From Acidobacteriota bacterium (GTDB lineage Bacteria > Acidobacteriota > Terriglobia > UBA7540), in NCBI GenBank assembly GCA_902812365.1, contig CADDZC010000007.1, positions 1 to 64,000 on the forward strand: 64,000 nt of DNA, written 5' to 3'. Under the pieces are notes generated by a model, which saw only the letters and a program-made list of their open reading frames with translations, was not told the origin of the DNA and ran no database searches. Positions 1 to 64,000 of this stretch are shown piece by piece. A program made the position numbers and the translations under genes. Numbering within the stretch: the first letter of the stretch is position 1; each line of letters starts with the position of its first letter.

Positions 1-573
1 GTACTCCTGCGCGAGCGACAGGGCATACTGCCCGGCTCGTTGCGCGCACGCTGAAAAGTCCGTACACAAGAGAATCTTTCGGAGATGGACAGGCTCCTCC
101 ACGTGCTGTGGGTTTACGAAATCATGGGCCGGCTTGCGCACCGCCAGCACCGGGCAAGGGGCCTTCCGCAGTATCGCTTCGGTCACTGAGCCCATCACCC
201 AGCGGTCGAGCCCCCGCCGGCCGTGCGTGCCCATGACGATCAAGTCGGGACGGATCTCGGCGGCGTACGCCAAAATAGAGTCCGGCACGAAGCCCTTATG
301 GACCGCCGCTTCCACCTTCACGGCGTCCGCCCGGTGCCGCTGCACCATTTCCTGAAGTCGCTCCTCGGCTCCCTGGCTTAAGTCCTCATAGAGGGCGCTT
401 CCGGCCACGTCCGGAAAAGCGTAGTAAGGGTAAGCCGCCGCCAGAAGCTGAATGACATGCTCGACGTAGAGTTGAGCCCCATAGTGCAGGGCTAGCGAAT
501 AGGCATAGTCGAAAGCCTTAGCCGAACATTCGGAGAAATCCACCGGACACAGAATCCGTTCAATCTTGGGCAT
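1..573 (-). CDS. Universal stress protein, tandem UspA domains (C-terminus cut by window edge)
   Basis: The reverse strand reads without a stop from an ATG at 573 to base 1, so 191 codons are visible and the 3' end lies outside. The protein opens MPKIERILCPVDFSE, the usual start of a UspA domain. The first domain ends with the nucleotide-binding signature VMGTHGRRGLDRWVMGSVTE, and a second domain begins with KILLCTDFSA. Tandem UspA proteins are cytoplasmic ATP-binding stress proteins, often induced by hypoxia or NO in bacteria; that role is inferred here. The start codon is 73 bases from a perfect CRP-type palindrome (646-661) shared with the divergent sigma54 activator gene. A second tandem UspA gene lies at 34560-35447. 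Confidence 0.9.
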   Translation of the reverse strand, partial: MPKIERILCPVDFSECSAKAFDYAYSLALHYGAQLYVEHVIQLLAAAYPYYAFPDVAGSALYEDLSQGAEERLQEMVQRHRADAVKVEAAVHKGFVPDSILAYAAEIRPDLIVMGTHGRRGLDRWVMGSVTEAILRKAPCPVLAVRKPAHDFVNPQHVEEPVHLRKILLCTDFSACAQRAGQYALSLAQEY

Positions 574-645
574 GTTCTCGTCCCTTCATGCCGAGCGGTT
601 TCGACGCTTCGGTGTTAGTTTAGAGCGTTGGTCCCGCGCTCCGGC

Positions 646-661
646 TGTGACCTGGATCACA
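646..661. promoter_or_regulatory. CRP-type palindrome A (TGTGA-N6-TCACA)
   Basis: TGTGACCTGGATCACA is a perfect ten-base CRP-class operator. It lies in the 155-base gap between the UspA gene (start 573, minus) and the sigma54 activator gene (start 729, plus). It is one of six such sites in the left third of the window. The likely reader, by inference, is the Crp/Fnr protein encoded at 4428-5144. Confidence 0.65.
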
Positions 662-728
662 GGTCGCTCATCCGCCGAATCCTTGACTGTCAGCCCGGAT
701 TCTCGTTGGTTGCACCGGTAGCTTCCGA

Positions 729-3431
729 ATGATAAGTTTCGAGTCTATGGGTCAGACGGGCGTCGAATCGGCCATTCACGAGGCAGGCAATTTGTTCGAG
801 CGGCTGTTTGAGTCCCTGCCGGACGGCGTACTGCTCACCGACTCGAAGGGGGCGATTCTTCGCGTCAATACTCAAGCCGAACGGCTTTTCGGTTACGACC
901 GGGCGGAACTGGTGGGCCAGCCGGTGGAGATTCTCATCCCCGAGCGCTTCCGGGCTGCGCACGCGGGCGAGCGCGAGGCCTATCATCAGGCGCCCCGGGT
1001 TCGACCCATGGGAGCGGGTCTCGAGCTCTATGCCCGGCGCAAGGACGGCACCGAGTTTCCGGTGGACATCATGCTGAGCCCGGTGGAAGCTCCCGAAGGT
1101 CTGCGCGTGATCGCCGTGGTCAGGGACATCACCGAGCGGAAACGAGCCGAGCAGGCTCTAAGAGAAAGCCAGGCGATGCTCGAAAAACTCTTCGAGTCTT
1201 CGCCCGACGGCCTCTTGCTGGTGACGAGTCTGGAGGGGCGGATCGCGCGCGTCAACGCACAGGCGGAAACGATGTCGGGCTACCGGCGTGAAGACCTGCT
1301 TGGCCGGTCGGTCGATGAGCTGATTCCTCCCCGCTCGCGCAATCCGCACGGGATCAGCCGCCTCACCTATCGTCCGGAAGACCGTGCCCAGGGCCCCGGA
1401 GCCATCCTGGAACTTTATGTGCGACGCAAGGATGGCACCGAGTTTCCGGTGGAGGTCACGTGCAGTCCGGTCGAGACCGATCAAGGCGAGATGGTTCTGG
1501 GGGTGGTGCGCGATGTCACGGCGCGCAAACAAGTGGAAGATGCCTTGCGGCACAGCGAAGAGCGGCTGCGGTCGATTGTCGAAGGCGTCAAGGATTATGC
1601 CATCCTGACTTTAGACAGTGACGGCCGAGTCACGAGCTGCAACCCAGGCGCGACGCGCATTTACGGCTATCCGGCCGACGAGATCCTCGGACAGCACTTT
1701 GCGCGCTTCTATCCGCCTGAAGAAATTGGCCAGGGCAAACCGGAAGAAGTACTGAGACGGGCCGCCGAGCAGGGCCGGTTTGAAGATGAGGGCTGGCGGG
1801 TGCGCAAGGGCGGATCGCAGTTTTGGGCTAATGTGGTGGTGACCGCGCTGCGGGACGGCGCCGGCAATTTACGCGGGTTTTCCGAGATCACGCGCGACTT
1901 CACGGCGCGCAAGCGAGCTGAAGAGGCTCTGTTGCTGGAAATTACCAACGTCCTGATTTCCAACCTGGACATCCGCAAACTGCTTTCCGCCATCTCGGCC
2001 GGGCTCGGCCAGATTGCGCCCCATGATTATGCCAGTCTGGCCCTATACGATGTCGAGGCGAAGCAGTTGCGGCTCCATCTGCTCAAATCCCCGGCGGGCC
2101 TGGAGCTGGAAGAAGAAGAGCGGTTCATTCCGCTTGAAGGCACTCCGGCCGGCTTGAGCTTTACCACGCGGCAGCCGGTGGTGGTGGACCGGCTGGATGA
2201 CGGGCGCTTTACCACCGCCACCATTCAGCACTTGGTCGCGGCAGGAATTAGATCGGGCTGCTGGCTTCCCCTCATCAGTCACGGGAGGCCGATCGGCACC
2301 TTGGGCGTGGCCAGCCTCAAGGAAGGCACTTGCGCCCGGGTGAATCTGAATCTGCTGACCCAGGTGGCCAACCAGGTGGCGCTGGCGCTCGATAACGCCG
2401 CCGCCTTCAGCCGGATTCAAGAATTGAACCAGCGTCTGGCGGAAGAGAAGCGGTACCTTGAAGGCGAGCTTCGCACCGAATACAACTTCGAGGAGATCAT
2501 CGGGGAGAGCGCGGCGCTGAAGCGCGTTCTGAAGCAGGTCGAGACGGTGGCTCCGACCGACGCCACGGTGCTCATCCTGGGCGAGACGGGGACGGGCAAG
2601 GAGCTGATCGCCCGCGCCATTCACAACCTCAGCGGGCGGCGCGAGCGCACCTTTGTGAAGCTGAACTGCGCCGCCATCCCCGGCGGCCTGCTCGAAAGCG
2701 AACTGTTCGGCCACGAAAAAGGAGCCTTCACCGGGGCGATTTCCCGGAAAATCGGCCGGCTCGAGCTCGCCCACCGCGGAACCCTGTTTCTGGACGAGGT
2801 CGGCGACATTCCCCTGGAAGTTCAGCCCAAGCTTCTGCGCGCGCTCCAGGAGAAGGAGTTCGAGCGCCTGGGCAGCACGCGCACCATACCGGTGGACTTG
2901 CGCCTGATCGCCGCCACCAATCGCGACCTGGCGCAGATGGTCAAAGCCGGCCAATTCCGCAGCGACCTCTATTACCGCCTGCGGGTTTTCCCGATTCAGG
3001 TGACGCCGCTGCGGGAGCGCCGCGGCGATATCCCCATTTTGGTGCATCATTTTGTGGAAAAACACGCCCGGCGCATGAATAAGCGCATCGACACTATCCC
3101 TCCCGAGGTTATGGAGGCCTTGGAGCGCTGGCCGTGGCCCGGCAATATCCGCGAACTCGAAAACTTTATCGAGCGGGCCGTGATCTTGTCCCCCGGACCG
3201 GTGCTGCGTCCGCCCCTCTCGGAACTGACCTTGCCGGATGAGCCTCCCAGCCAAGCCTCAGGAAAGATTTCCACCCTCGCGGCCGCTGAACGCGAGCACA
3301 TCCTCCGCGCCCTGCGCGAAGCCCAAGGAGTGATCGCCGGGCCGAAGGGCGCGGCAGCCCGTCTGGGCCTCAAACGCACCACACTCAACGCCAAGATGCG
3401 CAAGCTGGGGATCACGCGCAAGGACATCTGA
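729..3431 (+). CDS. PAS-PAS-PAS-GAF sigma54-dependent transcriptional activator
   Basis: This 900-residue enhancer-binding protein has three PAS domains (about residues 20-140, 145-265 and 275-400; each ends near a PAC-type DITERK/DVTARK segment), a GAF domain (about 400-560), an AAA+ sigma54-interaction domain and a Fis-type helix-turn-helix (about 855-898). Walker A is GETGTGKE near residue 620, the sigma54 contact loop GAFTGA is intact near 668, and Walker B is LFLDEVGD near 688. The layout resembles FhlA/NorR-type activators with extra PAS sensors, so it probably senses a small ligand, redox state or gas and activates sigma54 promoters. The sensed signal cannot be read from sequence. It is divergent from the UspA gene across palindrome A. 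I found no clear sigma54 (-24/-12) promoter in the window. Confidence 0.93.
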
Positions 3432-3448
3432 CCTTATTTGGTCAGATG
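3425..3448 (+). terminator. Hairpin at the stop codon of the sigma54 activator gene
   Basis: CATCTGACC (3425-3433) and GGTCAGATG (3440-3448) form a perfect 9-bp stem with a 6-base TTATTT loop, overlapping the stop codon. No T-run follows, so it may be an mRNA 3'-end stabiliser or a weak terminator rather than a classical intrinsic terminator. Confidence 0.5.
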
Positions 3449-3684
3449 ACCAGCCGCGGGCATGGTCACTACCCTACTTTTCATGCCCTCGTAGGTTTCA
3501 GTCTTTATCTTATCATTCGTTAAATCAAGTGGTTGCGCGCAGAAGCTTGGCGTGGCCACCTTCGTGCTTTCTTGACAAGCAGCGGAAGGGGACGCTGACG
3601 GCTGGCGGAGTTCAATACGGGATCTTCCGGCCGAGACGGATTAAAGGCACCCCCGAGCAGACCGGCGCATCAAGGAGGACGGTC

Positions 3685-4167
3685 ATGCAGGCCAAAGTTC
3701 ATGCATTGCTCGTCCGAGACGACGACAGCCCTGTGGCCGAACTTAAGCCCATGTTGGAAAAACAAGGAGTCATCACTTCGCAGGCGCGAAGCCGGGCCGA
3801 GGCGGAGCGCATTCTGACCCGCCTGGAACGTCCGGTTTTGATCTTTACCGACACGGTGCTCGCCGACGGCACCTGGGCGGAGATCAAGGCGCTGGCGCAG
3901 AGCCTGGAGCCCCCGGTGCCGGTCATCGTGGTGTCCCGGTTCGTGGACATTCCTCTGTATCTGGATGTGCTGGAGCAGGGGGCCGCCGACTTTCTCGTTC
4001 CCCCATTTTCTGAGGCGGAGCTGACGTTTGTCGTCCAAAGTGCGCTGCGCCCGCCGGCGCCGCCCGCTCTCTCGCTGATACTGCGGCGGCCGGCGGGAAC
4101 AGGCGTGGAGGTATCACATCATGCTGAGAATCACGCTGGTTCGCGAAGCCGAGCTGTCCACGCTTAA
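3685..4167 (+). CDS. Response-regulator receiver domain protein, atypical
   Basis: A 160-residue single receiver domain. An AAGGAGG ribosome-binding site 7 bases upstream fixes the start at 3685 rather than at the more distant upstream start. Near the N-terminus is the acidic cluster VRDDDSP, and the predicted phosphoacceptor Asp lies in LIFTDTVLADG. The normally invariant lysine of the KPF motif is replaced by proline (FLVPPFSEAE), which suggests altered or absent phosphorylation-dependent switching. There is no output domain. The last 47 bases overlap the next gene. It sits between the sigma54 activator and the Crp/Fnr gene, so it may be a signalling accessory of that block (inference). Confidence 0.75.
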   Translation: MQAKVHALLVRDDDSPVAELKPMLEKQGVITSQARSRAEAERILTRLERPVLIFTDTVLADGTWAEIKALAQSLEPPVPVIVVSRFVDIPLYLDVLEQGAADFLVPPFSEAELTFVVQSALRPPAPPALSLILRRPAGTGVEVSHHAENHAGSRSRAVHA

Positions 4168-4489
4168 GGTGGAAGGGAGGCTCAGCGGGCCGTGGGTGGC
4201 CGAACTTGAACACAGTTGGAATGAATTCCTCAAGGAGGGGATGGCACCGAGCGTACAGGTTGACCTGTCCGAGGTAACGTCGGTCAGCTCGGAAGGCAAG
4301 CAGTTACTCCGGCGGATGTGGGAGCAAGGAGCGAAGCTTCAGAGCCGCTCGCTGATGACGCAATTCATTCTCAACCAAATCAGGAAGGAGATGAAAGGAA
4401 AGCGGTCAGGCGGAGAAGGAGGGCGCGATGGGTTCGGGCACAGAGCTGAAAGCCGTGGGACGGTGCGCGGGGTGCACCGTCAAATCTGA
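4121..4489 (+). CDS. Small STAS/anti-sigma-antagonist-like protein
   Basis: A 122-residue protein whose first 90 residues have a short beta-alpha pattern (LRITLVREAELSTLKVEGRL, then VQVDLSEVTSVSSEGKQLL) like STAS-domain anti-sigma-factor antagonists. The phospho-site Ser of SpoIIAA-type proteins may correspond to VSSEGKQL. A GGAGG ribosome-binding site lies about 9 bases before the ATG. The Gly/Arg-rich tail (from about residue 93) overlaps the first 62 bases of the Crp/Fnr gene and is probably not structured. It could belong to a partner-switching pathway, but no RsbW-like kinase is seen in the window. Confidence 0.65.
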   Translation: MLRITLVREAELSTLKVEGRLSGPWVAELEHSWNEFLKEGMAPSVQVDLSEVTSVSSEGKQLLRRMWEQGAKLQSRSLMTQFILNQIRKEMKGKRSGGEGGRDGFGHRAESRGTVRGVHRQI

Positions 4490-5144
4490 AGGCCTCTTTT
4501 GTGATCTGGGCATCGGGGCCTTGCAAGAGCTCAGCCGTATCAGAGTGGAGAGTAGTTATCCGAAAGGAGCGCGGCTGTTTGAAGAGCAAGATGCGCCGGG
4601 CGGAATCTATATCCTTTGCCAGGGACGCGTGAAACTCTCGATGACCTCGAGCGAGGGCAAGAGTGTGATTTTGCGCATTGCCGAACCCGGCGAAGTGCTG
4701 GGCCTGCATGCCGCAGTTTCAGGCCGTCCTTACCAGGCGAGAGCCGAGACCCTCGAGCCCTCCGTCGTCAGCTTCGTGCGACGGGAAGACTTCCTGCGTT
4801 TTCTCCAGGAAAACCCGGAAAGCTCGCTGCGGGCGGCCCAGCAGCTCAGCCGGAATTACCAGTCGGCTTGTGAGCGGGTGCGGTCGCTGGGTCTGGCACA
4901 CTCGGCGGAGGGGAAGTTGGCTGGATTTTTGCTCCTGTGGGCCACCAAGGGGCGCCCGAGCCCCCAGGGTACCCGGGTGGTGCTGGCCCTCACCCACGAG
5001 GAAATTGGGCAGATGATCGGCCTGTCTCGGGAAACGGTGACGCGCACCATGAGCGACTTCCAACGCCGGCAGCTCGTGGCCAGGCGCGGAGCGACGCTAG
5101 TAATCCAAAACAAAGACGCCCTCGCGCAATTTGCCGGAATCTAG
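4428..5144 (+). CDS. Crp/Fnr-family transcriptional regulator with FNR-like cysteines
   Basis: A 238-residue regulator with an effector (cyclic-nucleotide-binding fold) domain at about 30-150 and a C-terminal winged helix at about 170-236. Cysteines at 13, 16 and 25 (CAGCTVKSEGLFC) and at 64 could hold an Fe-S cluster, although the spacing (C-x2-C-x8-C) differs from E. coli FNR (C-x2-C-x5-C). The canonical cAMP phosphate-binding motif is not evident. The recognition helix LSRETVTRTM keeps the Arg-Glu...Arg pattern that E. coli CRP uses to read GTGA, which fits the TGTGA-N6-TCACA sites at 646, 5258, 16353, 16914, 16936 and 18368. A strong GGAGAAGGAGG site precedes the ATG. Likely a redox or NO sensor controlling the local respiratory genes (inference). 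Confidence 0.9.
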   Translation: MGSGTELKAVGRCAGCTVKSEGLFCDLGIGALQELSRIRVESSYPKGARLFEEQDAPGGIYILCQGRVKLSMTSSEGKSVILRIAEPGEVLGLHAAVSGRPYQARAETLEPSVVSFVRREDFLRFLQENPESSLRAAQQLSRNYQSACERVRSLGLAHSAEGKLAGFLLLWATKGRPSPQGTRVVLALTHEEIGQMIGLSRETVTRTMSDFQRRQLVARRGATLVIQNKDALAQFAGI

Positions 5145-5257
5145 CCAGCGTTTGACCTGTCACCAAGGTTCCTGCCCGGCTCACTGCCGGACACCGGGCC
5201 ACATCGTCGCTCATCCTTCTTTGCCAGCCCATCCCCACCGCTCTCGTCCCCTCCTGA

Positions 5258-5273
5258 TGTGATCGCCGTCACT
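5258..5273. promoter_or_regulatory. CRP-type palindrome B
   Basis: TGTGATCGCCGTCACT matches the TGTGA-N6-TCACA pattern at 9 of 10 fixed positions. It lies 95 bases upstream of the lone effector-domain gene at 5368 and downstream of the Crp/Fnr gene. Confidence 0.5.
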
Positions 5274-5367
5274 GCCGGTCACTTTTCGAAGATCGAAACT
5301 GAAACCAGCGCAGTTTCGGCAAAAACCCTGCCGGCGCACAGGAGGTGACCAAGGATCGAGGGAAAAC

Positions 5368-5814
5368 GTGAAGGCCAAGGTCAGCCTGAGTCTTGCCGAG
5401 ATCTGCGAGGGGCTTTCCCCGGCAACCTGTGAGGAGTTCCAGCTTCTGGGCAAGCGGCGCGCTTATCCGCGGGGTTTCACTCTGTTCCGGACCGGAGAGT
5501 CCTGCGCGGGCATTTTCTGGATCGTTTCCGGGCGCGTGCGGACATCCACAGGAGGCGCCGAAAACATTTCACAGCTCGCTCAGCCGGGAGAAATTCTCGG
5601 CCTGAAGGAAGCGCTCTGCGGCGAAGCCTACAGCTTATCCGCCGAGACCAACGGCCCCGCCGAGGTGAGTTTCGTGAGCCTGGAGGACCTTTCAGTATTT
5701 CTGGCGGGTCACCCGGACGCCGCCTTTCGCATTGTTCAGCGGCTGAGCGGTTATCTAGGCTTGATTCTCGAACACCTCCGCTCCGCGCTCCGGCGAAGCA
5801 GCCCTTCAAATTGA
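5368..5814 (+). CDS. Stand-alone Crp-type effector (CNB) domain protein without a DNA-binding domain
   Basis: A 148-residue protein that aligns by eye with the N-terminal two thirds of the Crp/Fnr protein at 4428 (both have PKG/PRG..LF, then IVSGRV or LCQGRV, then PGEILGL or PGEVLGL, then AET) and continues into the dimerisation helix (FRIVQRLSGYLGLILEHLRS), then stops before any winged helix. GGAGG lies upstream of the start. Cysteines at several positions do not form the CxxC pattern. It may be a degenerate paralogue, or a heterodimerising modulator that would prevent DNA binding by its partner; both ideas are inference. Palindrome B lies in its upstream region. Confidence 0.75.
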   Translation: MKAKVSLSLAEICEGLSPATCEEFQLLGKRRAYPRGFTLFRTGESCAGIFWIVSGRVRTSTGGAENISQLAQPGEILGLKEALCGEAYSLSAETNGPAEVSFVSLEDLSVFLAGHPDAAFRIVQRLSGYLGLILEHLRSALRRSSPSN

Positions 5815-5900
5815 CAAGCGCCGGGAGCGACGCGCATATGTTTTGATCATCCCGGCTTATCGGGTGTTAATCTTAGAGAAGGAACGGAGAATCGTGCTAA

Positions 5901-8291
5901 ATGGTGAAGACTGATTATCAAGCAAACGCTCAGCCGCCGGCCGGGCTCTTGTCCTCAGACGAACTCAGAAAGGTCCATGCCTACTGGCGGGCAGCCAATT
6001 ACCTCTCGGTAGGCCAAATCTATCTTTATGAGAACCCGTTGCTGCGCGAGCCGCTCAAGCCAGAGCACATCAAGCCGCGCCTGCTCGGCCACTGGGGCAC
6101 GACGCCGGGCTTGAACTTTATCTACGTCCACCTGAACCGGCTGATCCGAACGTACGACCTCAACGTCATCTATATTACCGGCCCGGGCCACGGCGGCCCG
6201 GCGCTGGTGGCCAATACCTATCTGGAGGGGACCTACAGCGAGTTCTATCCCAACGTCCCGCAGGATGCCGAAGGGATGAAGCGACTCTTTAAGCAGTTCT
6301 CGTTTCCGGGCGGCGTGCCGAGCCATGCGGCGCCGGAAACCCCGGGCTCGATCCACGAAGGCGGCGAGCTGGGCTACGCCATTGCTCATGCTTACGGCGC
6401 GGCGTTTGATAATCCCGATCTGCTGGTCTGCTGCGTCGTGGGCGACGGAGAAGCCGAGACGGGGCCGCTTGCCGCGAGCTGGCATTCCAACCAATTCCTC
6501 AATCCCGCTCGCGACGGAGCGGTGCTGCCCATTCTTCACCTCAACGGGTACAAGATCAACAATCCCACCGTGCTCGGGCGGGTCAGCAACGACGAGCTCG
6601 GCGAGCTTTTTAGAGGGATGGGCTACAAGCCCTATTTTGTGGAAGGCGACCAGCCGGAAGCGATGCATCCGCTGATGGCCGGGACGCTTGAAACCGTGCT
6701 GCAGGACATTCGGACCATTCAAGATTCGGCACGCTCGAAAGGTTTCTCGGCTCGACCTGTCTGGCCCATGATCATCCTGCGTACCCCGAAGGGTTGGACG
6801 GGGCCGAAGGAAGTGGACGGGTGGCCCGTGGAGGGCACGTACCGAGCGCATCAGGTTCCGATTCCCTCGCCGCAAACCAACCCGGAGCACCTGAAGCTGC
6901 TCGAAGAATGGATGAAAAGCTACCGGGCCGAAGAGCTGTTCGATGCTGAGGGAAAACTTCTTCCCGACCTGGCTGAATTGGCTCCAAAGGGCGAGCGGCG
7001 CATGGGCGCGAATCCCCATGCGAACGGCGGCGTGCTGCTGCGCGACCTAGTGATGCCGGACTTTCGGGACTATGCCGTCACCGTCCCCAAACCGGGCACG
7101 GCCACGGCGGAAGCCACGCGGGTGCTCGGCCAATTTTTGCGCGATGTGATGAAACTGAATCCCCGCAACTTCCGTGTGGTGGGCCCGGATGAGACCGCCT
7201 CGAATCGCCTCGGCGCCCTTTTTGAAGTCACCGACAAGGCCTTTATGGGCCAGATTCTGCCCACCGATGATCATCTTTCGCCCGATGGGCGCGTGATGGA
7301 GGTGCTGAGCGAGCACCTTTGCCAGGGTTGGCTCGAAGGATACCTCCTCACCGGCCGCCACGGCTTTTTCTCTTGCTACGAAGCCTTCATCCACATCGTC
7401 GACGCCATGTTCAACCAGCACGCCAAATGGCTGAAGGTGACGCGCCAGATTCCCTGGCGGCGGCCTATCGCTTCGCTCAATTATCTGCTTACGTCACATG
7501 TGTGGCGGCAGGATCATAACGGCTTCAGCCATCAAGACCCCGGCTTTATCGATCATGTGGTGAACAAGAAGGCGGATATCGTCCGCGTCTATTTGCCGCC
7601 CGATGCGAATACGCTGCTCTCGGTGGCGGATCACTGCTTGCGCAGCCGCCACTACGTCAATGTGATCGTCGCCGGTAAGCAGCCGGAACTTCAGTGGCTG
7701 GATATGGACGCGGCGGTGAAGCACTGCACGGCAGGCGTCGGCATTTGGGAGTGGGCCTCGACCGATCAAGGTGCCGAGCCGGATGTGGTGATGGCCTGCG
7801 CGGGGGACGTCCCCACGCTGGAAACGCTCGCGGCCGTCGACCTGCTGCGCCGGCGCTTCCCGGACATTAAGGTCCGGGTCATCAACGTGGTGGATTTGAT
7901 GACCCTTCAGCCCTCGACCGAACATCCGCACGGCCTCCCCGACCGGGAGTTCGATTCGATGTTCACAACCGATAAGCCTATCATTTTCGCCTACCACGGC
8001 TATCCCTGGCTCATCCATCGCCTCACCTATCGCCGTACCAATCACGCCAATCTCCACGTGCGGGGCTATAAAGAAGAGGGGACAACGACGACGCCTTTCG
8101 ATATGGTGGTGCTCAACGATCTCGACCGCTTTCATCTGGCCGGAGACGTCGTCGACCGCGTGCCGCGGCTCCAGCGCACAGGCGCTCACTTCAAGCAGTT
8201 TCTGCGCGAACGGCTTTTGGAACACAAACAATACATTTGCCGTTTCGGCGAGGATCGGCCGGAAATTCGCGAATGGAAATGGCCCTATTGA
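5901..8291 (+). CDS. xfp: Phosphoketolase (xylulose-5-P/fructose-6-P)
   Basis: A full-length 796-residue thiamine-diphosphate enzyme that cleaves xylulose 5-phosphate or fructose 6-phosphate with phosphate to acetyl phosphate plus a C3 or C4 sugar phosphate. Visible family signatures are [17 protein letters not shown] near residue 65, the GPGHGGPA segment, [20 protein letters not shown], and the TPP-binding [20 protein letters not shown]. No frameshift is seen. The acetate kinase gene starts 3 bases after the stop, so the pair forms an operon that converts sugar phosphates to acetate and ATP. It works in the cytoplasm and needs no respiratory chain, which fits the surrounding hypoxia/NO-type genes. 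Confidence 0.97.
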
Positions 8292-8294
8292 GGC

Positions 8295-9503
8295 ATGGAA
8301 ATTCTCGTCCTGAACGCCGGCTCGAGCAGCCTGAAAAGCACCCTCTACGATCTGACGGCTCCCCTTCCCGCCGAGCCGCCGAAGCCGGTGTGGGAAGGCA
8401 AGATTGAATGGGGTGACGCAGCGCCGTTGCGCGCCCACGGCGCGGAAGCGCCCAGAGGCGACTCGCCGGCCCGCTCGCATCGGGAGGCGACGGCTCATCT
8501 GCTCGGCCGACTCTGGTCTGCCCGCGCCGGAAGCCAATCCCTAAGCATTGCGGTGGTGGGCCACCGCGTCGTCCACGGGGGCTGGGAGTATATCCGTCCC
8601 ACGGTAATCACGCCCGAGGTGAAGGCCGGCATTCGCCGCCTGGCGGAATTTGCCCCACTCCACAATCCCGCCGCTTTGGAAGGCATCGAGATCGCCGAGT
8701 CACAACTGCCCTCAGTCCCCCAAGTGGCCGTCTTTGATACGGCATTTCACGCGCACTTGCCCGCCCTCGCCGCCATCTATCCCGGCCCATACGAGTGGTT
8801 TGAGCAAGGAATTCGCCGCTACGGCTTCCACGGCATCAACCACCGGTATTGCGCCGAGCGGGCGGCGCGGCTTTTGGGGCGGGACTTTAACACCTTGCGC
8901 CTGGTCATCAGCCATCTGGGCAATGGTTGCTCGCTCGCCGCCGTTGCGGGTGGAAGAAGTGTTGAAACCACAATGGGATTTACGCCCCTTGAGGGCCTGA
9001 TGATGGGGACACGCTCCGGATCAGTCGACCCGGGAATCCTGATCCACCTGATGCGACACGGAGGGCTAACCGCCGAGAAGCTGGATGCCGTGCTCAACCA
9101 GCAATCCGGCTTGCTCGGCATTTCCGGCATCTCCGGCGACATGCGGGAAGTTCTTGCTGCTATGAAGGCTGGAAACGCCCGCGCCCGGATGGCGTTTGAG
9201 CTTTATAGCTATCGGCTCGTCTACTATATCGGCGCGATGGCGGCTGTACTCGGCGGCCTTGACGCCCTGGTCTTCACCGCCGGCGTGGGAGAGAACTGCG
9301 CGGAACTGCGCGCCGCCACGTGTGAGCGGCTCGGCTTCCTGGGCCTTGCGATCGATCCGCGGACGAACGCGCAACCCGCTGCCAACCGCGATCGCGATAT
9401 AGCCACCGGTGAATCTTGCGCGCGTGTGCTGGTGATTCGCGCCCAGGAAGACTGGGCTATCGCCCGGGAGTGCTTCAACCTGATGAACGTCCCTCGGGCC
9501 TGA
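8295..9503 (+). CDS. ackA: Acetate kinase
   Basis: A 402-residue enzyme, the normal length for AckA. It begins MEILVLNAGSSSLKSTLYD, the adenosine/phosphate-binding signature, and has VGHRVVHGG, YGFHGINHRY, HLGNGCSLAAV and FTAGVGENCAELR motifs of the acetokinase family. It turns the acetyl phosphate made by the adjacent phosphoketolase into acetate and ATP. The gene starts 3 bases after the phosphoketolase stop, so the two are almost certainly co-transcribed. No phosphotransacetylase gene is present in this window. Confidence 0.97.
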   Translation: MEILVLNAGSSSLKSTLYDLTAPLPAEPPKPVWEGKIEWGDAAPLRAHGAEAPRGDSPARSHREATAHLLGRLWSARAGSQSLSIAVVGHRVVHGGWEYIRPTVITPEVKAGIRRLAEFAPLHNPAALEGIEIAESQLPSVPQVAVFDTAFHAHLPALAAIYPGPYEWFEQGIRRYGFHGINHRYCAERAARLLGRDFNTLRLVISHLGNGCSLAAVAGGRSVETTMGFTPLEGLMMGTRSGSVDPGILIHLMRHGGLTAEKLDAVLNQQSGLLGISGISGDMREVLAAMKAGNARARMAFELYSYRLVYYIGAMAAVLGGLDALVFTAGVGENCAELRAATCERLGFLGLAIDPRTNAQPAANRDRDIATGESCARVLVIRAQEDWAIARECFNLMNVPRA

Positions 9504-9767
9504 AGCCCGGCCGGAAGGTGCCGTATCATCGAGCTGTAGGTTCTCCAGCCATCCAGAGACTCAGTTTTGGATTGGAGGATTCCGCCGCTCGACCCGACTC
9601 AAACACACACGTGCTGAACGGGCCGGCCTTGGCTGTCACGCGGCGTGAAGCACACAAACGTTGACCTTGGGAAGTTCTCGAGCCACGGCCGGTTGGCAGG
9701 AAGCGCCGCGCTGGCAGACTATTACCGTGGTCGGAGCGGCGGCTGGGTCTGCGGAGGCGGCATGTAT
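9504..9767. other. Intergenic stretch after ackA
   Basis: No coding region or RNA gene is recognisable. A short 5-bp hairpin (CGGGC at 9495-9499, GCCCG at 9505-9509) overlaps the ackA stop codon and could weakly terminate transcription. The rest has no pattern I recognise and leads into the transposase remnant. Confidence 0.4.
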
Positions 9768-9926
9768 TCAGGCCGCAGCCCCGTTCTCAAACAACTGCTT
9801 GCGCCACCGGTAGAAAACCGTCGGGTGGAGCTGATCTTCGTCGCACCAGGTGGAAACCGCAACCCCATCAATCAAGTGCCGACGCAGCATGGCGACCTTT
9901 TCCTCGGGGGTGATGCTTACGCTCGT
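9768..9926 (-). pseudogene. IS3/IS66-type transposase orfA fragment
   Basis: The reverse strand encodes ITPEEKVAMLRRHLIDGVAV followed by STWCDEDQLHPTVFYRWRKQ and LFENGAAA, then a stop. This is the helix-turn-helix N-terminus of the Transposase_8 family (typical text: TPEEKVAILRRHL...LQPTVFYRWQKQFFENGAAAFE). It breaks off exactly where an intact protein would continue into its coiled coil, so it is a dead remnant. The first ATG is at 9890; the conserved frame begins a little upstream. The end at 9926 is approximate. Confidence 0.75.
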
Positions 9927-10267
9927 TCCTTATAACTCCTCTCCGTGGTAGCTATCTTAACGGGAGAACTCTCCATTTTCAGCTGAGGCAGGACAGCTTG
10001 GCCTTCCAATCAGCGCTGTATTGCCTGTGTGCTCGCTTCATTCTGCCTCCTCCTGGAGGCAGCGATTTTACACCTTAGATGTCTGTCCAAATTTCGGGGA
10101 GCACTTCACTTTCGAACCTATTGGCCGCCCTGATTCGGAAAGGCTTCAACTACCCATTGCTTCTCTCGCCCAGCAGAAGCGCCTCGCGGCGATCCGGCTT
10201 CCGTCGGCAGGCATGCTCATCAACTCAACAACTCCTTGGTGTACCCATTGCCAAAACGCAAGCTCTT
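9927..10267. other. Gap between the IS fragment and the methyltransferase gene
   Basis: No gene is supported. The stretch around 10073-10107 (TGTCTGTCCAAATTTCGGGG) looks like the end of an insertion sequence, but I could not find a matching partner end. A strong hairpin lies at 10043-10062 (separate entry). Confidence 0.35.
10043..10062 (+). terminator. GC-rich hairpin, possible intrinsic terminator
   Basis: CTGCCTCC (10043-10050), a TCCT loop and GGAGGCAG (10055-10062) form a perfect 8-bp stem, followed by CGATTTTA on the plus strand. No plus-strand gene directly precedes it, so it may be the end of a lost gene or of the IS remnant. Confidence 0.4.
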
Positions 10268-11020
10268 TTAGTCCACATAGAGGACTCCAATACCATACCC
10301 GCCCTGATTCGGATCCCGAACGAACTCCGCGTGACGATATTTGCCTTTCACTCCACTCCAGAATTGCGGTACACCGCCGACGTTCTCAGCGGGACCAGCA
10401 ACTATATCGTGAAAAGCAATGATCCCACCTTTGCGGACCAGAGGTGCATAAAGCGCGAAGTCTTGCTTTACGCCTTCATAGCTATGGTCGCCGTCGATAA
10501 AGAGATAATCCAGGGGTCGGCCCCGCAATGCGTCCTTGACTTTCACCACCAGTTCGTATGAGTGTGAGTCCCCTCGTAGAGTGTAAATTCGTTGACTACC
10601 GTGCGCGAAGCGCCTGTAAAGCCACGCCCGCCAACCGCTATAGCCTCCCCCGAACGCGCCTCCGAACAGATCAACACTGATGATTATTGCTCGCGGACTT
10701 GCGAGCCGCGTCAAAAAGAGAAGCGTGCCCCCTTTGAACGTGCCGATCTCCATAGCGGCCTCGGGACGCAACACTTCGAGGATTTCCCCAAGTGCGGTCA
10801 GCTCGCTCGGAACCTGGATCGCGCGACAAAACTCTTCCCGCGTGACCAGCGCCACCACGGCCTGCACATCAGCCCGTCGATCGAAGAGCGCAAGGCGGGC
10901 CAAAAGTCGGCCGGCAAGGTAGGCGCTTCGAATCTTTTGAAACCGCTTGCCAGCGTTCTCAGCTTTGTCTGGGATCGGCTCCCTCAGCGTTGCATTTTCA
11001 GCAGCGTCTTGAGCTGCCAT
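10268..11020 (-). CDS. Class I SAM-dependent methyltransferase (Methyltransf_24/CmcI-like)
   Basis: The ATG at 11020 gives 250 residues; the longer open frame (to 11317) lies inside the flippase gene and is not needed. The SAM-binding region reads LEVLRPEAAMEIGTFKGG, an acidic-loop strand follows (IIISVDLFGG), and the C-terminal half has the pattern PLDYLFIDGDHSYEGVKQDF and GGIIAFHDI that is typical of cephalosporin-hydroxylase/CmcI-like and Methyltransf_24 proteins acting on surface saccharides or metabolites. The start overlaps the end of the upstream flippase gene by 37 bases, implying translational coupling. A flippase followed by a methyltransferase also occurs at 55185-57546. Confidence 0.85.
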   Translation of the reverse strand: MAAQDAAENATLREPIPDKAENAGKRFQKIRSAYLAGRLLARLALFDRRADVQAVVALVTREEFCRAIQVPSELTALGEILEVLRPEAAMEIGTFKGGTLLFLTRLASPRAIIISVDLFGGAFGGGYSGWRAWLYRRFAHGSQRIYTLRGDSHSYELVVKVKDALRGRPLDYLFIDGDHSYEGVKQDFALYAPLVRKGGIIAFHDIVAGPAENVGGVPQFWSGVKGKYRHAEFVRDPNQGGYGIGVLYVD

Positions 11021-12504
11021 TTTTCCTCGCCGTTGATAATATAGTGCCAAGTAATCAGCAAAAAGGCCCCTCCTGAAGCCAGAGCCGCAAGGGCGTGCGG
11101 AAGCATCGCGCGGCTGGAGCTCCAGGTCAATAAAAGCGCAATGGTCAGCGTCGCAAGCATTGCCGCAATACGTCTCATCTCGCGGGTCACGAGTGCGCGC
11201 GGAGACAGATGAGTGAACCGGCAGGCCGCGACGGTAAGCAGAAGAAAATCGATCGTCACGCGGATCGTCCAGACCAGGGCCGCCCCGGCTAACCTGAAAC
11301 GGCTCACTAGGACCCACGCCAAGACGACGTGAAGCGGCAACTCGATCAGGTGAAACTTCGCCGTTATATCAGGGCGCCCGATTCCCTGCAAAAGGCAATA
11401 CGGCGCATTGGCGAGCGAGTTGATCAGGACGCCTGCTGCCAGGATTTGGAGCGCCGCGGTGCCTTCCGCAGCGAACTTAGTGCCGAGCCAAACTGCCAGA
11501 ATCGTGTGAGCGAAGAAAATCAGCACCACGACGAGCGGGCCCACGAGCAAGAGCAGAAACTTTAGCGAGCGGATGAGAGCGCTTCTAACCCATTCCATGT
11601 CTCCGCGCCCCGCCGACGCGCTGAACGCCGGAAAGAGCGTCGTCATCAGGCCGGCGGGTAGGATCCACAGCTTCGTTGCAATCATGTACGCCGGCTGATA
11701 AAACCCGACGGCAGCGATCGACACGAGGCTTCCGATGAGAAACCGGTCGAAGTAGACCAGTACAGGACCGACGGCGCCCGAAATGGTGACCCAGCAGCCA
11801 TAACCGACCAGAGAACTGAGGAGCCGAGAGTTGAATTGAATACCTTTCGCCAGCGAGGGGTAGAGACGCACACACAGCGAAAATAAAATCCCGCTTGCCG
11901 CCAGTCGCGCGAGAACCAAGCCGAGCACGATGTCAGGGAGACCAAATCCGAAAGCCAGGGCGACGACGGGAACCATATAGGTAAAAGCACTCGACGGCAC
12001 GGCGACTACATTAACCAAGTCGAACCGCTGCGTTGCCATGAGCATGCCCTGGAGAGAGCCGTTCACAAAGTCGATGGGAAATGAGAGCGCCAGCAGCAAA
12101 AAGACGATGTGAGCTTCCGAGTGAAGCGCAAGGGGAATCTTCAGCATATCGTCAACCAAGCGGGGCGTGATGAGGGCCAGCAGGATGCCGGCCACGACGC
12201 CAAAGCAAGTCTGGCTGACTAGGGCGGTCCAGACCAACTCGGGAAGCCTTCCCATTTCCCCCTTACCGACGAGCTCAGCCACAAACTTCGTGGTCGCCGG
12301 GCCGATACCCAGGTCGAACAGGGCAAAGTAGCCGATAACTGTCCAGGCGAGCGAGAGGAGACCGAAACGGTCTGGTCCCAGGTGGCGGATTACGTACGGC
12401 ACCGCGACTACCGCAATGAGCAGAGAACTGACCCTGGCGGCGATGTTCAGGAAGGCGTTGCGCGCGAGCAGGCTTCCGCGAACCTTCAACGCTGTCCCCA
12501 TCAA
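10984..12504 (-). CDS. Polysaccharide flippase (Wzx/MATE-like)
   Basis: A 506-residue protein with about 12-14 hydrophobic helices across its whole length. The N-terminal pattern NAFLNIAARVSSLLIAVVAV then VPYVIRHLGPDRFGLLSLAW is typical of oligosaccharide flippases of the MOP superfamily, which move lipid-linked sugar units across the inner membrane. It shares features with the flippase at 55185 (RFD.VN/IN segment, QGIGRP motif). The pair with the downstream methyltransferase is isolated from the main exopolysaccharide locus and lies between IS remnants, which suggests transfer or duplication. Confidence 0.9.
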   Translation of the reverse strand: MMGTALKVRGSLLARNAFLNIAARVSSLLIAVVAVPYVIRHLGPDRFGLLSLAWTVIGYFALFDLGIGPATTKFVAELVGKGEMGRLPELVWTALVSQTCFGVVAGILLALITPRLVDDMLKIPLALHSEAHIVFLLLALSFPIDFVNGSLQGMLMATQRFDLVNVVAVPSSAFTYMVPVVALAFGFGLPDIVLGLVLARLAASGILFSLCVRLYPSLAKGIQFNSRLLSSLVGYGCWVTISGAVGPVLVYFDRFLIGSLVSIAAVGFYQPAYMIATKLWILPAGLMTTLFPAFSASAGRGDMEWVRSALIRSLKFLLLLVGPLVVVLIFFAHTILAVWLGTKFAAEGTAALQILAAGVLINSLANAPYCLLQGIGRPDITAKFHLIELPLHVVLAWVLVSRFRLAGAALVWTIRVTIDFLLLTVAACRFTHLSPRALVTREMRRIAAMLATLTIALLLTWSSSRAMLPHALAALASGGAFLLITWHYIINGEEKWQLKTLLKMQR

Positions 12505-12595
12505 CGATTCCTCGGCGGAGTTAAAGTGTGAGGGCTACGCCAACCGGAAATCCCAACCTCACGATCCACACGTTCAGGAGGCCCGTGGCACGCCA

Positions 12596-12814
12596 CTACC
12601 CGCCGCGGGCCTCCTCGCCGTCAATCAGCTCGCCGCGCTCCGTAGCCGCATACCCCTCTTCAATAATTTTAGCGCGGCTCTACGCCAGCCACGCATCGCG
12701 GTCCTGCAACAGTTCGAGCCAGCGATCGATCACTTCTTGGACGCGGTGGTACGACTCCGAGCCCAACACCTCTTCGATCAGCCGCTCCTGCCCCGGTCGT
12801 AGGGTAATCGTCAT
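12596..12814 (-). pseudogene. ParD/CopG-like antitoxin gene with an in-frame stop
   Basis: From the ATG at 12814 the reverse strand reads MTITLRPGQERLIEEVLGSE, then VQEVIDRWLELLQDRDAWLA, then a TAG at 12680-12682, then in the same frame SRAKIIEEGYAATERGELID GEEAR and a second TAG at 12596. Intact ParD-like antitoxins read through this position, so the first TAG is a nonsense mutation. No ParE-type toxin gene follows. Either a dead toxin-antitoxin remnant or a sequencing error; the toxin's absence favours decay. Confidence 0.65.
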
Positions 12815-12870
12815 GCAGGCTTCTCCAGCTCTCAGCCTATCGTGCCCTGCCGGCAGGCGTCAAGCCGCTT

Positions 12871-13065
12871 TCAGTCGGCCTTCGCGGCAGGGATCACGAA
12901 GTCTGTGACAGTAGTTTTATTGTTCTCGCGCCATGCCTTAAAGACCTTCCCCAGGTAGCTTCTCCGTCTTTCCGCCCACCGTTTGAACCCGTTATGCTCC
13001 GTTAACCTCCGTTCGAGGTCCGGGTCGTTGCCGCCAACCAGCGGACCGAAACGGCCTAGAACCAA
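12871..13065 (-). CDS. Small hypothetical protein
   Basis: A 64-residue open frame, rich in Arg and Lys (ERRLTEHNGFKRWAERRRSY then LGKVFKAWRENNKTT). I recognise no family and see no clear ribosome-binding site. It lies in a gene-poor patch between a dead antitoxin and an IS remnant, so it may be the end of another broken gene or not coding at all. Confidence 0.3.
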   Translation of the reverse strand: MVLGRFGPLVGGNDPDLERRLTEHNGFKRWAERRRSYLGKVFKAWRENNKTTVTDFVIPAAKAD

Positions 13066-13095
13066 ACATTACTCGGACAGAGGAATCTGTGAAAG

Positions 13096-13258
13096 GTTGG
13101 ACTTGTCCCCATTTTTGAGACAAACGGTTAAGACTCGAAATTCAGCGAATGGTATAAGAATGCCATCGAAGGGAGAATTGAGTCATGGGTTGGTCTCGAC
13201 GGCAGTTCAGGAAGGAGTTCAAGCATGCGGTTCTCACCCGTCTGGTCGGTGGATTAAA
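13096..13258 (+). mobile_element. IS3-family remnant: element end plus orfA start
   Basis: From the ATG at 13185 the plus strand reads MGWSRRQFRKEFKHAVLTRL VGGL, the typical N-terminus of IS3-family OrfA (usual text MAWRRRQFTKEFKLAAVRRL). Homology is lost after about 24 codons, just where the opposite-strand membrane protein gene ends (13266). The upstream bases (GGACTTGTCCCCATTTTTGAG near 13098) look like an IS end, but no second end was found. The boundaries are approximate. Confidence 0.6.
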
Positions 13259-13265
13259 GCTGGAC

Positions 13266-13781
13266 CTACCGGAACGGCTTGGAAAATGCTCGAAGCCGCC
13301 TTGCGGTCGCCACCACGATAAATACAGCCGGCGTGCCCAGGACAAGATGGGCTCGCGGCTGATGATAGCGCGCCGCCTCGATCAGCAGCAGAAGGCCCGC
13401 CAGCAGGATAAGCGCCAGCGAAATGCCCCGGTGGAAGCGGCCGAGTTCCGATTCAATCCAGGGACCCATTTCACGCTCAATTTCGCGTCCGTTACGAGAA
13501 TCCGTACACTGCGGTTTGATCCGGCACGCATTGCAAGCGTGGGCCGGGGCTTTGTACCGGATGACACGCCGGTCCTCATCGGTAACGCTGCGGTGCAAAT
13601 AATGGCCACTGGGACATTCCCAGCGGTCCAACTCGTCATGAAACGTGAAGCCGCCCAGCTCGTATTGCTGGGAGCGGCAATGAGAATGAACGGCAAGCCG
13701 CTCGAGCACGCCCGCTGCAATCATGAGAAACAAAGCGTACCCGGCGGCGAACAACACCTCGGACGGTATGGACTCCACCAT
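13266..13781 (-). CDS. Membrane protein with a transposase-type cysteine ribbon, linked to norZ
   Basis: A 171-residue protein starting 1 base after the norZ stop codon (TAA, C, ATG), so the two genes are co-transcribed. Residues 6-27 form one hydrophobic helix and about 118-160 form two more. Between them is WECPSGHYLHRSVTDEDRRV then YKAPAHACNACRIKPQC. The order CPxGH...CxxC-x4-C matches the zinc-ribbon-like segment found before the DDE domain in IS1182-type transposases (DDE_Tnp_1_6), here without any catalytic domain. The Cys/His set could bind Zn, Fe or an Fe-S cluster. The C-terminus ends 8 bases from an IS3 remnant and may have been trimmed by it. Function unknown; an accessory role in NO reduction is inference. 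Confidence 0.75.
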   Translation of the reverse strand: MVESIPSEVLFAAGYALFLMIAAGVLERLAVHSHCRSQQYELGGFTFHDELDRWECPSGHYLHRSVTDEDRRVIRYKAPAHACNACRIKPQCTDSRNGREIEREMGPWIESELGRFHRGISLALILLAGLLLLIEAARYHQPRAHLVLGTPAVFIVVATARRLRAFSKPFR

Positions 13782-13782
13782 G

Positions 13783-16068
13783 TTATTGCTGCGGGACTTC
13801 GATTACATCTGTGAAGAGCACGTCGGCAGCTTCTTCGGCGGCGGCTGGTCTTGCATGCCGGATCCCCAGCCAGCTGAGGTAAACCAGCGGGAGAACGCCG
13901 CCCAAGATGAAGAGTACGTCGCCCGGCAGCCGCAACCATTCGATCACGCGGTTGGTGGGCGCTGTCACAAACTTCAGCGTTCGCGCATCGTAATACCCGC
14001 TGCTTACTGAGTGATAGAGCTGAACCATTCCCAGCGGCAGGAGCGTGGCAAATACCATCCACACCAAACCCAGATTGAGCGACCAGAAGCTGACTTTTGC
14101 AGCCCGCTCCGGCCAAGACGCTTCGCGTACGATATAGCGAAGGCAAAAGAGCGCCAGAGCGACGGCCAGCATTCCGTAAACGCCCATCATGGCCGCATGG
14201 CCGTGGTTGGCCGTCAGCGCTGTACCGATCTCATAGTACGAGACAATGGGTAGATTAATGAGGAAGCCGAAGATTCCTGCCCCGAGGAAGTTCCAGAAGC
14301 CCACGGCCGCCAGAAACATCACGGACCAATAGTGAGGAAAGGGCGTGCGGGACCGGGCACCTTGGCGGGCGCCGAGTTGCAGAAAGCTCCAGGCTTCAAG
14401 CGTCAGGAAAGTGAGTGGAATGACCTCGGCGGCAGAAAAGAACGCGCCGAGTGCCATGTGGACGGAAGGCTCGCCTGAGAAATAGACATGGTGCATTGTA
14501 CCGATAATGCCTCCGGCAGAGTAGAGTACAATATCGAGGTAGATGAGGCCAAGTGCCACCCGCTCCCGCACGATGCCTAGCAGCACGAAGATATATGCCA
14601 CCATGACCGTCGTGAACAACTCAAGAAAATCTTCCACCCATAAATGCACGACCCAAAACCGCCAGTAATCGGTGGTGGTGAAGTTCGAGCTCGGCCGAGC
14701 CAGCAAGCCGACCGCGTAGAAGGTTGGAATTGAAAGTGCCGAGAAGAAGAAAAGCCAGGGCATATTGCCGCGATGCTCGATGCTGAGCCGCAAACGCAAG
14801 CCGCGAAACAAAATCACCACCCAAAAAAAGAGTCCCAGGCTCAGCAGGATCTGCCAGAAGCGGCCCAAGTCCAGGTATTCAAAACCCTGGTCGCCAAACC
14901 ATGACCAGGCGCGCGAGATCCATCCTTCAATGCCCGCCATTTCACCGATCAGGCTCCCAAACACCACAAGCGCGAGCGCCGCCAGCAGCGCGTAAGCCAG
15001 CCAATGCTGCCGCCGTGGCTCGCGGCCGGCAATCATCGGCGCCAGGAAAATGCCCGCTGCCAAATAGGATGTTGCAACCCAGAAAATCGCCAGTTGCACA
15101 TGCCAGGTACGGGCCAGATTAAATGGCAGCCACGTGTTTAAGTGGAGTCCAAAGAAACTTGAAATGTCTGCGCGGTAATGCTGCGACGCGCCCCCGAGCA
15201 AGGTCTGGACGAGAAAGAGCATCGCCATGACAAAGAAGAACCAGGCGGAAACGCGTTGCGCAGGCGTCAGGGGGACCTCTCCGGGCCGTTTGAAAGAAAC
15301 GGCTCTGCGCTCGGCGCCGTGCCAGCCGAGGAACTGCCAGCGGCCAAATGCAAACAGGAGAATGCCGATGCCGCCGAGTAAGGCGATTAGGGAAAGCACG
15401 CTCCAGACCACCATGTCTGCCGTGGGATGATTGCCCACCAGCGCTTCGGGCGGCCAGTTATTGGTGTAGGAATAGCTCTTGCCGGGGCGCATTGCCGCGG
15501 ACGCCCATGCCGACCAGGCAAAGAAGGCTGTAAGCTTGCGGATGCTTTCCAAATCGCGGATGGCTTCCGGCCGCAAGCCATGGTTGCTGCTGGTTTGCCC
15601 AAAATAAATTTGATAGTAGCTGCACAACTGCGTGAACGCCGCGGCCTGCGCGATGGTAAACGTCAAAGTTCCCGTAGCGGAATCGTAGCGATTGGTCTTG
15701 AAATCAGCGAGCGTTTGCGCCTGGGCGCGGTCCCAACCCATCTGGCGGTAGAAATCACGCACCATCCAGGCCGCCCGGTGCAGATAGTCGGCCGTGAAGT
15801 CGGGACCCAGATAGGCGCCATGGCCGAAAATGGAGCCATACTCCATCAGACCGTTGCGGAGGAAAATGCCCTGCCCTTCGAGAATGTCGGCACGCGTAAA
15901 AAGCACCCGACCGCTCGGATCAGCAACTTCAGGCGGGATTGGAGGCTCGCCGGTATAGGTGCGATAGGCGAGAAAGCCCAGCACAAAGAACCCGAACAGA
16001 AGCACGATGATCACCGCCTGAACCCAGCCGTTCGCAACCAATAGTGCCCGCTTTGAACTCGCTGTCAT
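13783..16068 (-). CDS. norZ: Quinol-dependent nitric oxide reductase (qNor)
   Basis: A 761-residue inner-membrane enzyme that reduces 2 NO to N2O with quinol electrons. AAGGAGGA lies about 10 bases before the ATG at 16068; the open frame continues 70 codons upstream but that part is not family-like. The N-terminal extension typical of single-subunit qNor is present and a NorC-like haem c motif (CxxCH) is not. NorB catalytic features are intact: HLWVE near residue 470 (FeB His and the conserved Glu), HHVYFSGEP near 525 (two FeB His), AAEVIPL near 545 (second Glu) and NHGHAAM near 620 (haem His pair). About 14 helices. It could also serve for NO detoxification rather than denitrification, since no nitrite reductase is seen. 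Palindrome C lies 285 bases upstream. Confidence 0.95.
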   Translation of the reverse strand: MTASSKRALLVANGWVQAVIIVLLFGFFVLGFLAYRTYTGEPPIPPEVADPSGRVLFTRADILEGQGIFLRNGLMEYGSIFGHGAYLGPDFTADYLHRAAWMVRDFYRQMGWDRAQAQTLADFKTNRYDSATGTLTFTIAQAAAFTQLCSYYQIYFGQTSSNHGLRPEAIRDLESIRKLTAFFAWSAWASAAMRPGKSYSYTNNWPPEALVGNHPTADMVVWSVLSLIALLGGIGILLFAFGRWQFLGWHGAERRAVSFKRPGEVPLTPAQRVSAWFFFVMAMLFLVQTLLGGASQHYRADISSFFGLHLNTWLPFNLARTWHVQLAIFWVATSYLAAGIFLAPMIAGREPRRQHWLAYALLAALALVVFGSLIGEMAGIEGWISRAWSWFGDQGFEYLDLGRFWQILLSLGLFFWVVILFRGLRLRLSIEHRGNMPWLFFFSALSIPTFYAVGLLARPSSNFTTTDYWRFWVVHLWVEDFLELFTTVMVAYIFVLLGIVRERVALGLIYLDIVLYSAGGIIGTMHHVYFSGEPSVHMALGAFFSAAEVIPLTFLTLEAWSFLQLGARQGARSRTPFPHYWSVMFLAAVGFWNFLGAGIFGFLINLPIVSYYEIGTALTANHGHAAMMGVYGMLAVALALFCLRYIVREASWPERAAKVSFWSLNLGLVWMVFATLLPLGMVQLYHSVSSGYYDARTLKFVTAPTNRVIEWLRLPGDVLFILGGVLPLVYLSWLGIRHARPAAAEEAADVLFTDVIEVPQQ

Positions 16069-16352
16069 AAAGTTTCGCTCCTCCTTTGTCTTGCTCGGGG
16101 ATAACCTGAACCTTCTGAGCTCTGCCAGGAAGTACCAGCCCCTTTCAGAGCACGGCTGGCCGGATGCTGGTGCGCGCACGATCGGCCCGCCGGGTTCGAG
16201 CCGGTGACTTGCCATTAAGTAACAAAACCAGCTTTGAAAGCAAGCGCCTTTACAGCAATCGAGAGCGCCTTGATGCATCTGTTTGTTTTACGCGACTGCA
16301 GCCCGCGGTCCCGGGCGAGTTTCTCGAATTTCCTTAGGGCCCAATCAGCATA

Positions 16353-16368
16353 TGTGATCTGCATCACA
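16353..16368. promoter_or_regulatory. CRP-type palindrome C, perfect
   Basis: TGTGATCTGCATCACA matches all ten fixed positions of TGTGA-N6-TCACA. It lies between divergent norZ (start 16068) and the small gene at 16447, 79 bases from the latter's start codon. Confidence 0.65.
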
Positions 16369-16446
16369 GACTCTCTTTCCGCCACCCGCTAAATTAGGCA
16401 ACTTGAGTTGTATCTTGCCTAACCGGGTGGCAGAGCGGGGCCGGGC

Positions 16447-16647
16447 ATGAGTGCGGCAGAGACCATTGTTGTACGTGAGTGGGATGCGGACCTGTTTCAT
16501 CGCCGGGTGGGCGAGCTGGAGGCCGAGGGCTACACGGCTCGCCTGGATTCGTACCGCGTAATCCCTGAAATGAACCCTGAGACCGGGGAAGTGATTCATC
16601 TCCGGACCGTCGAGATGTGTAAGGTCGCGGCGCAAAGGGATGGTTGA
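16447..16647 (+). CDS. Small hypothetical protein downstream of palindrome C
   Basis: A 66-residue acidic soluble protein (opening MSAAETIVVREWDADLFHRR, later YRVIPEMNPETGEVIHLRTV) with a single Cys near the end (EMCKV). I do not recognise a family. Support for coding: sensible amino-acid composition, no overlapping better frame, and a perfect CRP-type operator at promoter distance upstream. The ribosome-binding site is weak. It is divergent from norZ and may belong to the same NO-responsive unit (inference). Confidence 0.55.
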   Translation: MSAAETIVVREWDADLFHRRVGELEAEGYTARLDSYRVIPEMNPETGEVIHLRTVEMCKVAAQRDG

Positions 16648-16913
16648 GTGCATCTTGGGACTGACTGTCGCTGGCATTTCCCCTCGCACTTCTGAGGACG
16701 GCGCTACGTATGCCAATTCCAACGAACGGAGCGCCCCGCGAGCCATAACCAGTCTTTTTACTTCGGGCAGAGGCATCGAAAAATGTTGACGCCCGGGAAC
16801 ACATTGATAACGCGCTGCCGGTCGCTGACTGCGGTCCCACACAGCCCTGCCTCCGCCCGGACCAAGATCCCTGTTCACAGCATTTAAGCTTACGGCGGCG
16901 TGGGAACGCATTC
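16648..16913. other. Intergenic stretch before the tandem operators
   Basis: No gene, RNA or repeat is recognisable. Open frames on the minus strand here have no family-like sequence and overlap the regulatory sites. Confidence 0.4.
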
Positions 16914-16951
16914 GGTGATTCAGGTCACAGCTCACTGTGATTCGGATCACA
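16914..16951. promoter_or_regulatory. Tandem CRP-type palindromes D and E, 22 bp apart
   Basis: GGTGATTCAGGTCACA (16914-16929, 9 of 10 fixed bases) and TGTGATTCGGATCACA (16936-16951, perfect). Their centres are 22 bp apart, two helical turns, so two dimers would sit on the same DNA face. They lie upstream of the decayed terminal oxidase genes, which therefore have kept their operators after losing their coding capacity. Confidence 0.65.
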
Positions 16952-17057
16952 TTCAAATGCCGGTATCAGCAGGCTCGTTCAGGCGGAGGTCGTGTGCCGT
17001 GATGCATATCCGCGCAAGGTGCTGCGCTGGTGTTGGCGGCATCAATCCCGCGGCCGA

Positions 17058-18300
17058 TGCCTGAACCCGGAACCAATTCAAGCCTTGGCCTTCGCGGCAG
17101 CTGCTGTGGTTCCGGTGTATCTTCGCTACCGATCACGGGACGGTCGCGTTGCAATATTACGCGCTGGGATTGGGAGCCGCTCTGATCGCCGTGGCGCTTT
17201 CTGTGACCATGCGGTTGCATCTCGCCTGGCCCCGATTCGCTATTCCCCTGCTTGGGAGCCTGTCACCCACAGGAGCGCCTGGCGGCCTGATCAAACCGAA
17301 ATACTGCCTCTCGCTGCTCCCGCTACACGGAACTCTGATGACCTTTTTCGTCCTCAGCACCGTGCCGCAGGCTGGGTTTGGCAATTACCTGTTGCCCTTG
17401 CAGATAGGCGCACCGGAAATGGCCTTCCCGCGCCTCAATATGGCTTCCTTTTGGCTCACTGTGGCTTCGTTGCTTGTGTTGCTCTCTACGCTCTTCGTTT
17501 CCGACGGACCTCCAGTCTCTGGATGGACTGCCTACGCACCCTTAAGTGCGGTGGGGGGAATCGCAGGGCCCGGCGAAGGCTTGGGGCGAACACTTTAGCC
17601 TGTCTCGATCGGCACCTTTTGTGCTGCGTCCGTTTTGAGCGCTGTGACCTTCATCGTCACGACGGTGCTTTGCAGAACTCCAGGCATGAGTTTCGGGCGA
17701 TTGCTCCTCACGATGTGGGCGTGGCTGGTGACGGCCTTCTTGATCTTGCTTTCATTTTCCGTGCGATTTGCCGCTGATATTCCGCTTCTGCTGGACCAAC
17801 TCACGGGAACAGGTTTCTTTATTCCTACGGGATTGGTAGGCAGCGGGTTCATCGCCGAGGGAGGGGTTCTTCTTTGCTTTGGCGGCACCTCTTTCGGTTT
17901 TTTGGTCATCCCAAGGTATCCATCACCATCCTGCCCGGAACGGCCGTGGTCCCGCACGTGTTATGGTTTTTTTCGGAAGCCGGTCTTTAGCTATCGTGAA
18001 ATTGCCGCTGCGTCTTTCGAGCTCTTCCAAGTGAAGTTCTGGATCGCCGAGACCCGCCCCAGGCTCGGCCTCGCCCGGAATCCGCGGGGCAATTCTCTGT
18101 TTGGAGCATTGTTCTTTGTGTTGACCGGGTCCGTCTCGCTTCAAGTGATTGCGGGCATTTTGTGCTTGCTCTTTGTCGCGCGCACACTTGCTTTGCGGCA
18201 AGCCGACGCGGCAGCCGCCGAGTTGGCCGCGCTTGATTGGTAATCTGCCGCCGGCCTCTGGCTTATCACGTTTTTCCTGCTCATCCTACCCTCAACCTTC
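17058..18300 (+). pseudogene. Decayed aa3-type cytochrome oxidase: ctaD fragment joined to ctaE end
   Basis: Pieces of subunit I appear in order: IFATDHGTVALQYYALGLGA, then LHGTLMTFFVLSTVPQAGFG, NMASFWLTVASLLVLLSTLF, and VSGWTAYAPLSA, then a TAG at 17596-17598 replacing the usual Trp. The same frame goes on with SAVTFIVTTVLCRTPGMSFG. Near 17860 the homology shifts frame (LLWRHLFRFFGHPKVSITIL, the HPEVYI region), then shifts back near 17970 (FRKPVFSYREIA). After this the text becomes subunit III: SLFGALFFVLTGSVSLQVIA...ELAALDW, ending in a stop near 18243 with degenerate helix sequence beyond. At least one nonsense codon, two or more frameshifts and a deletion joining ctaD to ctaE. The two ends given are approximate. 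No functional product is possible. Confidence 0.85.
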
Positions 18301-18367
18301 GGCCGCTGACTTCATATGCTTAGCGCTCGCTCGTTCCCTCGGTGGCAAATCCGGGGCCCGACCGAAG

Positions 18368-18383
18368 TGTGATATGGATCACG
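18368..18383. promoter_or_regulatory. CRP-type palindrome F
   Basis: TGTGATATGGATCACG matches 9 of 10 fixed positions. It lies 163 bases upstream of the cytochrome-barrel gene at 18547. The remaining bases from 18301 to 18546 hold no gene I can support. Confidence 0.55.
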
Positions 18384-18546
18384 GCAATATAAAGGGTGGG
18401 AATTGGAAAATAAGTTTTGCTAAGAGGTTTCCGGGCAACGCCCGAGCCCGTGGAGCCGCGAGGGGAAAGACCGAGGATGGAATTGGCACAAAGTCCGGGA
18501 ATAGTTTCACGCCGACGCAAAGCCCATTATTTGTGGAGGAAGACCA

Positions 18547-19914
18547 ATGAGTAGAAGAGCGACGATGGTGTGGTGGGTCACCCTCATTTCCGCGTCTTTG
18601 GGTTTTATAGGACTATTATGCCGGGCAACGCAGGTCGACGCGGTGCCAAGCTATGCGCGGCAGACAGCTTTGGCGTGCAGCGCCTGCCATACCACGCCGC
18701 CCGAGCTGACGCCGCTTGGCCGGCAGTTTAAGCTGAATGGATATACGATGACCGGCATCAAAACCATCACTTCTAAGGCAGGCCATGAGAACGCCCCGTT
18801 AAGTCTGCTCAGCGAGCTTCCGCTCTCGGCGCAGCTGACCGTGTCGAACACCAATACCCAGCGGCCTGAACCCGGCACGCAGAACGGAAGCTTCGAGCTT
18901 CCCCAGACTGCCAGTCTTTTTCTTGCCGGCGCCATGGCGAATCACGTCGGCGGTTTCATCCAAGTCACCTATAGTGGTCAAGCGGACCATTTCGCCTGGG
19001 ATATGACGGACATTCGCTACGCTAATGACCGGACCTTGTTTGGCAAGGACTTTGTATACGGAATCGACTTCAATAACAATCCTACAGCGGAGGATTTATG
19101 GAATGACACGCCGGCATGGGGCTTTCCCTGGGTAAGCACCAACGCCGCGCCGACGCCCATCGCCACGCCGGTGCTCAACGGGCAGTTGGCTTCGGATGTA
19201 GCTGGAGTTGGCGGATATGCTATGTTTGACCAGCACCTGTACGCGGCGGCTTTAATCTATCGTTCGGCGCACTTGGGACTCTCTCAGCCCAACCCAGGGA
19301 CAGGATTCGGATTTAATATTCAGGGGGCGGCTCCCTATTGGCGCGTAGCATGGCAGCAAGCGCGCGGCAATGACTATCTTGAAGCGGGAACTTATGGCAT
19401 GCATCTGGCTTCCACTCCCAATGCGGTCATGGGCCCGCGCGACTATTTCACAGATCTCGGGGCTGATTTCCAGTGGGAGCATACGATTCCGTGGAAGACT
19501 CGGAACGACTTGCTAACGCTCCACGGCGACTACATTCACGAAAGCTCGGACCGTCTGGGGGCGGTGGCCTCCGGCGGGGCGGCATTCGCCTCCCATGACC
19601 TCAACTTCGAACGCCTCGACGCGGTCTATCACATTGGCAACCGATATTCGTTTGACGCCGGGCCCTTCCGGTTGACTGGAAGCACGGACCCCACCCTGTA
19701 TGCCCAAGCGCCGGTAAGCGGCAGTGTGACCGGAGATCCGCGAGCCGACGGTTACATTTTTAATGTCTCTTACTGGCCGGTGCAAAACATCCAGCTCGGG
19801 GTGCAATACACGGGCTATTGGAAATTCAACGGGCTCGGCGTGAATTACGATGGGGCGGGGCGCAACGCCTCGGCTAATAATTCGATCTATTTGATCGCTT
19901 GGTTTGTTTTTTAG
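18547..19914 (+). CDS. Monohaem cytochrome-outer-membrane-barrel fusion (Cyc2-like)
   Basis: A 455-residue exported protein. GGAGGA lies 5-10 bases before the ATG. After a signal peptide (about 1-32) comes VPSYARQTALACSACHTTPP with haem c ligands C44, C47 and H48, followed by LTPLGRQFKLNGY. The other 380 residues alternate polar and hydrophobic residues in many short strands with aromatic girdles, and the protein ends WFVF with a terminal Phe, as outer-membrane barrels do. One haem motif directly before a barrel is the design of Cyc2-type porin-cytochromes that take electrons from outside the cell, for example from Fe(II). The motif P-x-[FY]-A-R-Q-T...C-x-x-C-H is as I remember it for that family. 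The substrate is unknown. It is next to a cupredoxin-like gene and cydAB. Confidence 0.8.
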   Translation: MSRRATMVWWVTLISASLGFIGLLCRATQVDAVPSYARQTALACSACHTTPPELTPLGRQFKLNGYTMTGIKTITSKAGHENAPLSLLSELPLSAQLTVSNTNTQRPEPGTQNGSFELPQTASLFLAGAMANHVGGFIQVTYSGQADHFAWDMTDIRYANDRTLFGKDFVYGIDFNNNPTAEDLWNDTPAWGFPWVSTNAAPTPIATPVLNGQLASDVAGVGGYAMFDQHLYAAALIYRSAHLGLSQPNPGTGFGFNIQGAAPYWRVAWQQARGNDYLEAGTYGMHLASTPNAVMGPRDYFTDLGADFQWEHTIPWKTRNDLLTLHGDYIHESSDRLGAVASGGAAFASHDLNFERLDAVYHIGNRYSFDAGPFRLTGSTDPTLYAQAPVSGSVTGDPRADGYIFNVSYWPVQNIQLGVQYTGYWKFNGLGVNYDGAGRNASANNSIYLIAWFVF

Positions 19915-20005
19915 CAGTAGAGAGTGCAAGAGGGCGCCGGGCTCGGAACGGCCTGAGTTCTGCTGGCGCCGGAAGAAACTCCTGCGAATCATGGTGAGGT
20001 GAAAC

Positions 20006-20746
20006 ATGACTTTAGGGCGAGTGAGAGGGGTCGGGGTGGTGGCCGTTGGTTTGACGCTGGTCGCGGCGGGGTGGGAAGATCCAAGCGCGGAGGCTGTTTC
20101 GGCCGCCATGGGCCAAATAAGCGGCAAGGTGTATTTCCAAGGGGTCAAACCCAAGCTGCCGGAAATCAGCATGGCGCAGGACCCCGTTTGCGCCTCCGAG
20201 CAGAAAGGGCCGGTGTATCCCGAAGACGGGCAGGTCAATGCCAATGGGACGCTGCCGAATGTCTTCGTGTACGTGAAGTCGGGACTCGCTGGACGGACTT
20301 ATCCGGCTCCATCCGCGCCGGTGACTCTCGACCAAAGGCGCTGCGAATATGTGCCGCACGTGCTGGGTATTATGGTGGGGCAGCCGTTCAAGGTGGTTTC
20401 ATCGGATCCCACGACGCATAATATCCACGTGATGGCGATCTATAACCGCTCGTGGAATGTCTCCCAGCAACCCGGGTCGCCGCCCGTGATCAGGCGCTTT
20501 ACCCACCCCGAGATTATGATCTCCGTCAAATGCAATCAACACCCTTGGATGAAGGCTTACATCGGCGTCACCGGCAATCCCTTTTACGCCGTAACCGGCC
20601 GCGAAGGCGCCTTTACGATCACGAACCTCCCTGCGGGCCACTACACGCTCGAAGCATGGACTGCCACCTTCGGGAAACAAGAGAGGGAGGTAACGGTCGA
20701 GGCGGGCAAGACCTCTAAGGCAGACTTTACCTTTAGGGGACAGTGA
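20006..20746 (+). CDS. Periplasmic cupredoxin-like protein with carboxypeptidase-regulatory-like end
   Basis: A 246-residue exported protein (hydrophobic leader about residues 7-35). Candidate copper ligands are H138 or H141 (TTHNIHV), C176, H179 and M182 (KCNQHPWM), the plastocyanin-like Cys-x2-His-x-x-Met order. C62 and C113 could form a disulfide. The C-terminal 50 residues (GREGAFTITNLPAGHYTLEA) are a beta-sandwich of the carboxypeptidase-regulatory type. Likely an electron carrier or a metal-binding protein in the periplasm. It lies 91 bases after the cytochrome-barrel gene and 160 bases before cydA on the same strand. The ligand set differs from the type-1 copper spacing in plastocyanin (C-x2-H-x4-M), so copper binding needs testing. 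Confidence 0.8.
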   Translation: MTLGRVRGVGVVAVGLTLVAAGWEDPSAEAVSAAMGQISGKVYFQGVKPKLPEISMAQDPVCASEQKGPVYPEDGQVNANGTLPNVFVYVKSGLAGRTYPAPSAPVTLDQRRCEYVPHVLGIMVGQPFKVVSSDPTTHNIHVMAIYNRSWNVSQQPGSPPVIRRFTHPEIMISVKCNQHPWMKAYIGVTGNPFYAVTGREGAFTITNLPAGHYTLEAWTATFGKQEREVTVEAGKTSKADFTFRGQ

Positions 20747-20905
20747 GTGTTTGGACTTGCCCCATCAACGGAATGATCAGCGGAAGGATCGGTTTCTGAG
20801 CAGCCTCTTGCGCTTGATAACGGAGAAACGCCTCGGGTGCCGCGCTGGCTCTCCGGAGGCTGCTTCCATTTTCGAAGGTAATCCAGCTTCAAACCCAGGT
20901 GAGAG

Positions 20906-22276
20906 GTGAGCGCCATGGTTGATGCCGTATTTGCCCACAGAATCCAGTTTGCCTTCACGGTGATGTTCCACTATCTGTTTCCGATCCTCACCATGGGGCT
21001 CGGTTTCTTCATCGCCATCTTATCCAGTATGCATCTGGCAACCGGTGACAAGCGGTACGCCACCGCCGCCCGATTTTGGGCCCGGATTTTCGCCATCAAT
21101 TTTGCGTTGGGAGTCGTCACGGGCATTCCGCTGGAGTTTGAATTTGGTACCAACTGGAGCCGCTTCTCGGCCTTTGGCGGGGGTGTGTTCGGGCAGACCT
21201 TGCCACTGGAGGGCGTTTACGCCTTCTTTCTCGAATCAGGATTCTTGGGCTTGTTTCTCTACGGCGAAGGCCGGGTGCCGCGCGGGGTGCATTGGCTGGC
21301 AGGTCTGGGCGTGTCGCTCGGGTCGCTGCTTTCGGGATACTTCATTGTGGCCACGGACGCCTGGATGCAACATCCGGTGGGATATGTCACGGACCCAAGC
21401 CGGGCGATCCGCCTGAAGTCATTCTGGGCTGTCCTGCTCAATCCCTACGCCGGCTGGCAATACGCCCACACCATCAACGGCGCGCTGCTGGCGGCGGCGT
21501 TTGTCATCGGCGGCATCGGCGCCTTTTACTTGCTTTCGCACCGGCATCAGGAATTTGCCCGGGTCGCGGTCAAGATGGCGGTGATTGCCGGGGCGGTGCT
21601 CTCACTGACGCAGCTTTTTCCCACCGGGGATTTCGACAGCCGCAATGTCGTAAAATACCAGCCGACGAAGCTGGCCACCATGGAGGGACTGTTCGAAACC
21701 GAAAAGGGCGCACCGCTTGCCATCATCGGCATGCCGGATACGCAACAAGGCCGGCTCATTGATCCGGTCTTCGTCCCGGAATTCCTGAGCTTTCTGGCTT
21801 ACGGTGATTTTCACGCCACGGTGAACGGGCTGAAAGCCTATCCAAGAGAGTTGTGGCCGCCCGTGGAGCTGACCTATTACGCCTACCACATCATGGTGGG
21901 GCTCGGAACGATCTTCATCGCCATCATGATCGTGGGGGTGTTTCTCCTCTGGAGACGGCGCTTATTTGAGTGTCGCTGGTACCTGTGGATTCTGATGCTG
22001 GCCCTGCCATTCCCCTATATTGCGAACGAAGCCGGCTGGGTAGTGGCCGAAGTCGGACGGCAGCCGTGGTTGGTCTACGGCTTGCTGAAGACAGCCGACG
22101 GAACCTCGGCCAATGTGGCGGTGGGCGAGACCGTGTTCACTACGCTCGGATTTGCGGGGACTTATCTGATGTTGGGAATCCTATTCCTTTTCCTGGTGGG
22201 GCGCGTGATTTACCAGGGACCAGGCGGGGATGTAACGGAAGTTCCAGAGAGCGTCGTCGCCCATCCGGCCGCTTAA
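20906..22276 (+). CDS. cydA: Cytochrome bd quinol oxidase subunit I
   Basis: A 456-residue inner-membrane subunit carrying the haems b558, b595 and d. Visible family text: AHRIQFAFTVMFHYLFP (the second His aligns with the axial His19 of E. coli CydA), FAINFALGVVTGIPLEFEFG TNW, FFLESGFLGLF, the quinol-site region and GRQPWLVYGLL. The Q-loop is of the short type. GAGAGGTGA upstream serves as ribosome-binding site. The oxidase reduces O2 with high affinity and tolerates NO, which fits a neighbourhood with NO reductase and a lost aa3 oxidase. cydB follows after 42 bases. Confidence 0.97.
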   Translation: MSAMVDAVFAHRIQFAFTVMFHYLFPILTMGLGFFIAILSSMHLATGDKRYATAARFWARIFAINFALGVVTGIPLEFEFGTNWSRFSAFGGGVFGQTLPLEGVYAFFLESGFLGLFLYGEGRVPRGVHWLAGLGVSLGSLLSGYFIVATDAWMQHPVGYVTDPSRAIRLKSFWAVLLNPYAGWQYAHTINGALLAAAFVIGGIGAFYLLSHRHQEFARVAVKMAVIAGAVLSLTQLFPTGDFDSRNVVKYQPTKLATMEGLFETEKGAPLAIIGMPDTQQGRLIDPVFVPEFLSFLAYGDFHATVNGLKAYPRELWPPVELTYYAYHIMVGLGTIFIAIMIVGVFLLWRRRLFECRWYLWILMLALPFPYIANEAGWVVAEVGRQPWLVYGLLKTADGTSANVAVGETVFTTLGFAGTYLMLGILFLFLVGRVIYQGPGGDVTEVPESVVAHPAA

Positions 22277-22318
22277 CAGGTTCTTGGCGGACTAAAACCT
22301 CGAGCAGGGGAACAACCT

Positions 22319-23329
22319 ATGAACATCGTCTGGTTTTGGACACTGGCGCTGATGCTTACGACCTACGCCGTGCTTGACGGGTACGACCTAGGCGCCGGGG
22401 CGCTGCATCTGTGGCTGGCGCGGGGCAACCAGGAGCGTCGCATTCTGCTCAATGCCGTCGGACCGGTGTGGAATGGGAACGAGGTCTGGCTCATTGCCGC
22501 GGGCGGTATGATGGTGGTGTCGTTTCCGAACGTTTACGCCGCAGGGTTTAGCGGCTTTTACCTCGCCCTGATGGTGGTGCTATGGCTGCTGATCTTGCGT
22601 GGAGTCTCCATCGAGTTTCGCAGCCAAATCGATCACGAGCTCTGGCGCGCCTTCTGGGACGCTGGTTTTTGCTTGGGCAGCTTGCTAATCGCTCTGCTGC
22701 TTGGCGTGGCGCTCGGCAACGTTCTGCACGGCCTGCCCATCGGGCCGAACGGCTATTTCCAGGGAACCTTTACGCTGCTGCTCAACCCCTATTCCATTCT
22801 TACCGGACTGTTGACCCTCGCCGTGCTCGGCTGGCACGGGACGAATTACCTGCGGCTGAAAACCTACGGAGATTTGCTCGCGCGGGCGCGCCGCTGGTCG
22901 CAGCAGCTTTGGGGGGCGGCGGCGTTGCTGGTGGTGGCCTCCACCGCGGCAACCTTGGGGTTGGTTCCCAGCACGCTCCGAAACTTCCACGCTCATCCGG
23001 TCACTCTCGTGTTTCCCTGGCTGACGCTTGCAGGTTTGGTGAGCGGCCTGCTCTCACGCCGGGAGCATGATCAGGCCGCCTTTCGCTCCTCGACAGCCGT
23101 GATTGTGGGGTTGCTCACTTCAGCGGCCGCCACCGCTTTTCCCAATTTGCTCCCTTCTACGCTTAATCCGGCGTACAGCCTCACGGTTTATAACGCCGCT
23201 TCCTCACCGTACGCCCTGCGCGCCTCGTTCATTGCCAACATCGTGGGTATGATCGGCGTGGCGCTCTACAGCGCGTACGTGCATCGCACCTTCCGCGGCC
23301 AGGTGCAGCTCGACGGCCACGGGTACTGA
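22319..23329 (+). CDS. cydB: Cytochrome bd quinol oxidase subunit II
   Basis: A 336-residue membrane subunit with about nine helices. It has the conserved start WFWTLALMLTTYAVLDGYDL GAGAL, then GPVWNGNEVWLIAAGG and FRSQ near residue 100, all typical of CydB. It assembles with CydA. No CydX-like short gene or CydDC transporter is recognisable nearby. Confidence 0.96.
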   Translation: MNIVWFWTLALMLTTYAVLDGYDLGAGALHLWLARGNQERRILLNAVGPVWNGNEVWLIAAGGMMVVSFPNVYAAGFSGFYLALMVVLWLLILRGVSIEFRSQIDHELWRAFWDAGFCLGSLLIALLLGVALGNVLHGLPIGPNGYFQGTFTLLLNPYSILTGLLTLAVLGWHGTNYLRLKTYGDLLARARRWSQQLWGAAALLVVASTAATLGLVPSTLRNFHAHPVTLVFPWLTLAGLVSGLLSRREHDQAAFRSSTAVIVGLLTSAAATAFPNLLPSTLNPAYSLTVYNAASSPYALRASFIANIVGMIGVALYSAYVHRTFRGQVQLDGHGY

Positions 23330-23590
23330 GCGCGGCCGGATCTTCTTTGTGGGCCATGGAGGACGCGGTATGGGTGACGGCTCCTTCGCCAACATCGAGA
23401 CCCGTCCGTTTGGCGCGAGCCCCGCTCATGCGGAAACGAGGAGCTGACCTCTCCGTCAAGGCCTTGAGTCTTCTAGCGCCATCCTGTTTCCACGGCTACA
23501 CCGGATTTCCAGAGAGCATCGTCACGTCCGGCGCGCAGCCCCGATATAATCGTACGGTCAGTTGGGGGACGAGGCGATCCGGTTAAAATC

Positions 23591-26500
23591 TCAGAAGTTG
23601 CGTTTAGCCCCGAGCTGCACGAGCCGGGGCGGTGCGGCGCTGACCACCTGGCCAAAGCCCGGGTTGCTGATGATGCCGTTTACGGCGCCAGGGCCGTAAA
23701 ACTGAGCGTGGTTGAAGCTGTTGAAGGTTTCCAGGCGAAGTTGCAATGACTTCGATTCCGTCACCCGCACGTTTTTGAGCAAGGCTAAATCGAAGTTATT
23801 GATGCCGGGTCCGTAGAAGAAACGCCGCGCTGCGGTGCCTAACTGTCCGAGTGCGGGAGAGTGAAAAGCGTAGTGTTGAAATATGCGTGGCCATTGCGAG
23901 GATTAGGGTTAAGCTGCAGTGCCCCCGGCGTAAAGTTGGGTTCGTCGAGGCCGAAGTTGTTGACTCCATTCGGCTGTGTCCCGAGCAGGGACGTATCGCC
24001 GTTATTAAATAGTGTCACGGGCAAACCTGTGCTGAAGTGCGTGATCCCGGAAAGCGCCCAGCCACCGCCCAGGCGATCCTTGGGCTGGAGGAGCCGGTCG
24101 AACGGCAGATGCACGGTATAGCTGGCGACGAAGTTGTGCGTCATGTCGTAGGCCGAGGGAGCTTTGGTGAGACGATAGTTGAGCGGATTAACCTGCTCAG
24201 CGAGACTCGAGGACGGGTCGAGAGATTTGCTGTAGGTATAGCCGGCAAGGAACTCCATTCCCCGCCGGTATGGCGCACCGTGATTTGGAGCGCATTATAG
24301 TTGGAGTTGGCCATGGTGTGCTCGGTGGTCGCGCTGGTGAAGGCGGGTCCGAAAGGGGCCCGGGTGCCCTTAAAGACTTTCCCCGAGCTGCTGACGTAAG
24401 TTCCGCTTTCCCCAAAGGGACCGCAGGTGGGTGTGCCGGGCATGACCTCTTGCGGCTGGCTCAGGCTCAGGCACAGAGCCGGGTTGCCCGGGTTTTCTTC
24501 GAGCACCACGAGCAAATGGTGGGCTTGGGGGCCGATATAATCCAGACTCAGCAGCGTGTTCGCACCCATCTGCCGCTCGAAGGAAAACATATAGTGCTCC
24601 GCATAGGGACTCTTGTTGCCCGGATTATACGTGGCGCCGAAAGGGTCGGGCAGAAACTTTGCAAAGTTAACGTCACGATCCGGATGTCGCGGTGAGACGT
24701 CAAAGGGCGGAAATTGCAACGGAAAAGGCTGGCCGTCGTTGTTGCCATTTGCCGCGGTCACATAAGGTGTTGCAAAAAGCGGCGGAGCAGGGCTCGTATA
24801 AGAATAGCCCCCCGGAATGTTGGCGCTGTCGACGCCAAGGCTCAGGCCCTCAATCGCTGTGTAATAGATGCCGTAGCCGGTTCGGAGACTGCTCTTTCCC
24901 CGGGCTCCGAGGAGCTTCCGAAGCATCCCGCCGCCGAAACGAGGTGCCCAAGCCACGCCCAGGCGCGGAGAAAAGTTCGTGTATTGAACCGGGGCGAGCT
25001 TCCGGGGAATTCCAGCGTCTCCAGGGAAGACTAATCCTTTGGGGGCTCCGGGAAACACGACGGATTGCTCGCCCAGCGATAAGTTCTGAATCTGATTGTA
25101 CTTTTCATACCAGGGGCTGATCATGTCCCATCGCACGCCATAGTTGGCGGTCAACGCGGAAGAAACCCGCCACGTGTCTTGGAGGCAGGCTGCCGCATAG
25201 GGATTCCGTTCGTAAATGGACTGGCCGTCCCCTTGCCCGAAGTCGCTTGGGGCGCCAAGCAGAAAGTCGGCGAAATCCACTCCGGTGGCCGTGCCAAAGA
25301 ACTGGAAGCTGCCGTTGTAAATGAAATCAGGGATGTCGTTCACTTGAACGAAGTAAAATTCTCCCCCTGCCTTCACGGTGTGCGTGCCCATAATTTTGGT
25401 GAAATTATCGAGCGCTTCGAAGGCGTTATCGAACTGGCTCATGCCGGTCGTATTGATGCCGAGGGTGTAGTTGTTGAAGACAATGTTTTCGACGCCTTCA
25501 ATCTTGGGATCGAGCGGAACGATGCCCAGGGTTCCCGGCCCGGTGACAAAGCCCTGGGAGGCCAGGCTTGGCCCCACGCCGCTGACGGGCTAGCCGAGAA
25601 CATTGGCATCACGCATGAAGCTGAAGCGAAATTCGTTCACGCCGCTCGACCTAAGGGTTTGTGTGTCTCCCAAGTTAATCAACCGGGCCCTTCCGAAAGA
25701 GAGCGCGTTAAAGCCGGGGACATTGGCCCCCGCTCGGTTGACCGGATGCGGATTGTTCAGGAAATAGTCATCCAGAAAATAGTAGGCTGAAAGCATGCCC
25801 CAGCGCGTCGTGGCATCGAGCCGAAGCGAACCCTTGTCATCGCGGAGCGTCTCGTCGAACGCCGAGGTGGAAAAGAAGTTTCCGGGCGTGTTCGGCAGGG
25901 GAATATACTGGAGCAGGTGGCGGGCGGGAGCGGACCATGCCGGCAGGGGGATCGGCGCACCGGGGAAGACACACTGGGCCGTGGTCGAGCACGCTGGAAT
26001 ATAGTAGGGCTCTCCGGGAGATACCGGATAGTGCAATGCGTGGGAAAGAAGGCTGGCCCAGTATTGTCCGTTCACGGCGCCGGTGAGCGCGCCGGCCTGA
26101 TCGGCCAGGTTGCCCGTGCGGTCTGCGAGTGAGGGAACCGGGATCAGGCCGGTATCCACTCCTTCACTCATGCGCGTTCTCTGATAGTCAGCGAAAAAGA
26201 ACACCGGTCCCGGCGCAGGGGTCCGCCTAGGGATCCTCCGAACTGGTTTTGATCAAACCTCGCCCGGCTGGGCGAGAAGAAGTTCCGCGCGTCCAGCGCC
26301 GTGTTGCGCAGAAACTCGAAGCCGTCGCCGTGCAGTCGATCGGTCCCGCTCCGCGGGTGGCTACAATGATCTCCCCGCCCGCATAATTTCCGTATTCCGC
26401 GTCAGAGTTGCTGGTGAGAATGCGGAACCCGGCAATCGAATCCAGATTGGGAATGATCGCAGTGCCCATATTGACGCGCTCGTCCACGTCGCTGCCGTTC

Positions 26501-27123
26501 AGGATGAATCCGTTTGCGAATTCACGCTGCCCACTGATCGAAAGATTGCCGGGATTGAGATCCCCGGAAGGGACAATCGAGGTGTTCACGGCCGTCATGA
26601 CGACGGAGCTCGGCAGCAGTGTCGAGGCTGGAGCCACTCCGGGCTGGAGGGTCAGCAAATCCGTATCGCTGCGTCCGTTCAAGGGCAGGGCGCGCATCTT
26701 GCCGCCGCTGATCACTTCGCCGATTTGTGCGCTCGCGGTCTCGACATGCAGGGCCGAAGCCTTCACCGTGAGAGCTTCCTTTTGCGCACCCAATTGGAGC
26801 TGCACGTCCACCCGCAACACGCTGTTCAAATCGACTTCGAGGCCGGTCCGCTTGTAGGGAGCAAATCCCGTATGCCGAACGTCAATCTCGTAGTTTCCAA
26901 TCGGCAGAGCCGCCAGCGCATAGAACCCGCGGGCGTTTGTGACTGCCTTGTAAGCCACGTCCGTCGCCGTATTCACCGCGATGACGACAACACCGGGAAT
27001 CGGTGCGCCGCTCGGGTCGGCGACGGTGCCTGAAATGGCGCCGCCTGAACCACCCGGCAGCGCCGCGACGGGCAGCATGAGCATCGCCGTGGTCGTGGCC
27101 ACAACCCTTCTCATCGATCTCAT
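23591..27123 (-). pseudogene. Oar-like TonB-dependent receptor, broken by frameshifts and a nonsense codon
   Basis: Reading the reverse strand from the ATG at 27123 gives a signal peptide (MRSMRRVVATTTAMLMLPVA), a carboxypeptidase-regulatory-like domain (GAISGTVADPSGAPIPGVVV) and a plug domain, then the frame is lost near 26345, where the next frame continues with SGTDRLHGDGFEFLRNTALD. Further shifts fall near 26220, 24265 and 23860. An in-frame TAG at 25590 separates DANVLG from PVSGVGPSLAS. The C-terminal piece (23591-23782) ends in KRNF, the expected barrel end. The family imports siderophores, oligosaccharides or metals in Bacteroidota-like fashion. The gene start faces nikR across a NikR-like operator, so it may once have been a nickel-regulated receptor (inference). 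Confidence 0.85.
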
Positions 27124-27302
27124 CGATTCTCCTCCAGCGCGCCCGCGCAAGCCAAAGCCGGCCAGACAAAGCGGCTGCCTCGGCACCTTCGCCAGGCGCC
27201 TTGATGTCCCCCGCTCTCCGCATTAGACTGGCGGGGGAAAGGGTCGCCGGCTCCCGCTCGCCGCCCCATCGGGACGGGGGCGAGAAAGCCGGAATCAGCG
27301 GA

Positions 27303-27329
27303 GTAACACGATTTATATTTTCGTGCTAC
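27303..27329. promoter_or_regulatory. Inverted repeat, likely NikR operator
   Basis: GTAACACGA (27303-27311), TTTATATTT, then TCGTGCTAC (27321-27329): arms complementary at 8 of 9 positions. It lies 46 bases upstream of nikR and 180 bases from the start of the divergent receptor pseudogene. The AT-rich middle could contain a -10 element. The half-site GTAACAC resembles half-sites I recall for Geobacter NikR, but in the opposite arrangement. Confidence 0.55.
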
Positions 27330-27374
27330 CTTGTCGCGCGCTCTATTTTTCTCGGCTAAGGGGAATCAGTCGCA

Positions 27375-27791
27375 ATGAAAACGCTCATTCGAACCGGGAT
27401 TTCTCTGGAAAAGGATCTTTTGCGGCGATTTGACCACGCCGCTCGCAAGAAAGGCTACACGAACCGTTCCGAGGCCATCCGCGACTTAGTCCGCGATTTT
27501 GCCGTCCGCGAGGACATCAGAGAGGACCGCCCAGTGGTAGGAACCCTGACGATGGTGTACAACCATCACCAGCGCGATCTCGCCGGCCGACTGATTGACA
27601 CTCAACATCGGACACACCCCATGATGCTGGCTACCACCCACGTTCACTTGGACCATGACAATTGCCTCGAGGTCGTCCTCATGAAGGGCCGGAGCCGGGC
27701 AATTCAAGAGCTGGCCGATCGGATTCTGAGCCTGCGGGGCGTCAAGCACGGCCGGCTGGTCCTGACCACAACCGGCCAGGGCCCGAAGTGA
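27375..27791 (+). CDS. nikR: Nickel-responsive transcriptional regulator NikR
   Basis: A 138-residue regulator of normal family length. An N-terminal ribbon-helix-helix (RTGISLEKDLLRRFDHAARK, SRSEA-like YTNRSEAIRDLVRDF) is followed by the ACT-like metal domain with the nickel ligands in THVHLDHDNCLEVV and an upstream His (YNHHQRD/THPMM region). It represses nickel uptake when nickel is present. Here it is likely self-regulated through the palindrome upstream, and its partner receptor is dead. Its stop codon overlaps the ATG of the next, broken reading frame (TGATG), suggesting a former two-gene operon. Confidence 0.95.
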   Translation: MKTLIRTGISLEKDLLRRFDHAARKKGYTNRSEAIRDLVRDFAVREDIREDRPVVGTLTMVYNHHQRDLAGRLIDTQHRTHPMMLATTHVHLDHDNCLEVVLMKGRSRAIQELADRILSLRGVKHGRLVLTTTGQGPK

Positions 27792-28012
27792 TGGCGCGAC
27801 CGTTCGTGTGGCGAACGCTCGGAATCATCGGGCAGGATCGCAGCCACGAGCTAAAAATGGAATTTCGCCGCAACCTGCAAAACGCGCGGCACCGACGACC
27901 CTTCCGTGCGTGCGGAGACTGATATTGCAATCCAGGGCCGCCGGGCGCAGGCAAGGCCAGCACTCGGCGGGCAGCGCTGGCTTTGGATGTGAAAGCTGAG
28001 GCGGAGCTATCC
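27791..28012 (+). pseudogene. Remnant of a P-loop gene coupled to nikR (perhaps HypB-like)
   Basis: From the ATG at 27791 (overlapping the nikR stop) the frame reads 43 codons to a TGA at 27920-27922, then in the same frame NPGPPGAGKASTRRAALALD, a likely Walker A motif. Nickel GTPases such as HypB have a short N-terminal region followed by a G[AS]GK loop, so a broken hypB would suit a nikR operon. The fit is weak and the frame runs into the end of the opposite-strand DUF302 gene. Treat the identity as tentative. Confidence 0.3.
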
Positions 28013-28021
28013 ATCACCGCT

Positions 28022-28405
28022 TCACTGCGCCGCCTCCTGCATGATTTGGAAAATGAGCGATTCCACCTCTGCGGCCATAGTCATCAGTTCCGGGGTGTGG
28101 TACATTTCGATCATGGCGGTTGGCCGCAGGGTGGCCAGCGTGACGTCCGGCCCGTCACGGTAGACGGAAATCCGGCAAGGGAGGGCGGTCGAAATTTCCG
28201 GGTTCGCTTCGAGCACCCGCTTGGCCTGTTGCGGATTGCAGACTTCAAAAATCAGGCAGTCGCCGCCGAACTCCACCCCCTTTTCTTTCAGCTTTGCTTT
28301 CAAATCGTGAACCGCCATGACGCCGAATTGGTGTTTCTGGGCAGCCGCTTCGAGGTCACGGCCGACTTGGGAAATCGACTTTGTTGACTTCACGCGGTAA
28401 AGCAT
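28022..28405 (-). CDS. DUF302 family protein
   Basis: A 127-residue soluble protein. The ATG at 28405 has AGGAGAG upstream. DUF302 signature: FGVMAVHDLKAKLKEKGVEF, then IFEVCNPQQAKRVLEANPEI, and LPCRISVYRDG. The family's biochemical role is unknown; members often occur next to RND pumps and DUF2892 proteins in bacteria handling sulfur or metals. It is the last gene in the operon that begins at 35447; the hairpin at 28498-28526 lies before it. Confidence 0.85.
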   Translation of the reverse strand: MLYRVKSTKSISQVGRDLEAAAQKHQFGVMAVHDLKAKLKEKGVEFGGDCLIFEVCNPQQAKRVLEANPEISTALPCRISVYRDGPDVTLATLRPTAMIEMYHTPELMTMAAEVESLIFQIMQEAAQ

Positions 28406-28497
28406 TGAACACTCTCCTTTTGTCCGAGGAGCCGCACCCGTGCTTCTGAGACACTTGGCGTGGCTTTCCGAGAACGCTGCAGCCGGTCATGATCCTG

Positions 28498-28526
28498 GCC
28501 CCGGCAACGTTTCACGCTGCCGGGGC
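28498..28526 (-). terminator. Strong GC hairpin between DUF2892 and DUF302 genes
   Basis: GCCCCGGCA (28498-28506) pairs perfectly with TGCCGGGGC (28518-28526) across an 11-base loop. It lies 20 bases after the DUF2892 stop. No T-run follows in either direction, so it may attenuate rather than end transcription. Confidence 0.5.
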
Positions 28527-28545
28527 ATACGCTATCTAGCGGGTT

Positions 28546-28734
28546 TTATGCCCGAACGCCAAGCCTGCGCAGAAAGGCCATCATTGGGCACCAGTTGGTG
28601 AACGCCGACTGCATCAGGTTTAGCCCCACAAAGGCCGTGAACAAGAACCACTTGGTGTTGACATAATAGCCGAGCAACAACGTTGCCAGCACAAACGCTC
28701 CGGCAATCAGCCGAAGCCATCGATTGAGATCCAT
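28546..28734 (-). CDS. DUF2892 (YgaP transmembrane domain) small membrane protein
   Basis: A 62-residue protein with one or two hydrophobic segments (WLRLIAGAFVLATLLLGYYV and WFLFTAFVGLNLMQSAFTNW) and a conserved Cys in NWCPMMAFLRRLG, the DUF2892 hallmark. In E. coli the same domain forms the membrane part of the sulfurtransferase YgaP; here there is no rhodanese domain. AGGAGG upstream of the start. Confidence 0.85.
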   Translation of the reverse strand: MDLNRWLRLIAGAFVLATLLLGYYVNTKWFLFTAFVGLNLMQSAFTNWCPMMAFLRRLGVRA

Positions 28735-28773
28735 GACATCCTCCTGAATGAATTGAGCCTTCGGTTTACCGTT

Positions 28774-31700
28774 TCATGGTGTTATACCTTTCCGGCTTAA
28801 GCGCCGGGCGTTTAAGTAATAAAGTATGGGAACCGCGAGTTGTGAAATCAGGGTGGAAGCGATTGCCCCGGCCATCAGGGAAATCGCCAACCCTTGAAAG
28901 ATCGGGTCGAACAAGATGACGAACGCTCCGGCGACCACGGCCGCCGCGGTCAGCAGAATCGGCCGAAAGCGCACGGCCCCGGCGTCCACCACGGCTTCTT
29001 GGAGCGGTATTCCCTGCGCGAGTCGGAGTTCGACAAAATCGACCACAATAATGGAGTTGCGAACAATGATGCCGGCGAGGGCAATGAAACCGATGATGGA
29101 CGTGGCGGTGAAGAACGCCCCCATCAGGGCATGGGCCGGCAAAATGCCGATCAAGGTGAGCGGGATCGGAGCCATAATCACCAGCGGCACGCTCAACGAT
29201 TGGAACCAGCCGACGACAATGAGGTAGATCAGGATCAGGGCCACCAGGAATGCAGAGCCCAAGTCGCGGAAAACCTCGGAGGTGATTTGCCATTCGCCAT
29301 CCCATTTCATGGTGTATTGAGTGGCGAGAAATGGCGGCTGGGTGAGATACCGTGTCACCGTGGCGCCGTTGGGATCCCGCAGATTGTCCATTTCTTTTGC
29401 CAACCGAATCATGGCATACACCGGGCTCTCTGCGCCGCCCGCTACGTCTCCAGTCACATAAACCACCGGCTTCAAGTTCTTGTGAAAAATCGTCGGTTCG
29501 ATGGTCGCCGGATCAACAGCGGTGAGCTCACTCAAAGGCACCAGCGCCCCACGGTCTGAAACCACGCGAATCTGGCCGAGCTTACTCTCTCCTGACCGCG
29601 CTGCCCGGGGCAGCTGCATGATGATGTCGACGTCTTCCCGCTCGTTCGGGAGGTGAACGATGCCGGCGACGGCACCGCTCACCGCCATCTGCAGCGTGCG
29701 CGCAATCTGCTCCGCTGAAACGCCGGTCAGGGCGGCTTTACGCCGGTCCACCACGAACCGCAGACGGCTCTCCGGAGCCTCGACGCTCCAATCCACATCC
29801 ACGACGCCCGGGGTCTTCTGGTAATCCGCCAGAATCTGCCGCGCTACTTGGATTTGTCCGCGGTAGCTCGGGCCGTAGATCTCCGAGACGAGCGTCTGCA
29901 TCACGGGAGGACCGGGTGGAATTTCGGCGATCTTCAGCTTGGCCCCATATCGGAAACCGATGGGATCAATCAGCCGGCGTATGCGCCTGGCAATGTCATG
30001 ACTCTGGTCTGGCCGTTGATCTTTTGGGAGCAGATCGACGTAAATCTCGGCTTGATTCGGTCCCCCACGCAGGAAGTAGTGCCGCACTAGCCCGTTGAAA
30101 TCGTAAGGCGCTGCCGTGCCGATATAATTGACGTAATCGGTTACAGCCGGGTCAGCCGCAATCCGCTGAGCGATCTCGCGGGTGACGAAAGCGGTTTGCT
30201 CGAGCGTGGTGCCTTCCGGCATATCAACGATCACCTGAAATTCGCTCTTGTTATCAAAGGGCAGCATTTTGACCAGTACGACCTTGGCGAGCGGCAGAAC
30301 CATTACGGCCAGTAACAGCAGGGTGACAGCGGCCAGAAAGGCAGCCCGCTTTCTGCGGCTTACGATCAGCGGCGTTACCATGCGGCGGAAGAGGCGCTGC
30401 ATCCAGTCCTGCCCGGAAGCTTCCTCCTCGCCGGCCTGGCGCGCCTCGCGCTTGAGCAGGCGCAGCGCCGCCCATGGCGAGAGGACAAAAGCCACCAGCA
30501 GAGAAAACAGCATGGCGATTGATGCCCCGACGGGAATGGGGCGCATGTAGGGTCCCATCAGTCCGCCCACGAACGCCATCGGCAGAACCGCCGCGATCAC
30601 CGTAAAGGTGGCAAGAATCGTCGGGTTGCCCACTTCATCCACCGCTTCCACCGCCACCTCTACGAGAGGGCGGCCGTGATTTTGCGGCAGGTGGAAGTGC
30701 CGCGCGATGTTTTCCACCACCACAATCGCGTCATCCACCAGGATGCCAATGGAGAAGATAAGGGCAAACAAAGTGACGCGGTTCAGCGTGTAGCCGTATA
30801 TGTAGAAGATAAACAGCGCAAAGGCCAGCGTGACCGGAACCGCGGCGAGCACCACCAGCGAGGGCCGCCAGCCGAGAGCGAGGGCCACCAGCAGGGTCAC
30901 GGAGACAGTGGCGAGCAGCAGATGTTCTAAAAGCTCGCTGGACTTTTCTTGAGCGGTGGCCCCATAATTGCGCGTAACCGTCAGTTTCACGCCGGCCGGG
31001 ATCACGCTTCCCTGCAGCCCGTTCACCATATCAAGAACGCGGTTGGCAACAACCACCGCATTGGTGCCCTGCCGCTTCGCAACCGTAAGGGTGACGGCGT
31101 TGAATGCGCCAGCGGGATCACTGGGCCGTTTTGAAGTGCCTTGCCCAAATCCGAACAGAACGTAGCTGGACGGCTCGGCGGGGCCGTCCTCGATGGCGGC
31201 TACATCCCGAAGGTAGACGGGGCGGCCTTGGGCAACTCCAACCACAACCTGGCCCACATCATCGGCGCTGCGCAAAAAGGCTCCAGCCTCGACGCGGTAT
31301 TCGCGGTTGCCGGCAGCGAATTCCCCCGCCTGAAGCTGTTGGTTATCCTGGCTGAGTAGAGGATAAATGGTCGCGGGGGCCACATGGTAAGCGGCCATTC
31401 TGGCCGGATCCACCAGCACGCGGATCTCGCGTCTCTGGCCGCCGATGATCTGCGTGCGGGAAACATCTTGGATCGTCTCAACCTGCCGCTCCGCCTCGGC
31501 TGCCACCCGCCGCAACTGGTAGGCGTCATACTGGCGGCTCCAGAAGGTCAGCGCCAGGATGGGCACATCATATATGGACCGAGGTTTGACCAGGGGCTTG
31601 GAGGCCCCGGGCGGGATGATGTCAAAGTGGGAGTAGAGCTTGTCGTAGAGCTTAACGAGCGATGGCTCCATGTTTTCTCCCACCTCGAAACGGGCCGTCA

Positions 31701-31989
31701 CCAGGGCCTGGCCCGGCTGGCTGGCCGAGTAAACATACTTGACACCCGGAATTCCCCAGACCAGCTTCTCCAGGGGAGTTGTTACTCGTTCTTCCACCTC
31801 CTTGGCGCTCGCCCCGGGCATGGCCACAAAGATGTCCATCATCGGTACCACAATTTGCGGGTCTTCCTCGCGCGGGGTCTCCATAATGGCCAAGGCGCCG
31901 AGCAGGATGGCGAAAATCATCACCAGGGGCGTCAGTTTGGAATTGATGAAGGCGCGCGCTACGCGGCCTGCCAGCCCGAGGCTTTTCAT
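28774..31989 (-). CDS. RND-family efflux permease
   Basis: A 1071-residue inner-membrane proton-driven pump with two halves of six helices plus large periplasmic loops. The proton-relay pair is in [17 protein letters not shown] and the MMPL-type helix [20 protein letters not shown] precedes it. The N-terminus ([20 protein letters not shown]) and [11 protein letters not shown] place it in the AcrB/CzcA superfamily; a heavy-metal-type (HME) or drug-type (HAE) assignment is not secure. The ATG overlaps the adaptor stop (ATGA), so they are translated together. The substrate is unknown, though the DUF2892/DUF302 neighbours suggest sulfur or metal stress. Confidence 0.93.
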
Positions 31990-33137
31990 CGTGCCTCCAC
32001 CCGGTCGCCCGGCCGCAACTGATCCACCTTCGAGACCGCCACCCGGTCGCCGGGATTGAGCCCGGCAAGCACGGCCACGCGGTCTCCGGTCTCCTCGCCT
32101 GTTTTCACCAGCCGGTAGTCAAGCGTTCCCTGCGCGTCGGCCACGAAGAGTCCCACCAGTTCACCTTCGCTTCGAAGGGCACGCTGGGGAATGAGAACCT
32201 CCTCAGTTTCTCCAATCGGAAATTTCGCCGTGCCGTAACCGCCACTCTGACAGGCGCAGCCGGGTGGCAAACTGATTTTGACTGTAAAGGTGCGGCTGGA
32301 CGGGTCGGCCGCCGGAATGATTTCGGCAACCCGGCCGTTATAGGCTTGGCTGCTCACCGCCACCGGAACGGTCTCTCCTGTCCTGACGCGCGTCAGAAAT
32401 TGCTCCGGTAGGCTGGCTTCCAGACGGTAGTGCGAATCATCCTCGATGGTCAGCAACGGCGCGCCCGGCATCACGACGGTGCCGGCATCCACCGATTTAA
32501 CCGTCACCACGCCATTCAATGGCGACCTTACCCGCGCATAACTGAAGATCGTCTTGGCCCCGGACTGCTGGGCTCGCGCTTGCTGTATTTGTGCTTCCAG
32601 CTGCTGGATCCGCGCCTCAAGAGCCTGCTCATTGGCTAAGCTTGCCTGATAGCGTGTCCGGGCGCCGTCGAATTCCTGGCGGCTGACTGAGTTCTCAGCC
32701 AGAAGGCCTTGATAGCGTTGATAAGTGGCCTCGGCAAACTTCCGCTGCGCCGTGGCCGCTTGCAGGGCATGCCGGGCTTCCACGAGCCCCTCGGAAGCAG
32801 CATCAACGGCGGCCTCAGTGGCCGCCAGCTGAGACTGGAGCGCGCGTTCGTCAAGAACGGCCAGGAGTTCGCCTTTCCGAACTCGGTCGCCGGCCTTCAC
32901 CCGCATCGCCTGCACCGTTCCGCTGAGTTGGGAGCTTAAAACACTGGTATCGAGCGGCCGCACGGTACCCACGGCCTCATAAAGCTTCGGAACCGATTCG
33001 AGCTTGACTACCTCGAATGCCACGTCCGATACAATCCGGGCTGACGCGCCAGCCGGTTGACGCCCAACGCTGCATCCGAGCGCAAACAAAACCCCCGCCG
33101 AAATGACCAACCATCGAAGATGTGTTTTTCGGACCAT
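31986..33137 (-). CDS. RND efflux periplasmic adaptor lipoprotein
   Basis: A 383-residue membrane-fusion protein. The signal peptide ends in LLFALGC-like text (VLFALGC, Cys22), a lipobox. The lipoyl/biotinyl half-motifs are [20 protein letters not shown] and [20 protein letters not shown], separated by a long coiled-coil hairpin (about 105-205). C-terminal barrel domains follow. It links the RND pump to the TolC protein. The stop overlaps the pump's start. Confidence 0.93.
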
Positions 33138-33160
33138 AACTCATTAACCCTCGCGGCCTT

Positions 33161-34558
33161 TCAGCGTGTTACCGCCGCAGAATCCGCTGCCAGCTGCCCC
33201 GTGGCGAGCTCCAGCGCGGCGTAACTCACACGATAGTCAAAGATGGCGTTCAGGTAGTTTTCTTCGGCGCGCGTACGGGCCGTCTCGGCTTGCAACAGGT
33301 CGGTGATCGTGATCAGGCCTGCGTCGTAGCGATTCTGAAGGATGCGCAGGCCGTCTGTAGCTTGTGAGACCGCCGCCCGTGCCACCTCGATGCGCTTGCC
33401 GGCAATGACCAAGTTGGAATACGCTTCGCGGACCTGGAGACGTACGTTAGAAATCAGGCTCGAAACCTCAGCGGCTGCCTCGCGCTGCTCGGCACGGGCG
33501 GCGGCGAGACGCGCGACATTCCGGCCGCCGTCAAATATATTGAACGCGAGCGTGGCTCCGGCGGTCCAGTTGTGCCCTCCCAAGCCGGTAAACGTCTGAT
33601 TGGCCGCTTCCCAGGAACTGAAGAGGCTGATGTGAGGAAGAAAGGCTGCGCGCGCCATACCGGCGGCGTTCTGGGCCCGCTGCTGGCCGAGTCGCGCCCC
33701 AACGAGGTCCGGCCGTAGAGTGAGGGCCTTCTGGTCGCGCTCGGCAAGCTCACCCGCCGGGAACTGAGTCTCGCTCAATCGTCCCGCAATCAGAGTGGAA
33801 GCGTCTTCGGCCAGGCCCATGGCCACATTGAGGGCGGCATGAGCCACGGCTTGCCGATTCTGGGAGGTTAAAAGATCCTCTTCGGTTTGAGCCAGTTGCG
33901 CCTGCGCGCTCAGCACGTCTGAAGAAACCGCAAGACCTTGTTGAAGCCTGGCCTGCGCCCGGTGGAGGTCGGACTTCGCCATGGCGACTGAGGCCTCAGC
34001 CACCCGCACGTTCTCCTTGGCCAATAGAAACCGCGTGTAAGCGTCGATAACCTGAAAGATCAGCTCCTGCTGGGTTCGCTGGCTTCGTTGCGCGGCTGCC
34101 TCCGCCTGCCAGCGCGCGTCGCGAATCCGGCGCGAGGTTTGCCCGCCATCATATATGGGGACGCTGCCGGTAAATTGCGTCAGGAAATTGTCGAGCGGCA
34201 AGGGCGCGTTCAACGCATTCAGTGCAAAGTCACTGGCGGTGAACTGACGTTGGGTCAACAGCGAGCCGAAAACATAGACGGGATTGTTGCCCCGCGTAAA
34301 CGCCTCAGAAAAGTCCAAGTGCGGATACCGGCTGGCCTTGGCTTCAGCAATCCCGTGTTGTACAGCCTCCGCGTAGGCTACCGCCGCTTTGACGGTGGGA
34401 TTATTCTTCAACGCCACGGTGACGGCTTCCGGCAGGGTCAACGGCCCAGAGTCAGGAGACTGAGCGAGCGCCGGCCGAAGTGACAGCACTACGGCCAACG
34501 CCAGTGGAATGGATTTCATTTTTCCGGTTAGACCATTCGGCGTGTCGTGGAGACTCAT
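33161..34558 (-). CDS. TolC-family outer-membrane efflux protein
   Basis: A 465-residue protein with two outer membrane efflux repeats: long coiled-coil helices (AQRSQRTQQELIFQVIDAYT and AAAEVSSLISNVRLQVREAY) and short strand pairs. The ATG at 34558 has AAGGAG 9 bases upstream and lies just after the UspA stop. Another in-frame ATG at 34519 would give a cleaner signal peptide (MKSIPLALAVVLSLRPALAQ), so the true start is uncertain. It is the outer channel for the RND pump. Confidence 0.92.
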   Translation of the reverse strand: MSLHDTPNGLTGKMKSIPLALAVVLSLRPALAQSPDSGPLTLPEAVTVALKNNPTVKAAVAYAEAVQHGIAEAKASRYPHLDFSEAFTRGNNPVYVFGSLLTQRQFTASDFALNALNAPLPLDNFLTQFTGSVPIYDGGQTSRRIRDARWQAEAAAQRSQRTQQELIFQVIDAYTRFLLAKENVRVAEASVAMAKSDLHRAQARLQQGLAVSSDVLSAQAQLAQTEEDLLTSQNRQAVAHAALNVAMGLAEDASTLIAGRLSETQFPAGELAERDQKALTLRPDLVGARLGQQRAQNAAGMARAAFLPHISLFSSWEAANQTFTGLGGHNWTAGATLAFNIFDGGRNVARLAAARAEQREAAAEVSSLISNVRLQVREAYSNLVIAGKRIEVARAAVSQATDGLRILQNRYDAGLITITDLLQAETARTRAEENYLNAIFDYRVSYAALELATGQLAADSAAVTR

Positions 34559-34559
34559 T

Positions 34560-35447
34560 TCAAGCCGCTCCTTGATCATGGACTCGGCTGATGACCGACA
34601 AAACGGGACGGGGCGAATTACGGATCACTGCCTCGGTGGTCGAGCCGAAAAGAATGCTGCTCAGCACGCTGCGCGGCCGGGCATCCACCACCACTAGATC
34701 CGGCCGAGATTCCTCGATGTAGGCGACGGCCTGGGCGGCTGGATCGCCGGTGCGCACGGACTCCTGGATCGAGCACCGGCCCGGCAGGTCCGGCGGAACC
34801 CAATCGCAGAGCTGCTGCCGGATATCACCCAGGCGAGCCGCGCTGCTCGCCCCAGCCGAAACCACGTGCAGAAGCACGAGCTCGGCTCCCGTCCTTTCCG
34901 CTAAACTGGCTGCATGCGCCAGTCCGGGGCCTGCGGCGTCCTTTAAATCCACCAGGTAAAGAATTCGCTTCAGCGTGTCCGGGACCGCTGCCGGGTGGAT
35001 TCGAGGCCCCACCGTAACCACCGGCATTTCCGCCTGCCGCAGGACGCTTTCCATCACCGAACCCAGCCGCAAACGGCTCAAGCCCGTTCGTCCGTGAGTG
35101 CCCATGGTCACCAGATCCACCTTAAAATTGCGAATCTCGCGGAAAATGACGGTGACCGGGTCGCCTTCCGTGAGCACTGAAATCCAGCGGATATCCGTTG
35201 GCAATTGTTTGGCTGCATACTCGTGAAGATACGCCCGCGCCGCCTTAGCGCCCTTGCGAAGCTGGGTTTCGAGGCTCTGCGTTTGGGCGGCCGTGAAATA
35301 CAGCGGTACCTCGAAACTCTGGGCGTGTAGTACCACAACTTCGGCATCGAAGGGCCTGGCCACGAGGGCCGCCACGCGCAGCGCGGCGGCCGAGGTTTCG
35401 CTGAAGTCGACCGGGCATAAAATGCGTTTGGGATTGAACGGTGTCAT
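34560..35447 (-). CDS. Universal stress protein, tandem UspA domains
   Basis: The ATG at 35447, preceded by GGCGGAGGAGAG, gives 295 residues; the longer frame upstream is not family-like. First UspA domain: PKRILCPVDFSETSAAALRV to TMGTHGRTGLSRLRLGSV. Second: LKRILYLVDLKDAAG to VVVDARPRSVLSSILFGSTT, where the binding loop is degenerate (ARPRS instead of TxGRxG). It is the first gene of an apparent operon with TolC, adaptor, pump, DUF2892 and DUF302, an uncommon partner for an RND pump. Confidence 0.92.
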   Translation of the reverse strand: MTPFNPKRILCPVDFSETSAAALRVAALVARPFDAEVVVLHAQSFEVPLYFTAAQTQSLETQLRKGAKAARAYLHEYAAKQLPTDIRWISVLTEGDPVTVIFREIRNFKVDLVTMGTHGRTGLSRLRLGSVMESVLRQAEMPVVTVGPRIHPAAVPDTLKRILYLVDLKDAAGPGLAHAASLAERTGAELVLLHVVSAGASSAARLGDIRQQLCDWVPPDLPGRCSIQESVRTGDPAAQAVAYIEESRPDLVVVDARPRSVLSSILFGSTTEAVIRNSPRPVLSVISRVHDQGAA

Positions 35448-35764
35448 CTCTCCTCCGCCGTCGATGCATGCGTTCCGTCCTGAGACGTAACCGGAAGCCC
35501 TGGAACTCGCGGCCTCTTCAACTGAAAATGCCTCTATCTCATTGCCACCCGGCTGTCCGGCGCGATCAGTGCCGCGTCCCTGTGAGCGGCCAAAGCTGCC
35601 CGCCTTCCATCGGATAAATGCAAAGGCCTGGAAAAGGTAACAAGTGCCGTCCTCCTGGCCTGAACAGCATTCGTCCCGGCGGGCTCCGGGCCGGAGCGGA
35701 TGTCCACACTTCGGTACAACTTGGAGAGGTAGCCAGCCGCTGCTACAATGTCCCAAGGCCAGCG

Positions 35765-36373
35765 ATGAACCAACGGATCTTCCAGGCTGTCGAACAGTTA
35801 AAGGCGGGTGACGCCGGCAGCTTCCGCAAGGCCCTGGAATCGCTGACGGGAACAGCGTTTGCCTTCGCCAAAAAGGTTTGTGGAAATGCGGACGATGCCG
35901 AGGATATTGCCCAGGAAACCATGCTTCAGTTGGTCCCTTCCGTCCATAAGTTCTCGGACGCTCGCCGGCTCGGCGTGTGGCTTTATAAGGTAGCCAAGAC
36001 GCGGTGCCTGATGAGCCGCCGAATGGGCAAGTTTGCCCCGGCTCGAATCCTTCGGTTGGATGACCGGATGCCTTCGCCCGCGGACGCAGCCCGCCTGGCG
36101 AAAAATCGGTGGCCCGTCAGTCCTGAGGAGGTCGTCCTGCGCGCCGAGTTGCGGGAGCAACTCGAACGCGCCATCCTCAAACTGCCGGAACGTTACCGCC
36201 TCGTGGTGGTGCTCCGGGACATCGAACAGCTTGATGTCCGCGAAACGGCCGCGGCGCTCGGAATTTCCCCGGCCGCTGTGAAGATGCGCTTGCACCGAGG
36301 ACGTATGTTTCTACGCAACGAATTGGATGAGTACTTGCATTCGTTATCCTCGAAGGACGGCCGCCGTGGCTAA
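35765..36373 (+). CDS. ECF-type RNA polymerase sigma factor
   Basis: A 202-residue sigma70-family factor. Region 2 reads AFAFAKKVCGNADDAEDIAQETMLQL and region 4 reads LPERYRLVVVLRDIEQLDV then AAALGISPAAVKMRLHRGRM, the ECF pattern with its helix-turn-helix. The ATG at 35765 was chosen because the family text begins there. The anti-sigma gene overlaps its last 8 bases. It is divergent from the UspA-RND operon and may regulate it, but no matching -35/-10 pair was identified. Confidence 0.93.
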   Translation: MNQRIFQAVEQLKAGDAGSFRKALESLTGTAFAFAKKVCGNADDAEDIAQETMLQLVPSVHKFSDARRLGVWLYKVAKTRCLMSRRMGKFAPARILRLDDRMPSPADAARLAKNRWPVSPEEVVLRAELREQLERAILKLPERYRLVVVLRDIEQLDVRETAAALGISPAAVKMRLHRGRMFLRNELDEYLHSLSSKDGRRG

Positions 36374-36677
36374 TCCAGGGTGTAGGGAGCTTTTTGCGGT
36401 GCTTTCCGAATTTTTAGACGGTGAGCTTTCGGCGGCAGATTGCCGGTGGCTGAAGCGACATCTGCGGGGTTGCCAACCCTGCCTGGCGTACCTCAAGACT
36501 CTGGAAACCACGGCCGGCGCCTGCCGAAAGCTGGGCGAGACGGGAACGGCGCCGCCCGAGTTGGTTCGCAGAATTCTGCGTCTCCTGCAAGATCAGAAGT
36601 TCCAAGGCTCTAACGGCGCGACGCCGCCCGGGAGAGCGCGCCGGTTCCGGCGAGTCTCAGGGAAGAATCGGTGTTGA
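36366..36677 (+). CDS. Anti-sigma factor with zinc-binding HxxxCxxC motif
   Basis: The GTG at 36366 gives 103 residues overlapping the sigma gene end. The zf-HC2 motif is CRELFAVLSEFLDGELSAAD followed by HLRGCQPC, with the His-x3-Cys-x2-Cys zinc site typical of ZAS anti-sigma factors, which can respond to thiol oxidation. No membrane helix follows, so it is a soluble ZAS protein that keeps the ECF factor inactive until a signal arrives. Confidence 0.88.
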   Translation: MANPGCRELFAVLSEFLDGELSAADCRWLKRHLRGCQPCLAYLKTLETTAGACRKLGETGTAPPELVRRILRLLQDQKFQGSNGATPPGRARRFRRVSGKNRC

Positions 36678-36861
36678 GCATCCAGCGGACTTGCCCTCGA
36701 CGCAGTTCGATGCTGCTCAAGCGGGGAGCCGCCGTGGTGGGAAGGAATGAAAGCCGACTGCATCGTTCCCACGGCGCCGCATTTCTGATCCATCGGACCC
36801 GCGAAGCGCCTGTTGGGAGGATGCGCGGTTTGGGAGGTTGATCGCCCCGCTGCCCACTGGC

Positions 36862-37788
36862 TCAGGCGGAGAACAGACTTCGGAGGACAAACCAGGCATT
36901 GGCCGGTCGCTCCGCCAGCCGCCGCATATACCAAGGGAACCAGCAACTTCCGTAGGTGATGAGCACCCGCACCTTCCATCCCTCTTGCGCCAGCCGGATT
37001 TGGTGCGCGGCTTCGATGCCGTAGAGCATCTGGAACTCTAAACTCTGGCGGTCGATTCCCTGAGCCCGTACGTAGTCAGTGATACGGGCGATTAGGCGGC
37101 GATCATGAGTCGCCATGGCGGCGCGAACGCGCGCACGACGGGCTTCCGGGCTGAGCAGTCGTCGGGCCAGGGCCCAGTAATTCTTGTCCACGTCGCGCTT
37201 TCTCGGAAAGGCCCGGTCCGCCGGTTCCCGGTACGCCCCTTTGACCAGCCGAATGGCCGCGCCCATCGGAAGCAGCGACTCTAGATCGTTCGCAGTGCGA
37301 TACAGATACGCTTGCAGACACACGCCGACGTTCGAATGCGCCTGCCGCGCCCGCCGGTACAGATCCAGCGTGGCCTCGACATAGGGGCTGGCCTCCATGT
37401 CGATCCACACCATCCTTTGGCCGGCGTGGACGATGATTTGCGTCAAGTTTTCGTAGCTCAGCGCCGGATCGATGTCGAGACCGAGCTGCGTCAGCTTGAC
37501 GGAAAGTTCCGTGTCGAGCTGACAGGCGCCAACGCGGTCGATCACGCCCAGGTAGTGCCGAGTGACGGCGGCGGCCTCCGTTCGGTCGGTCACATTTTCA
37601 CCGAGATACGTGAAGACGGTTTCAATGGAACGCTCGCGGAGCCGGGAGGCAGCGGCGAGAGCGTCCTCTACGGTCTCCCCCGGCATGAAACGTGACACTG
37701 CGCGGCGTACGCACCGGTAGCGCGGCGCTTGCTCCTTGAGCCATCGATTGCGTGAACAGGCGAGAAAAAAACTGCGTAAGATCGTCAC
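36862..37788 (-). CDS. Proline dehydrogenase
   Basis: The GTG at 37788 gives 308 residues, the usual length of monofunctional PRODH; the open frame extends 33 codons further. Family motifs of the FAD barrel: LRERSIETVFTYLGENVTDR, LDTELSVKLTQLGLDID, VWIDMEASPYVEATLDLYRR, RLVKGAYREPADRAFPRKRD VDKNY, and EFQMLYGIEAA. It oxidises proline to pyrroline-5-carboxylate and passes electrons to quinone. No partner P5C dehydrogenase lies beside it. Confidence 0.93.
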   Translation of the reverse strand: MTILRSFFLACSRNRWLKEQAPRYRCVRRAVSRFMPGETVEDALAAASRLRERSIETVFTYLGENVTDRTEAAAVTRHYLGVIDRVGACQLDTELSVKLTQLGLDIDPALSYENLTQIIVHAGQRMVWIDMEASPYVEATLDLYRRARQAHSNVGVCLQAYLYRTANDLESLLPMGAAIRLVKGAYREPADRAFPRKRDVDKNYWALARRLLSPEARRARVRAAMATHDRRLIARITDYVRAQGIDRQSLEFQMLYGIEAAHQIRLAQEGWKVRVLITYGSCWFPWYMRRLAERPANAWFVLRSLFSA

Positions 37789-38208
37789 TAGTCTCCGCTC
37801 GTTGCGTCCCGCGAATCTCAAAACGCCGCCTGATTCGCGCCCCGCGACGGCCGCTCTATTTAACTGCCAAAGGGTAATGCTGTTCAACCTGCCGGCTTCG
37901 GTTTCCGCGCGAGGTTGGTTCCTAAGCCGTTCGCATCACCGGACCTCGCCGCCATCGCCACCGGAAACAGCCGCGCCCGGCTGGACGGCTGATGAGGCCT
38001 TGCCCTGACCCCGCCGGCGGCTTTCGGAACGAGGTTGCCCGGAATGAAAGGGGAAGAAATAAAAATCAGCGAATTAGTTTGTTTAGGCATGGCGTCTAGC
38101 TGGTTGCCACTATTGCAACCTGGTTCCGATCTCGATAGGCTTCGCCGCGCGTCGGGTTTTGGGTCTCGAAGATGGTAAGAGCACTTCTGCTGGAGCACGG
38201 AGGTTTGT
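37789..38208. other. Intergenic stretch between divergent prodh and receptor genes
   Basis: No coding frame or RNA gene is recognisable. The only notable point is GCACGGAGG just before the receptor start at 38209, which is its ribosome-binding site. Confidence 0.4.
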
Positions 38209-41200
38209 GTGAAGCGCGGGATCGTAGTGATGTTGATGGCCGCCTGGGTAGGTGCGGTCGCACCGACCCCGGCGCAGGTCAGTGGCGCGCGTCTGGAGGG
38301 CATTGTCAGTGACCCCCAGGGATTGCCGTTGCCCCGGGTCAAGTTGGCGCTGACCGAAGTACGTACCGGCTTTGCTCGCTCCACCCAAACCTCCGTGGCC
38401 GGAACGTACGAGTTCCCCGGTCTCAACCCCGGCTCCTATCGGCTGAGTGTGGTTGCCCCGGGCTTTGCCAGTAGGACGGAGGACGTGACGCTCGAGGTCA
38501 ATCAATCCCTGCGGCTGGACGTCAGCCTTAAGGTTGGTCAGGTGAACCAACAGGTGGAGGTGGTCGGGACCGTGCAAATGCTGCGGACGACCGACGCGAG
38601 TCTGGGTGAGGTGATCGAGCCCACCCTTACTCAGGAACTCCCTTTGAACGGCCGCCATTTGCTTGATCTCGCTCTGCTGGCGCCGAGTGCCCACGCCGGC
38701 TCTGGAGCGCAAACGGGGACGGCCAATCCGCTTTACTGGCGGCCCTCTCAGAATTCGGCTCTGAGCGTCGGCGGGGGGCGTCCCAACGCCAACTACTTTT
38801 TGCTCGACGGAGCCACCGACACCGACCCCACGTTCAATACCCTGGCCTTCAGTCCTTCGCCGGACGCCGTACGGGAATTCAAAGTGCAGACGGGCAGCTA
38901 CTCCGCCGAATTCGGCGGCGCGGGTGGGGCGCAGATCAATATCGTAACCAAGTCGGGTGGCAACAAACTGCACGGCGACCTCTATGAGTTCATTCGCAAC
39001 AGCGCGCTAGATGCCCGCTCGCTCAACGATCCCAGCCAGATTCCTCACCTGGCTCAAAATCAGTTCGGCGCCTCGTTGGGCGGTCCGATTCATCAGAACC
39101 GCACCTTTTTCTTTGTCAACTATGAGGGCTTTCGGCTCGGCAATGGGGTGAGCCAAGTGGAGACCGTGCCGACGATGGCAGAACGGATGGGAGACTTCAG
39201 CCAGAGCGGTGTGGCGATTTACAACCCCTTCAGTTCTCGTCCCAACCCCGCCTACGACCCCTCCCGGCCGGCCGGCCCAGCGAATCCTCAGGTGTTGCGT
39301 GATCCTTTCCCGGGCAACATGATTCCTTCCAACCTGATGAATCCGGTGGCTGTGGCGGTGCTCGCCGTCGTACCGCTGCCGAACATGAGCTCAAGCACGG
39401 CCGGTTCGAGTATGAGCGGCATGGGAATGGGCCCAGGACCGGGGAACGGCACCGGCCCTGATTCGAACAACTACCTGGACCTACGCACCAATCGGAACTC
39501 GTCGGATCAGGGAACGGTGCGGGTGGACCATGACTTTAGGCGCGGCGATACTCTTTTTGCTCGCTACTCGCTCGGCCAGGAGCGTGACTTTACGCCTCAA
39601 AACTTGCCCGGTTTCGGCGCCTTTGACAGTAACCAGGCCCAGAATCTGACGGTGACCGATACCCATATTATTTCTTCCGCCTCCGTGAATACAGCTTGGT
39701 TCGGCCTCTCACGCCTGTCGATGCACCGCTATTCTGAAAACAACTTTACTCACGATTACGTGGATCAGCTTGGCATCCAGGGCGTCGGTTTCGGTGGCAA
39801 AGGTGCCTGGGGCATGCCTTGGTTCGCGGTGCAAGGCTACGACGGAATCGGAGATTCATTTGCCGCCACCCCGGTCCAGGATTGGGATACCGTCCTGCAG
39901 ATCGGGGACATCCTGAATCGCCAACTGGGCCGGCACGCCCTGAAACTGGGCGGCGACTTCCGGCGATTTATTTGGCCGATGTGGGGGTTCTTTCAGAATC
40001 GCGGTTACTACCAGTTCACCAACGGCTTTACGACCCGAACCGCCACCAACGACCGTACGGGAGCGGCGCTGGCCAGCTTTCTGCTGGGGTTGCCCGTGGT
40101 CAAGCAGCGGCAGGCGGGGATCCCGGTGATGGACTTGCGACAGTCGTATGTGGACGGTTTCGTCCAGGACGACTGGCGAGCTACCCATAATACGACCGTC
40201 AACCTCGGGTTACGCTATGAATTCTCCACGCCCCTCGCCGATGTCTCTCATCCCAACAGTAATTTGATCTTTCAAAACGGCCGGCCGTACGCGTTCGTCG
40301 GCGGCGAGCTTGGGATGCCGCGAGGATTGATGTACCCGAACTACTGGAACCTGGCACCACGCGTCGGTTTCGCCCACGTGGTTCAGGGGCGATTTGGGTT
40401 CGTCGTCCGCGGAGCTTATGGCCTCTTCTTCACTCCGATTGACATGAACACTTTCTGTAACCAGCGGCACGTGCCGCCCCTCGTCTTCGCCGAGACCGAT
40501 CAGAGCGATAACTTCACGTCCAGCCTGACGGGGTTTAACTTTGCGCCGGCCGCGCTGGGTGTCACCACGATCAGTTTTGCATCCGCCGATCCCCATAGCC
40601 CGCCGGAATACATCAACCAGTGGAGTTTCTCGATCGAGAGGACTCTGCCGGCCAAAGCGGTCCTCGAAGTCGGTTACCAGGGTTCGCGGGGCATCCACTT
40701 GCAGCGAGCTCACCTGATTAACAACGCCCTGCCGGGTCCGGGTCCCATCGGCCCGCGCCGCCCCTACTCGAAGATCAGTTTTCTGCCCGGCACCGTGCTT
40801 CCCAGCAACGTCAATGTGGTCAGCCTGACGTTTCCGGTCTCGGCGATTAACTGGCTCGAGAACACTGCCCAAAGTTGGTACGACGCGGGGTGGGTCGACG
40901 TGCGCCGGCGCTTTGACCGAGGCCTGACCTTTCTCGCCAATTACACTTATGCCAAGAGCCTTACCAACGCGCCGGATTTTCGCTCGCCGATGGACGAGTC
41001 GGCAATCCCTCAGAACAACAACGACTTGAATGCTGAAAAAGGCCTCGCCTGCGACCTCCGCCACCGGCTCACTGCAAGTGTGGTTTACGACTGGCCAGGT
41101 TGGAAAAACGGGCTTTGGGTCGAGCGTTTCACCTCCGGGTGGAGCTTGGCCACCGTATTCCAGGCAGAGAGCGGCTACCCCTTTACCATCTCCGTGTTTG

Positions 41201-41589
41201 GCGACACCGCCAACAGCGGAACGCTGCTCGGCGAGAATCCCATTCGCGCCAACGCCACCGGTCAGCCTGTTTTCCCCGCGGGCACGCGCCGGGCAGCAGA
41301 GTGGTTTAACCCCGCGGCGTTCGTGGTTCCGCCGGCGTATCAATTTGGCAACGTAGGGCGCAACACGGTGGAAGGCCCCGCGATGCAATTGCTGGACCTG
41401 GCGGTGACGCGCGAGTTCCGGCTGAATGAGGCAATGCGGTTCCAGTTCCGGGCCGAGCTGTTTAACGCCCTCAACCACACCAATCTCGGCACCCCTAACC
41501 GCTTTGTCAACACGCCCCAGTTCAGCACGATTACCATGGCCATGCACCCGGGACGCGAAATCCAGTTGAGCGGGCGGGTGACCTTTTAG
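38209..41589 (+). CDS. Oar-like TonB-dependent outer-membrane receptor
   Basis: An intact 1126-residue receptor. The GTG start follows CGGAGG. Signal peptide (about 1-24), then a carboxypeptidase-regulatory-like domain (GARLEGIVSDPQGLPLPRVK to YEFPGLNPGSYRLSVVAPGF), a plug domain (LPLNGRHLLDLALLAPSA; AEFGGAGGAQINIVTKSGGN) and a barrel ending GRVTF with a terminal Phe. Near residues 390-420 is an inserted segment rich in Met, Gly and Pro (SGMGMGPGPGNGTGP). Such receptors are numerous in Acidobacteriota and take up polymers or metal complexes; the cargo is unknown. It is homologous to the broken receptor at 23591-27123. Confidence 0.92.
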   Translation: MKRGIVVMLMAAWVGAVAPTPAQVSGARLEGIVSDPQGLPLPRVKLALTEVRTGFARSTQTSVAGTYEFPGLNPGSYRLSVVAPGFASRTEDVTLEVNQSLRLDVSLKVGQVNQQVEVVGTVQMLRTTDASLGEVIEPTLTQELPLNGRHLLDLALLAPSAHAGSGAQTGTANPLYWRPSQNSALSVGGGRPNANYFLLDGATDTDPTFNTLAFSPSPDAVREFKVQTGSYSAEFGGAGGAQINIVTKSGGNKLHGDLYEFIRNSALDARSLNDPSQIPHLAQNQFGASLGGPIHQNRTFFFVNYEGFRLGNGVSQVETVPTMAERMGDFSQSGVAIYNPFSSRPNPAYDPSRPAGPANPQVLRDPFPGNMIPSNLMNPVAVAVLAVVPLPNMSSSTAGSSMSGMGMGPGPGNGTGPDSNNYLDLRTNRNSSDQGTVRVDHDFRRGDTLFARYSLGQERDFTPQNLPGFGAFDSNQAQNLTVTDTHIISSASVNTAWFGLSRLSMHRYSENNFTHDYVDQLGIQGVGFGGKGAWGMPWFAVQGYDGIGDSFAATPVQDWDTVLQIGDILNRQLGRHALKLGGDFRRFIWPMWGFFQNRGYYQFTNGFTTRTATNDRTGAALASFLLGLPVVKQRQAGIPVMDLRQSYVDGFVQDDWRATHNTTVNLGLRYEFSTPLADVSHPNSNLIFQNGRPYAFVGGELGMPRGLMYPNYWNLAPRVGFAHVVQGRFGFVVRGAYGLFFTPIDMNTFCNQRHVPPLVFAETDQSDNFTSSLTGFNFAPAALGVTTISFASADPHSPPEYINQWSFSIERTLPAKAVLEVGYQGSRGIHLQRAHLINNALPGPGPIGPRRPYSKISFLPGTVLPSNVNVVSLTFPVSAINWLENTAQSWYDAGWVDVRRRFDRGLTFLANYTYAKSLTNAPDFRSPMDESAIPQNNNDLNAEKGLACDLRHRLTASVVYDWPGWKNGLWVERFTSGWSLATVFQAESGYPFTISVFGDTANSGTLLGENPIRANATGQPVFPAGTRRAAEWFNPAAFVVPPAYQFGNVGRNTVEGPAMQLLDLAVTREFRLNEAMRFQFRAELFNALNHTNLGTPNRFVNTPQFSTITMAMHPGREIQLSGRVTF

Positions 41590-41688
41590 ATTGGCCACCG
41601 CCACCGCCGGCTGACGTTCGACCCGTCGCCCCCCGGTTGATCGATACCCAAGAGAGCCCCTTCAAAACCCGGTGAGACGGCGCGAATC

Positions 41689-42387
41689 TCAGGCCAGGTC
41701 GAAAAGCAGGAATTCCGAAGGTTCCCGAGCCTGGATTTCGAGTTTCGGTTCGCCGCTGACCGCTGCGCCGTCTCCCCTCTCGAGAATTGTTCCGTTCACC
41801 GACAGGCTTCCGGCGGCCACCTGTAACCAGGCGTAGCGGCCGGGCGGCACGAGATGCGTCACCTGCCGCCCTGGCGCGAGCAATGAGGCGTACAGGTTCA
41901 CATCCTGGTGGATGAGAAGTGAACCCTGCGCGTGGTCGTGGGAGGCAATCAGCCGGAGCGTGTTCCGCTTCTGCTCGTCATTAAATGTCATCTGCTCGTA
42001 GCCGGGTCTCAGATGGCGCCGCTCCGGCAAGATCCAGATTTGCAGGAGTCGCACCGGGTCGGTTTCCGAGGCGTTCAATTCGCTGTGTTCGATGCCGGAA
42101 CCGGCCGTCATGCGCTGAACGTCGCCCCGCCGGATTATCCCGCCGCCGCCGGTGCTGTCCCGATGTTCAAGGGTGCCTTCGAGGATGTAAGTGATGATCT
42201 CCATATCGCGGTGCGGATGACGGCCGAAGCCTCGGCCGCCGGCGACCGTATCTTCGTTGATCACCCGCAGGGTGCGGAAGCCCATCTGGTCGGGATCGTA
42301 ATAAGTGTCAAACGAAAACGTGTGGTAGGTGTCGAGCCAGCCGTGGTTGGCATGTCCTCGCTCGGCACTCCTTCGGATTGCGATCAT
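41689..42387 (-). CDS. Pirin family (quercetin dioxygenase-like cupin)
   Basis: The ATG at 42387, with GAGGAGAAAA upstream, gives 232 residues. Bicupin with the metal site HPHRDMEIITYILEGTLEHR and SGIEHSE, giving the His-x-His...His...Glu set of pirins such as YhaK/YhhW, and a C-terminal cupin ending EFLLFDLA. Members oxidise flavonoids or act in redox regulation; the substrate here is unknown. Confidence 0.92.
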   Translation of the reverse strand: MIAIRRSAERGHANHGWLDTYHTFSFDTYYDPDQMGFRTLRVINEDTVAGGRGFGRHPHRDMEIITYILEGTLEHRDSTGGGGIIRRGDVQRMTAGSGIEHSELNASETDPVRLLQIWILPERRHLRPGYEQMTFNDEQKRNTLRLIASHDHAQGSLLIHQDVNLYASLLAPGRQVTHLVPPGRYAWLQVAAGSLSVNGTILERGDGAAVSGEPKLEIQAREPSEFLLFDLA

Positions 42388-42506
42388 AGCTTTTCTCCTC
42401 CCCACTTTTGGACCGGTCGTCGTTCGTCCAGCATCGGTCGCCGCCGGCGTGTCGTCGAGCGTCTTTTCAGGGGTAGTGGTTTGGATGCGTGAAAGGCGCG
42501 GAGGAT

Positions 42507-43787
42507 TCAAGGAGTGCGTTCCAGGCTGCGATTCTCGGGTTCGACCGAATGAAGGGTGATTCCAGCGCGCACCGTGGCGACCGGAACCAGTCTCTGATCG
42601 CCGACCCGGGTGGCGCCGTCGGAATCCGTAAAGGTAAAGCGGCCCCGGACAAGATCAAAGACACTCACGTCAGCCTCGGCACCGGGTTTCAGCGTGCCAA
42701 TGTCGGCGCCGAAGTCAAACACGCGCGACGCATTGGCGGTGGCGCGCCGTACGACCTCGGGCAGGCTCATGCCGAGCAGCAGGAACTTGGAAAGCGTGGT
42801 GGGAAGGTCATAGACCGGCCCGTGGAGGTTCGCCGTGTAGAGGTCGCTCGAGATGGTGTCAGGCAGGAAATTCTGCCGGAGGCACTTTTCCATGATCCCG
42901 AAGGAGAAACTGCCAGCGCCGTGTCCTACGTCAAACAGCACTCCTCGTTCGCGAGCCGCCCAGACTTGCGGCAACACGCGGCCATGCTCATCCACAATGC
43001 CGTGTGGATGGCTGTTAAAGGTGTGGGTCACGACGTCACCCTTCTTCATCAGCGCCAGCAGCTTGGGCAGTGGGGTATACGATCCGCCGATATGAATCAT
43101 CAGGGGCAGACCCGCATCGTCAGCTGCGGCCCGCGCCCGCTTCATCCCTTCGTAATCATTGGGGCCCGTGTATTGCTCTGAAAAGCGAATTTTGAAACCG
43201 ACGACGAGGTCGCGATTCTCTTGCGCGGCTTTCACGGCCATCGACGGGACGCAATAACGCAGATCCTCGAGTTCGCCCATGTGCGGCGTCGATCCTGCGA
43301 CCATGCCGATCGAGACCACGTGGAGCAGAGCGCGAATGCGCGTTTGCGCCTTCGAGATCACCCAGCGGCGAAACGCCGCGAAGGTCAGTGCGCCGGACGT
43401 GCCGGCGTCAACGACGGTGGTGACACCGCGATGGACGCAATAGGGGTCTGGCTCGATGCCATAAGGACCGACGTTAGCAAACACATGGGTGTGGAGGTCG
43501 ATCAAGCCCGGGGTTACGACCTTCCCTGAAGCGTCCAGTACGTTACGGGCGTCTGAGGCGGGGATGTTGCGAGCGACTCGGGCGATCTTGCCGCCTCGCA
43601 CCGCGACGTCATTCGGGCTATCCAGGTCCTGGGTGGGGTCGACGACGCGTCCGCCCTTGATAACCAGATCATACGGCTTGCTCATCGGGGTGGGTAAAGC
43701 TCCGGCGACTGGCTTGGCAGCAACCGTCCGAGGCGCCACAGCCGCCAAGAATGGTAGTTGAGTCAACATGCTGCGTCGAGTCATCAT
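42507..43787 (-). CDS. Exported amidohydrolase/deacetylase-family metallohydrolase
   Basis: From the ATG pair at 43787 or 43784 the protein has about 426 residues with a Tat- or Sec-type leader (MTRRSMLTQLPFLAAVAPRT VAAK). The TIM-barrel metal site is visible: LIDLHTHVFANVGPYGIEPD, VVGFKIRF with the bridging Lys, HIGGS, THTFNSHPHGIV, DVGHGAGSF and SSDLYTANLHG. Closest to the group of EF0837/dihydroorotase-like amidohydrolases/deacetylases. The leader implies a periplasmic enzyme; its substrate is unknown. Open frame before the leader is not family-like. Confidence 0.85.
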   Translation of the reverse strand: MMTRRSMLTQLPFLAAVAPRTVAAKPVAGALPTPMSKPYDLVIKGGRVVDPTQDLDSPNDVAVRGGKIARVARNIPASDARNVLDASGKVVTPGLIDLHTHVFANVGPYGIEPDPYCVHRGVTTVVDAGTSGALTFAAFRRWVISKAQTRIRALLHVVSIGMVAGSTPHMGELEDLRYCVPSMAVKAAQENRDLVVGFKIRFSEQYTGPNDYEGMKRARAAADDAGLPLMIHIGGSYTPLPKLLALMKKGDVVTHTFNSHPHGIVDEHGRVLPQVWAARERGVLFDVGHGAGSFSFGIMEKCLRQNFLPDTISSDLYTANLHGPVYDLPTTLSKFLLLGMSLPEVVRRATANASRVFDFGADIGTLKPGAEADVSVFDLVRGRFTFTDSDGATRVGDQRLVPVATVRAGITLHSVEPENRSLERTP

Positions 43788-43942
43788 AGATAGCCCATTG
43801 GATAATCGCCACTTTCTACCGAAACGCCCGAGCGGCATCCGATGCCATCCTGACGATGGTACCAGAGGGCGGTCCGGCAAGCACAGCTCATCGAAAAAAG
43901 ATCGGGATGTAATATGAAGACGGCCTTGCAATCACATGCATC

Positions 43943-43958
43943 GTTGACCTAGGTTAAC
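43943..43958. promoter_or_regulatory. Near-perfect palindrome before the cytochrome-TPR gene
   Basis: GTTGACCTAGGTTAAC is a 16-base inverted repeat with one mismatched pair. It ends 6 bases before the GTG at 43965, so a bound protein or a short hairpin would block the ribosome-binding region. No known regulator is suggested. Confidence 0.4.
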
Positions 43959-43964
43959 TAAGGT

Positions 43965-46900
43965 GTGCCTTCGAAGAAAGGGGAACCTTTGGCAAGTTTG
44001 CGCAATAATTGGTCTACGGGCAGATGGCTGCTGATCCTCGGTTTGGTACTCATCGCCAACAGCGCATGGATCGCGGCACTGAGTACCCCTGATATCTTTT
44101 ACGTAGGCAACGGGTTAATCCATCCCTTCCTTGGGATTGTCGTTGCCATTTTGGGACTCCGATTCATCCGTCAGCGCCGGAGCTGGTTCTCCGGCAAGAT
44201 TGCCGCTATTGCATTGATATTGCTGGGGATTTCAACGATTTTCGGCCTTTATTTGACCATCCTTGGGATGACTCGACCCCACAGCCTGGAGTTGTATATC
44301 CACGTTGGAACCATCCTGGGCGGCCTGTTCTTTCTGCTCGTCCATGCGTACACGAAGACCGTTCGGAATCGGGAGCCTCAGAGCCGAGACTTGGCGGGGG
44401 GTGGCGAGCTGGCGCCGGCAGGGGCGGGAACCGCTGTCGCGTCCGCATCGGGCGTGGAATCGCAATCCTTCTATCTGAGTCGTGGGATTTGGCGCTTGAT
44501 GGCGGCCGTTTCCGTGGGGTCATTGGCCTTTTACGGCGGAGCCGTTCTCGATCAGCATTTCTTTCCCAACCCTGAGTACGTCATCAAGAACCCGCCGACC
44601 GCCCCGCTGACTATGGATGAGGAAGGTGGGGGAGCCCACAGTTTTATGTTTCCGAGCTCCGCCCAGACGCCGGATAACAAACCGATCAAATCCGAGTTTT
44701 TCATGAATTCGGAGTCCTGCCGGCGCTGCCATCCTGACATCTATGCGCAGTGGCGAAGCTCGATGCACCATTTCTCATCCTTCAATAACCAATGGTATCG
44801 CAAGGCCATCGAGTACATGCAGGATACGATTGGCATTAAGCCATCGCTGTGGTGCGGCGGATGTCATGACCATGCGCTCGTCATCGCCGGTCAAATGCAA
44901 AAGTATCCGATTCGTCAGATTGAGGACACCGCCGCCGGCCAGAACGGCCTGGGTTGCATGTCATGCCATGCCATCGTTCACGTCGATAGCACGATGGGCC
45001 AGGGCGGGATCACCTTTGAATATCCAAAGCTGGCCGAGTTGGCCGAGAGCAAGAACCGGTTGCTGCGCTGGCTGCATGATTACGACGTCAAACTCAATCC
45101 GAAACCTCACCGCGAGGCCTTCCTGAAGCCCTTTCACCAGATTGGGAGTGAGACTCCCAAGTTCTGCTCGGCCTGTCATAAGGTCCACTTAGACATCCCT
45201 GTGAATCATTATCGCTGGCTGCGCGGCTTCGATGATTATGACAACTGGCAGGCCAGCGGTGTTTCCGGCTACGGCGCGCGATCCTTTTATTACCCGCCGA
45301 AGCCCCAGTCGTGCGTGGATTGTCACATGCCACTGGTGCCTTCGAGAGATTTCGGCAACATCCGCGGCTTCGTACATTCCCATCGCTTCGTCGCCGCGAA
45401 CACGGCCGTGCCGGCCTCGACCGGTGATGAACAACAGGTGGCGGAGGTTGAGCATTTCCTGCGGGGCGCCCTCAGCGTCGATATTTTCGCCCTGGCTGAG
45501 GAGCCGGGAGGCGGTGAGCGGACGGGGCCGGCAGGGCCAGGGGGTGAGAATCCGCAATTGTCGAGTACGTTCGCTCAGGGCGAGGAGTCATCCGGCGGTT
45601 TCGTGGCTCCCACCTCGGCTCTGAATGCTCCGACGAAGCTGATGGCCCCGATTGGACGGGCCGAGGCCGCGCTCCATCGAGGCCAAACGGTTCGCGTGGA
45701 GGTCGTGGTTCGAAACCGCAAGGTCGGCCATTTCTTCCCCGGCGGCACTGTGGATGCCTTCGACTGCTGGGTGGAGCTCCAGGCGCGCGACGATCGGGGC
45801 CGGATCATCTTCTGGAGCGGCGAGGCGGCGGAGAACGGCAAGGGGCCGGTAGACCCGGGCGCTCATTTCTACCGCTCCTTGCAATTGGACGCGCACGGCA
45901 ACGTCATCAACAAGCGCAACTCCTGGTCCACCCATGCCGCCGTCTACGCGCACTTGATTCCGCCCGGCGCGGCTGACACCGTCCACTTCCGGCTGCACGT
46001 TCCCGAGGACTGCGGTAGCCGGATCACCCTGACGGCCAAACTCAATTACCGCAAGTTCGACTGGTGGATCACCCAATGGTCCTTCGTTGGCGTCCGCGAC
46101 CCGTCGCAGCGTCATCCGCCCGTCAGCGCCAGTTACGACGACACGCGCTGGCTCTTCACGGGTGACTTTTCCCACGATGCGCCCAACATCGAGAAAAGGA
46201 TACCCGACGTGCCGATTGTCGTCATCGGCGAGAACACGGTGACCATTCCGGTGTTGCCCGGGAAAAGCGCCGCGTTTGTCGAATCCGTGAAGCTCGATCC
46301 GGCGGATTGGGAGCGCTGGAACGATTACGGCATCGGGCTCCTGCTCCAAGGTGATCTGAAAGGTGCCGAGCGGGCTTTTGAAAACGTCGTTTGGCTGCGG
46401 CCTCGGTACGCGGACGGATGGGTGAACATCGCCCGGGCGCTGATTCAGGAAGGTAACACGGATGCGGCCAAGCCCAACCTGGTGAGGGCGCTGGAGCTGG
46501 ATCCGCGCCTGGGGAGCGCGCATTACTTCTACGGGCTGGCGCTCAAGGCCGACGGAGATTACGCCGCCGCCTACCAGCAATTCGCAGCGGCCGCCGAGCG
46601 CTATCCGCTCGACCGCGTCAACCGCAACCAGATGGGGCGGATGCTGTTCTTGCAGAGAAAATATCGGGAAGCCATTGCCCAGTATGCAAAGACGATCGCC
46701 ATCGATCCGGAAGACCTAGAAGCCCATTACAACTTGATGCTATGCTATCGAGGGTTGGGAAACGACGCGCTGGCGAGCCGCGAAGAGAGGCTCTATTTGC
46801 GCTTCAAGGCCGACGAAGCGGCGCGCGCCATTACCGGGCCTTATGAGCTGGCGCATCCGGAAGACAACAACGAGGCTCAGCCGATCCACGAACATCAGTC

Positions 46901-47108
46901 GATTGCCGAGGAGCCGGCCTCCGTCTTCCACCCCTACGCCGCTTATGGCGAGCGGTGGCTGTGGCCGCCGGCCCGCCGTCCCGGGATCCTCGCCCGTTCC
47001 TCTCCTCAGCCACGCCTGAAGGCGGACGCGGCCGGGGGAACGCGGAGGGCGCAGCGCAAAGCGATCAACGGCCGGGACGCGGCTTCGAGGGCGTCTGCCG
47101 GACGGTGA
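43965..47108 (+). CDS. Membrane-anchored pentahaem cytochrome c with TPR domain
   Basis: A 1047-residue protein in four parts. Residues 20-135 hold three or four helices with His in NGLIHPFLGIVV and YIHVGTILGGLFFLLVHAY, possible haem b or quinone contacts. A further helix is at about 180. A periplasmic part has five CxxCH motifs: CRRCH (about 251), CGGCH (296), CMSCH (331), CSACH (401) and CVDCH (449), like cytochrome c554-type proteins. A beta-rich region spans about 560-760, then four or more TPRs (about 785-960, e.g. AERAFENVVWLRPRYADGW). Likely carries electrons from the quinone pool to or from the periplasm. The GTG start follows a palindrome. The ASPIC/UnbV gene follows after 34 bases. 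Confidence 0.85.
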   Translation: MPSKKGEPLASLRNNWSTGRWLLILGLVLIANSAWIAALSTPDIFYVGNGLIHPFLGIVVAILGLRFIRQRRSWFSGKIAAIALILLGISTIFGLYLTILGMTRPHSLELYIHVGTILGGLFFLLVHAYTKTVRNREPQSRDLAGGGELAPAGAGTAVASASGVESQSFYLSRGIWRLMAAVSVGSLAFYGGAVLDQHFFPNPEYVIKNPPTAPLTMDEEGGGAHSFMFPSSAQTPDNKPIKSEFFMNSESCRRCHPDIYAQWRSSMHHFSSFNNQWYRKAIEYMQDTIGIKPSLWCGGCHDHALVIAGQMQKYPIRQIEDTAAGQNGLGCMSCHAIVHVDSTMGQGGITFEYPKLAELAESKNRLLRWLHDYDVKLNPKPHREAFLKPFHQIGSETPKFCSACHKVHLDIPVNHYRWLRGFDDYDNWQASGVSGYGARSFYYPPKPQSCVDCHMPLVPSRDFGNIRGFVHSHRFVAANTAVPASTGDEQQVAEVEHFLRGALSVDIFALAEEPGGGERTGPAGPGGENPQLSSTFAQGEESSGGFVAPTSALNAPTKLMAPIGRAEAALHRGQTVRVEVVVRNRKVGHFFPGGTVDAFDCWVELQARDDRGRIIFWSGEAAENGKGPVDPGAHFYRSLQLDAHGNVINKRNSWSTHAAVYAHLIPPGAADTVHFRLHVPEDCGSRITLTAKLNYRKFDWWITQWSFVGVRDPSQRHPPVSASYDDTRWLFTGDFSHDAPNIEKRIPDVPIVVIGENTVTIPVLPGKSAAFVESVKLDPADWERWNDYGIGLLLQGDLKGAERAFENVVWLRPRYADGWVNIARALIQEGNTDAAKPNLVRALELDPRLGSAHYFYGLALKADGDYAAAYQQFAAAAERYPLDRVNRNQMGRMLFLQRKYREAIAQYAKTIAIDPEDLEAHYNLMLCYRGLGNDALASREERLYLRFKADEAARAITGPYELAHPEDNNEAQPIHEHQSIAEEPASVFHPYAAYGERWLWPPARRPGILARSSPQPRLKADAAGGTRRAQRKAINGRDAASRASAGR

Positions 47109-47142
47109 AATCCATTCCTCGCAAGGTGAGAAGATATCCTGC

Positions 47143-48846
47143 GTGAACAGAAACTCCCCCCGTCGTGACTTCCTCAAGACTTTGGTGATGGCCGGCTGCG
47201 GAGCGGGACTGGCAAGCCGCCGAGCGGCGTGGGCCGCTCCGCGGTTATCGCCCGTCCGTTTTGCCGACATCACCAGCCGAGCCGGTATCCATTTTGTTCA
47301 TTACACGGGCGGGTTCGGAAAGAAGTATTTGCCCGAAACCATGGGGTCCGGTTGCGCTTTCATTGATTACGACAACGACGGAAACCCGGACGTGCTGTTG
47401 ATTAACGGGGCCGACTTCCCCGGTCACCGCACGCGGCGGGTGACGATGAAGCTGTATCGGAACCACGGCAACGGCACCTTCAGCGACGTCACCGCGAAAG
47501 CCGGTCTGAATGTCGAGATGTACGGCATGGGCGTCGCCGTCGGCGATTACGACAACGACGGCTGGGATGACCTTTACGTGACCGGACTCGGCGAGGCTCG
47601 GCTTTTTCACAATGACCACGGCCGCTTTAGCGATGTGACGAAGCAGGCCGGAGTGAACAACACCGGCTTCGGAGCCAGTGCGGCCTGGCTAGATTACGAC
47701 AAAGACGGCCAGCTGGACCTTTTCGTGTGCAATTACGTCAAGTGGTCGGAGAAAGGCGACATCTATTGCTCGCTCGACGGACATCACAAGTCATACTGCA
47801 CCCCCGAAGCTTACCCGGGCGACTCCTGCCGGCTTTTCCGCAACCTCGGCGGGGGACGCTTCGAGGATGTGACCCGGAAGGCGGGCATCTTCGATCCCAC
47901 GGGCAAGAATCTCGGCGTGGCCATCGTCGATTACGATCAGGATGGCTGGCCGGATATCGCCGTTTCGAATGACACCCAGCCCAACAAACTCTATCGCAAC
48001 AATCATAATGGAACGTTCACCGAGCAGGCCGTCCAAGCGGGCATCGCTTTTAGCGAAGACGGCATCGCGCGCGGCGCGATGGGCATCGACGCCAGTGACT
48101 TTGACGCCTCTGGCTATCCGAGCCTGGCGATCGGCAATTTCTCCAACCAGATGCTCGGTCTCTATCACAACGAGAAGAACCGGTTCTTCATCGACATCGC
48201 ACCGTCGTCGGCGGTGGGTCGCGCCAGCCTGCTCTCGCTTTCCTTCGGTCTCTTCTTCTTTGACTATGACCTTGATGGTTGGGAGGATCTGTTCGTGGCG
48301 AACGGCCACATCGAGCCGGACATTAACCGCATTCAGCCCCAGGTCGCCTACGCCGAGCTGCCGCTGGTGTTCCACAACCAAGGCCACGACCGGTTTCAAG
48401 AAGTTGGCCGAGAACTGGGATTCACCCGGCGACTGGTGGCGCGCGGCGCGGCCTACGCCGACATCAACAATGACGGCGCGCCCGACATTCTGCTCACTAC
48501 CAACGGCGGGCCCGCCTATCTGTTTGAAAACATCGGGGGCAATTCGAACCAAGCCATCCGCATCAAGACCGTGGGCACGCGCTCGAATCGCGATGGCATT
48601 GGCGCGGTAGTGCGCGTCAAGACCGCGAGCGGCAGCCATGCCCAGACCGTCCACTCCGGTTCCAGCTACTGCTCGCAGAGCGAGTTGACGCTGACCTTCG
48701 GCTTAGGGAACGAACAGGCGGTGGAAGAAGCCGAGATTGTCTGGCCGAGTGGCCATCGCGATCTGCTCAACAACCTCCGCGCCCGGTCGACCTACACCGT
48801 GGAGGAGGGGGGAAAAATTCTTGCCCGGAGACCCTTTCGCCCGTAG
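47143..48846 (+). CDS. Tat-exported ASPIC/UnbV (CRTAC1) FG-GAP repeat protein
   Basis: A 567-residue protein. A twin-arginine leader (SPRRDFLKTLVMAGCGAGLA) is followed by FG-GAP/VCBS-like repeats with calcium-binding loops (FIDYDNDGNPDVLLING, VGDYDNDGWDDLYVTG, WLDYDKDGQLDLFVCN, FFDYDLDGWEDLFVANG) and a C-terminal ASPIC/UnbV domain (DGIGAVVRVKTASG...WPSG.RD). These proteins form beta-propellers of unknown function, often in Acidobacteriota and Planctomycetes next to multihaem or TPR proteins, as here. The Tat leader suggests folding, perhaps with a cofactor, before export. Confidence 0.92.
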   Translation: MNRNSPRRDFLKTLVMAGCGAGLASRRAAWAAPRLSPVRFADITSRAGIHFVHYTGGFGKKYLPETMGSGCAFIDYDNDGNPDVLLINGADFPGHRTRRVTMKLYRNHGNGTFSDVTAKAGLNVEMYGMGVAVGDYDNDGWDDLYVTGLGEARLFHNDHGRFSDVTKQAGVNNTGFGASAAWLDYDKDGQLDLFVCNYVKWSEKGDIYCSLDGHHKSYCTPEAYPGDSCRLFRNLGGGRFEDVTRKAGIFDPTGKNLGVAIVDYDQDGWPDIAVSNDTQPNKLYRNNHNGTFTEQAVQAGIAFSEDGIARGAMGIDASDFDASGYPSLAIGNFSNQMLGLYHNEKNRFFIDIAPSSAVGRASLLSLSFGLFFFDYDLDGWEDLFVANGHIEPDINRIQPQVAYAELPLVFHNQGHDRFQEVGRELGFTRRLVARGAAYADINNDGAPDILLTTNGGPAYLFENIGGNSNQAIRIKTVGTRSNRDGIGAVVRVKTASGSHAQTVHSGSSYCSQSELTLTFGLGNEQAVEEAEIVWPSGHRDLLNNLRARSTYTVEEGGKILARRPFRP

Positions 48847-49069
48847 CGGCCCCCGGACTGGCATCGCGCGGCCCGGTACCGGCTCGATAGCTACGGGTTT
48901 TTCTTGGACGCCCGAGAGAGCCCCGGTGTCCTTCCCACCCAAGAAAGATACTCGTTCCGAACCTCGGGCGGTCTTTGCGTGCCGCTGACGCCGTGCCCGT
49001 GCGGCGTGGCCCATTTCTGATATAATTCGCCGTCCTGCCGAACCCAAGCCGGTACGGGCAAGGGAGGCG
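48847..49069. other. Short intergenic stretch
   Basis: Nothing recognisable beyond an AGGGAGG ribosome-binding site ahead of the methyltransferase start at 49070. Confidence 0.35.
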
Positions 49070-49954
49070 ATGGTGACGAACGGTGCCAGCCGCCCTTTGG
49101 AGGCCATCAGCGACACGGCGCACTGGATGGCGTACCACCGGGCCATGGAAAGCGAGCGGCCCGACGCGCTGTTCCGCGATCCCCACGCCCGGCGGTTGGC
49201 CGGCGAACGGGGCGAGCGGGCGGTACGGACCATGCGGCGCGGCAAGGCTGCCGCGTGGTCCACGGTTGTCCGCACCGCGGTTTTCGACGAGATCATCCTC
49301 AAACGCATCGAGCGCGATGGGATCGGCTTAGTGCTCAATCTGGCCGCCGGCCTAGATACCCGGCCGTACCGCCTCCCGCTTCCCCAATCACTCGAGTGGG
49401 TGGAAGCCGATTTGCCGCCGGTCATTGTTCATAAAAGCGAGGTGCTGGCCGCGGAGAAGCCCGTCTGCAAGCTCGCGCGCGTGGAAGTGGATTTGCGCCA
49501 AGCCGAACAACGGAAGCGTTTGCTCGGGCAAGTTTCCGGGCGGGGGCAGCGCGCCCTCGTCATCACCGAGGGGCTGCTCGTTTACCTCGATCCAGAAGAG
49601 GTGCGCCAGCTGGCGGCAAATCTTTACGAGGCCGAAGTGTTCCGTTTCTGGCTGACTGATTTGGCCTCCCCCAAAGTAGTTCGTATGTTAAACCGTTCTT
49701 GGGGCCGGCAGATTGGCGCCGCGGGTGCCGCGTTCCGCTTCGCTCCGGCCGAAGGGACCGGATTTTTTGCGCCGCTCGGCTGGCGCGAGCTTGAATTCCG
49801 GGATTTTCTCGGGGAATCGCGGCGGCTGAATCGTCGGATGCCCGCGGATGCCTGGATCCGCTTCTGGGAGATCGTGACGCCCAAAACCTTCGCCAGCCGG
49901 CTGCGCGAATGGCGTTCCGGCGCGGTGCTGCTGGAACGATGCAGCCGGCTTTAA
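49070..49954 (+). CDS. Leucine carboxyl methyltransferase-like SAM-dependent methyltransferase
   Basis: A 294-residue protein matching the LCMT/PPM family: ISDTAHWMAYHRAMESERPD, LFRDPHARRLAG, LVLNLAAGLDTRPYRLPLP (SAM site), EADLPPVI, and ITEGLLVYLDPEEVRQL. In bacteria the family methylates small molecules or polyketide intermediates; the target here is unknown. GGGAGG precedes the ATG. It converges with the next methyltransferase gene. Confidence 0.9.
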   Translation: MVTNGASRPLEAISDTAHWMAYHRAMESERPDALFRDPHARRLAGERGERAVRTMRRGKAAAWSTVVRTAVFDEIILKRIERDGIGLVLNLAAGLDTRPYRLPLPQSLEWVEADLPPVIVHKSEVLAAEKPVCKLARVEVDLRQAEQRKRLLGQVSGRGQRALVITEGLLVYLDPEEVRQLAANLYEAEVFRFWLTDLASPKVVRMLNRSWGRQIGAAGAAFRFAPAEGTGFFAPLGWRELEFRDFLGESRRLNRRMPADAWIRFWEIVTPKTFASRLREWRSGAVLLERCSRL

Positions 49955-50129
49955 TTCCTTCCCGCCCAGAGGGCGTATACGATGGAAGCGCGGATGCGGG
50001 CGAGGCGGGACCGGTCGTTTTTACGGCGGCTTTGGAGGTTTTTCTGTCGTCTGAGGGGGCGCGAGCGGCCCCCCTGTTTCGAAGACGGTGCCGCCCGCTG
50101 GCGCTGTGAGTAACGAATCGGCCCTCGCG

Positions 50130-51212
50130 CTACGGCCGAATCTCGAAGAACTGGTTGAAGGGGTTTTCGATCGGGAGTTTCCGAAAGGATTTGAAGCCGG
50201 CGCCTTCGGCAACCTTCCGGACGTTAGCCGCGCCCATGCCAGCGCCGTAGCCGGCGCCGCCATAAGCCAGAGAGCAGGTCATGCACTGGAGCGTGCTGAC
50301 GGAGTAAAAGAGCTTGCCGAGGGGTTTGATGTTTTCTTCGAGGCGGTCGGCGACGTTGGGCTCGATACAGAACCACGTGCCATCCGGCTTCAGGGCCGCG
50401 CGCAGGGAACGAGCGCAGCCGGCCGGATCCACCATATCGTGCAGGCAATCGCAGGTCATGATCAAATCGAAGTCGCCCGTGGGCGGTAAATCCGTGGAGC
50501 TGCGCACCTCGTAGGTCAGGCGGCCGGCGAGCCCGTGCTGGCGGGCGTTTTCATTGGCATAATCAATGGCCGGGGCAAAATTGTCGTAGCCAACAAAGCG
50601 CGAGCGCGGGAAGCGCGGAGCAATGGCCAGAAGAGCGGCGCCGCGCCCGCACCCTACGTCGGCGACCTTAGCGCCCGCCTCCAGCTTCTTCATTACCTCG
50701 GGCATGGACGGAAGCCACTGCTGAGCCATAAAGTTGACGTAACCGGTCCGGAATAGCCGCTCCGTGCCGGCGAAGGTGTCCTCGGAGTAATCGGCGTAAG
50801 GCACGCCGCCCCCGCGCCGGAATGACTCCATTACGCGCGGCATGACCCGATAATGGTCGGGGATCATCTGCGCCAATCCACCGACGAAGAAAGGGCTATC
50901 TTCATTCGCCAGCACCATGGCCCGCTCCGGCGGCAGAGAGAAGACTTGCCCTTCGGGGATGTAATCCAGATATTCGGCGGCTGCCATCGCTGACGCCCAC
51001 TCGCGGAGGTAACGGGGGTTCAGGCCGGTTTTCTCCGCCAACTGCTCGACCGTCACCGGCCCCGACTCGACAAGCACCTTGAACAGGCCAAGGCGGTCTC
51101 CGATGTAGAGCAGAGGCCCGGACATGGCGGCGGCCAAGTCGGCCACTACCTTGAAGGCGAAATTCATCATCACGTCCGGGTTCAACACGGGGTTGGCAGG
51201 GGATGTACCCAT
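50130..51212 (-). CDS. Two-domain SAM-dependent methyltransferase (winged helix + Rossmann)
   Basis: The ATG at 51212 (AGGAGA upstream) gives 360 residues. Residues 20-100 form a winged-helix dimerisation domain (GLFKVLVESGPVTVEQLAEK TGLNPRYLREW), as in O-methyltransferase-like Rv2258c proteins. The catalytic domain has VADVGCGRGAALLAIAPRFP, VGYDNFAPAID, and DLIMTCDCLHDMVDPAGCAR. The C-terminus is Gly-rich (YGGAGYGAGMGAANVRKVAE). Substrate unknown. Confidence 0.9.
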   Translation of the reverse strand: MGTSPANPVLNPDVMMNFAFKVVADLAAAMSGPLLYIGDRLGLFKVLVESGPVTVEQLAEKTGLNPRYLREWASAMAAAEYLDYIPEGQVFSLPPERAMVLANEDSPFFVGGLAQMIPDHYRVMPRVMESFRRGGGVPYADYSEDTFAGTERLFRTGYVNFMAQQWLPSMPEVMKKLEAGAKVADVGCGRGAALLAIAPRFPRSRFVGYDNFAPAIDYANENARQHGLAGRLTYEVRSSTDLPPTGDFDLIMTCDCLHDMVDPAGCARSLRAALKPDGTWFCIEPNVADRLEENIKPLGKLFYSVSTLQCMTCSLAYGGAGYGAGMGAANVRKVAEGAGFKSFRKLPIENPFNQFFEIRP

Positions 51213-51458
51213 CGCTTTGTCTCCTATCAAGGATTAAGTTAGCGCGGAGAAGCGGCGGCACTCGGGAAGCGTCACAGAGCTGGCCCGAGCCGGCGCCTCA
51301 CCCTGCTACCCATGTCTTACTGTGCTAACCGTGAATCCGTATAACCGCGCGCGGATGGTACCATGATGGGCTTCGGGTGACAAGGATTTTTTTTACCCCG
51401 TCTGGGCGATGAGATGAGTTGTACAGGCGGCCGAGGATAGCGGGCCGAATATACGATC

Positions 51459-51487
51459 TTGACAATACCAGACAAGGGCGCTAACGT
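51459..51487 (+). promoter_or_regulatory. Candidate sigma70-type promoter of the exopolysaccharide locus
   Basis: TTGACA at 51459-51464 and TAACGT at 51482-51487 are separated by 17 bases, about 90 bases before the export gene at 51580. The -35 is perfect, the -10 weak. The rest of the 51213-51579 gap shows no gene; a run of T (GGATTTTTTTTACC near 51390) lies after a weak stem. Confidence 0.4.
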
Positions 51488-51579
51488 AAGGTCTTTCAGG
51501 TAAGGGCGAACCGGCCGTTCGCCGATAGCAAGGGGCTTACCTAAACTCTAACCTTCCCAGCTCCTCAGGCGAGGGAGTC

Positions 51580-52713
51580 ATGATGAGACGCTCATGCATT
51601 GGGTTCGCGGCGTTGGTCATGTGCTTGGGAATGATTGGGCTGAGAGGGTTGGCCCGGGCGCAAGACGATGCGGTGCAGCCGGTGCAACCGGTTCAGCCGG
51701 GTCAAGACCAGACGAGCCAGCCCGACGACACCGGCCAACAGCCGGTGGCGGCCGGCGATGCGAGCTCTGGCGAGGCCGACGCGCCGACGGCCGGAGCCAA
51801 TGGCGTGTTGCCGAGCGGAATCCGCCTGGGACCGAACTATGTGGTTGGACCGGAAGACCTTCTGACGATCGATGTTTTCGAGGTCCCGGAACTCAGCAAG
51901 CTCACGGTGCAGGTTGCCAACGACGGCACCATCGCCTTGCCGTTGCTGGGCCGCGTAAGGGCCGCCGGGCTGACGACGGAGCAGCTTCGCCAGGAACTGG
52001 CCGACGACTGGGGGAAGAACTACCTTCAAAATCCGCAAATTACATTGCTCGTGAAGCAGGCGAAGGCTCACCCGGTGACGGTACTGGGAGCGGTCGAGAA
52101 GGCCGGAGTTTACCAGCTTACGGGACGGCGAACGCTGCTCGAGGTGCTGGCCATGGCGGGCGGGCTCGCGAAGCGGGGAACCGGGGCGGCGGGCCGGTTG
52201 GTGTTCGTCGAGCGGCCGGGAGGGTTTAAGGACCTGCATCCCGTCGACGGCATGAACCTGATGGCCGATAACCCGGAGAAGGTAGCCATCGACCTGCACA
52301 GACTTTTGTACTCCCAGGATACGGCGCTCAATATCGACATCCATCCCTTTGATATCATTACAGTTAGTAAAGCTGGACTGGTCTATGTGGTGGGCGCGGT
52401 GCAGAAGCCGGGAGCCTTTCTTCTTGAGGACAAAGATACGGTAACCGTCCTTGAAGCCCTGGCTATGGCCCAGGGCTTTGCCAGCGACGCCTCGAGGAGC
52501 CATGTCCGGGTGATTCATCGGGCCGCTGACGGCGCGCTTTCCGAAATGCCCGTGAATTTGGACAAAATTATGAAAGGCAAGTCCAACGATATGACGTTGG
52601 CGGCTAACGACGTCTTGCTGGTTCCGAACAGCACCGGAAAGGCCGTGGGCAAGCGGAGCATTGAATCGGCGGTGGGGGTGGTGAGCGGGCTACTGATTTG
52701 GGGACGGCTGTAA
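51580..52713 (+). CDS. Polysaccharide export protein (Wza-like, SLBB domains)
   Basis: A 377-residue exported protein. Signal peptide about 1-27, then a repetitive VQPVQPVQPGQ linker, a poly-export domain (YVVGPEDLLTIDVFEVPELS, DGTIALPLLGRVRAAGLTTE QLRQEL) and two SLBB segments (VTVLGAVEKAGVYQLTGRR and VYVVGAVQKPGAFLLEDKD). There is no clear lipobox, unlike E. coli Wza. It forms the outer-membrane channel for exopolysaccharide, paired with the Wzc-like protein that follows. Confidence 0.92.
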   Translation: MMRRSCIGFAALVMCLGMIGLRGLARAQDDAVQPVQPVQPGQDQTSQPDDTGQQPVAAGDASSGEADAPTAGANGVLPSGIRLGPNYVVGPEDLLTIDVFEVPELSKLTVQVANDGTIALPLLGRVRAAGLTTEQLRQELADDWGKNYLQNPQITLLVKQAKAHPVTVLGAVEKAGVYQLTGRRTLLEVLAMAGGLAKRGTGAAGRLVFVERPGGFKDLHPVDGMNLMADNPEKVAIDLHRLLYSQDTALNIDIHPFDIITVSKAGLVYVVGAVQKPGAFLLEDKDTVTVLEALAMAQGFASDASRSHVRVIHRAADGALSEMPVNLDKIMKGKSNDMTLAANDVLLVPNSTGKAVGKRSIESAVGVVSGLLIWGRL

Positions 52714-52754
52714 GATTCTTTATATCAGTGGCTTAGCTAGCTTTGAGGAGAATG

Positions 52755-55055
52755 ATGGAGGAACCTTCGGCCCGCCAACTGAATAGTCCTCAAGGTTTGG
52801 TGCGGGCTGACGCCGTCTCGATCCAGGAACCGGAAGTCTTGGAGGTGTCGCCCGAGGAAGTCCCACATCTTCTTGATTATTGGGATGTTATCCTGAAGCG
52901 GCGATGGGTTGTCCTGGCCTGCCTGGTGGTCGTGTTTGCCACGGTAGCGATCGGTACCTTAAAGCAGAAGCCGCTCTATCAGGGAGACGTTCAGATAGAA
53001 ATTGATCCGGAGCCCCCGAGCGTCGTCAATTTTCGCGAGGTTGTTAACGTAAGTCCAATCGATATAGAAGCTTACCAGCAAACTCAGTTCAAAATCCTGC
53101 AGAGTCGCACCCTTGCCGATCGGGTGGTGCAAGACCTCCAGCTCTACCGCTACCCTGAATTCTATCAGGGCCGCTCCTTATTTGGGCTGATCAAGAGTAA
53201 TCCCGTCCAGCTTCCTCCCAGTTCGGACGCGCCACCGGATACTTCGGCGGACTATTATCGTAACGCCGTGAGCCATTTCATGGACGTTACCGACGTCAGT
53301 CCTGTGCGGAACACCAACTTGGTCGACGTCACCTTCCGGTCCGAGAATCCGGAGTTGGCAGCCCGCATCGCCAACAAGCTGGCGGACGAGTACATCAACG
53401 AAAACCTGCAGATTAAGTACGATGAGACGATGCGGGCGTCAGAGTGGTTGGAGGGCCAACTGGCCAAGCTCCAGGTCAAGGTGGAACAAGCGGATGACCG
53501 GCTGGCGGAGTATGCCCGACGCAACTCAATCGTCTTTATTAATGATAAGCAGAACCTGGCCAATGCCAAGTTGGCGCAGGTGCAGACTGACGACCTGAAG
53601 GCCCAGAACGACCGCTACCAAGCTCAGGCTCTCTACAGCCTGGTCGCCGCCGGAAAGTCAGACGACGTTCCCGGCATCATTGACAATCGCGTGATCCAGG
53701 ACTTGGAAGAGAAGAAGGCGGATTTAGAACGCCAGTATAGCGATCTGATCCTGACGGTCAAGCCCGAATACCCGAAGGCGGTGCAGTTGAAGAAGCAGAT
53801 TGACACATTGCAAAAATCGATTGACCGCCAGAAAGCGGCGGTGGTCAAGAATATTGTTGACCAATACCATGCCGCCGTCAGTCACGAAGAATATCTCAAC
53901 AAAGCCGTCGAGCAGGCCAAAAAGGAAGTCAACGAAATTGCCGATAAGACTATTACTTACAATATCTTAAAGCGGGATGCGGACAGCAACCACGAACTCT
54001 ACGACGGCATGCTGCAACGCATGAAGGAGGCCAAGGTGGCCGCCGGCCTGAAGGCCAGCAACATCCACATTGTGGATGCCGCGATTGTCCCCAAAAGACC
54101 CGTCCGGCCCCGCGTTTTGCTCAACTTGGCGTTAGGGGTGATTTTAGGCCTTGGATTGGGTATTGGGCTGGCATTTTTCCAGGAGTACCTCGACAAGACC
54201 CTGAAGACTTCCGATGACGTCGAGCAGTTGTTGCGTCTCCCCTCGCTGGGCGTGCTACCGAGATTCTTCCTGAACGGGCATGGCCGAACCCACGAGGAGA
54301 GTCTGGTGCCGCTCGGCGACCACGGGCACTCGGACGCCGTCGCGCCCGCCATCCAGCGGAGTCCGGAAGCGGTGGAGGCCTTCCGATCCCTGCGGACGTC
54401 CATCCTGCTTTCCGCCAGCCCCGTGCCCCGGTTGATCCTGGTGACCAGCGCCCTGCCGAGTGAAGGGAAGACGACGACGGCGGTGAATCTGGGGGCGACG
54501 CTGGCCAGCCTGGGCAGTAAAGTGGTCGTGGTGGATTGCGACATGCGCCGTCCCTCGTGCCACCGCTCGACGGGGGTCGAGAATAACCCGGGCTTCGTTC
54601 GCTGTTTGACGGGCCATGTAGGGCTTCAGGAAGCGGTGCTGCCCGTGCCCGGCGTCGCCAATCTCTACGTCATCCCCTGCGGCCCGATACCCCCCAACCC
54701 TGCCGAAGTGCTCTCGTCGCCTCTGGCGGCAGAGCTGCTTCGCCAGCTGCGCGCTCAGTTCGAATACGTGCTGGTGGATTCGCCGCCCCTGTTGAGCGTC
54801 TCCGACAGCCGGATTTTGGCTACGATGACGGATGCCGTGGTGCTGGTAACCCGCGCGCACTCAACGCCTTACGATCTGGTGCGCCGCGCGCGCTCGTTGC
54901 TCTACGGCACCGGCGCCCGCATCCTCGGCGTGGCGCTCAATGACGTCGATCTCCACCAGGGCGGGCTCGGGTACGAGCAATATAAGTACGGCTACGGATA
55001 TGGGTATGTCGCTAGCGATAACGCGTCCGAGGGTCACGGTGGACCTCAGGACTGA
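52755..55055 (+). CDS. Wzc-like chain-length regulator and BY-kinase
   Basis: A 766-residue protein from the ATG at 52755 (GAGGAG upstream; other in-frame starts lie 3 and 12 bases earlier). It has a Wzz domain with helices at RRWVVLACLVVVFATVAIGT and VLLNLALGVILGLGLGIGLA, a long coiled coil between (about 200-420), and a cytoplasmic tyrosine autokinase: Walker A SALPSEGKTTTAVNLG, Walker A' VVVVDCDMRRPS, Walker B YVLVDSPPLL. The tail is Tyr-rich (GYEQYKYGYGYGY), the autophosphorylation cluster. It controls polymer length and export. Confidence 0.93.
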   Translation: MEEPSARQLNSPQGLVRADAVSIQEPEVLEVSPEEVPHLLDYWDVILKRRWVVLACLVVVFATVAIGTLKQKPLYQGDVQIEIDPEPPSVVNFREVVNVSPIDIEAYQQTQFKILQSRTLADRVVQDLQLYRYPEFYQGRSLFGLIKSNPVQLPPSSDAPPDTSADYYRNAVSHFMDVTDVSPVRNTNLVDVTFRSENPELAARIANKLADEYINENLQIKYDETMRASEWLEGQLAKLQVKVEQADDRLAEYARRNSIVFINDKQNLANAKLAQVQTDDLKAQNDRYQAQALYSLVAAGKSDDVPGIIDNRVIQDLEEKKADLERQYSDLILTVKPEYPKAVQLKKQIDTLQKSIDRQKAAVVKNIVDQYHAAVSHEEYLNKAVEQAKKEVNEIADKTITYNILKRDADSNHELYDGMLQRMKEAKVAAGLKASNIHIVDAAIVPKRPVRPRVLLNLALGVILGLGLGIGLAFFQEYLDKTLKTSDDVEQLLRLPSLGVLPRFFLNGHGRTHEESLVPLGDHGHSDAVAPAIQRSPEAVEAFRSLRTSILLSASPVPRLILVTSALPSEGKTTTAVNLGATLASLGSKVVVVDCDMRRPSCHRSTGVENNPGFVRCLTGHVGLQEAVLPVPGVANLYVIPCGPIPPNPAEVLSSPLAAELLRQLRAQFEYVLVDSPPLLSVSDSRILATMTDAVVLVTRAHSTPYDLVRRARSLLYGTGARILGVALNDVDLHQGGLGYEQYKYGYGYGYVASDNASEGHGGPQD

Positions 55056-55184
55056 CGGCGTTTGGTTTACTATTCCCCATATCAACTTCCAGTTATCCCA
55101 TGGGATTCTTTGGTGGGGTTCGCTTTAGTCGTGCGGCAGCTGTGCAAAAGAGAACCGTAGCCTGTGGTTCGTGGGGCGTGAAGC

Positions 55185-56753
55185 GTGCTCAAGGATCAGA
55201 AAGAGCAAACGGAGACTGCGAGAGACGGGCAGGGCCAGAAGTTGATCAGGAACACGCTATTCAACTTTCTGGGACAGTTTTACATTCTTGCGTTGGGAAT
55301 TGCAGTCGTACCTTACGTCGTTCATCGACTCGGGGCCGGCCTTTACGGTGTTGTGGTGCTGGTTGCTACGATCGGTGGCTTCGGGTCGATGTTGAGCCTA
55401 GGGATAGGAAACGCTCTCGGAAAGTTCGTCTCTGAGTACCATTGGCGTAACGAGCTTCGGACTATTCGCACCTTATTCCGAACCGGTTTCACGACCGCCC
55501 TGCTGGGCGGCATAGCTGGCGCACTGCTTCTGATAGTTTTCAGAGATCCGATATCGCGGTGGTTGTTCCATGACGATTCTACCGTTGGACGATACTTGAA
55601 TTGCGCACTGTGGGTCACGGCCTTCGGCCTTCTCACCGCACCGCCGATCGAGGCTCTATCCGCCATCATTACCGGCTTGCAACGCTTCGACCTGATTAAT
55701 CGGGTGAATGTGTTCGTCGCTAGCGTACGAAACTTCGGAATGATATTGGTGCTGATCATGGGACTCTATCTGAAGTCGATACTAATCGTCCTTGGCATCT
55801 CCGGCATCGCGAACCTGTTGGGCTGTCTCTACTATGCGCGGCAATTGATGCCGGGCCTGAGGCTTGCTCCGCAGCTCGACATGAAGTGCCTGAAGCAACT
55901 CGTCGGATATTCAGCGTTTGTACTGTTGGCAGGCGTCAGCGCTTTGGCTGTGCACAGATTCGACCGCGTCCTGGTCGCGTATTTCTTGCCGATTTCAGCC
56001 GTCAGTTTTTATGCAGTGCCTTACTCGTTGGCGGAAAAGACCGGTTCGGCCGTGGGTAATGTAACCTCGGTGATTTTCCCGTCAGCGAGTGAGCTCGCGG
56101 CGAGGCAAGCCGAAGAGAAACTTCAGAGGCTATACATTTACGCGACCAAGATTACTCTACTTGTGGCTTTACCGGTGACGGCTGTTTTGATGGCTTATCC
56201 GGGCCCGATCCTACGTTCGTGGGTGGGCACTGAGTTTGCTGTCCGGGGGGCCTCGACTCTTCGTCTTTTGAGTGGGGGATTTCTCCTGAATATTCTCGGT
56301 CACGTGCCTTACGTCGTCACCCAAGGCATCGGTCGACCTTGGCTGTCCGCTAAGTTCTCGATCTTAAACGGGATCGGAAACGTCATGCTGCTCATCGTTT
56401 TGATACCGATTTGGGGAATTCGCGGCGCTGGCGCGGGGTTTTTGCTTGCAGAGGCATTGATCATTCCGGCGTTTGTTCATGAAGCGAACCGGATCCTCAA
56501 GGTGCCGTGGAGATTGTTAATGTTTCGATCTTACTTGTTCCCACTCATTTCTGGAACGATGACGTTTCTCGTTCTTTGGCTCTTTCGTGACTTCGTCACC
56601 TCACCCTGGAAGCTCGCAGCGTGCTGCGGACTAGGGTTTGCGGTTTACGCCGCGTCCGTTCTCGCCATGACGCTTGATAGCCGCGAGCGAATGGAAATTT
56701 ACCGGCAGCTGGCGAACATCTTCGGGCTCAGGCGGAGCGTAGCCAGTGTGTGA
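55185..56753 (+). CDS. Polysaccharide flippase (Wzx-like)
   Basis: A 522-residue protein with about 14 hydrophobic helices. The GTG start has no strong ribosome-binding site nearby. N-terminus NTLFNFLGQFYILALGIAVV PYVVHRLGAGLYGVV and the GLQRFDLINR and TQGIGRPWLS segments are shared with the flippase at 10984-12504. It moves lipid-linked repeat units across the membrane. The next gene's start overlaps its stop (GTGTGTGA). Confidence 0.9.
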   Translation: MLKDQKEQTETARDGQGQKLIRNTLFNFLGQFYILALGIAVVPYVVHRLGAGLYGVVVLVATIGGFGSMLSLGIGNALGKFVSEYHWRNELRTIRTLFRTGFTTALLGGIAGALLLIVFRDPISRWLFHDDSTVGRYLNCALWVTAFGLLTAPPIEALSAIITGLQRFDLINRVNVFVASVRNFGMILVLIMGLYLKSILIVLGISGIANLLGCLYYARQLMPGLRLAPQLDMKCLKQLVGYSAFVLLAGVSALAVHRFDRVLVAYFLPISAVSFYAVPYSLAEKTGSAVGNVTSVIFPSASELAARQAEEKLQRLYIYATKITLLVALPVTAVLMAYPGPILRSWVGTEFAVRGASTLRLLSGGFLLNILGHVPYVVTQGIGRPWLSAKFSILNGIGNVMLLIVLIPIWGIRGAGAGFLLAEALIIPAFVHEANRILKVPWRLLMFRSYLFPLISGTMTFLVLWLFRDFVTSPWKLAACCGLGFAVYAASVLAMTLDSRERMEIYRQLANIFGLRRSVASV

Positions 56754-57546
56754 GCTCGAGACAAGTCGCCCCGTGTTGACAGGAGAGCGGGTTGTTCCTG
56801 ACGATGAGAATTGTAGAGAGACCTTCTTGGAGCATGTGGCCCGCTATCGCTTTGCACAATCCTTTGTGAGGGGTTTGCGCGTGCTCGATGTGGCCTGCGG
56901 TGTCGGCTACGGGACGGCCATGCTCGCACAGGCGGACGCGAGTGAAGTTATCGGAATTGATATCGACAAGGGAGCAATCGATTACGCGCAGCGGAGATAT
57001 GGAGCGATTGCCGGCGTTCGTTTCGCTCGAGCATCTGCCCTCCATCTTACTGGAATCGTTCGGAACCCTATCGATCTTTGCGTTTCGTTTGAAACTATTG
57101 AGCATCTGGAGGAGCCCGAGAAGTTTCTAAGGGATGTGCGCGAGATCTTGGTTCCTTCCGGACGGCTCATCATTTCGACACCGAACCGATACTTGTACTG
57201 CCCGGGTAACACCGACGGCGTTCACCCTGCCAACCCCTTCCATCGTATCGAATGGAAGGTGGATGAATTCATTTCGTTGCTTTCGGGCTGCTTCGAAGTG
57301 AAAACAGTCTTGGGACAAGTCCTGTGGCCTTTGGGCCGCGCTAGACTCTACCATTGGATGCATCGGACGAAGCGGAAAATTCCCGAACCGCTGCTGACTA
57401 GCCCACTGAGGGTCATCTGGCGTCCTGTGACGAGCTTGGTTCGAGAGGCGACCGTCAGCGATCTTGATCAGCGCAATCGCGTGCGGCCTTATTCACAATC
57501 CGAAATACCGCGGTTCGTAATTTGCGTTTGCAGAAGACGCGATTAG
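56746..57546 (+). CDS. Class I SAM-dependent methyltransferase
   Basis: A 266-residue protein starting with GTG inside the end of the flippase gene. SAM site VLDVACGVGYGTAMLAQADA, acidic loop IGIDIDKGAIDYAQRRYG, motif DLCVSFETIEHLEEPEKFLR and post-motif PSGRLIISTPNRYLY are typical of Methyltransf_11 or Methyltransf_23 proteins in polysaccharide clusters. It probably methylates a sugar or lipid carrier end group. The order flippase then methyltransferase repeats that at 10268-12504. Confidence 0.88.
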   Translation: MCELETSRPVLTGERVVPDDENCRETFLEHVARYRFAQSFVRGLRVLDVACGVGYGTAMLAQADASEVIGIDIDKGAIDYAQRRYGAIAGVRFARASALHLTGIVRNPIDLCVSFETIEHLEEPEKFLRDVREILVPSGRLIISTPNRYLYCPGNTDGVHPANPFHRIEWKVDEFISLLSGCFEVKTVLGQVLWPLGRARLYHWMHRTKRKIPEPLLTSPLRVIWRPVTSLVREATVSDLDQRNRVRPYSQSEIPRFVICVCRRRD

Positions 57547-57623
57547 ACAGGTCCCGAGTCGAAGGGGAGCGTCTTTTGAAGCGTCGAACGGAAGCGGAAC
57601 GGGCATTCGCGAAGCACCGCGCA

Positions 57624-57896
57624 ATGCGAAGCGATTTGGGAGTCTCCATTGCCATACGTACGTTCAATGGGGCGGAGTTTTTCCAGACTCAATTGGAGAG
57701 CATTCTGAGCGAATTTTGCCCTCCGGACGAAATGGCGTTCTGCGATGACGGCTCGACGGATGGCACGGTAGACTTGGCTCAGGAGGTGCTCCATGGCTGG
57801 CCCGGCATTGCGCGCATCTTGCGGAATGAGCGGCGGCTGGGCTACACCAAAAATTTGGAGAGGGCAATCCAGCCTACGACTTTTGAGAAACTCTAG
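57624..57896 (+). pseudogene. Glycosyltransferase family 2, N-terminal fragment
   Basis: From the ATG at 57624: MRSDLGVSIAIRTFNGAEFF, CDDGSTDGTVDLAQEVLHGW, RNERRLGYTKNLERAIQ, a GT-A nucleotide-binding domain with the DDGS motif; the rest of the family is absent after about 85 residues. The frame then turns to unrelated residues and stops at 57896. Confidence 0.8.
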
Positions 57897-58209
57897 CGTG
57901 GGCTTAGTCGATTGCGATGCGCAACGAGCTGACGGTTTATTGTGCCCCATGGGAAGGACGGTGTTACAGTCCCGACCTGAGAGACGGCTGGCTGTCGAGC
58001 GGTCAGCGCGGCCGCTGAGCGGAAGGCATGATATTGGCGTTCTCGGCGCACCACGGCCTTTCGCTGCAGGCTCAAGCCTGTGGCCCTGCTGATCCCCGAT
58101 GGGCGGGGACACGACCACTGGATTGCCTTTTTAGCCCACGCTCTCACCGAAGTCGGGCCCCCCCGGCCAGCCGCTCATGTATTACCGGCGACAGCGGAAC
58201 AATTCGGGT
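57897..58209. other. Degenerate stretch between two glycosyltransferase pieces
   Basis: No frame of clear family text. A short open frame at 57917 (MRNELTVYCAPWEGRCYSPD) ends after 33 codons. Consistent with deletion and decay in the glycosyltransferase region. Confidence 0.35.
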
Positions 58210-58518
58210 TATGACGCCGGCCTCGATAGCAAACGCAGGCGTTGGTTTGCGTGGGGCAGCCGTGGTCACGACCCGGCCGGGGACGGGAGACTGGTCAGGA
58301 ACCGGGAGAACTGCCTGGTCGTGCCGACCCGCGACGTAGCGGGAATGGCAGCCGCAGTTGAGGAATTGATCGAGGATCGGAACTTGCGGCAGCGACTCGG
58401 GAAAGCAGGTTATGCAACTGCCCAAGGGATGTGCTGGGCCAGCGCCTCAGCCGCTTTCGAGGCGGCGTTGTTTCAAGCGATCGCTGAGGCGAATCATTCC
58501 AAAGCAGCGGTGCCCTAA
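58210..58518 (+). pseudogene. Glycosyltransferase family 4, C-terminal fragment
   Basis: TPASIANAGVGLRGAAVVTT RPGTGDWSGTG in one frame and NCLVVPTRDVAGMAAAVEEL IEDRNLRQRLGKAGY in the next together make the GT4 C-terminal domain, so a frameshift lies near 58285. The N-terminal domain and the catalytic E-x7-E part are missing. The family differs from the GT2 fragment before it, so two glycosyltransferase genes have been lost here. Confidence 0.75.
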
Positions 58519-58577
58519 CAGAGACCAACTACTGAACCGGTACTGGAGAAACTAGACTAAAAGATACATACCAGGGT

Positions 58578-59522
58578 TTGGACTTGAACGAGCGGACTTT
58601 TTCGGTTGCTACCATAACCGTGGCGTGGAATGGCTCGACAATTCTTCCCCGACAGTTGCGGGCCCTCTTAGAGCAAACCCGCTCGATTCAGGAAATCATC
58701 GTTGTGGATAACGCGTCTACTGACGATACGCTCACCATAGTAAGGCGTGACTTTCCAAATGTTACCGCCCTTTCAATGCCTGACAATCTTGGGGTGGGAG
58801 GTGGCTTCGTCGCCGGGTTGGAGTATGCTTTCAAAAAGGGACATGATTGGTTCTGGCTGTTTGATCAGGATAGCCAACCCGCCCCGAAAGCCCTCGAAGA
58901 GCTGCTGAAGGCCTTGGAGCAGCTTCCCGAGCAGGCAAGCAAGATCGGTATTCTGGCTTCTCTACCTGTGGATCCCCAATTTGGAGTAGAACACTACGGG
59001 CTCTATTGGCGCGACCGCTTCGTGCCTGTTCCGCCCGAAGAATCGCGCCGACCAATATGCTTCGTTGATTTGGTTATCTCCTCGGGGAGCCTCATCCGGC
59101 GCGAAGCCATTCAAGCGGTTGGCTTTCCTCGCAAGGACTTTTTTATGGATTTTGTAGATCATGAGTTTAACCTTCGGATTCGGCGCGGCGGGTTTCAAAT
59201 CGCTCAAGTTCGTCAGAGCATTCTGTACCATCAGTTGGGACGCACCGCCCTAAAGAAGAGATTTCTCCGCCGCTCTATTCGAATGGTCAGTAGCCAACCC
59301 AGTTGGAGACGCTATTATATGACTCGCAATGAAACCTTCACAGCTTGGCATCTTTTTGGCACGCCTAAATCGAGAGCCTTCTTGGTGCTTCGAATGCTTC
59401 GATGTGCCGTGAGTATTGTATTTTTCGAGGACGAAGAAAGAATTGCAAGCCTACGCATGCACGCACTTGGTTTTTGGCATGGGTTAAATAAGAAGCTGGG
59501 CATCAGACGCACGACGAGTTAG
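58578..59522 (+). CDS. Glycosyltransferase family 2 (rhamnosyltransferase-like)
   Basis: A 314-residue protein from a TTG start at 58578 (a second TTG is 6 bases on). GT-A motifs: VATITVAWNGSTILPRQLRA, VVDNASTDDTL, WFWLFDQDSQPAPKALEELL (the DQDS metal site), and a C-terminal hydrophobic region. It probably adds rhamnose or a related deoxysugar to the repeat unit. A and T content near the start is higher than in neighbours. Confidence 0.88.
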   Translation: MDLNERTFSVATITVAWNGSTILPRQLRALLEQTRSIQEIIVVDNASTDDTLTIVRRDFPNVTALSMPDNLGVGGGFVAGLEYAFKKGHDWFWLFDQDSQPAPKALEELLKALEQLPEQASKIGILASLPVDPQFGVEHYGLYWRDRFVPVPPEESRRPICFVDLVISSGSLIRREAIQAVGFPRKDFFMDFVDHEFNLRIRRGGFQIAQVRQSILYHQLGRTALKKRFLRRSIRMVSSQPSWRRYYMTRNETFTAWHLFGTPKSRAFLVLRMLRCAVSIVFFEDEERIASLRMHALGFWHGLNKKLGIRRTTS

Positions 59523-59662
59523 AACGAGCATGCTCAGCTCGCATGGATAGCATTGTCGCCGATTGACCTGCTGCGTCCAAGAACCATAGTAGTCATCGAG
59601 ATGAAGATGCAGGAGCGCAGCGGAGTCATAGTCGGCAGTCCTAACCAAGGAAAGGACGCGCG

Positions 59663-60430
59663 ATGCCACCTTTAAAAGGGGTCGTCTTAGCTGGTGGAAC
59701 GGGTTCGCGCCTCTACCCGCTGACCCGAGTCACGAACAAGCATCTGCTTCCCGTTTACAATCAGCCGATGATTTTCTACCCCATCCAGACCCTGGTGAAC
59801 GCCGGCATTCGGGATATCTTGGTCGTGACCGGCGGGCAGAATGCCGGAGATTTTCTTCGCTTGCTCGGGAACGGGAAGGACTTCGGCCTTCAGCACATCA
59901 ACTATACGTATCAGGAGGGCGAAGGCGGCATCGCCGACGCCCTTCGGCTGGCCGAGCACTTCGCCGACCGCCAGCCGATCTGCGTCATTCTGGGTGATAA
60001 CATCATCGAGACGAATATCGTGGCAGCCCGGGAGAAATTTGAACGGCACGCTCGGGGCGGCCATATTCTACTGAAGGAGGTGCCAGATCCGCAGCGTTTT
60101 GGCGTGCCCGTCTTGGAAGGGGATCGAATTCTGAAGATAGAAGAGAAACCCCTGCATCCGAAATCCCCTTACGCGGTGATCGGCATTTACATGTACGACG
60201 AAACGGTTTTTGATCGTATCCGCAGGCTGAAACGTTCTGCGCGGGGGGAGTTTGAGATCACGGACGTGAACAATCAATATATCGAGGAGGGAACGCTCTC
60301 CTACAGCGTGTTGGAGGGCTGGTGGACGGATGCTGGCACGTTCGAGTCGCTGTTGCGCGCCAACAACCTGGTGGCCCAGGGTGGCGCCAACCACATCGGA
60401 ACCCCGGCCGCAGCCCGGGGATCAATGTGA
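59663..60430 (+). CDS. Sugar-phosphate nucleotidyltransferase (RmlA-like)
   Basis: A 255-residue protein; AAGGAAAGGA precedes the start. The NTP site is GVVLAGGTGSRLYPLTRVTN KHLLPVYNQPMIFYPIQTL and the metal/product site VILGDNIIETNI, with QRFGVPVLEGD and EIEEKP-type KIEEKPLHPKS. It resembles the short bacterial glucose-1-phosphate thymidylyltransferases and would supply dTDP-sugars for the locus. It is shorter than the 290-residue RmlA of enterobacteria, so the exact substrate is uncertain. Confidence 0.88.
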   Translation: MPPLKGVVLAGGTGSRLYPLTRVTNKHLLPVYNQPMIFYPIQTLVNAGIRDILVVTGGQNAGDFLRLLGNGKDFGLQHINYTYQEGEGGIADALRLAEHFADRQPICVILGDNIIETNIVAAREKFERHARGGHILLKEVPDPQRFGVPVLEGDRILKIEEKPLHPKSPYAVIGIYMYDETVFDRIRRLKRSARGEFEITDVNNQYIEEGTLSYSVLEGWWTDAGTFESLLRANNLVAQGGANHIGTPAAARGSM

Positions 60431-60537
60431 GCGACGAGCGCGGCGAATGGCTGGCTCCGTCCACCGCCTATCGTGATCTCGGCCGGGGGCACCGAGCGGG
60501 GGCAGACAACGGCAGTTGCCGATCGCAACCGACCCAA

Positions 60538-61527
60538 ATGATGGAAACGACCGCTGCAGCCAAGGATGTTGACCTTTCGATTTGCATTCTGACGCGGAGT
60601 CAGCCGCAATTGCTGCCGGAATGTGTGGCGGCGTGTCTGAAGGAGGCGCGGCGGGCTGAGGTCACATTCGAGATCATCATCGTGGACAACGCCTCGGAAG
60701 ATCGGTATCCGGAAAAGCTTCTGGCTCTGTCGCCGTCCATCAGGGTGCTCCGCAATGAGCGGAATGTGGGTTTTTCGGCCGGCAACAATCAGGCGATCCG
60801 CGCGAGCCGTGGACAGTATGTGCTGATCTTGAACGACGACGCGATCCTGCAGGAAGACTCGCTGGGCCTGATGCTTCAGGAGCTAAAATCGGATCCCCGG
60901 ATTGGTGGGGTGGGGCCGCGGCTTCTGAATACTGACGGCACGTTGCAGCGGAATTTCACCCATCTTCGGTTTCCCCATCTTCGAGGAATCATATGCCAAC
61001 TATTACGGATCGAGGCGCTGTTAGATAGGTGTACTCTAACCCGCGATCTGTTCACGTTAAGTCGAAACCTCAATAGAACATCTGAAGCCGATCACCTTGC
61101 ATCAGCTTGCTTCCTTGTCTACCGTCGAGCCATTGAAGCAGTCAATCTTTATGATGAGAGCTTCCACTATTTGTACGAAGATGCTGACCTTTGCTTTCGA
61201 CTAAAGAAGGCGGGGTGGAGGATCGTTTACGTAGCTGAGGCTCGGGTCAGTCATTATAAGTCGTCTTCATGGATGGAACTATCGTGGCTGGAACGTAACA
61301 CGATCGCATTCCAATCGATGCTACGATTCTTCCGCAAGCACAGCCATCCTGTAAGGGTCTTTTTAGTGAGGCTGGCGCTGGCTGTGGTTATGCTGGTGAG
61401 GCTGCCGACCGTAATTCTGCTGAGAACGTGGAAAGCCCGCTCCATCCATGAGGGATTGCGAAGTTCCGTTTCGCCGACGCTCAAGGTCATCTACATGCTT
61501 ATTGCTTATACTGGTACGAAGGTTTGA
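60538..61527 (+). CDS. Glycosyltransferase family 2
   Basis: Family sequence begins at the ATG pair at 60538/60541 (LSICILTRSQPQLLPECVAA); a GTG at 60427, overlapping the stop of the preceding gene, would add 37 unconserved residues. GT-A signature IIIVDNASEDRYPEKLLALS, GFSAGNNQAIRASRGQYVLI LNDDA and FHYLYEDADLCFRLKKAGWR, as in WbbL-like rhamnosyltransferases. A hydrophobic C-terminus (RLALAVVMLVRLPTVILL) may bind the membrane. Confidence 0.88.
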   Translation: MMETTAAAKDVDLSICILTRSQPQLLPECVAACLKEARRAEVTFEIIIVDNASEDRYPEKLLALSPSIRVLRNERNVGFSAGNNQAIRASRGQYVLILNDDAILQEDSLGLMLQELKSDPRIGGVGPRLLNTDGTLQRNFTHLRFPHLRGIICQLLRIEALLDRCTLTRDLFTLSRNLNRTSEADHLASACFLVYRRAIEAVNLYDESFHYLYEDADLCFRLKKAGWRIVYVAEARVSHYKSSSWMELSWLERNTIAFQSMLRFFRKHSHPVRVFLVRLALAVVMLVRLPTVILLRTWKARSIHEGLRSSVSPTLKVIYMLIAYTGTKV

Positions 61528-61588
61528 CGGGTGCGTGTGGGAAAAGGCTGGGACGTGAACAATTGGGTGGGGTAAACCGGTGAGATAG

Positions 61589-62782
61589 ATGAGAATTGGT
61601 GTCGATGCGCGTCCTCTGTCGGTCGGGAGGGGAGGAATCGCCAAAGGTTTGGAAAACCTTCTTGCTGAGCTGCTCCGGATCGATCGCCAGAACGAGTATT
61701 ACCTTTACTCGCACCGTGACTTTAAACAGAGATTCCAGGGAGACAATTGGCGTAAGCGAATTGGATCGCGCTGGCTCTTCTTGCCGGGGACGCTTTGGCT
61801 GCAGACGGAAGGCCGGCGGATGATGATCGAAGACAAATTGGATCTTCTTTGGGGATTTGCTCACCTTCTGCCTCTCCGCCTTCCTGCTGCGATTCACAGA
61901 CTGGTCACCGTACATGATCTTACTTGGCATTTCTATCCCGCTACGATGAAGTTCCACAATCGAGCCTTTCATTTTCTGTTCTTTCGGCCGTCGCTCAGGG
62001 AAGCTGACGTCATCATAACTGACTCCGAATCAACGGCCCGAGATCTGGGTGCCGTGATGAGAGTTGATCGGTCAAGGATTCGTATAATTCCCCTGGGTGC
62101 CGCATCCGAGTATAGGCCCCACGACCCGTCCGCTGCGGCGAACTATATCGCTTCTAAGTTTCAGGTGTCGAACCGATATCTGAGCGCGGTCGGAACGATC
62201 GAGCCCCGTAAAAATTTGACCACCTTGATCGAGGCGATCGCTGATCTTCGAGGGCAGGGCATATTGCGCCATCAGCTTCTTGTCGCCGGAGCGGCTGGTT
62301 GGAAGAACTCCACCCTGGACTCTGCCATTCGGCGTCACGGTTTAACCGCTGAGGAGATCACCTTCCTAGGTTATATCCCCGACGAAGATATGCCCTTGCT
62401 CTACTCGGGCTCGGAGCTCTTTGTTTTTCCTTCCCTTTACGAGGGGTTCGGCCTTCCTTTGGTGGAAGCTATGGCCTGCGGAGTTCCGGTCATCGCTTCA
62501 AATACGTCGTCAGTTGCGGAGATCGTGGGGGACGCGGGAATTCTCGTGTCGCCGAGAGACGCCCGAGGCTTGGCGGAGGCAATTTCACGACTGATCCACG
62601 ACGCCGAGTTGCGGCGCGATCTCCGAGAGAGAGGCTTGCGTCGAGTTCAACGATTCCGCTGGGACGAAGCGGCTCGAAAGATTCTCCGCTTATTTTCCGA
62701 AACCAAATTGCCGGGCCGTAGAGACTACCGCGATGCGCGTCCGATACCTGTCGCCGGGCAGAGTGATCGAGCCACTCTGTGA
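61589..62782 (+). CDS. Glycosyltransferase family 4
   Basis: A 397-residue GT-B enzyme. N-terminal MRIGVDARPLSVGRGGIAKG, then HDLTWHFYPATMKF and SESTARDL; C-terminal donor domain YLSAVGTIEPRKNLTTLIEA, and the catalytic ELFVFPSLYEGFGLPLVEAM ACGVPVIASN, with the E-x7-E pair. Complete and in frame, unlike the GT4 piece at 58210. Confidence 0.92.
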   Translation: MRIGVDARPLSVGRGGIAKGLENLLAELLRIDRQNEYYLYSHRDFKQRFQGDNWRKRIGSRWLFLPGTLWLQTEGRRMMIEDKLDLLWGFAHLLPLRLPAAIHRLVTVHDLTWHFYPATMKFHNRAFHFLFFRPSLREADVIITDSESTARDLGAVMRVDRSRIRIIPLGAASEYRPHDPSAAANYIASKFQVSNRYLSAVGTIEPRKNLTTLIEAIADLRGQGILRHQLLVAGAAGWKNSTLDSAIRRHGLTAEEITFLGYIPDEDMPLLYSGSELFVFPSLYEGFGLPLVEAMACGVPVIASNTSSVAEIVGDAGILVSPRDARGLAEAISRLIHDAELRRDLRERGLRRVQRFRWDEAARKILRLFSETKLPGRRDYRDARPIPVAGQSDRATL

Positions 62783-62832
62783 TGCGTTGGGGCAGGCGGT
62801 GTTCATTTGTTGGCGAAGGAATCTAGGGAGGG

Positions 62833-63888
62833 ATGTTGTCGAGGAGGGGCACCGTGTTGATCCGGTCTAAGGCTCCTTTGCGGTTGAGCTTTGCTGGCGG
62901 GGGGACGGACGTTCGCCCCTTCATGGATCGTGAAGGGGGGTGCGTGCTGAACGCCACCATCACGCGTTACGCCTGGGGCACCTTGGCCAGCCGCGACGAC
63001 GGCCAGATTCGGATCGAATCGGCCGATTTCGAGTCATTGGTTGCGTTCGACACCAAGAGTCAGCCCAACTATGACGGTCGTATGGACCTGGCCAAAGCGG
63101 CTATTCATAATCTGGGCGGACGGGACTCAACCGGGTTTGATCTTTTTCTGCAAACGGACGCGCCGCCGGGTTCGGGTTTGGGATCATCCTCGAGCTTGAT
63201 GGTGGGGCTGGTCGGACTGATGAAGGACTTCAAGAGACTCCCTTTGACCGATTACGAGGCTGCCCATCTGGCCTACACGATCGAGCGGGAGCAGCTCGGC
63301 ATTAAGGGCGGTATGCAGGATCAGTACGCCGCCACCTTCGGCGGATTCAATTTCATGGAATTTTACAAAGACCGCGTGATCGTCAACCCCTTGCGGATCA
63401 GCCGTGATACGATTAACGAGTTGGAACATAATCTGTTGCTCTGCTACACCGGAAAATCGCGGTTCTCCGATCATATTATCGAGGACCAGGTCGACCGGTA
63501 CGAAAAGCAGGAGCAAGCCACCTTGGAGGGCTTATATCGCCAGAAGGAGCTGGCTGTTGAGATGAAGAACGCCCTGTTACAGAGGCGATTAAATGACTTC
63601 GGGGCGATGCTGGGATCCGCTTGGGAGTACAAGAAGAAGATGTCTCCCAAGATCAGCAACGCGATGATCGACGAGATGTATGAGGAGGCCAGGAAGGCCG
63701 GCGCCCTGGGAGGGAAAATTACGGGGGCCGGCGGGGGCGGCTACATGCTCTTCTACTGCCGGTTCGAGTGCAAGCACAAAGTCGCCGAGGCGTTGAGACG
63801 GATGGGGGCTCAGCCCACGGAATTCGGATTCGATTCTCACGGCGTTCAAACCTGGAGAGTTCCCGATGAGTCAGGCCACAGACGGTGA
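62833..63888 (+). CDS. hddA: GHMP kinase, D-glycero-D-manno-heptose 7-phosphate kinase type
   Basis: A 351-residue kinase; a GTG at 62854 is an alternative start. GHMP features: RSKAPLRLSFAGGGTDVRPF, the phosphate loop PPGSGLGSSSSLMVGLVGLM and GGKITGAGGGGYMLFYC at the C-terminal. HddA-like proteins phosphorylate D-glycero-alpha-D-manno-heptose 7-phosphate, starting nucleotide-heptose for capsules or S-layers. A gmhA-like gene overlaps its end, which supports the assignment. Confidence 0.88.
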   Translation: MLSRRGTVLIRSKAPLRLSFAGGGTDVRPFMDREGGCVLNATITRYAWGTLASRDDGQIRIESADFESLVAFDTKSQPNYDGRMDLAKAAIHNLGGRDSTGFDLFLQTDAPPGSGLGSSSSLMVGLVGLMKDFKRLPLTDYEAAHLAYTIEREQLGIKGGMQDQYAATFGGFNFMEFYKDRVIVNPLRISRDTINELEHNLLLCYTGKSRFSDHIIEDQVDRYEKQEQATLEGLYRQKELAVEMKNALLQRRLNDFGAMLGSAWEYKKKMSPKISNAMIDEMYEEARKAGALGGKITGAGGGGYMLFYCRFECKHKVAEALRRMGAQPTEFGFDSHGVQTWRVPDESGHRR

Positions 63889-64000
63889 GGCGCTCGTTCG
63901 CCGCCGCGTTCAGGAAAATATGGCCGTCCAGCAGGCGCTGCTGGCCGATGGCCAGCTGGTCGGCCTGCTGGCGAGGATTGCGGAAGACATGACGGCGGCG
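63866..64000 (+). CDS. gmhA: Probable phosphoheptose isomerase GmhA (3' cut by window edge)
   Basis: The ATG at 63866 lies inside the end of hddA. The 45 visible residues (MSQATDGEALVRRRVQENMA, later LADGQLVGLLARIAEDMTAA) have the helical N-terminus of sedoheptulose 7-phosphate isomerase proteins; the SIS domain is beyond the edge. The identity rests largely on position after hddA. Confidence 0.6.
   Translation, partial: MSQATDGEALVRRRVQENMAVQQALLADGQLVGLLARIAEDMTAA

Follow-up and report, generated by a model that had tools for sequence, protein, structure and literature searches.

The window, by which we mean the whole stretch of 64,000 nucleotides that was analysed, contains a cyc2-like gene followed on the same strand by the gene for a predicted copper protein (cup). 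A coxA pseudogene, a nitric oxide reductase gene and several Crp/Fnr-type sites lie upstream of this pair, and the genes for a cytochrome bd oxidase lie downstream. The features of the region are listed here with the evidence for each in brackets.

4428-5144, + strand: Crp/Fnr regulator with N-terminal CAGC...FC cysteines and a CRP-like helix, SRETVTR (PF00027, PF13545, PF00325; sequence)
13783-16278, - strand: qNOR-type nitric oxide reductase, divergent to the cyc2 block (PF22085 and PF00115; site at 16353)
16353-16368, unstranded: perfect palindrome TGTGATCTGCATCACA upstream of qNOR (pattern search)
16936-16951, + strand: perfect palindrome TGTGATTCGGATCACA upstream of the coxA pseudogene (pattern search; partner site 16914-16929)
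17113-18243, + strand: coxA pseudogene, identifiable as far as about 18015 and followed by a degenerate tail like the end of subunit III (sequence comparison; intact counterpart in locus L034)
18368-18383, + strand: near-perfect Crp/Fnr-type palindrome TGTGATATGGATCACG, 179 bp upstream of cyc2 (pattern search)
18547-19914, + strand: cyc2-like gene for a 455-aa fused cytochrome-porin (open reading frame, homologues, tree, AF2 model)
18547-18639, + strand: signal peptide, residues 1-31 (sequence; cleavage near VDA-VPSY placed by eye)
18640-18708, + strand: haem-c region AVPSYARQTALACSACHTTPPEL, residues 32-54, with CSACH at 18676-18690 (Keffer 2021 motif; C44, C47, H48, P52 and L54 invariant in 57 homologues)
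18823-19908, + strand: predicted 16-stranded beta barrel, precursor residues 93-454 (AF2; Foldseek to OmpT/OmpU/Omp32/OmpF/OprO/OprP)
20006-20746, + strand: cup, predicted exported type-1 cupredoxin with a C-terminal carboxypeptidase-regulatory-like domain (CarboxypepD_reg; invariant ligands; Foldseek; linkage)
20906-22276, + strand: cydA, cytochrome bd oxidase subunit I, 160 bp after cup (PF01654, E 1.1e-150)
22319-23329, + strand: cydB, cytochrome bd oxidase subunit II (PF02322, E 1e-86)

The cyc2-like open reading frame is intact from ATG to TAG, with a strong ribosome-binding site (GGAGGAAGACCA) 5′ of the start. Its product has a hydrophobic leader and a sole CxxCH, C44-S-A-C-H48, downstream of AVPSYARQTALA, and ends in ...YLIAWFVF; both the single haem c motif and the terminal Phe of the barrel named in the original prediction are therefore present. 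Cyc2 proteins have been recognised by an AxPxFAR[QK][TY] motif before CXXCH, a PXL four residues later, a minimum length of 365 residues and the presence of a porin domain (PMC8406198). The window protein reads AVPSYARQT, which agrees with AxPxFAR[Q/K][T/Y] at six of the seven defined positions and has a conservative F to Y change, and its one CXXCH is followed four residues on by P52-E-L54. The exact motif occurs in the nearest orthologues, and the Y is common to two others. Aligned with a known Cyc2, as had been suggested, the protein matched the rus-operon Cyc2 of Acidithiobacillus ferrianus end-to-end at 33% identity; this one pairwise comparison gave E 9e-52 (BLASTP threshold E <1e-5). 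Published Cyc2 sequences of A. ferrooxidans and Mariprofundus share 20% identity (PMC7029218).

Sixteen further full-length homologues, at about 46-76% identity, are found in relatives of the same order. The gene is the sole family member in its own 3.5-Mb, 96.7%-complete genome (statements about this whole genome rest on searches of it), and its type is uncommon across the wider phylum, occurring in 10 of 396 sampled genomes. The window protein differs at 5 of the 147 columns invariant in orthologues, where the other orthologues differ at 1-17, and dN is far below dS, indicating purifying selection. A chance open reading frame is ruled out by this conservation in relatives, because the 16 homologues, the invariant columns and the low dN all argue against it, and a degenerate cyc2 is ruled out by the intact selection. 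Searches of Pfam, NCBIfam and PDB sequences with the protein gave no match, weak PDB matches to cytochrome b559 being judged chance, and a search for viral copies of the gene found none.

AlphaFold2, given the mature protein with 56 homologues, produced a model (pLDDT 86.5, pTM 0.87) in which exactly 16 long strands accompany three short helices at the N terminus. Foldseek matched this model to 16-stranded porins including OmpU, Omp32, OmpF, OprP and OprO, of which OprP and OprO are the porins named for Cyc2 by Keffer et al. (PMC8406198). The strands and the porin matches thus predict a 16-stranded outer-membrane porin, the outcome anticipated for a structure prediction. The barrel proposed as 380 residues long is upheld as a barrel and comes to about 362 residues, close to the proposed size.

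In a careful tree of 63 rows, the group of Gallionellaceae, Zetaproteobacteria and Chlorobium (cluster 1) is split at 100/100 from Acidithiobacillus Cyc2 and all others. Of the two sides, the window gene belongs to that of Acidithiobacillus, within an Acidobacteriota clade (100/100), in agreement with the earlier reading of a Cyc2-like gene in an Acidobacteriota-type genome; a neutrophilic Cyc2 of cluster 1 is ruled out by the same split. A quick tree of 118 rows gave the same placement. Long branches were left out of the careful tree, and an unrelated cytochrome row (L156_1970) and several long rows were removed beforehand. Because the reference sequences were picked with a DNA pattern that demands FARQTG, those without it are under-represented in the sample, from which Leptospirillum Cyt572 (cluster 3) is absent. 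Taken together, the motif with its F-to-Y change, the single CXXCH, the PXL, the length, the 16-strand porin and the full-length homology to a rus-operon Cyc2 follow the Cyc2 plan seen in the original prediction, and by sequence and predicted fold the window protein is a genuine member of the Cyc2 family.

The cupredoxin-like gene beside cyc2 also proved real. Pfam recognises the C-terminal CarboxypepD_reg domain of its product and no cupredoxin domain. The residues H138, C176, H179 and M182 are invariant in 12 sequences and also align in L069 and L151, two distant neighbours of other Cyc2 genes, and the model (pLDDT 80.8) was matched by Foldseek to NirK, amicyanin, plastocyanin and CuA domains. 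The protein therefore has the His, Cys, His and Met ligands of a type-1 cupredoxin on a cupredoxin fold, with a predicted copper site. Its C-x2-H-x2-M ligand spacing is that of amicyanin; the copper-ligand loop of rusticyanin is longer than the amicyanin type.

Of the 17 full-length cyc2 loci in the order, 11 have an intact cup next to cyc2. A relative of cup also lies less than 200 bp from six of eight Cyc2-like genes of a second type, which carry the motif IPAFARKY (FARKY-type); in the seventh it is about 1.4 kb off, and in the eighth the contig ends inside the gene. One FARKY-type gene (G018:C285) has a cupredoxin-type gene on both sides. Among the proteobacterial plasmid records examined, five of six cyc2-like genes are followed within about 1 kb by a c-type cytochrome gene, and the sixth has one upstream. 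Because cup is linked to two divergent cytochrome families, its linkage is better explained by function than by shared ancestry of one locus, an argument built on cyc2-cup loci that are not phylogenetically independent. The copper site and this conserved linkage suggest that cup is probably the periplasmic electron acceptor of Cyc2.

The oxidase remnant reported just upstream is a coxA pseudogene, which over positions 17113-18015 is 51% identical across about 331 aa to the intact coxA of relatives and has a TAG, a frame shift and a lost C-terminal part. An intact coxB-coxA-cyc2-cup set occupies the orthologous position (locus L034), on one strand with short gaps in the relative G015 (Pfam-supported), where a tblastx comparison with the window confines synteny to this block; in G034, coxB-coxA is convergent with cyc2-cup. 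The genes adjoining cyc2 vary among relatives, and include coxB-coxA (L034 and L038), Rieske-cytochrome b genes (L035-L037, L210-L212 and L214) and an alternative-complex-III-like set of molybdopterin, FeS, NrfD and cytochrome c proteins (L039 and L044, with the first subunit also in L041). Elsewhere in the window genome, a second copy of cup heads an intact operon of coxB, coxA, coxC, CtaA and a UbiA-family (CtaB-like) gene (G000:C34:24833-31431, equivalent to L202:4834-11432). A further COX1 is found on C13, and haem-handling Cytochrom_C_asm proteins are present. Two other stretches of the window deserve mention. A protein of 1047 residues with five CxxCH, a cytochrome c554-like part and TPR repeats is encoded at 43965-47108 (+ strand), unlinked to cyc2, and a fragment at 13266-13781 (- strand), between qNOR and a flippase-like gene, has a weak transposase DDE match and may be a mobile-element remnant.

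The perfect palindrome TGTGA-N6-TCACA occurs three times in the 3.5-Mb genome, and all three copies are within the window (646, 16353 and 16936). With at most one mismatch, 6 of the 24 sites in the genome fall in the first 19 kb of the window (646, 5258, 16353, 16914, 16936 and 18368), a clustering for which the binomial estimate, calculated after the pattern was noticed, is about 3e-9. A universal-stress-like gene and a PAS/sigma54 regulator have sites of this type upstream, as do qNOR, the coxA pseudogene and cyc2, and sites with at most one mismatch are found upstream of cyc2 in five relatives (L034, L038, L039, L041 and L045). The Crp/Fnr protein encoded at 4428-5144, whose cysteines are FNR-like, is a candidate regulator that may bind these sites, since its CRP-like SRETVTR helix suits TGTGA; its gene and the sites would together make up a local Crp/Fnr-type regulon. 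The site at 5258 falls between its gene and a phosphoketolase, which is directly followed by acetate kinase (5901-9503); the closeness of this pair to the Crp/Fnr gene is suggestive of a programme for low oxygen or fermentation.

Our favoured explanation, which we consider probable, is that the locus serves Fe(II) oxidation along a route from Cyc2 to the cupredoxin to an oxidase, with Fnr-like control. The cytochrome-porin would be located at the outer membrane, with a single c-type haem presumably attached to its short N-terminal segment at the periplasmic end of the 16-stranded barrel, a position taken from the published model of Cyc2. Fe(II) in solution would enter the pore and give one electron to the haem; we infer both Fe(II) as the donor and the direction of electron flow by analogy with characterised Cyc2. 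From the haem the electron would pass to the exported type-1 cupredoxin next door, which in view of its copper site and linkage could take the role of rusticyanin and Cyc1 of Acidithiobacillus, and from there to a CuA-type cytochrome c oxidase. In relatives this oxidase belongs to the same operon (coxB-coxA-cyc2-cup), and here the likely sink is the remote cupredoxin2-coxB-coxA-coxC-CtaA-CtaB-like operon. An Fnr-like member of the Crp/Fnr family that senses redox state or NO probably controls the module together with qNOR, so that it would be used at low oxygen. A search of the window genome for RuBisCO did not find it, so iron oxidation would be a source of auxiliary energy or a means of detoxification in a heterotroph rather than the basis of RuBisCO-based autotrophy.

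Several observations count against the Fe(II) model. The haem segment of the window protein carries two conservative changes, F to Y and G to A, and the Cyc2 alignment, when a distal haem ligand was sought in it, revealed no universal one. Six of the 17 loci are without an intact adjacent cup, the local oxidase is dead, and most sequences near the window protein in the tree come from organisms not known as iron oxidisers (Burkholderia, Pseudomonas and Bradyrhizobium).

The main rival, which we regard as unlikely, is electron export at low oxygen, in which electrons would run from quinol through an alternative complex III or bc complex to the cupredoxin and would leave by way of the Cyc2 haem, with Fe(III) or some other extracellular acceptor receiving them. 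Quinol-oxidising complexes adjoin cyc2 in many relatives, cyc2 and cup were kept while the local oxidase was lost, and the Crp/Fnr-type sites, with their motif common to qNOR, suggest low-oxygen use; the Fnr-type site and the neighbouring qNOR could equally fit anaerobic export. Moreover, it has been proposed for A. ferrooxidans that Cyc2 works in both directions and acts as a ferric reductase under anaerobic conditions, and Acidobacteria are known iron reducers (PMC8790237). However, all three biochemically tested proteins of the Cyc2 family oxidise iron (PMC8406198), and a single haem in a narrow pore is ill suited to solid Fe(III). The coxB-coxA genes found with cyc2 in two relatives, and the second cup of the window genome in its oxidase operon, likewise speak for an oxidase at the end of the route.

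It is quite improbable, in our estimate, that the same inward route through the cupredoxin is fed by something other than Fe(II); Mn(II), Cu(I), reduced humics and other small reductants are examples of such a donor. The clade is far from the tested proteins (33% identity), bacteria that are not known iron oxidisers commonly carry cyc2-like genes, and Keffer et al. caution that functional confidence hinges on closeness to a characterised Cyc2 (PMC8406198); yet no observation favours another donor, and the haem region ranks with the best conserved stretches of these proteins. Very improbable is a decaying locus in which cyc2 and cup are unimportant leftovers of oxidase loss, as might be suggested by the coxA pseudogene, by G030, which keeps only about 66 aa of cyc2, and by the cup reduced to about 28 aa beside cyc2 in G015:C452, whereas in the window both frames are intact, the conserved columns and copper ligands are kept, dN is well below dS and the upstream regulatory site is present.

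If Fe(II) oxidation is the function, a broader and more tentative proposal is that Acidobacteriota possess a distinct iron-oxidation module, in which two divergent Cyc2-type families would deliver electrons to a dedicated two-domain, amicyanin-like cupredoxin in place of Cyc1 and rusticyanin, under an Fnr-like switch at low oxygen or NO. This remains, in our view, possible rather than probable. The carboxypeptidase-regulatory domain of cup would perhaps dock the protein at the outer membrane or to Cyc2. The phylum is known chiefly for heterotrophs and iron reducers, and such a module would point to iron oxidation within it. Of the genes proposed as markers of iron oxidation by microbes, Cyc2 is the main one. 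Its use beyond known iron oxidisers is uncertain, and a periplasmic partner is known for only a minority of the family; a linked copper protein that recurs beside two divergent Cyc2-like families and beside oxidases offers a concrete two-protein test of electron transfer. The gene cyc2 is already known in Acidobacteriota, four MAGs with it having been reported (PMC10367259). The cupredoxin partner and the control region look new, and a non-exhaustive literature search found no report of the recurrent cupredoxin-cyc2 linkage, so the novelty rests on the module rather than on the gene alone.

Among the closest known systems is the rus operon of Acidithiobacillus, whose Cyc2 (cluster 2) shares with the window protein the single N-terminal haem, the FARQT-type motif, the PxL, the 16-strand porin and an aromatic last residue, although it forms a long branch separate from the window clade. 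Downstream of its cyc2, A. ferrianus has genes for a cytochrome c with two haem domains and for a cupredoxin, then coxB and coxA, and oxidase genes are likewise near cyc2 in relatives of the window organism. The rus-type layout of the original prediction therefore stands as far as the cupredoxin and the oxidase remnant are concerned, but the oxidase is intact only in relatives or elsewhere in the genome, the cupredoxin is a different one and no RuBisCO was found in the genome. A true rus operon (cyc2-cyc1-cup-coxBACD-rus) is ruled out by the lack of cyc1 between cyc2 and cup, the lack of rusticyanin-type spacing and the pseudogene state of the coxA upstream. Cup has no copper loop of the rusticyanin type and resembles the amicyanin/plastocyanin class, sharing with amicyanin the ligand set His...Cys-x2-His-x2-Met and matching it in Foldseek at E about 5e-5, but differs from that class in that its cupredoxin domain sits within a larger exported protein that carries CarboxypepD_reg at its C terminus. 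A conduit of the MtrAB/PioAB type is ruled out for the window gene by its one haem and fused 16-strand barrel. Cyc2 of cluster 1 (Mariprofundus PV-1, Gallionellaceae and Chlorobium) has the family motif and fold plan in common with the window protein, but its haem segments resemble CHFQHFPxLN where the window protein reads CHTTPPELTP, and the BLASTP match to a Gallionella protein is significant only over about the first 105 mature residues. The FARKY-type proteins of the same acidobacterial family (L020-L024, L028 and L030; also L050), for which a link to Leptospirillum Cyc572 has been suggested (PMC10654088), are absent from the window genome and are about 31-38% identical to the window protein over the first 40-60 residues only, but they share with it a single haem behind a motif of this kind (AxPxFARKY in their case), a length of about 450 residues and a cup-type neighbour.
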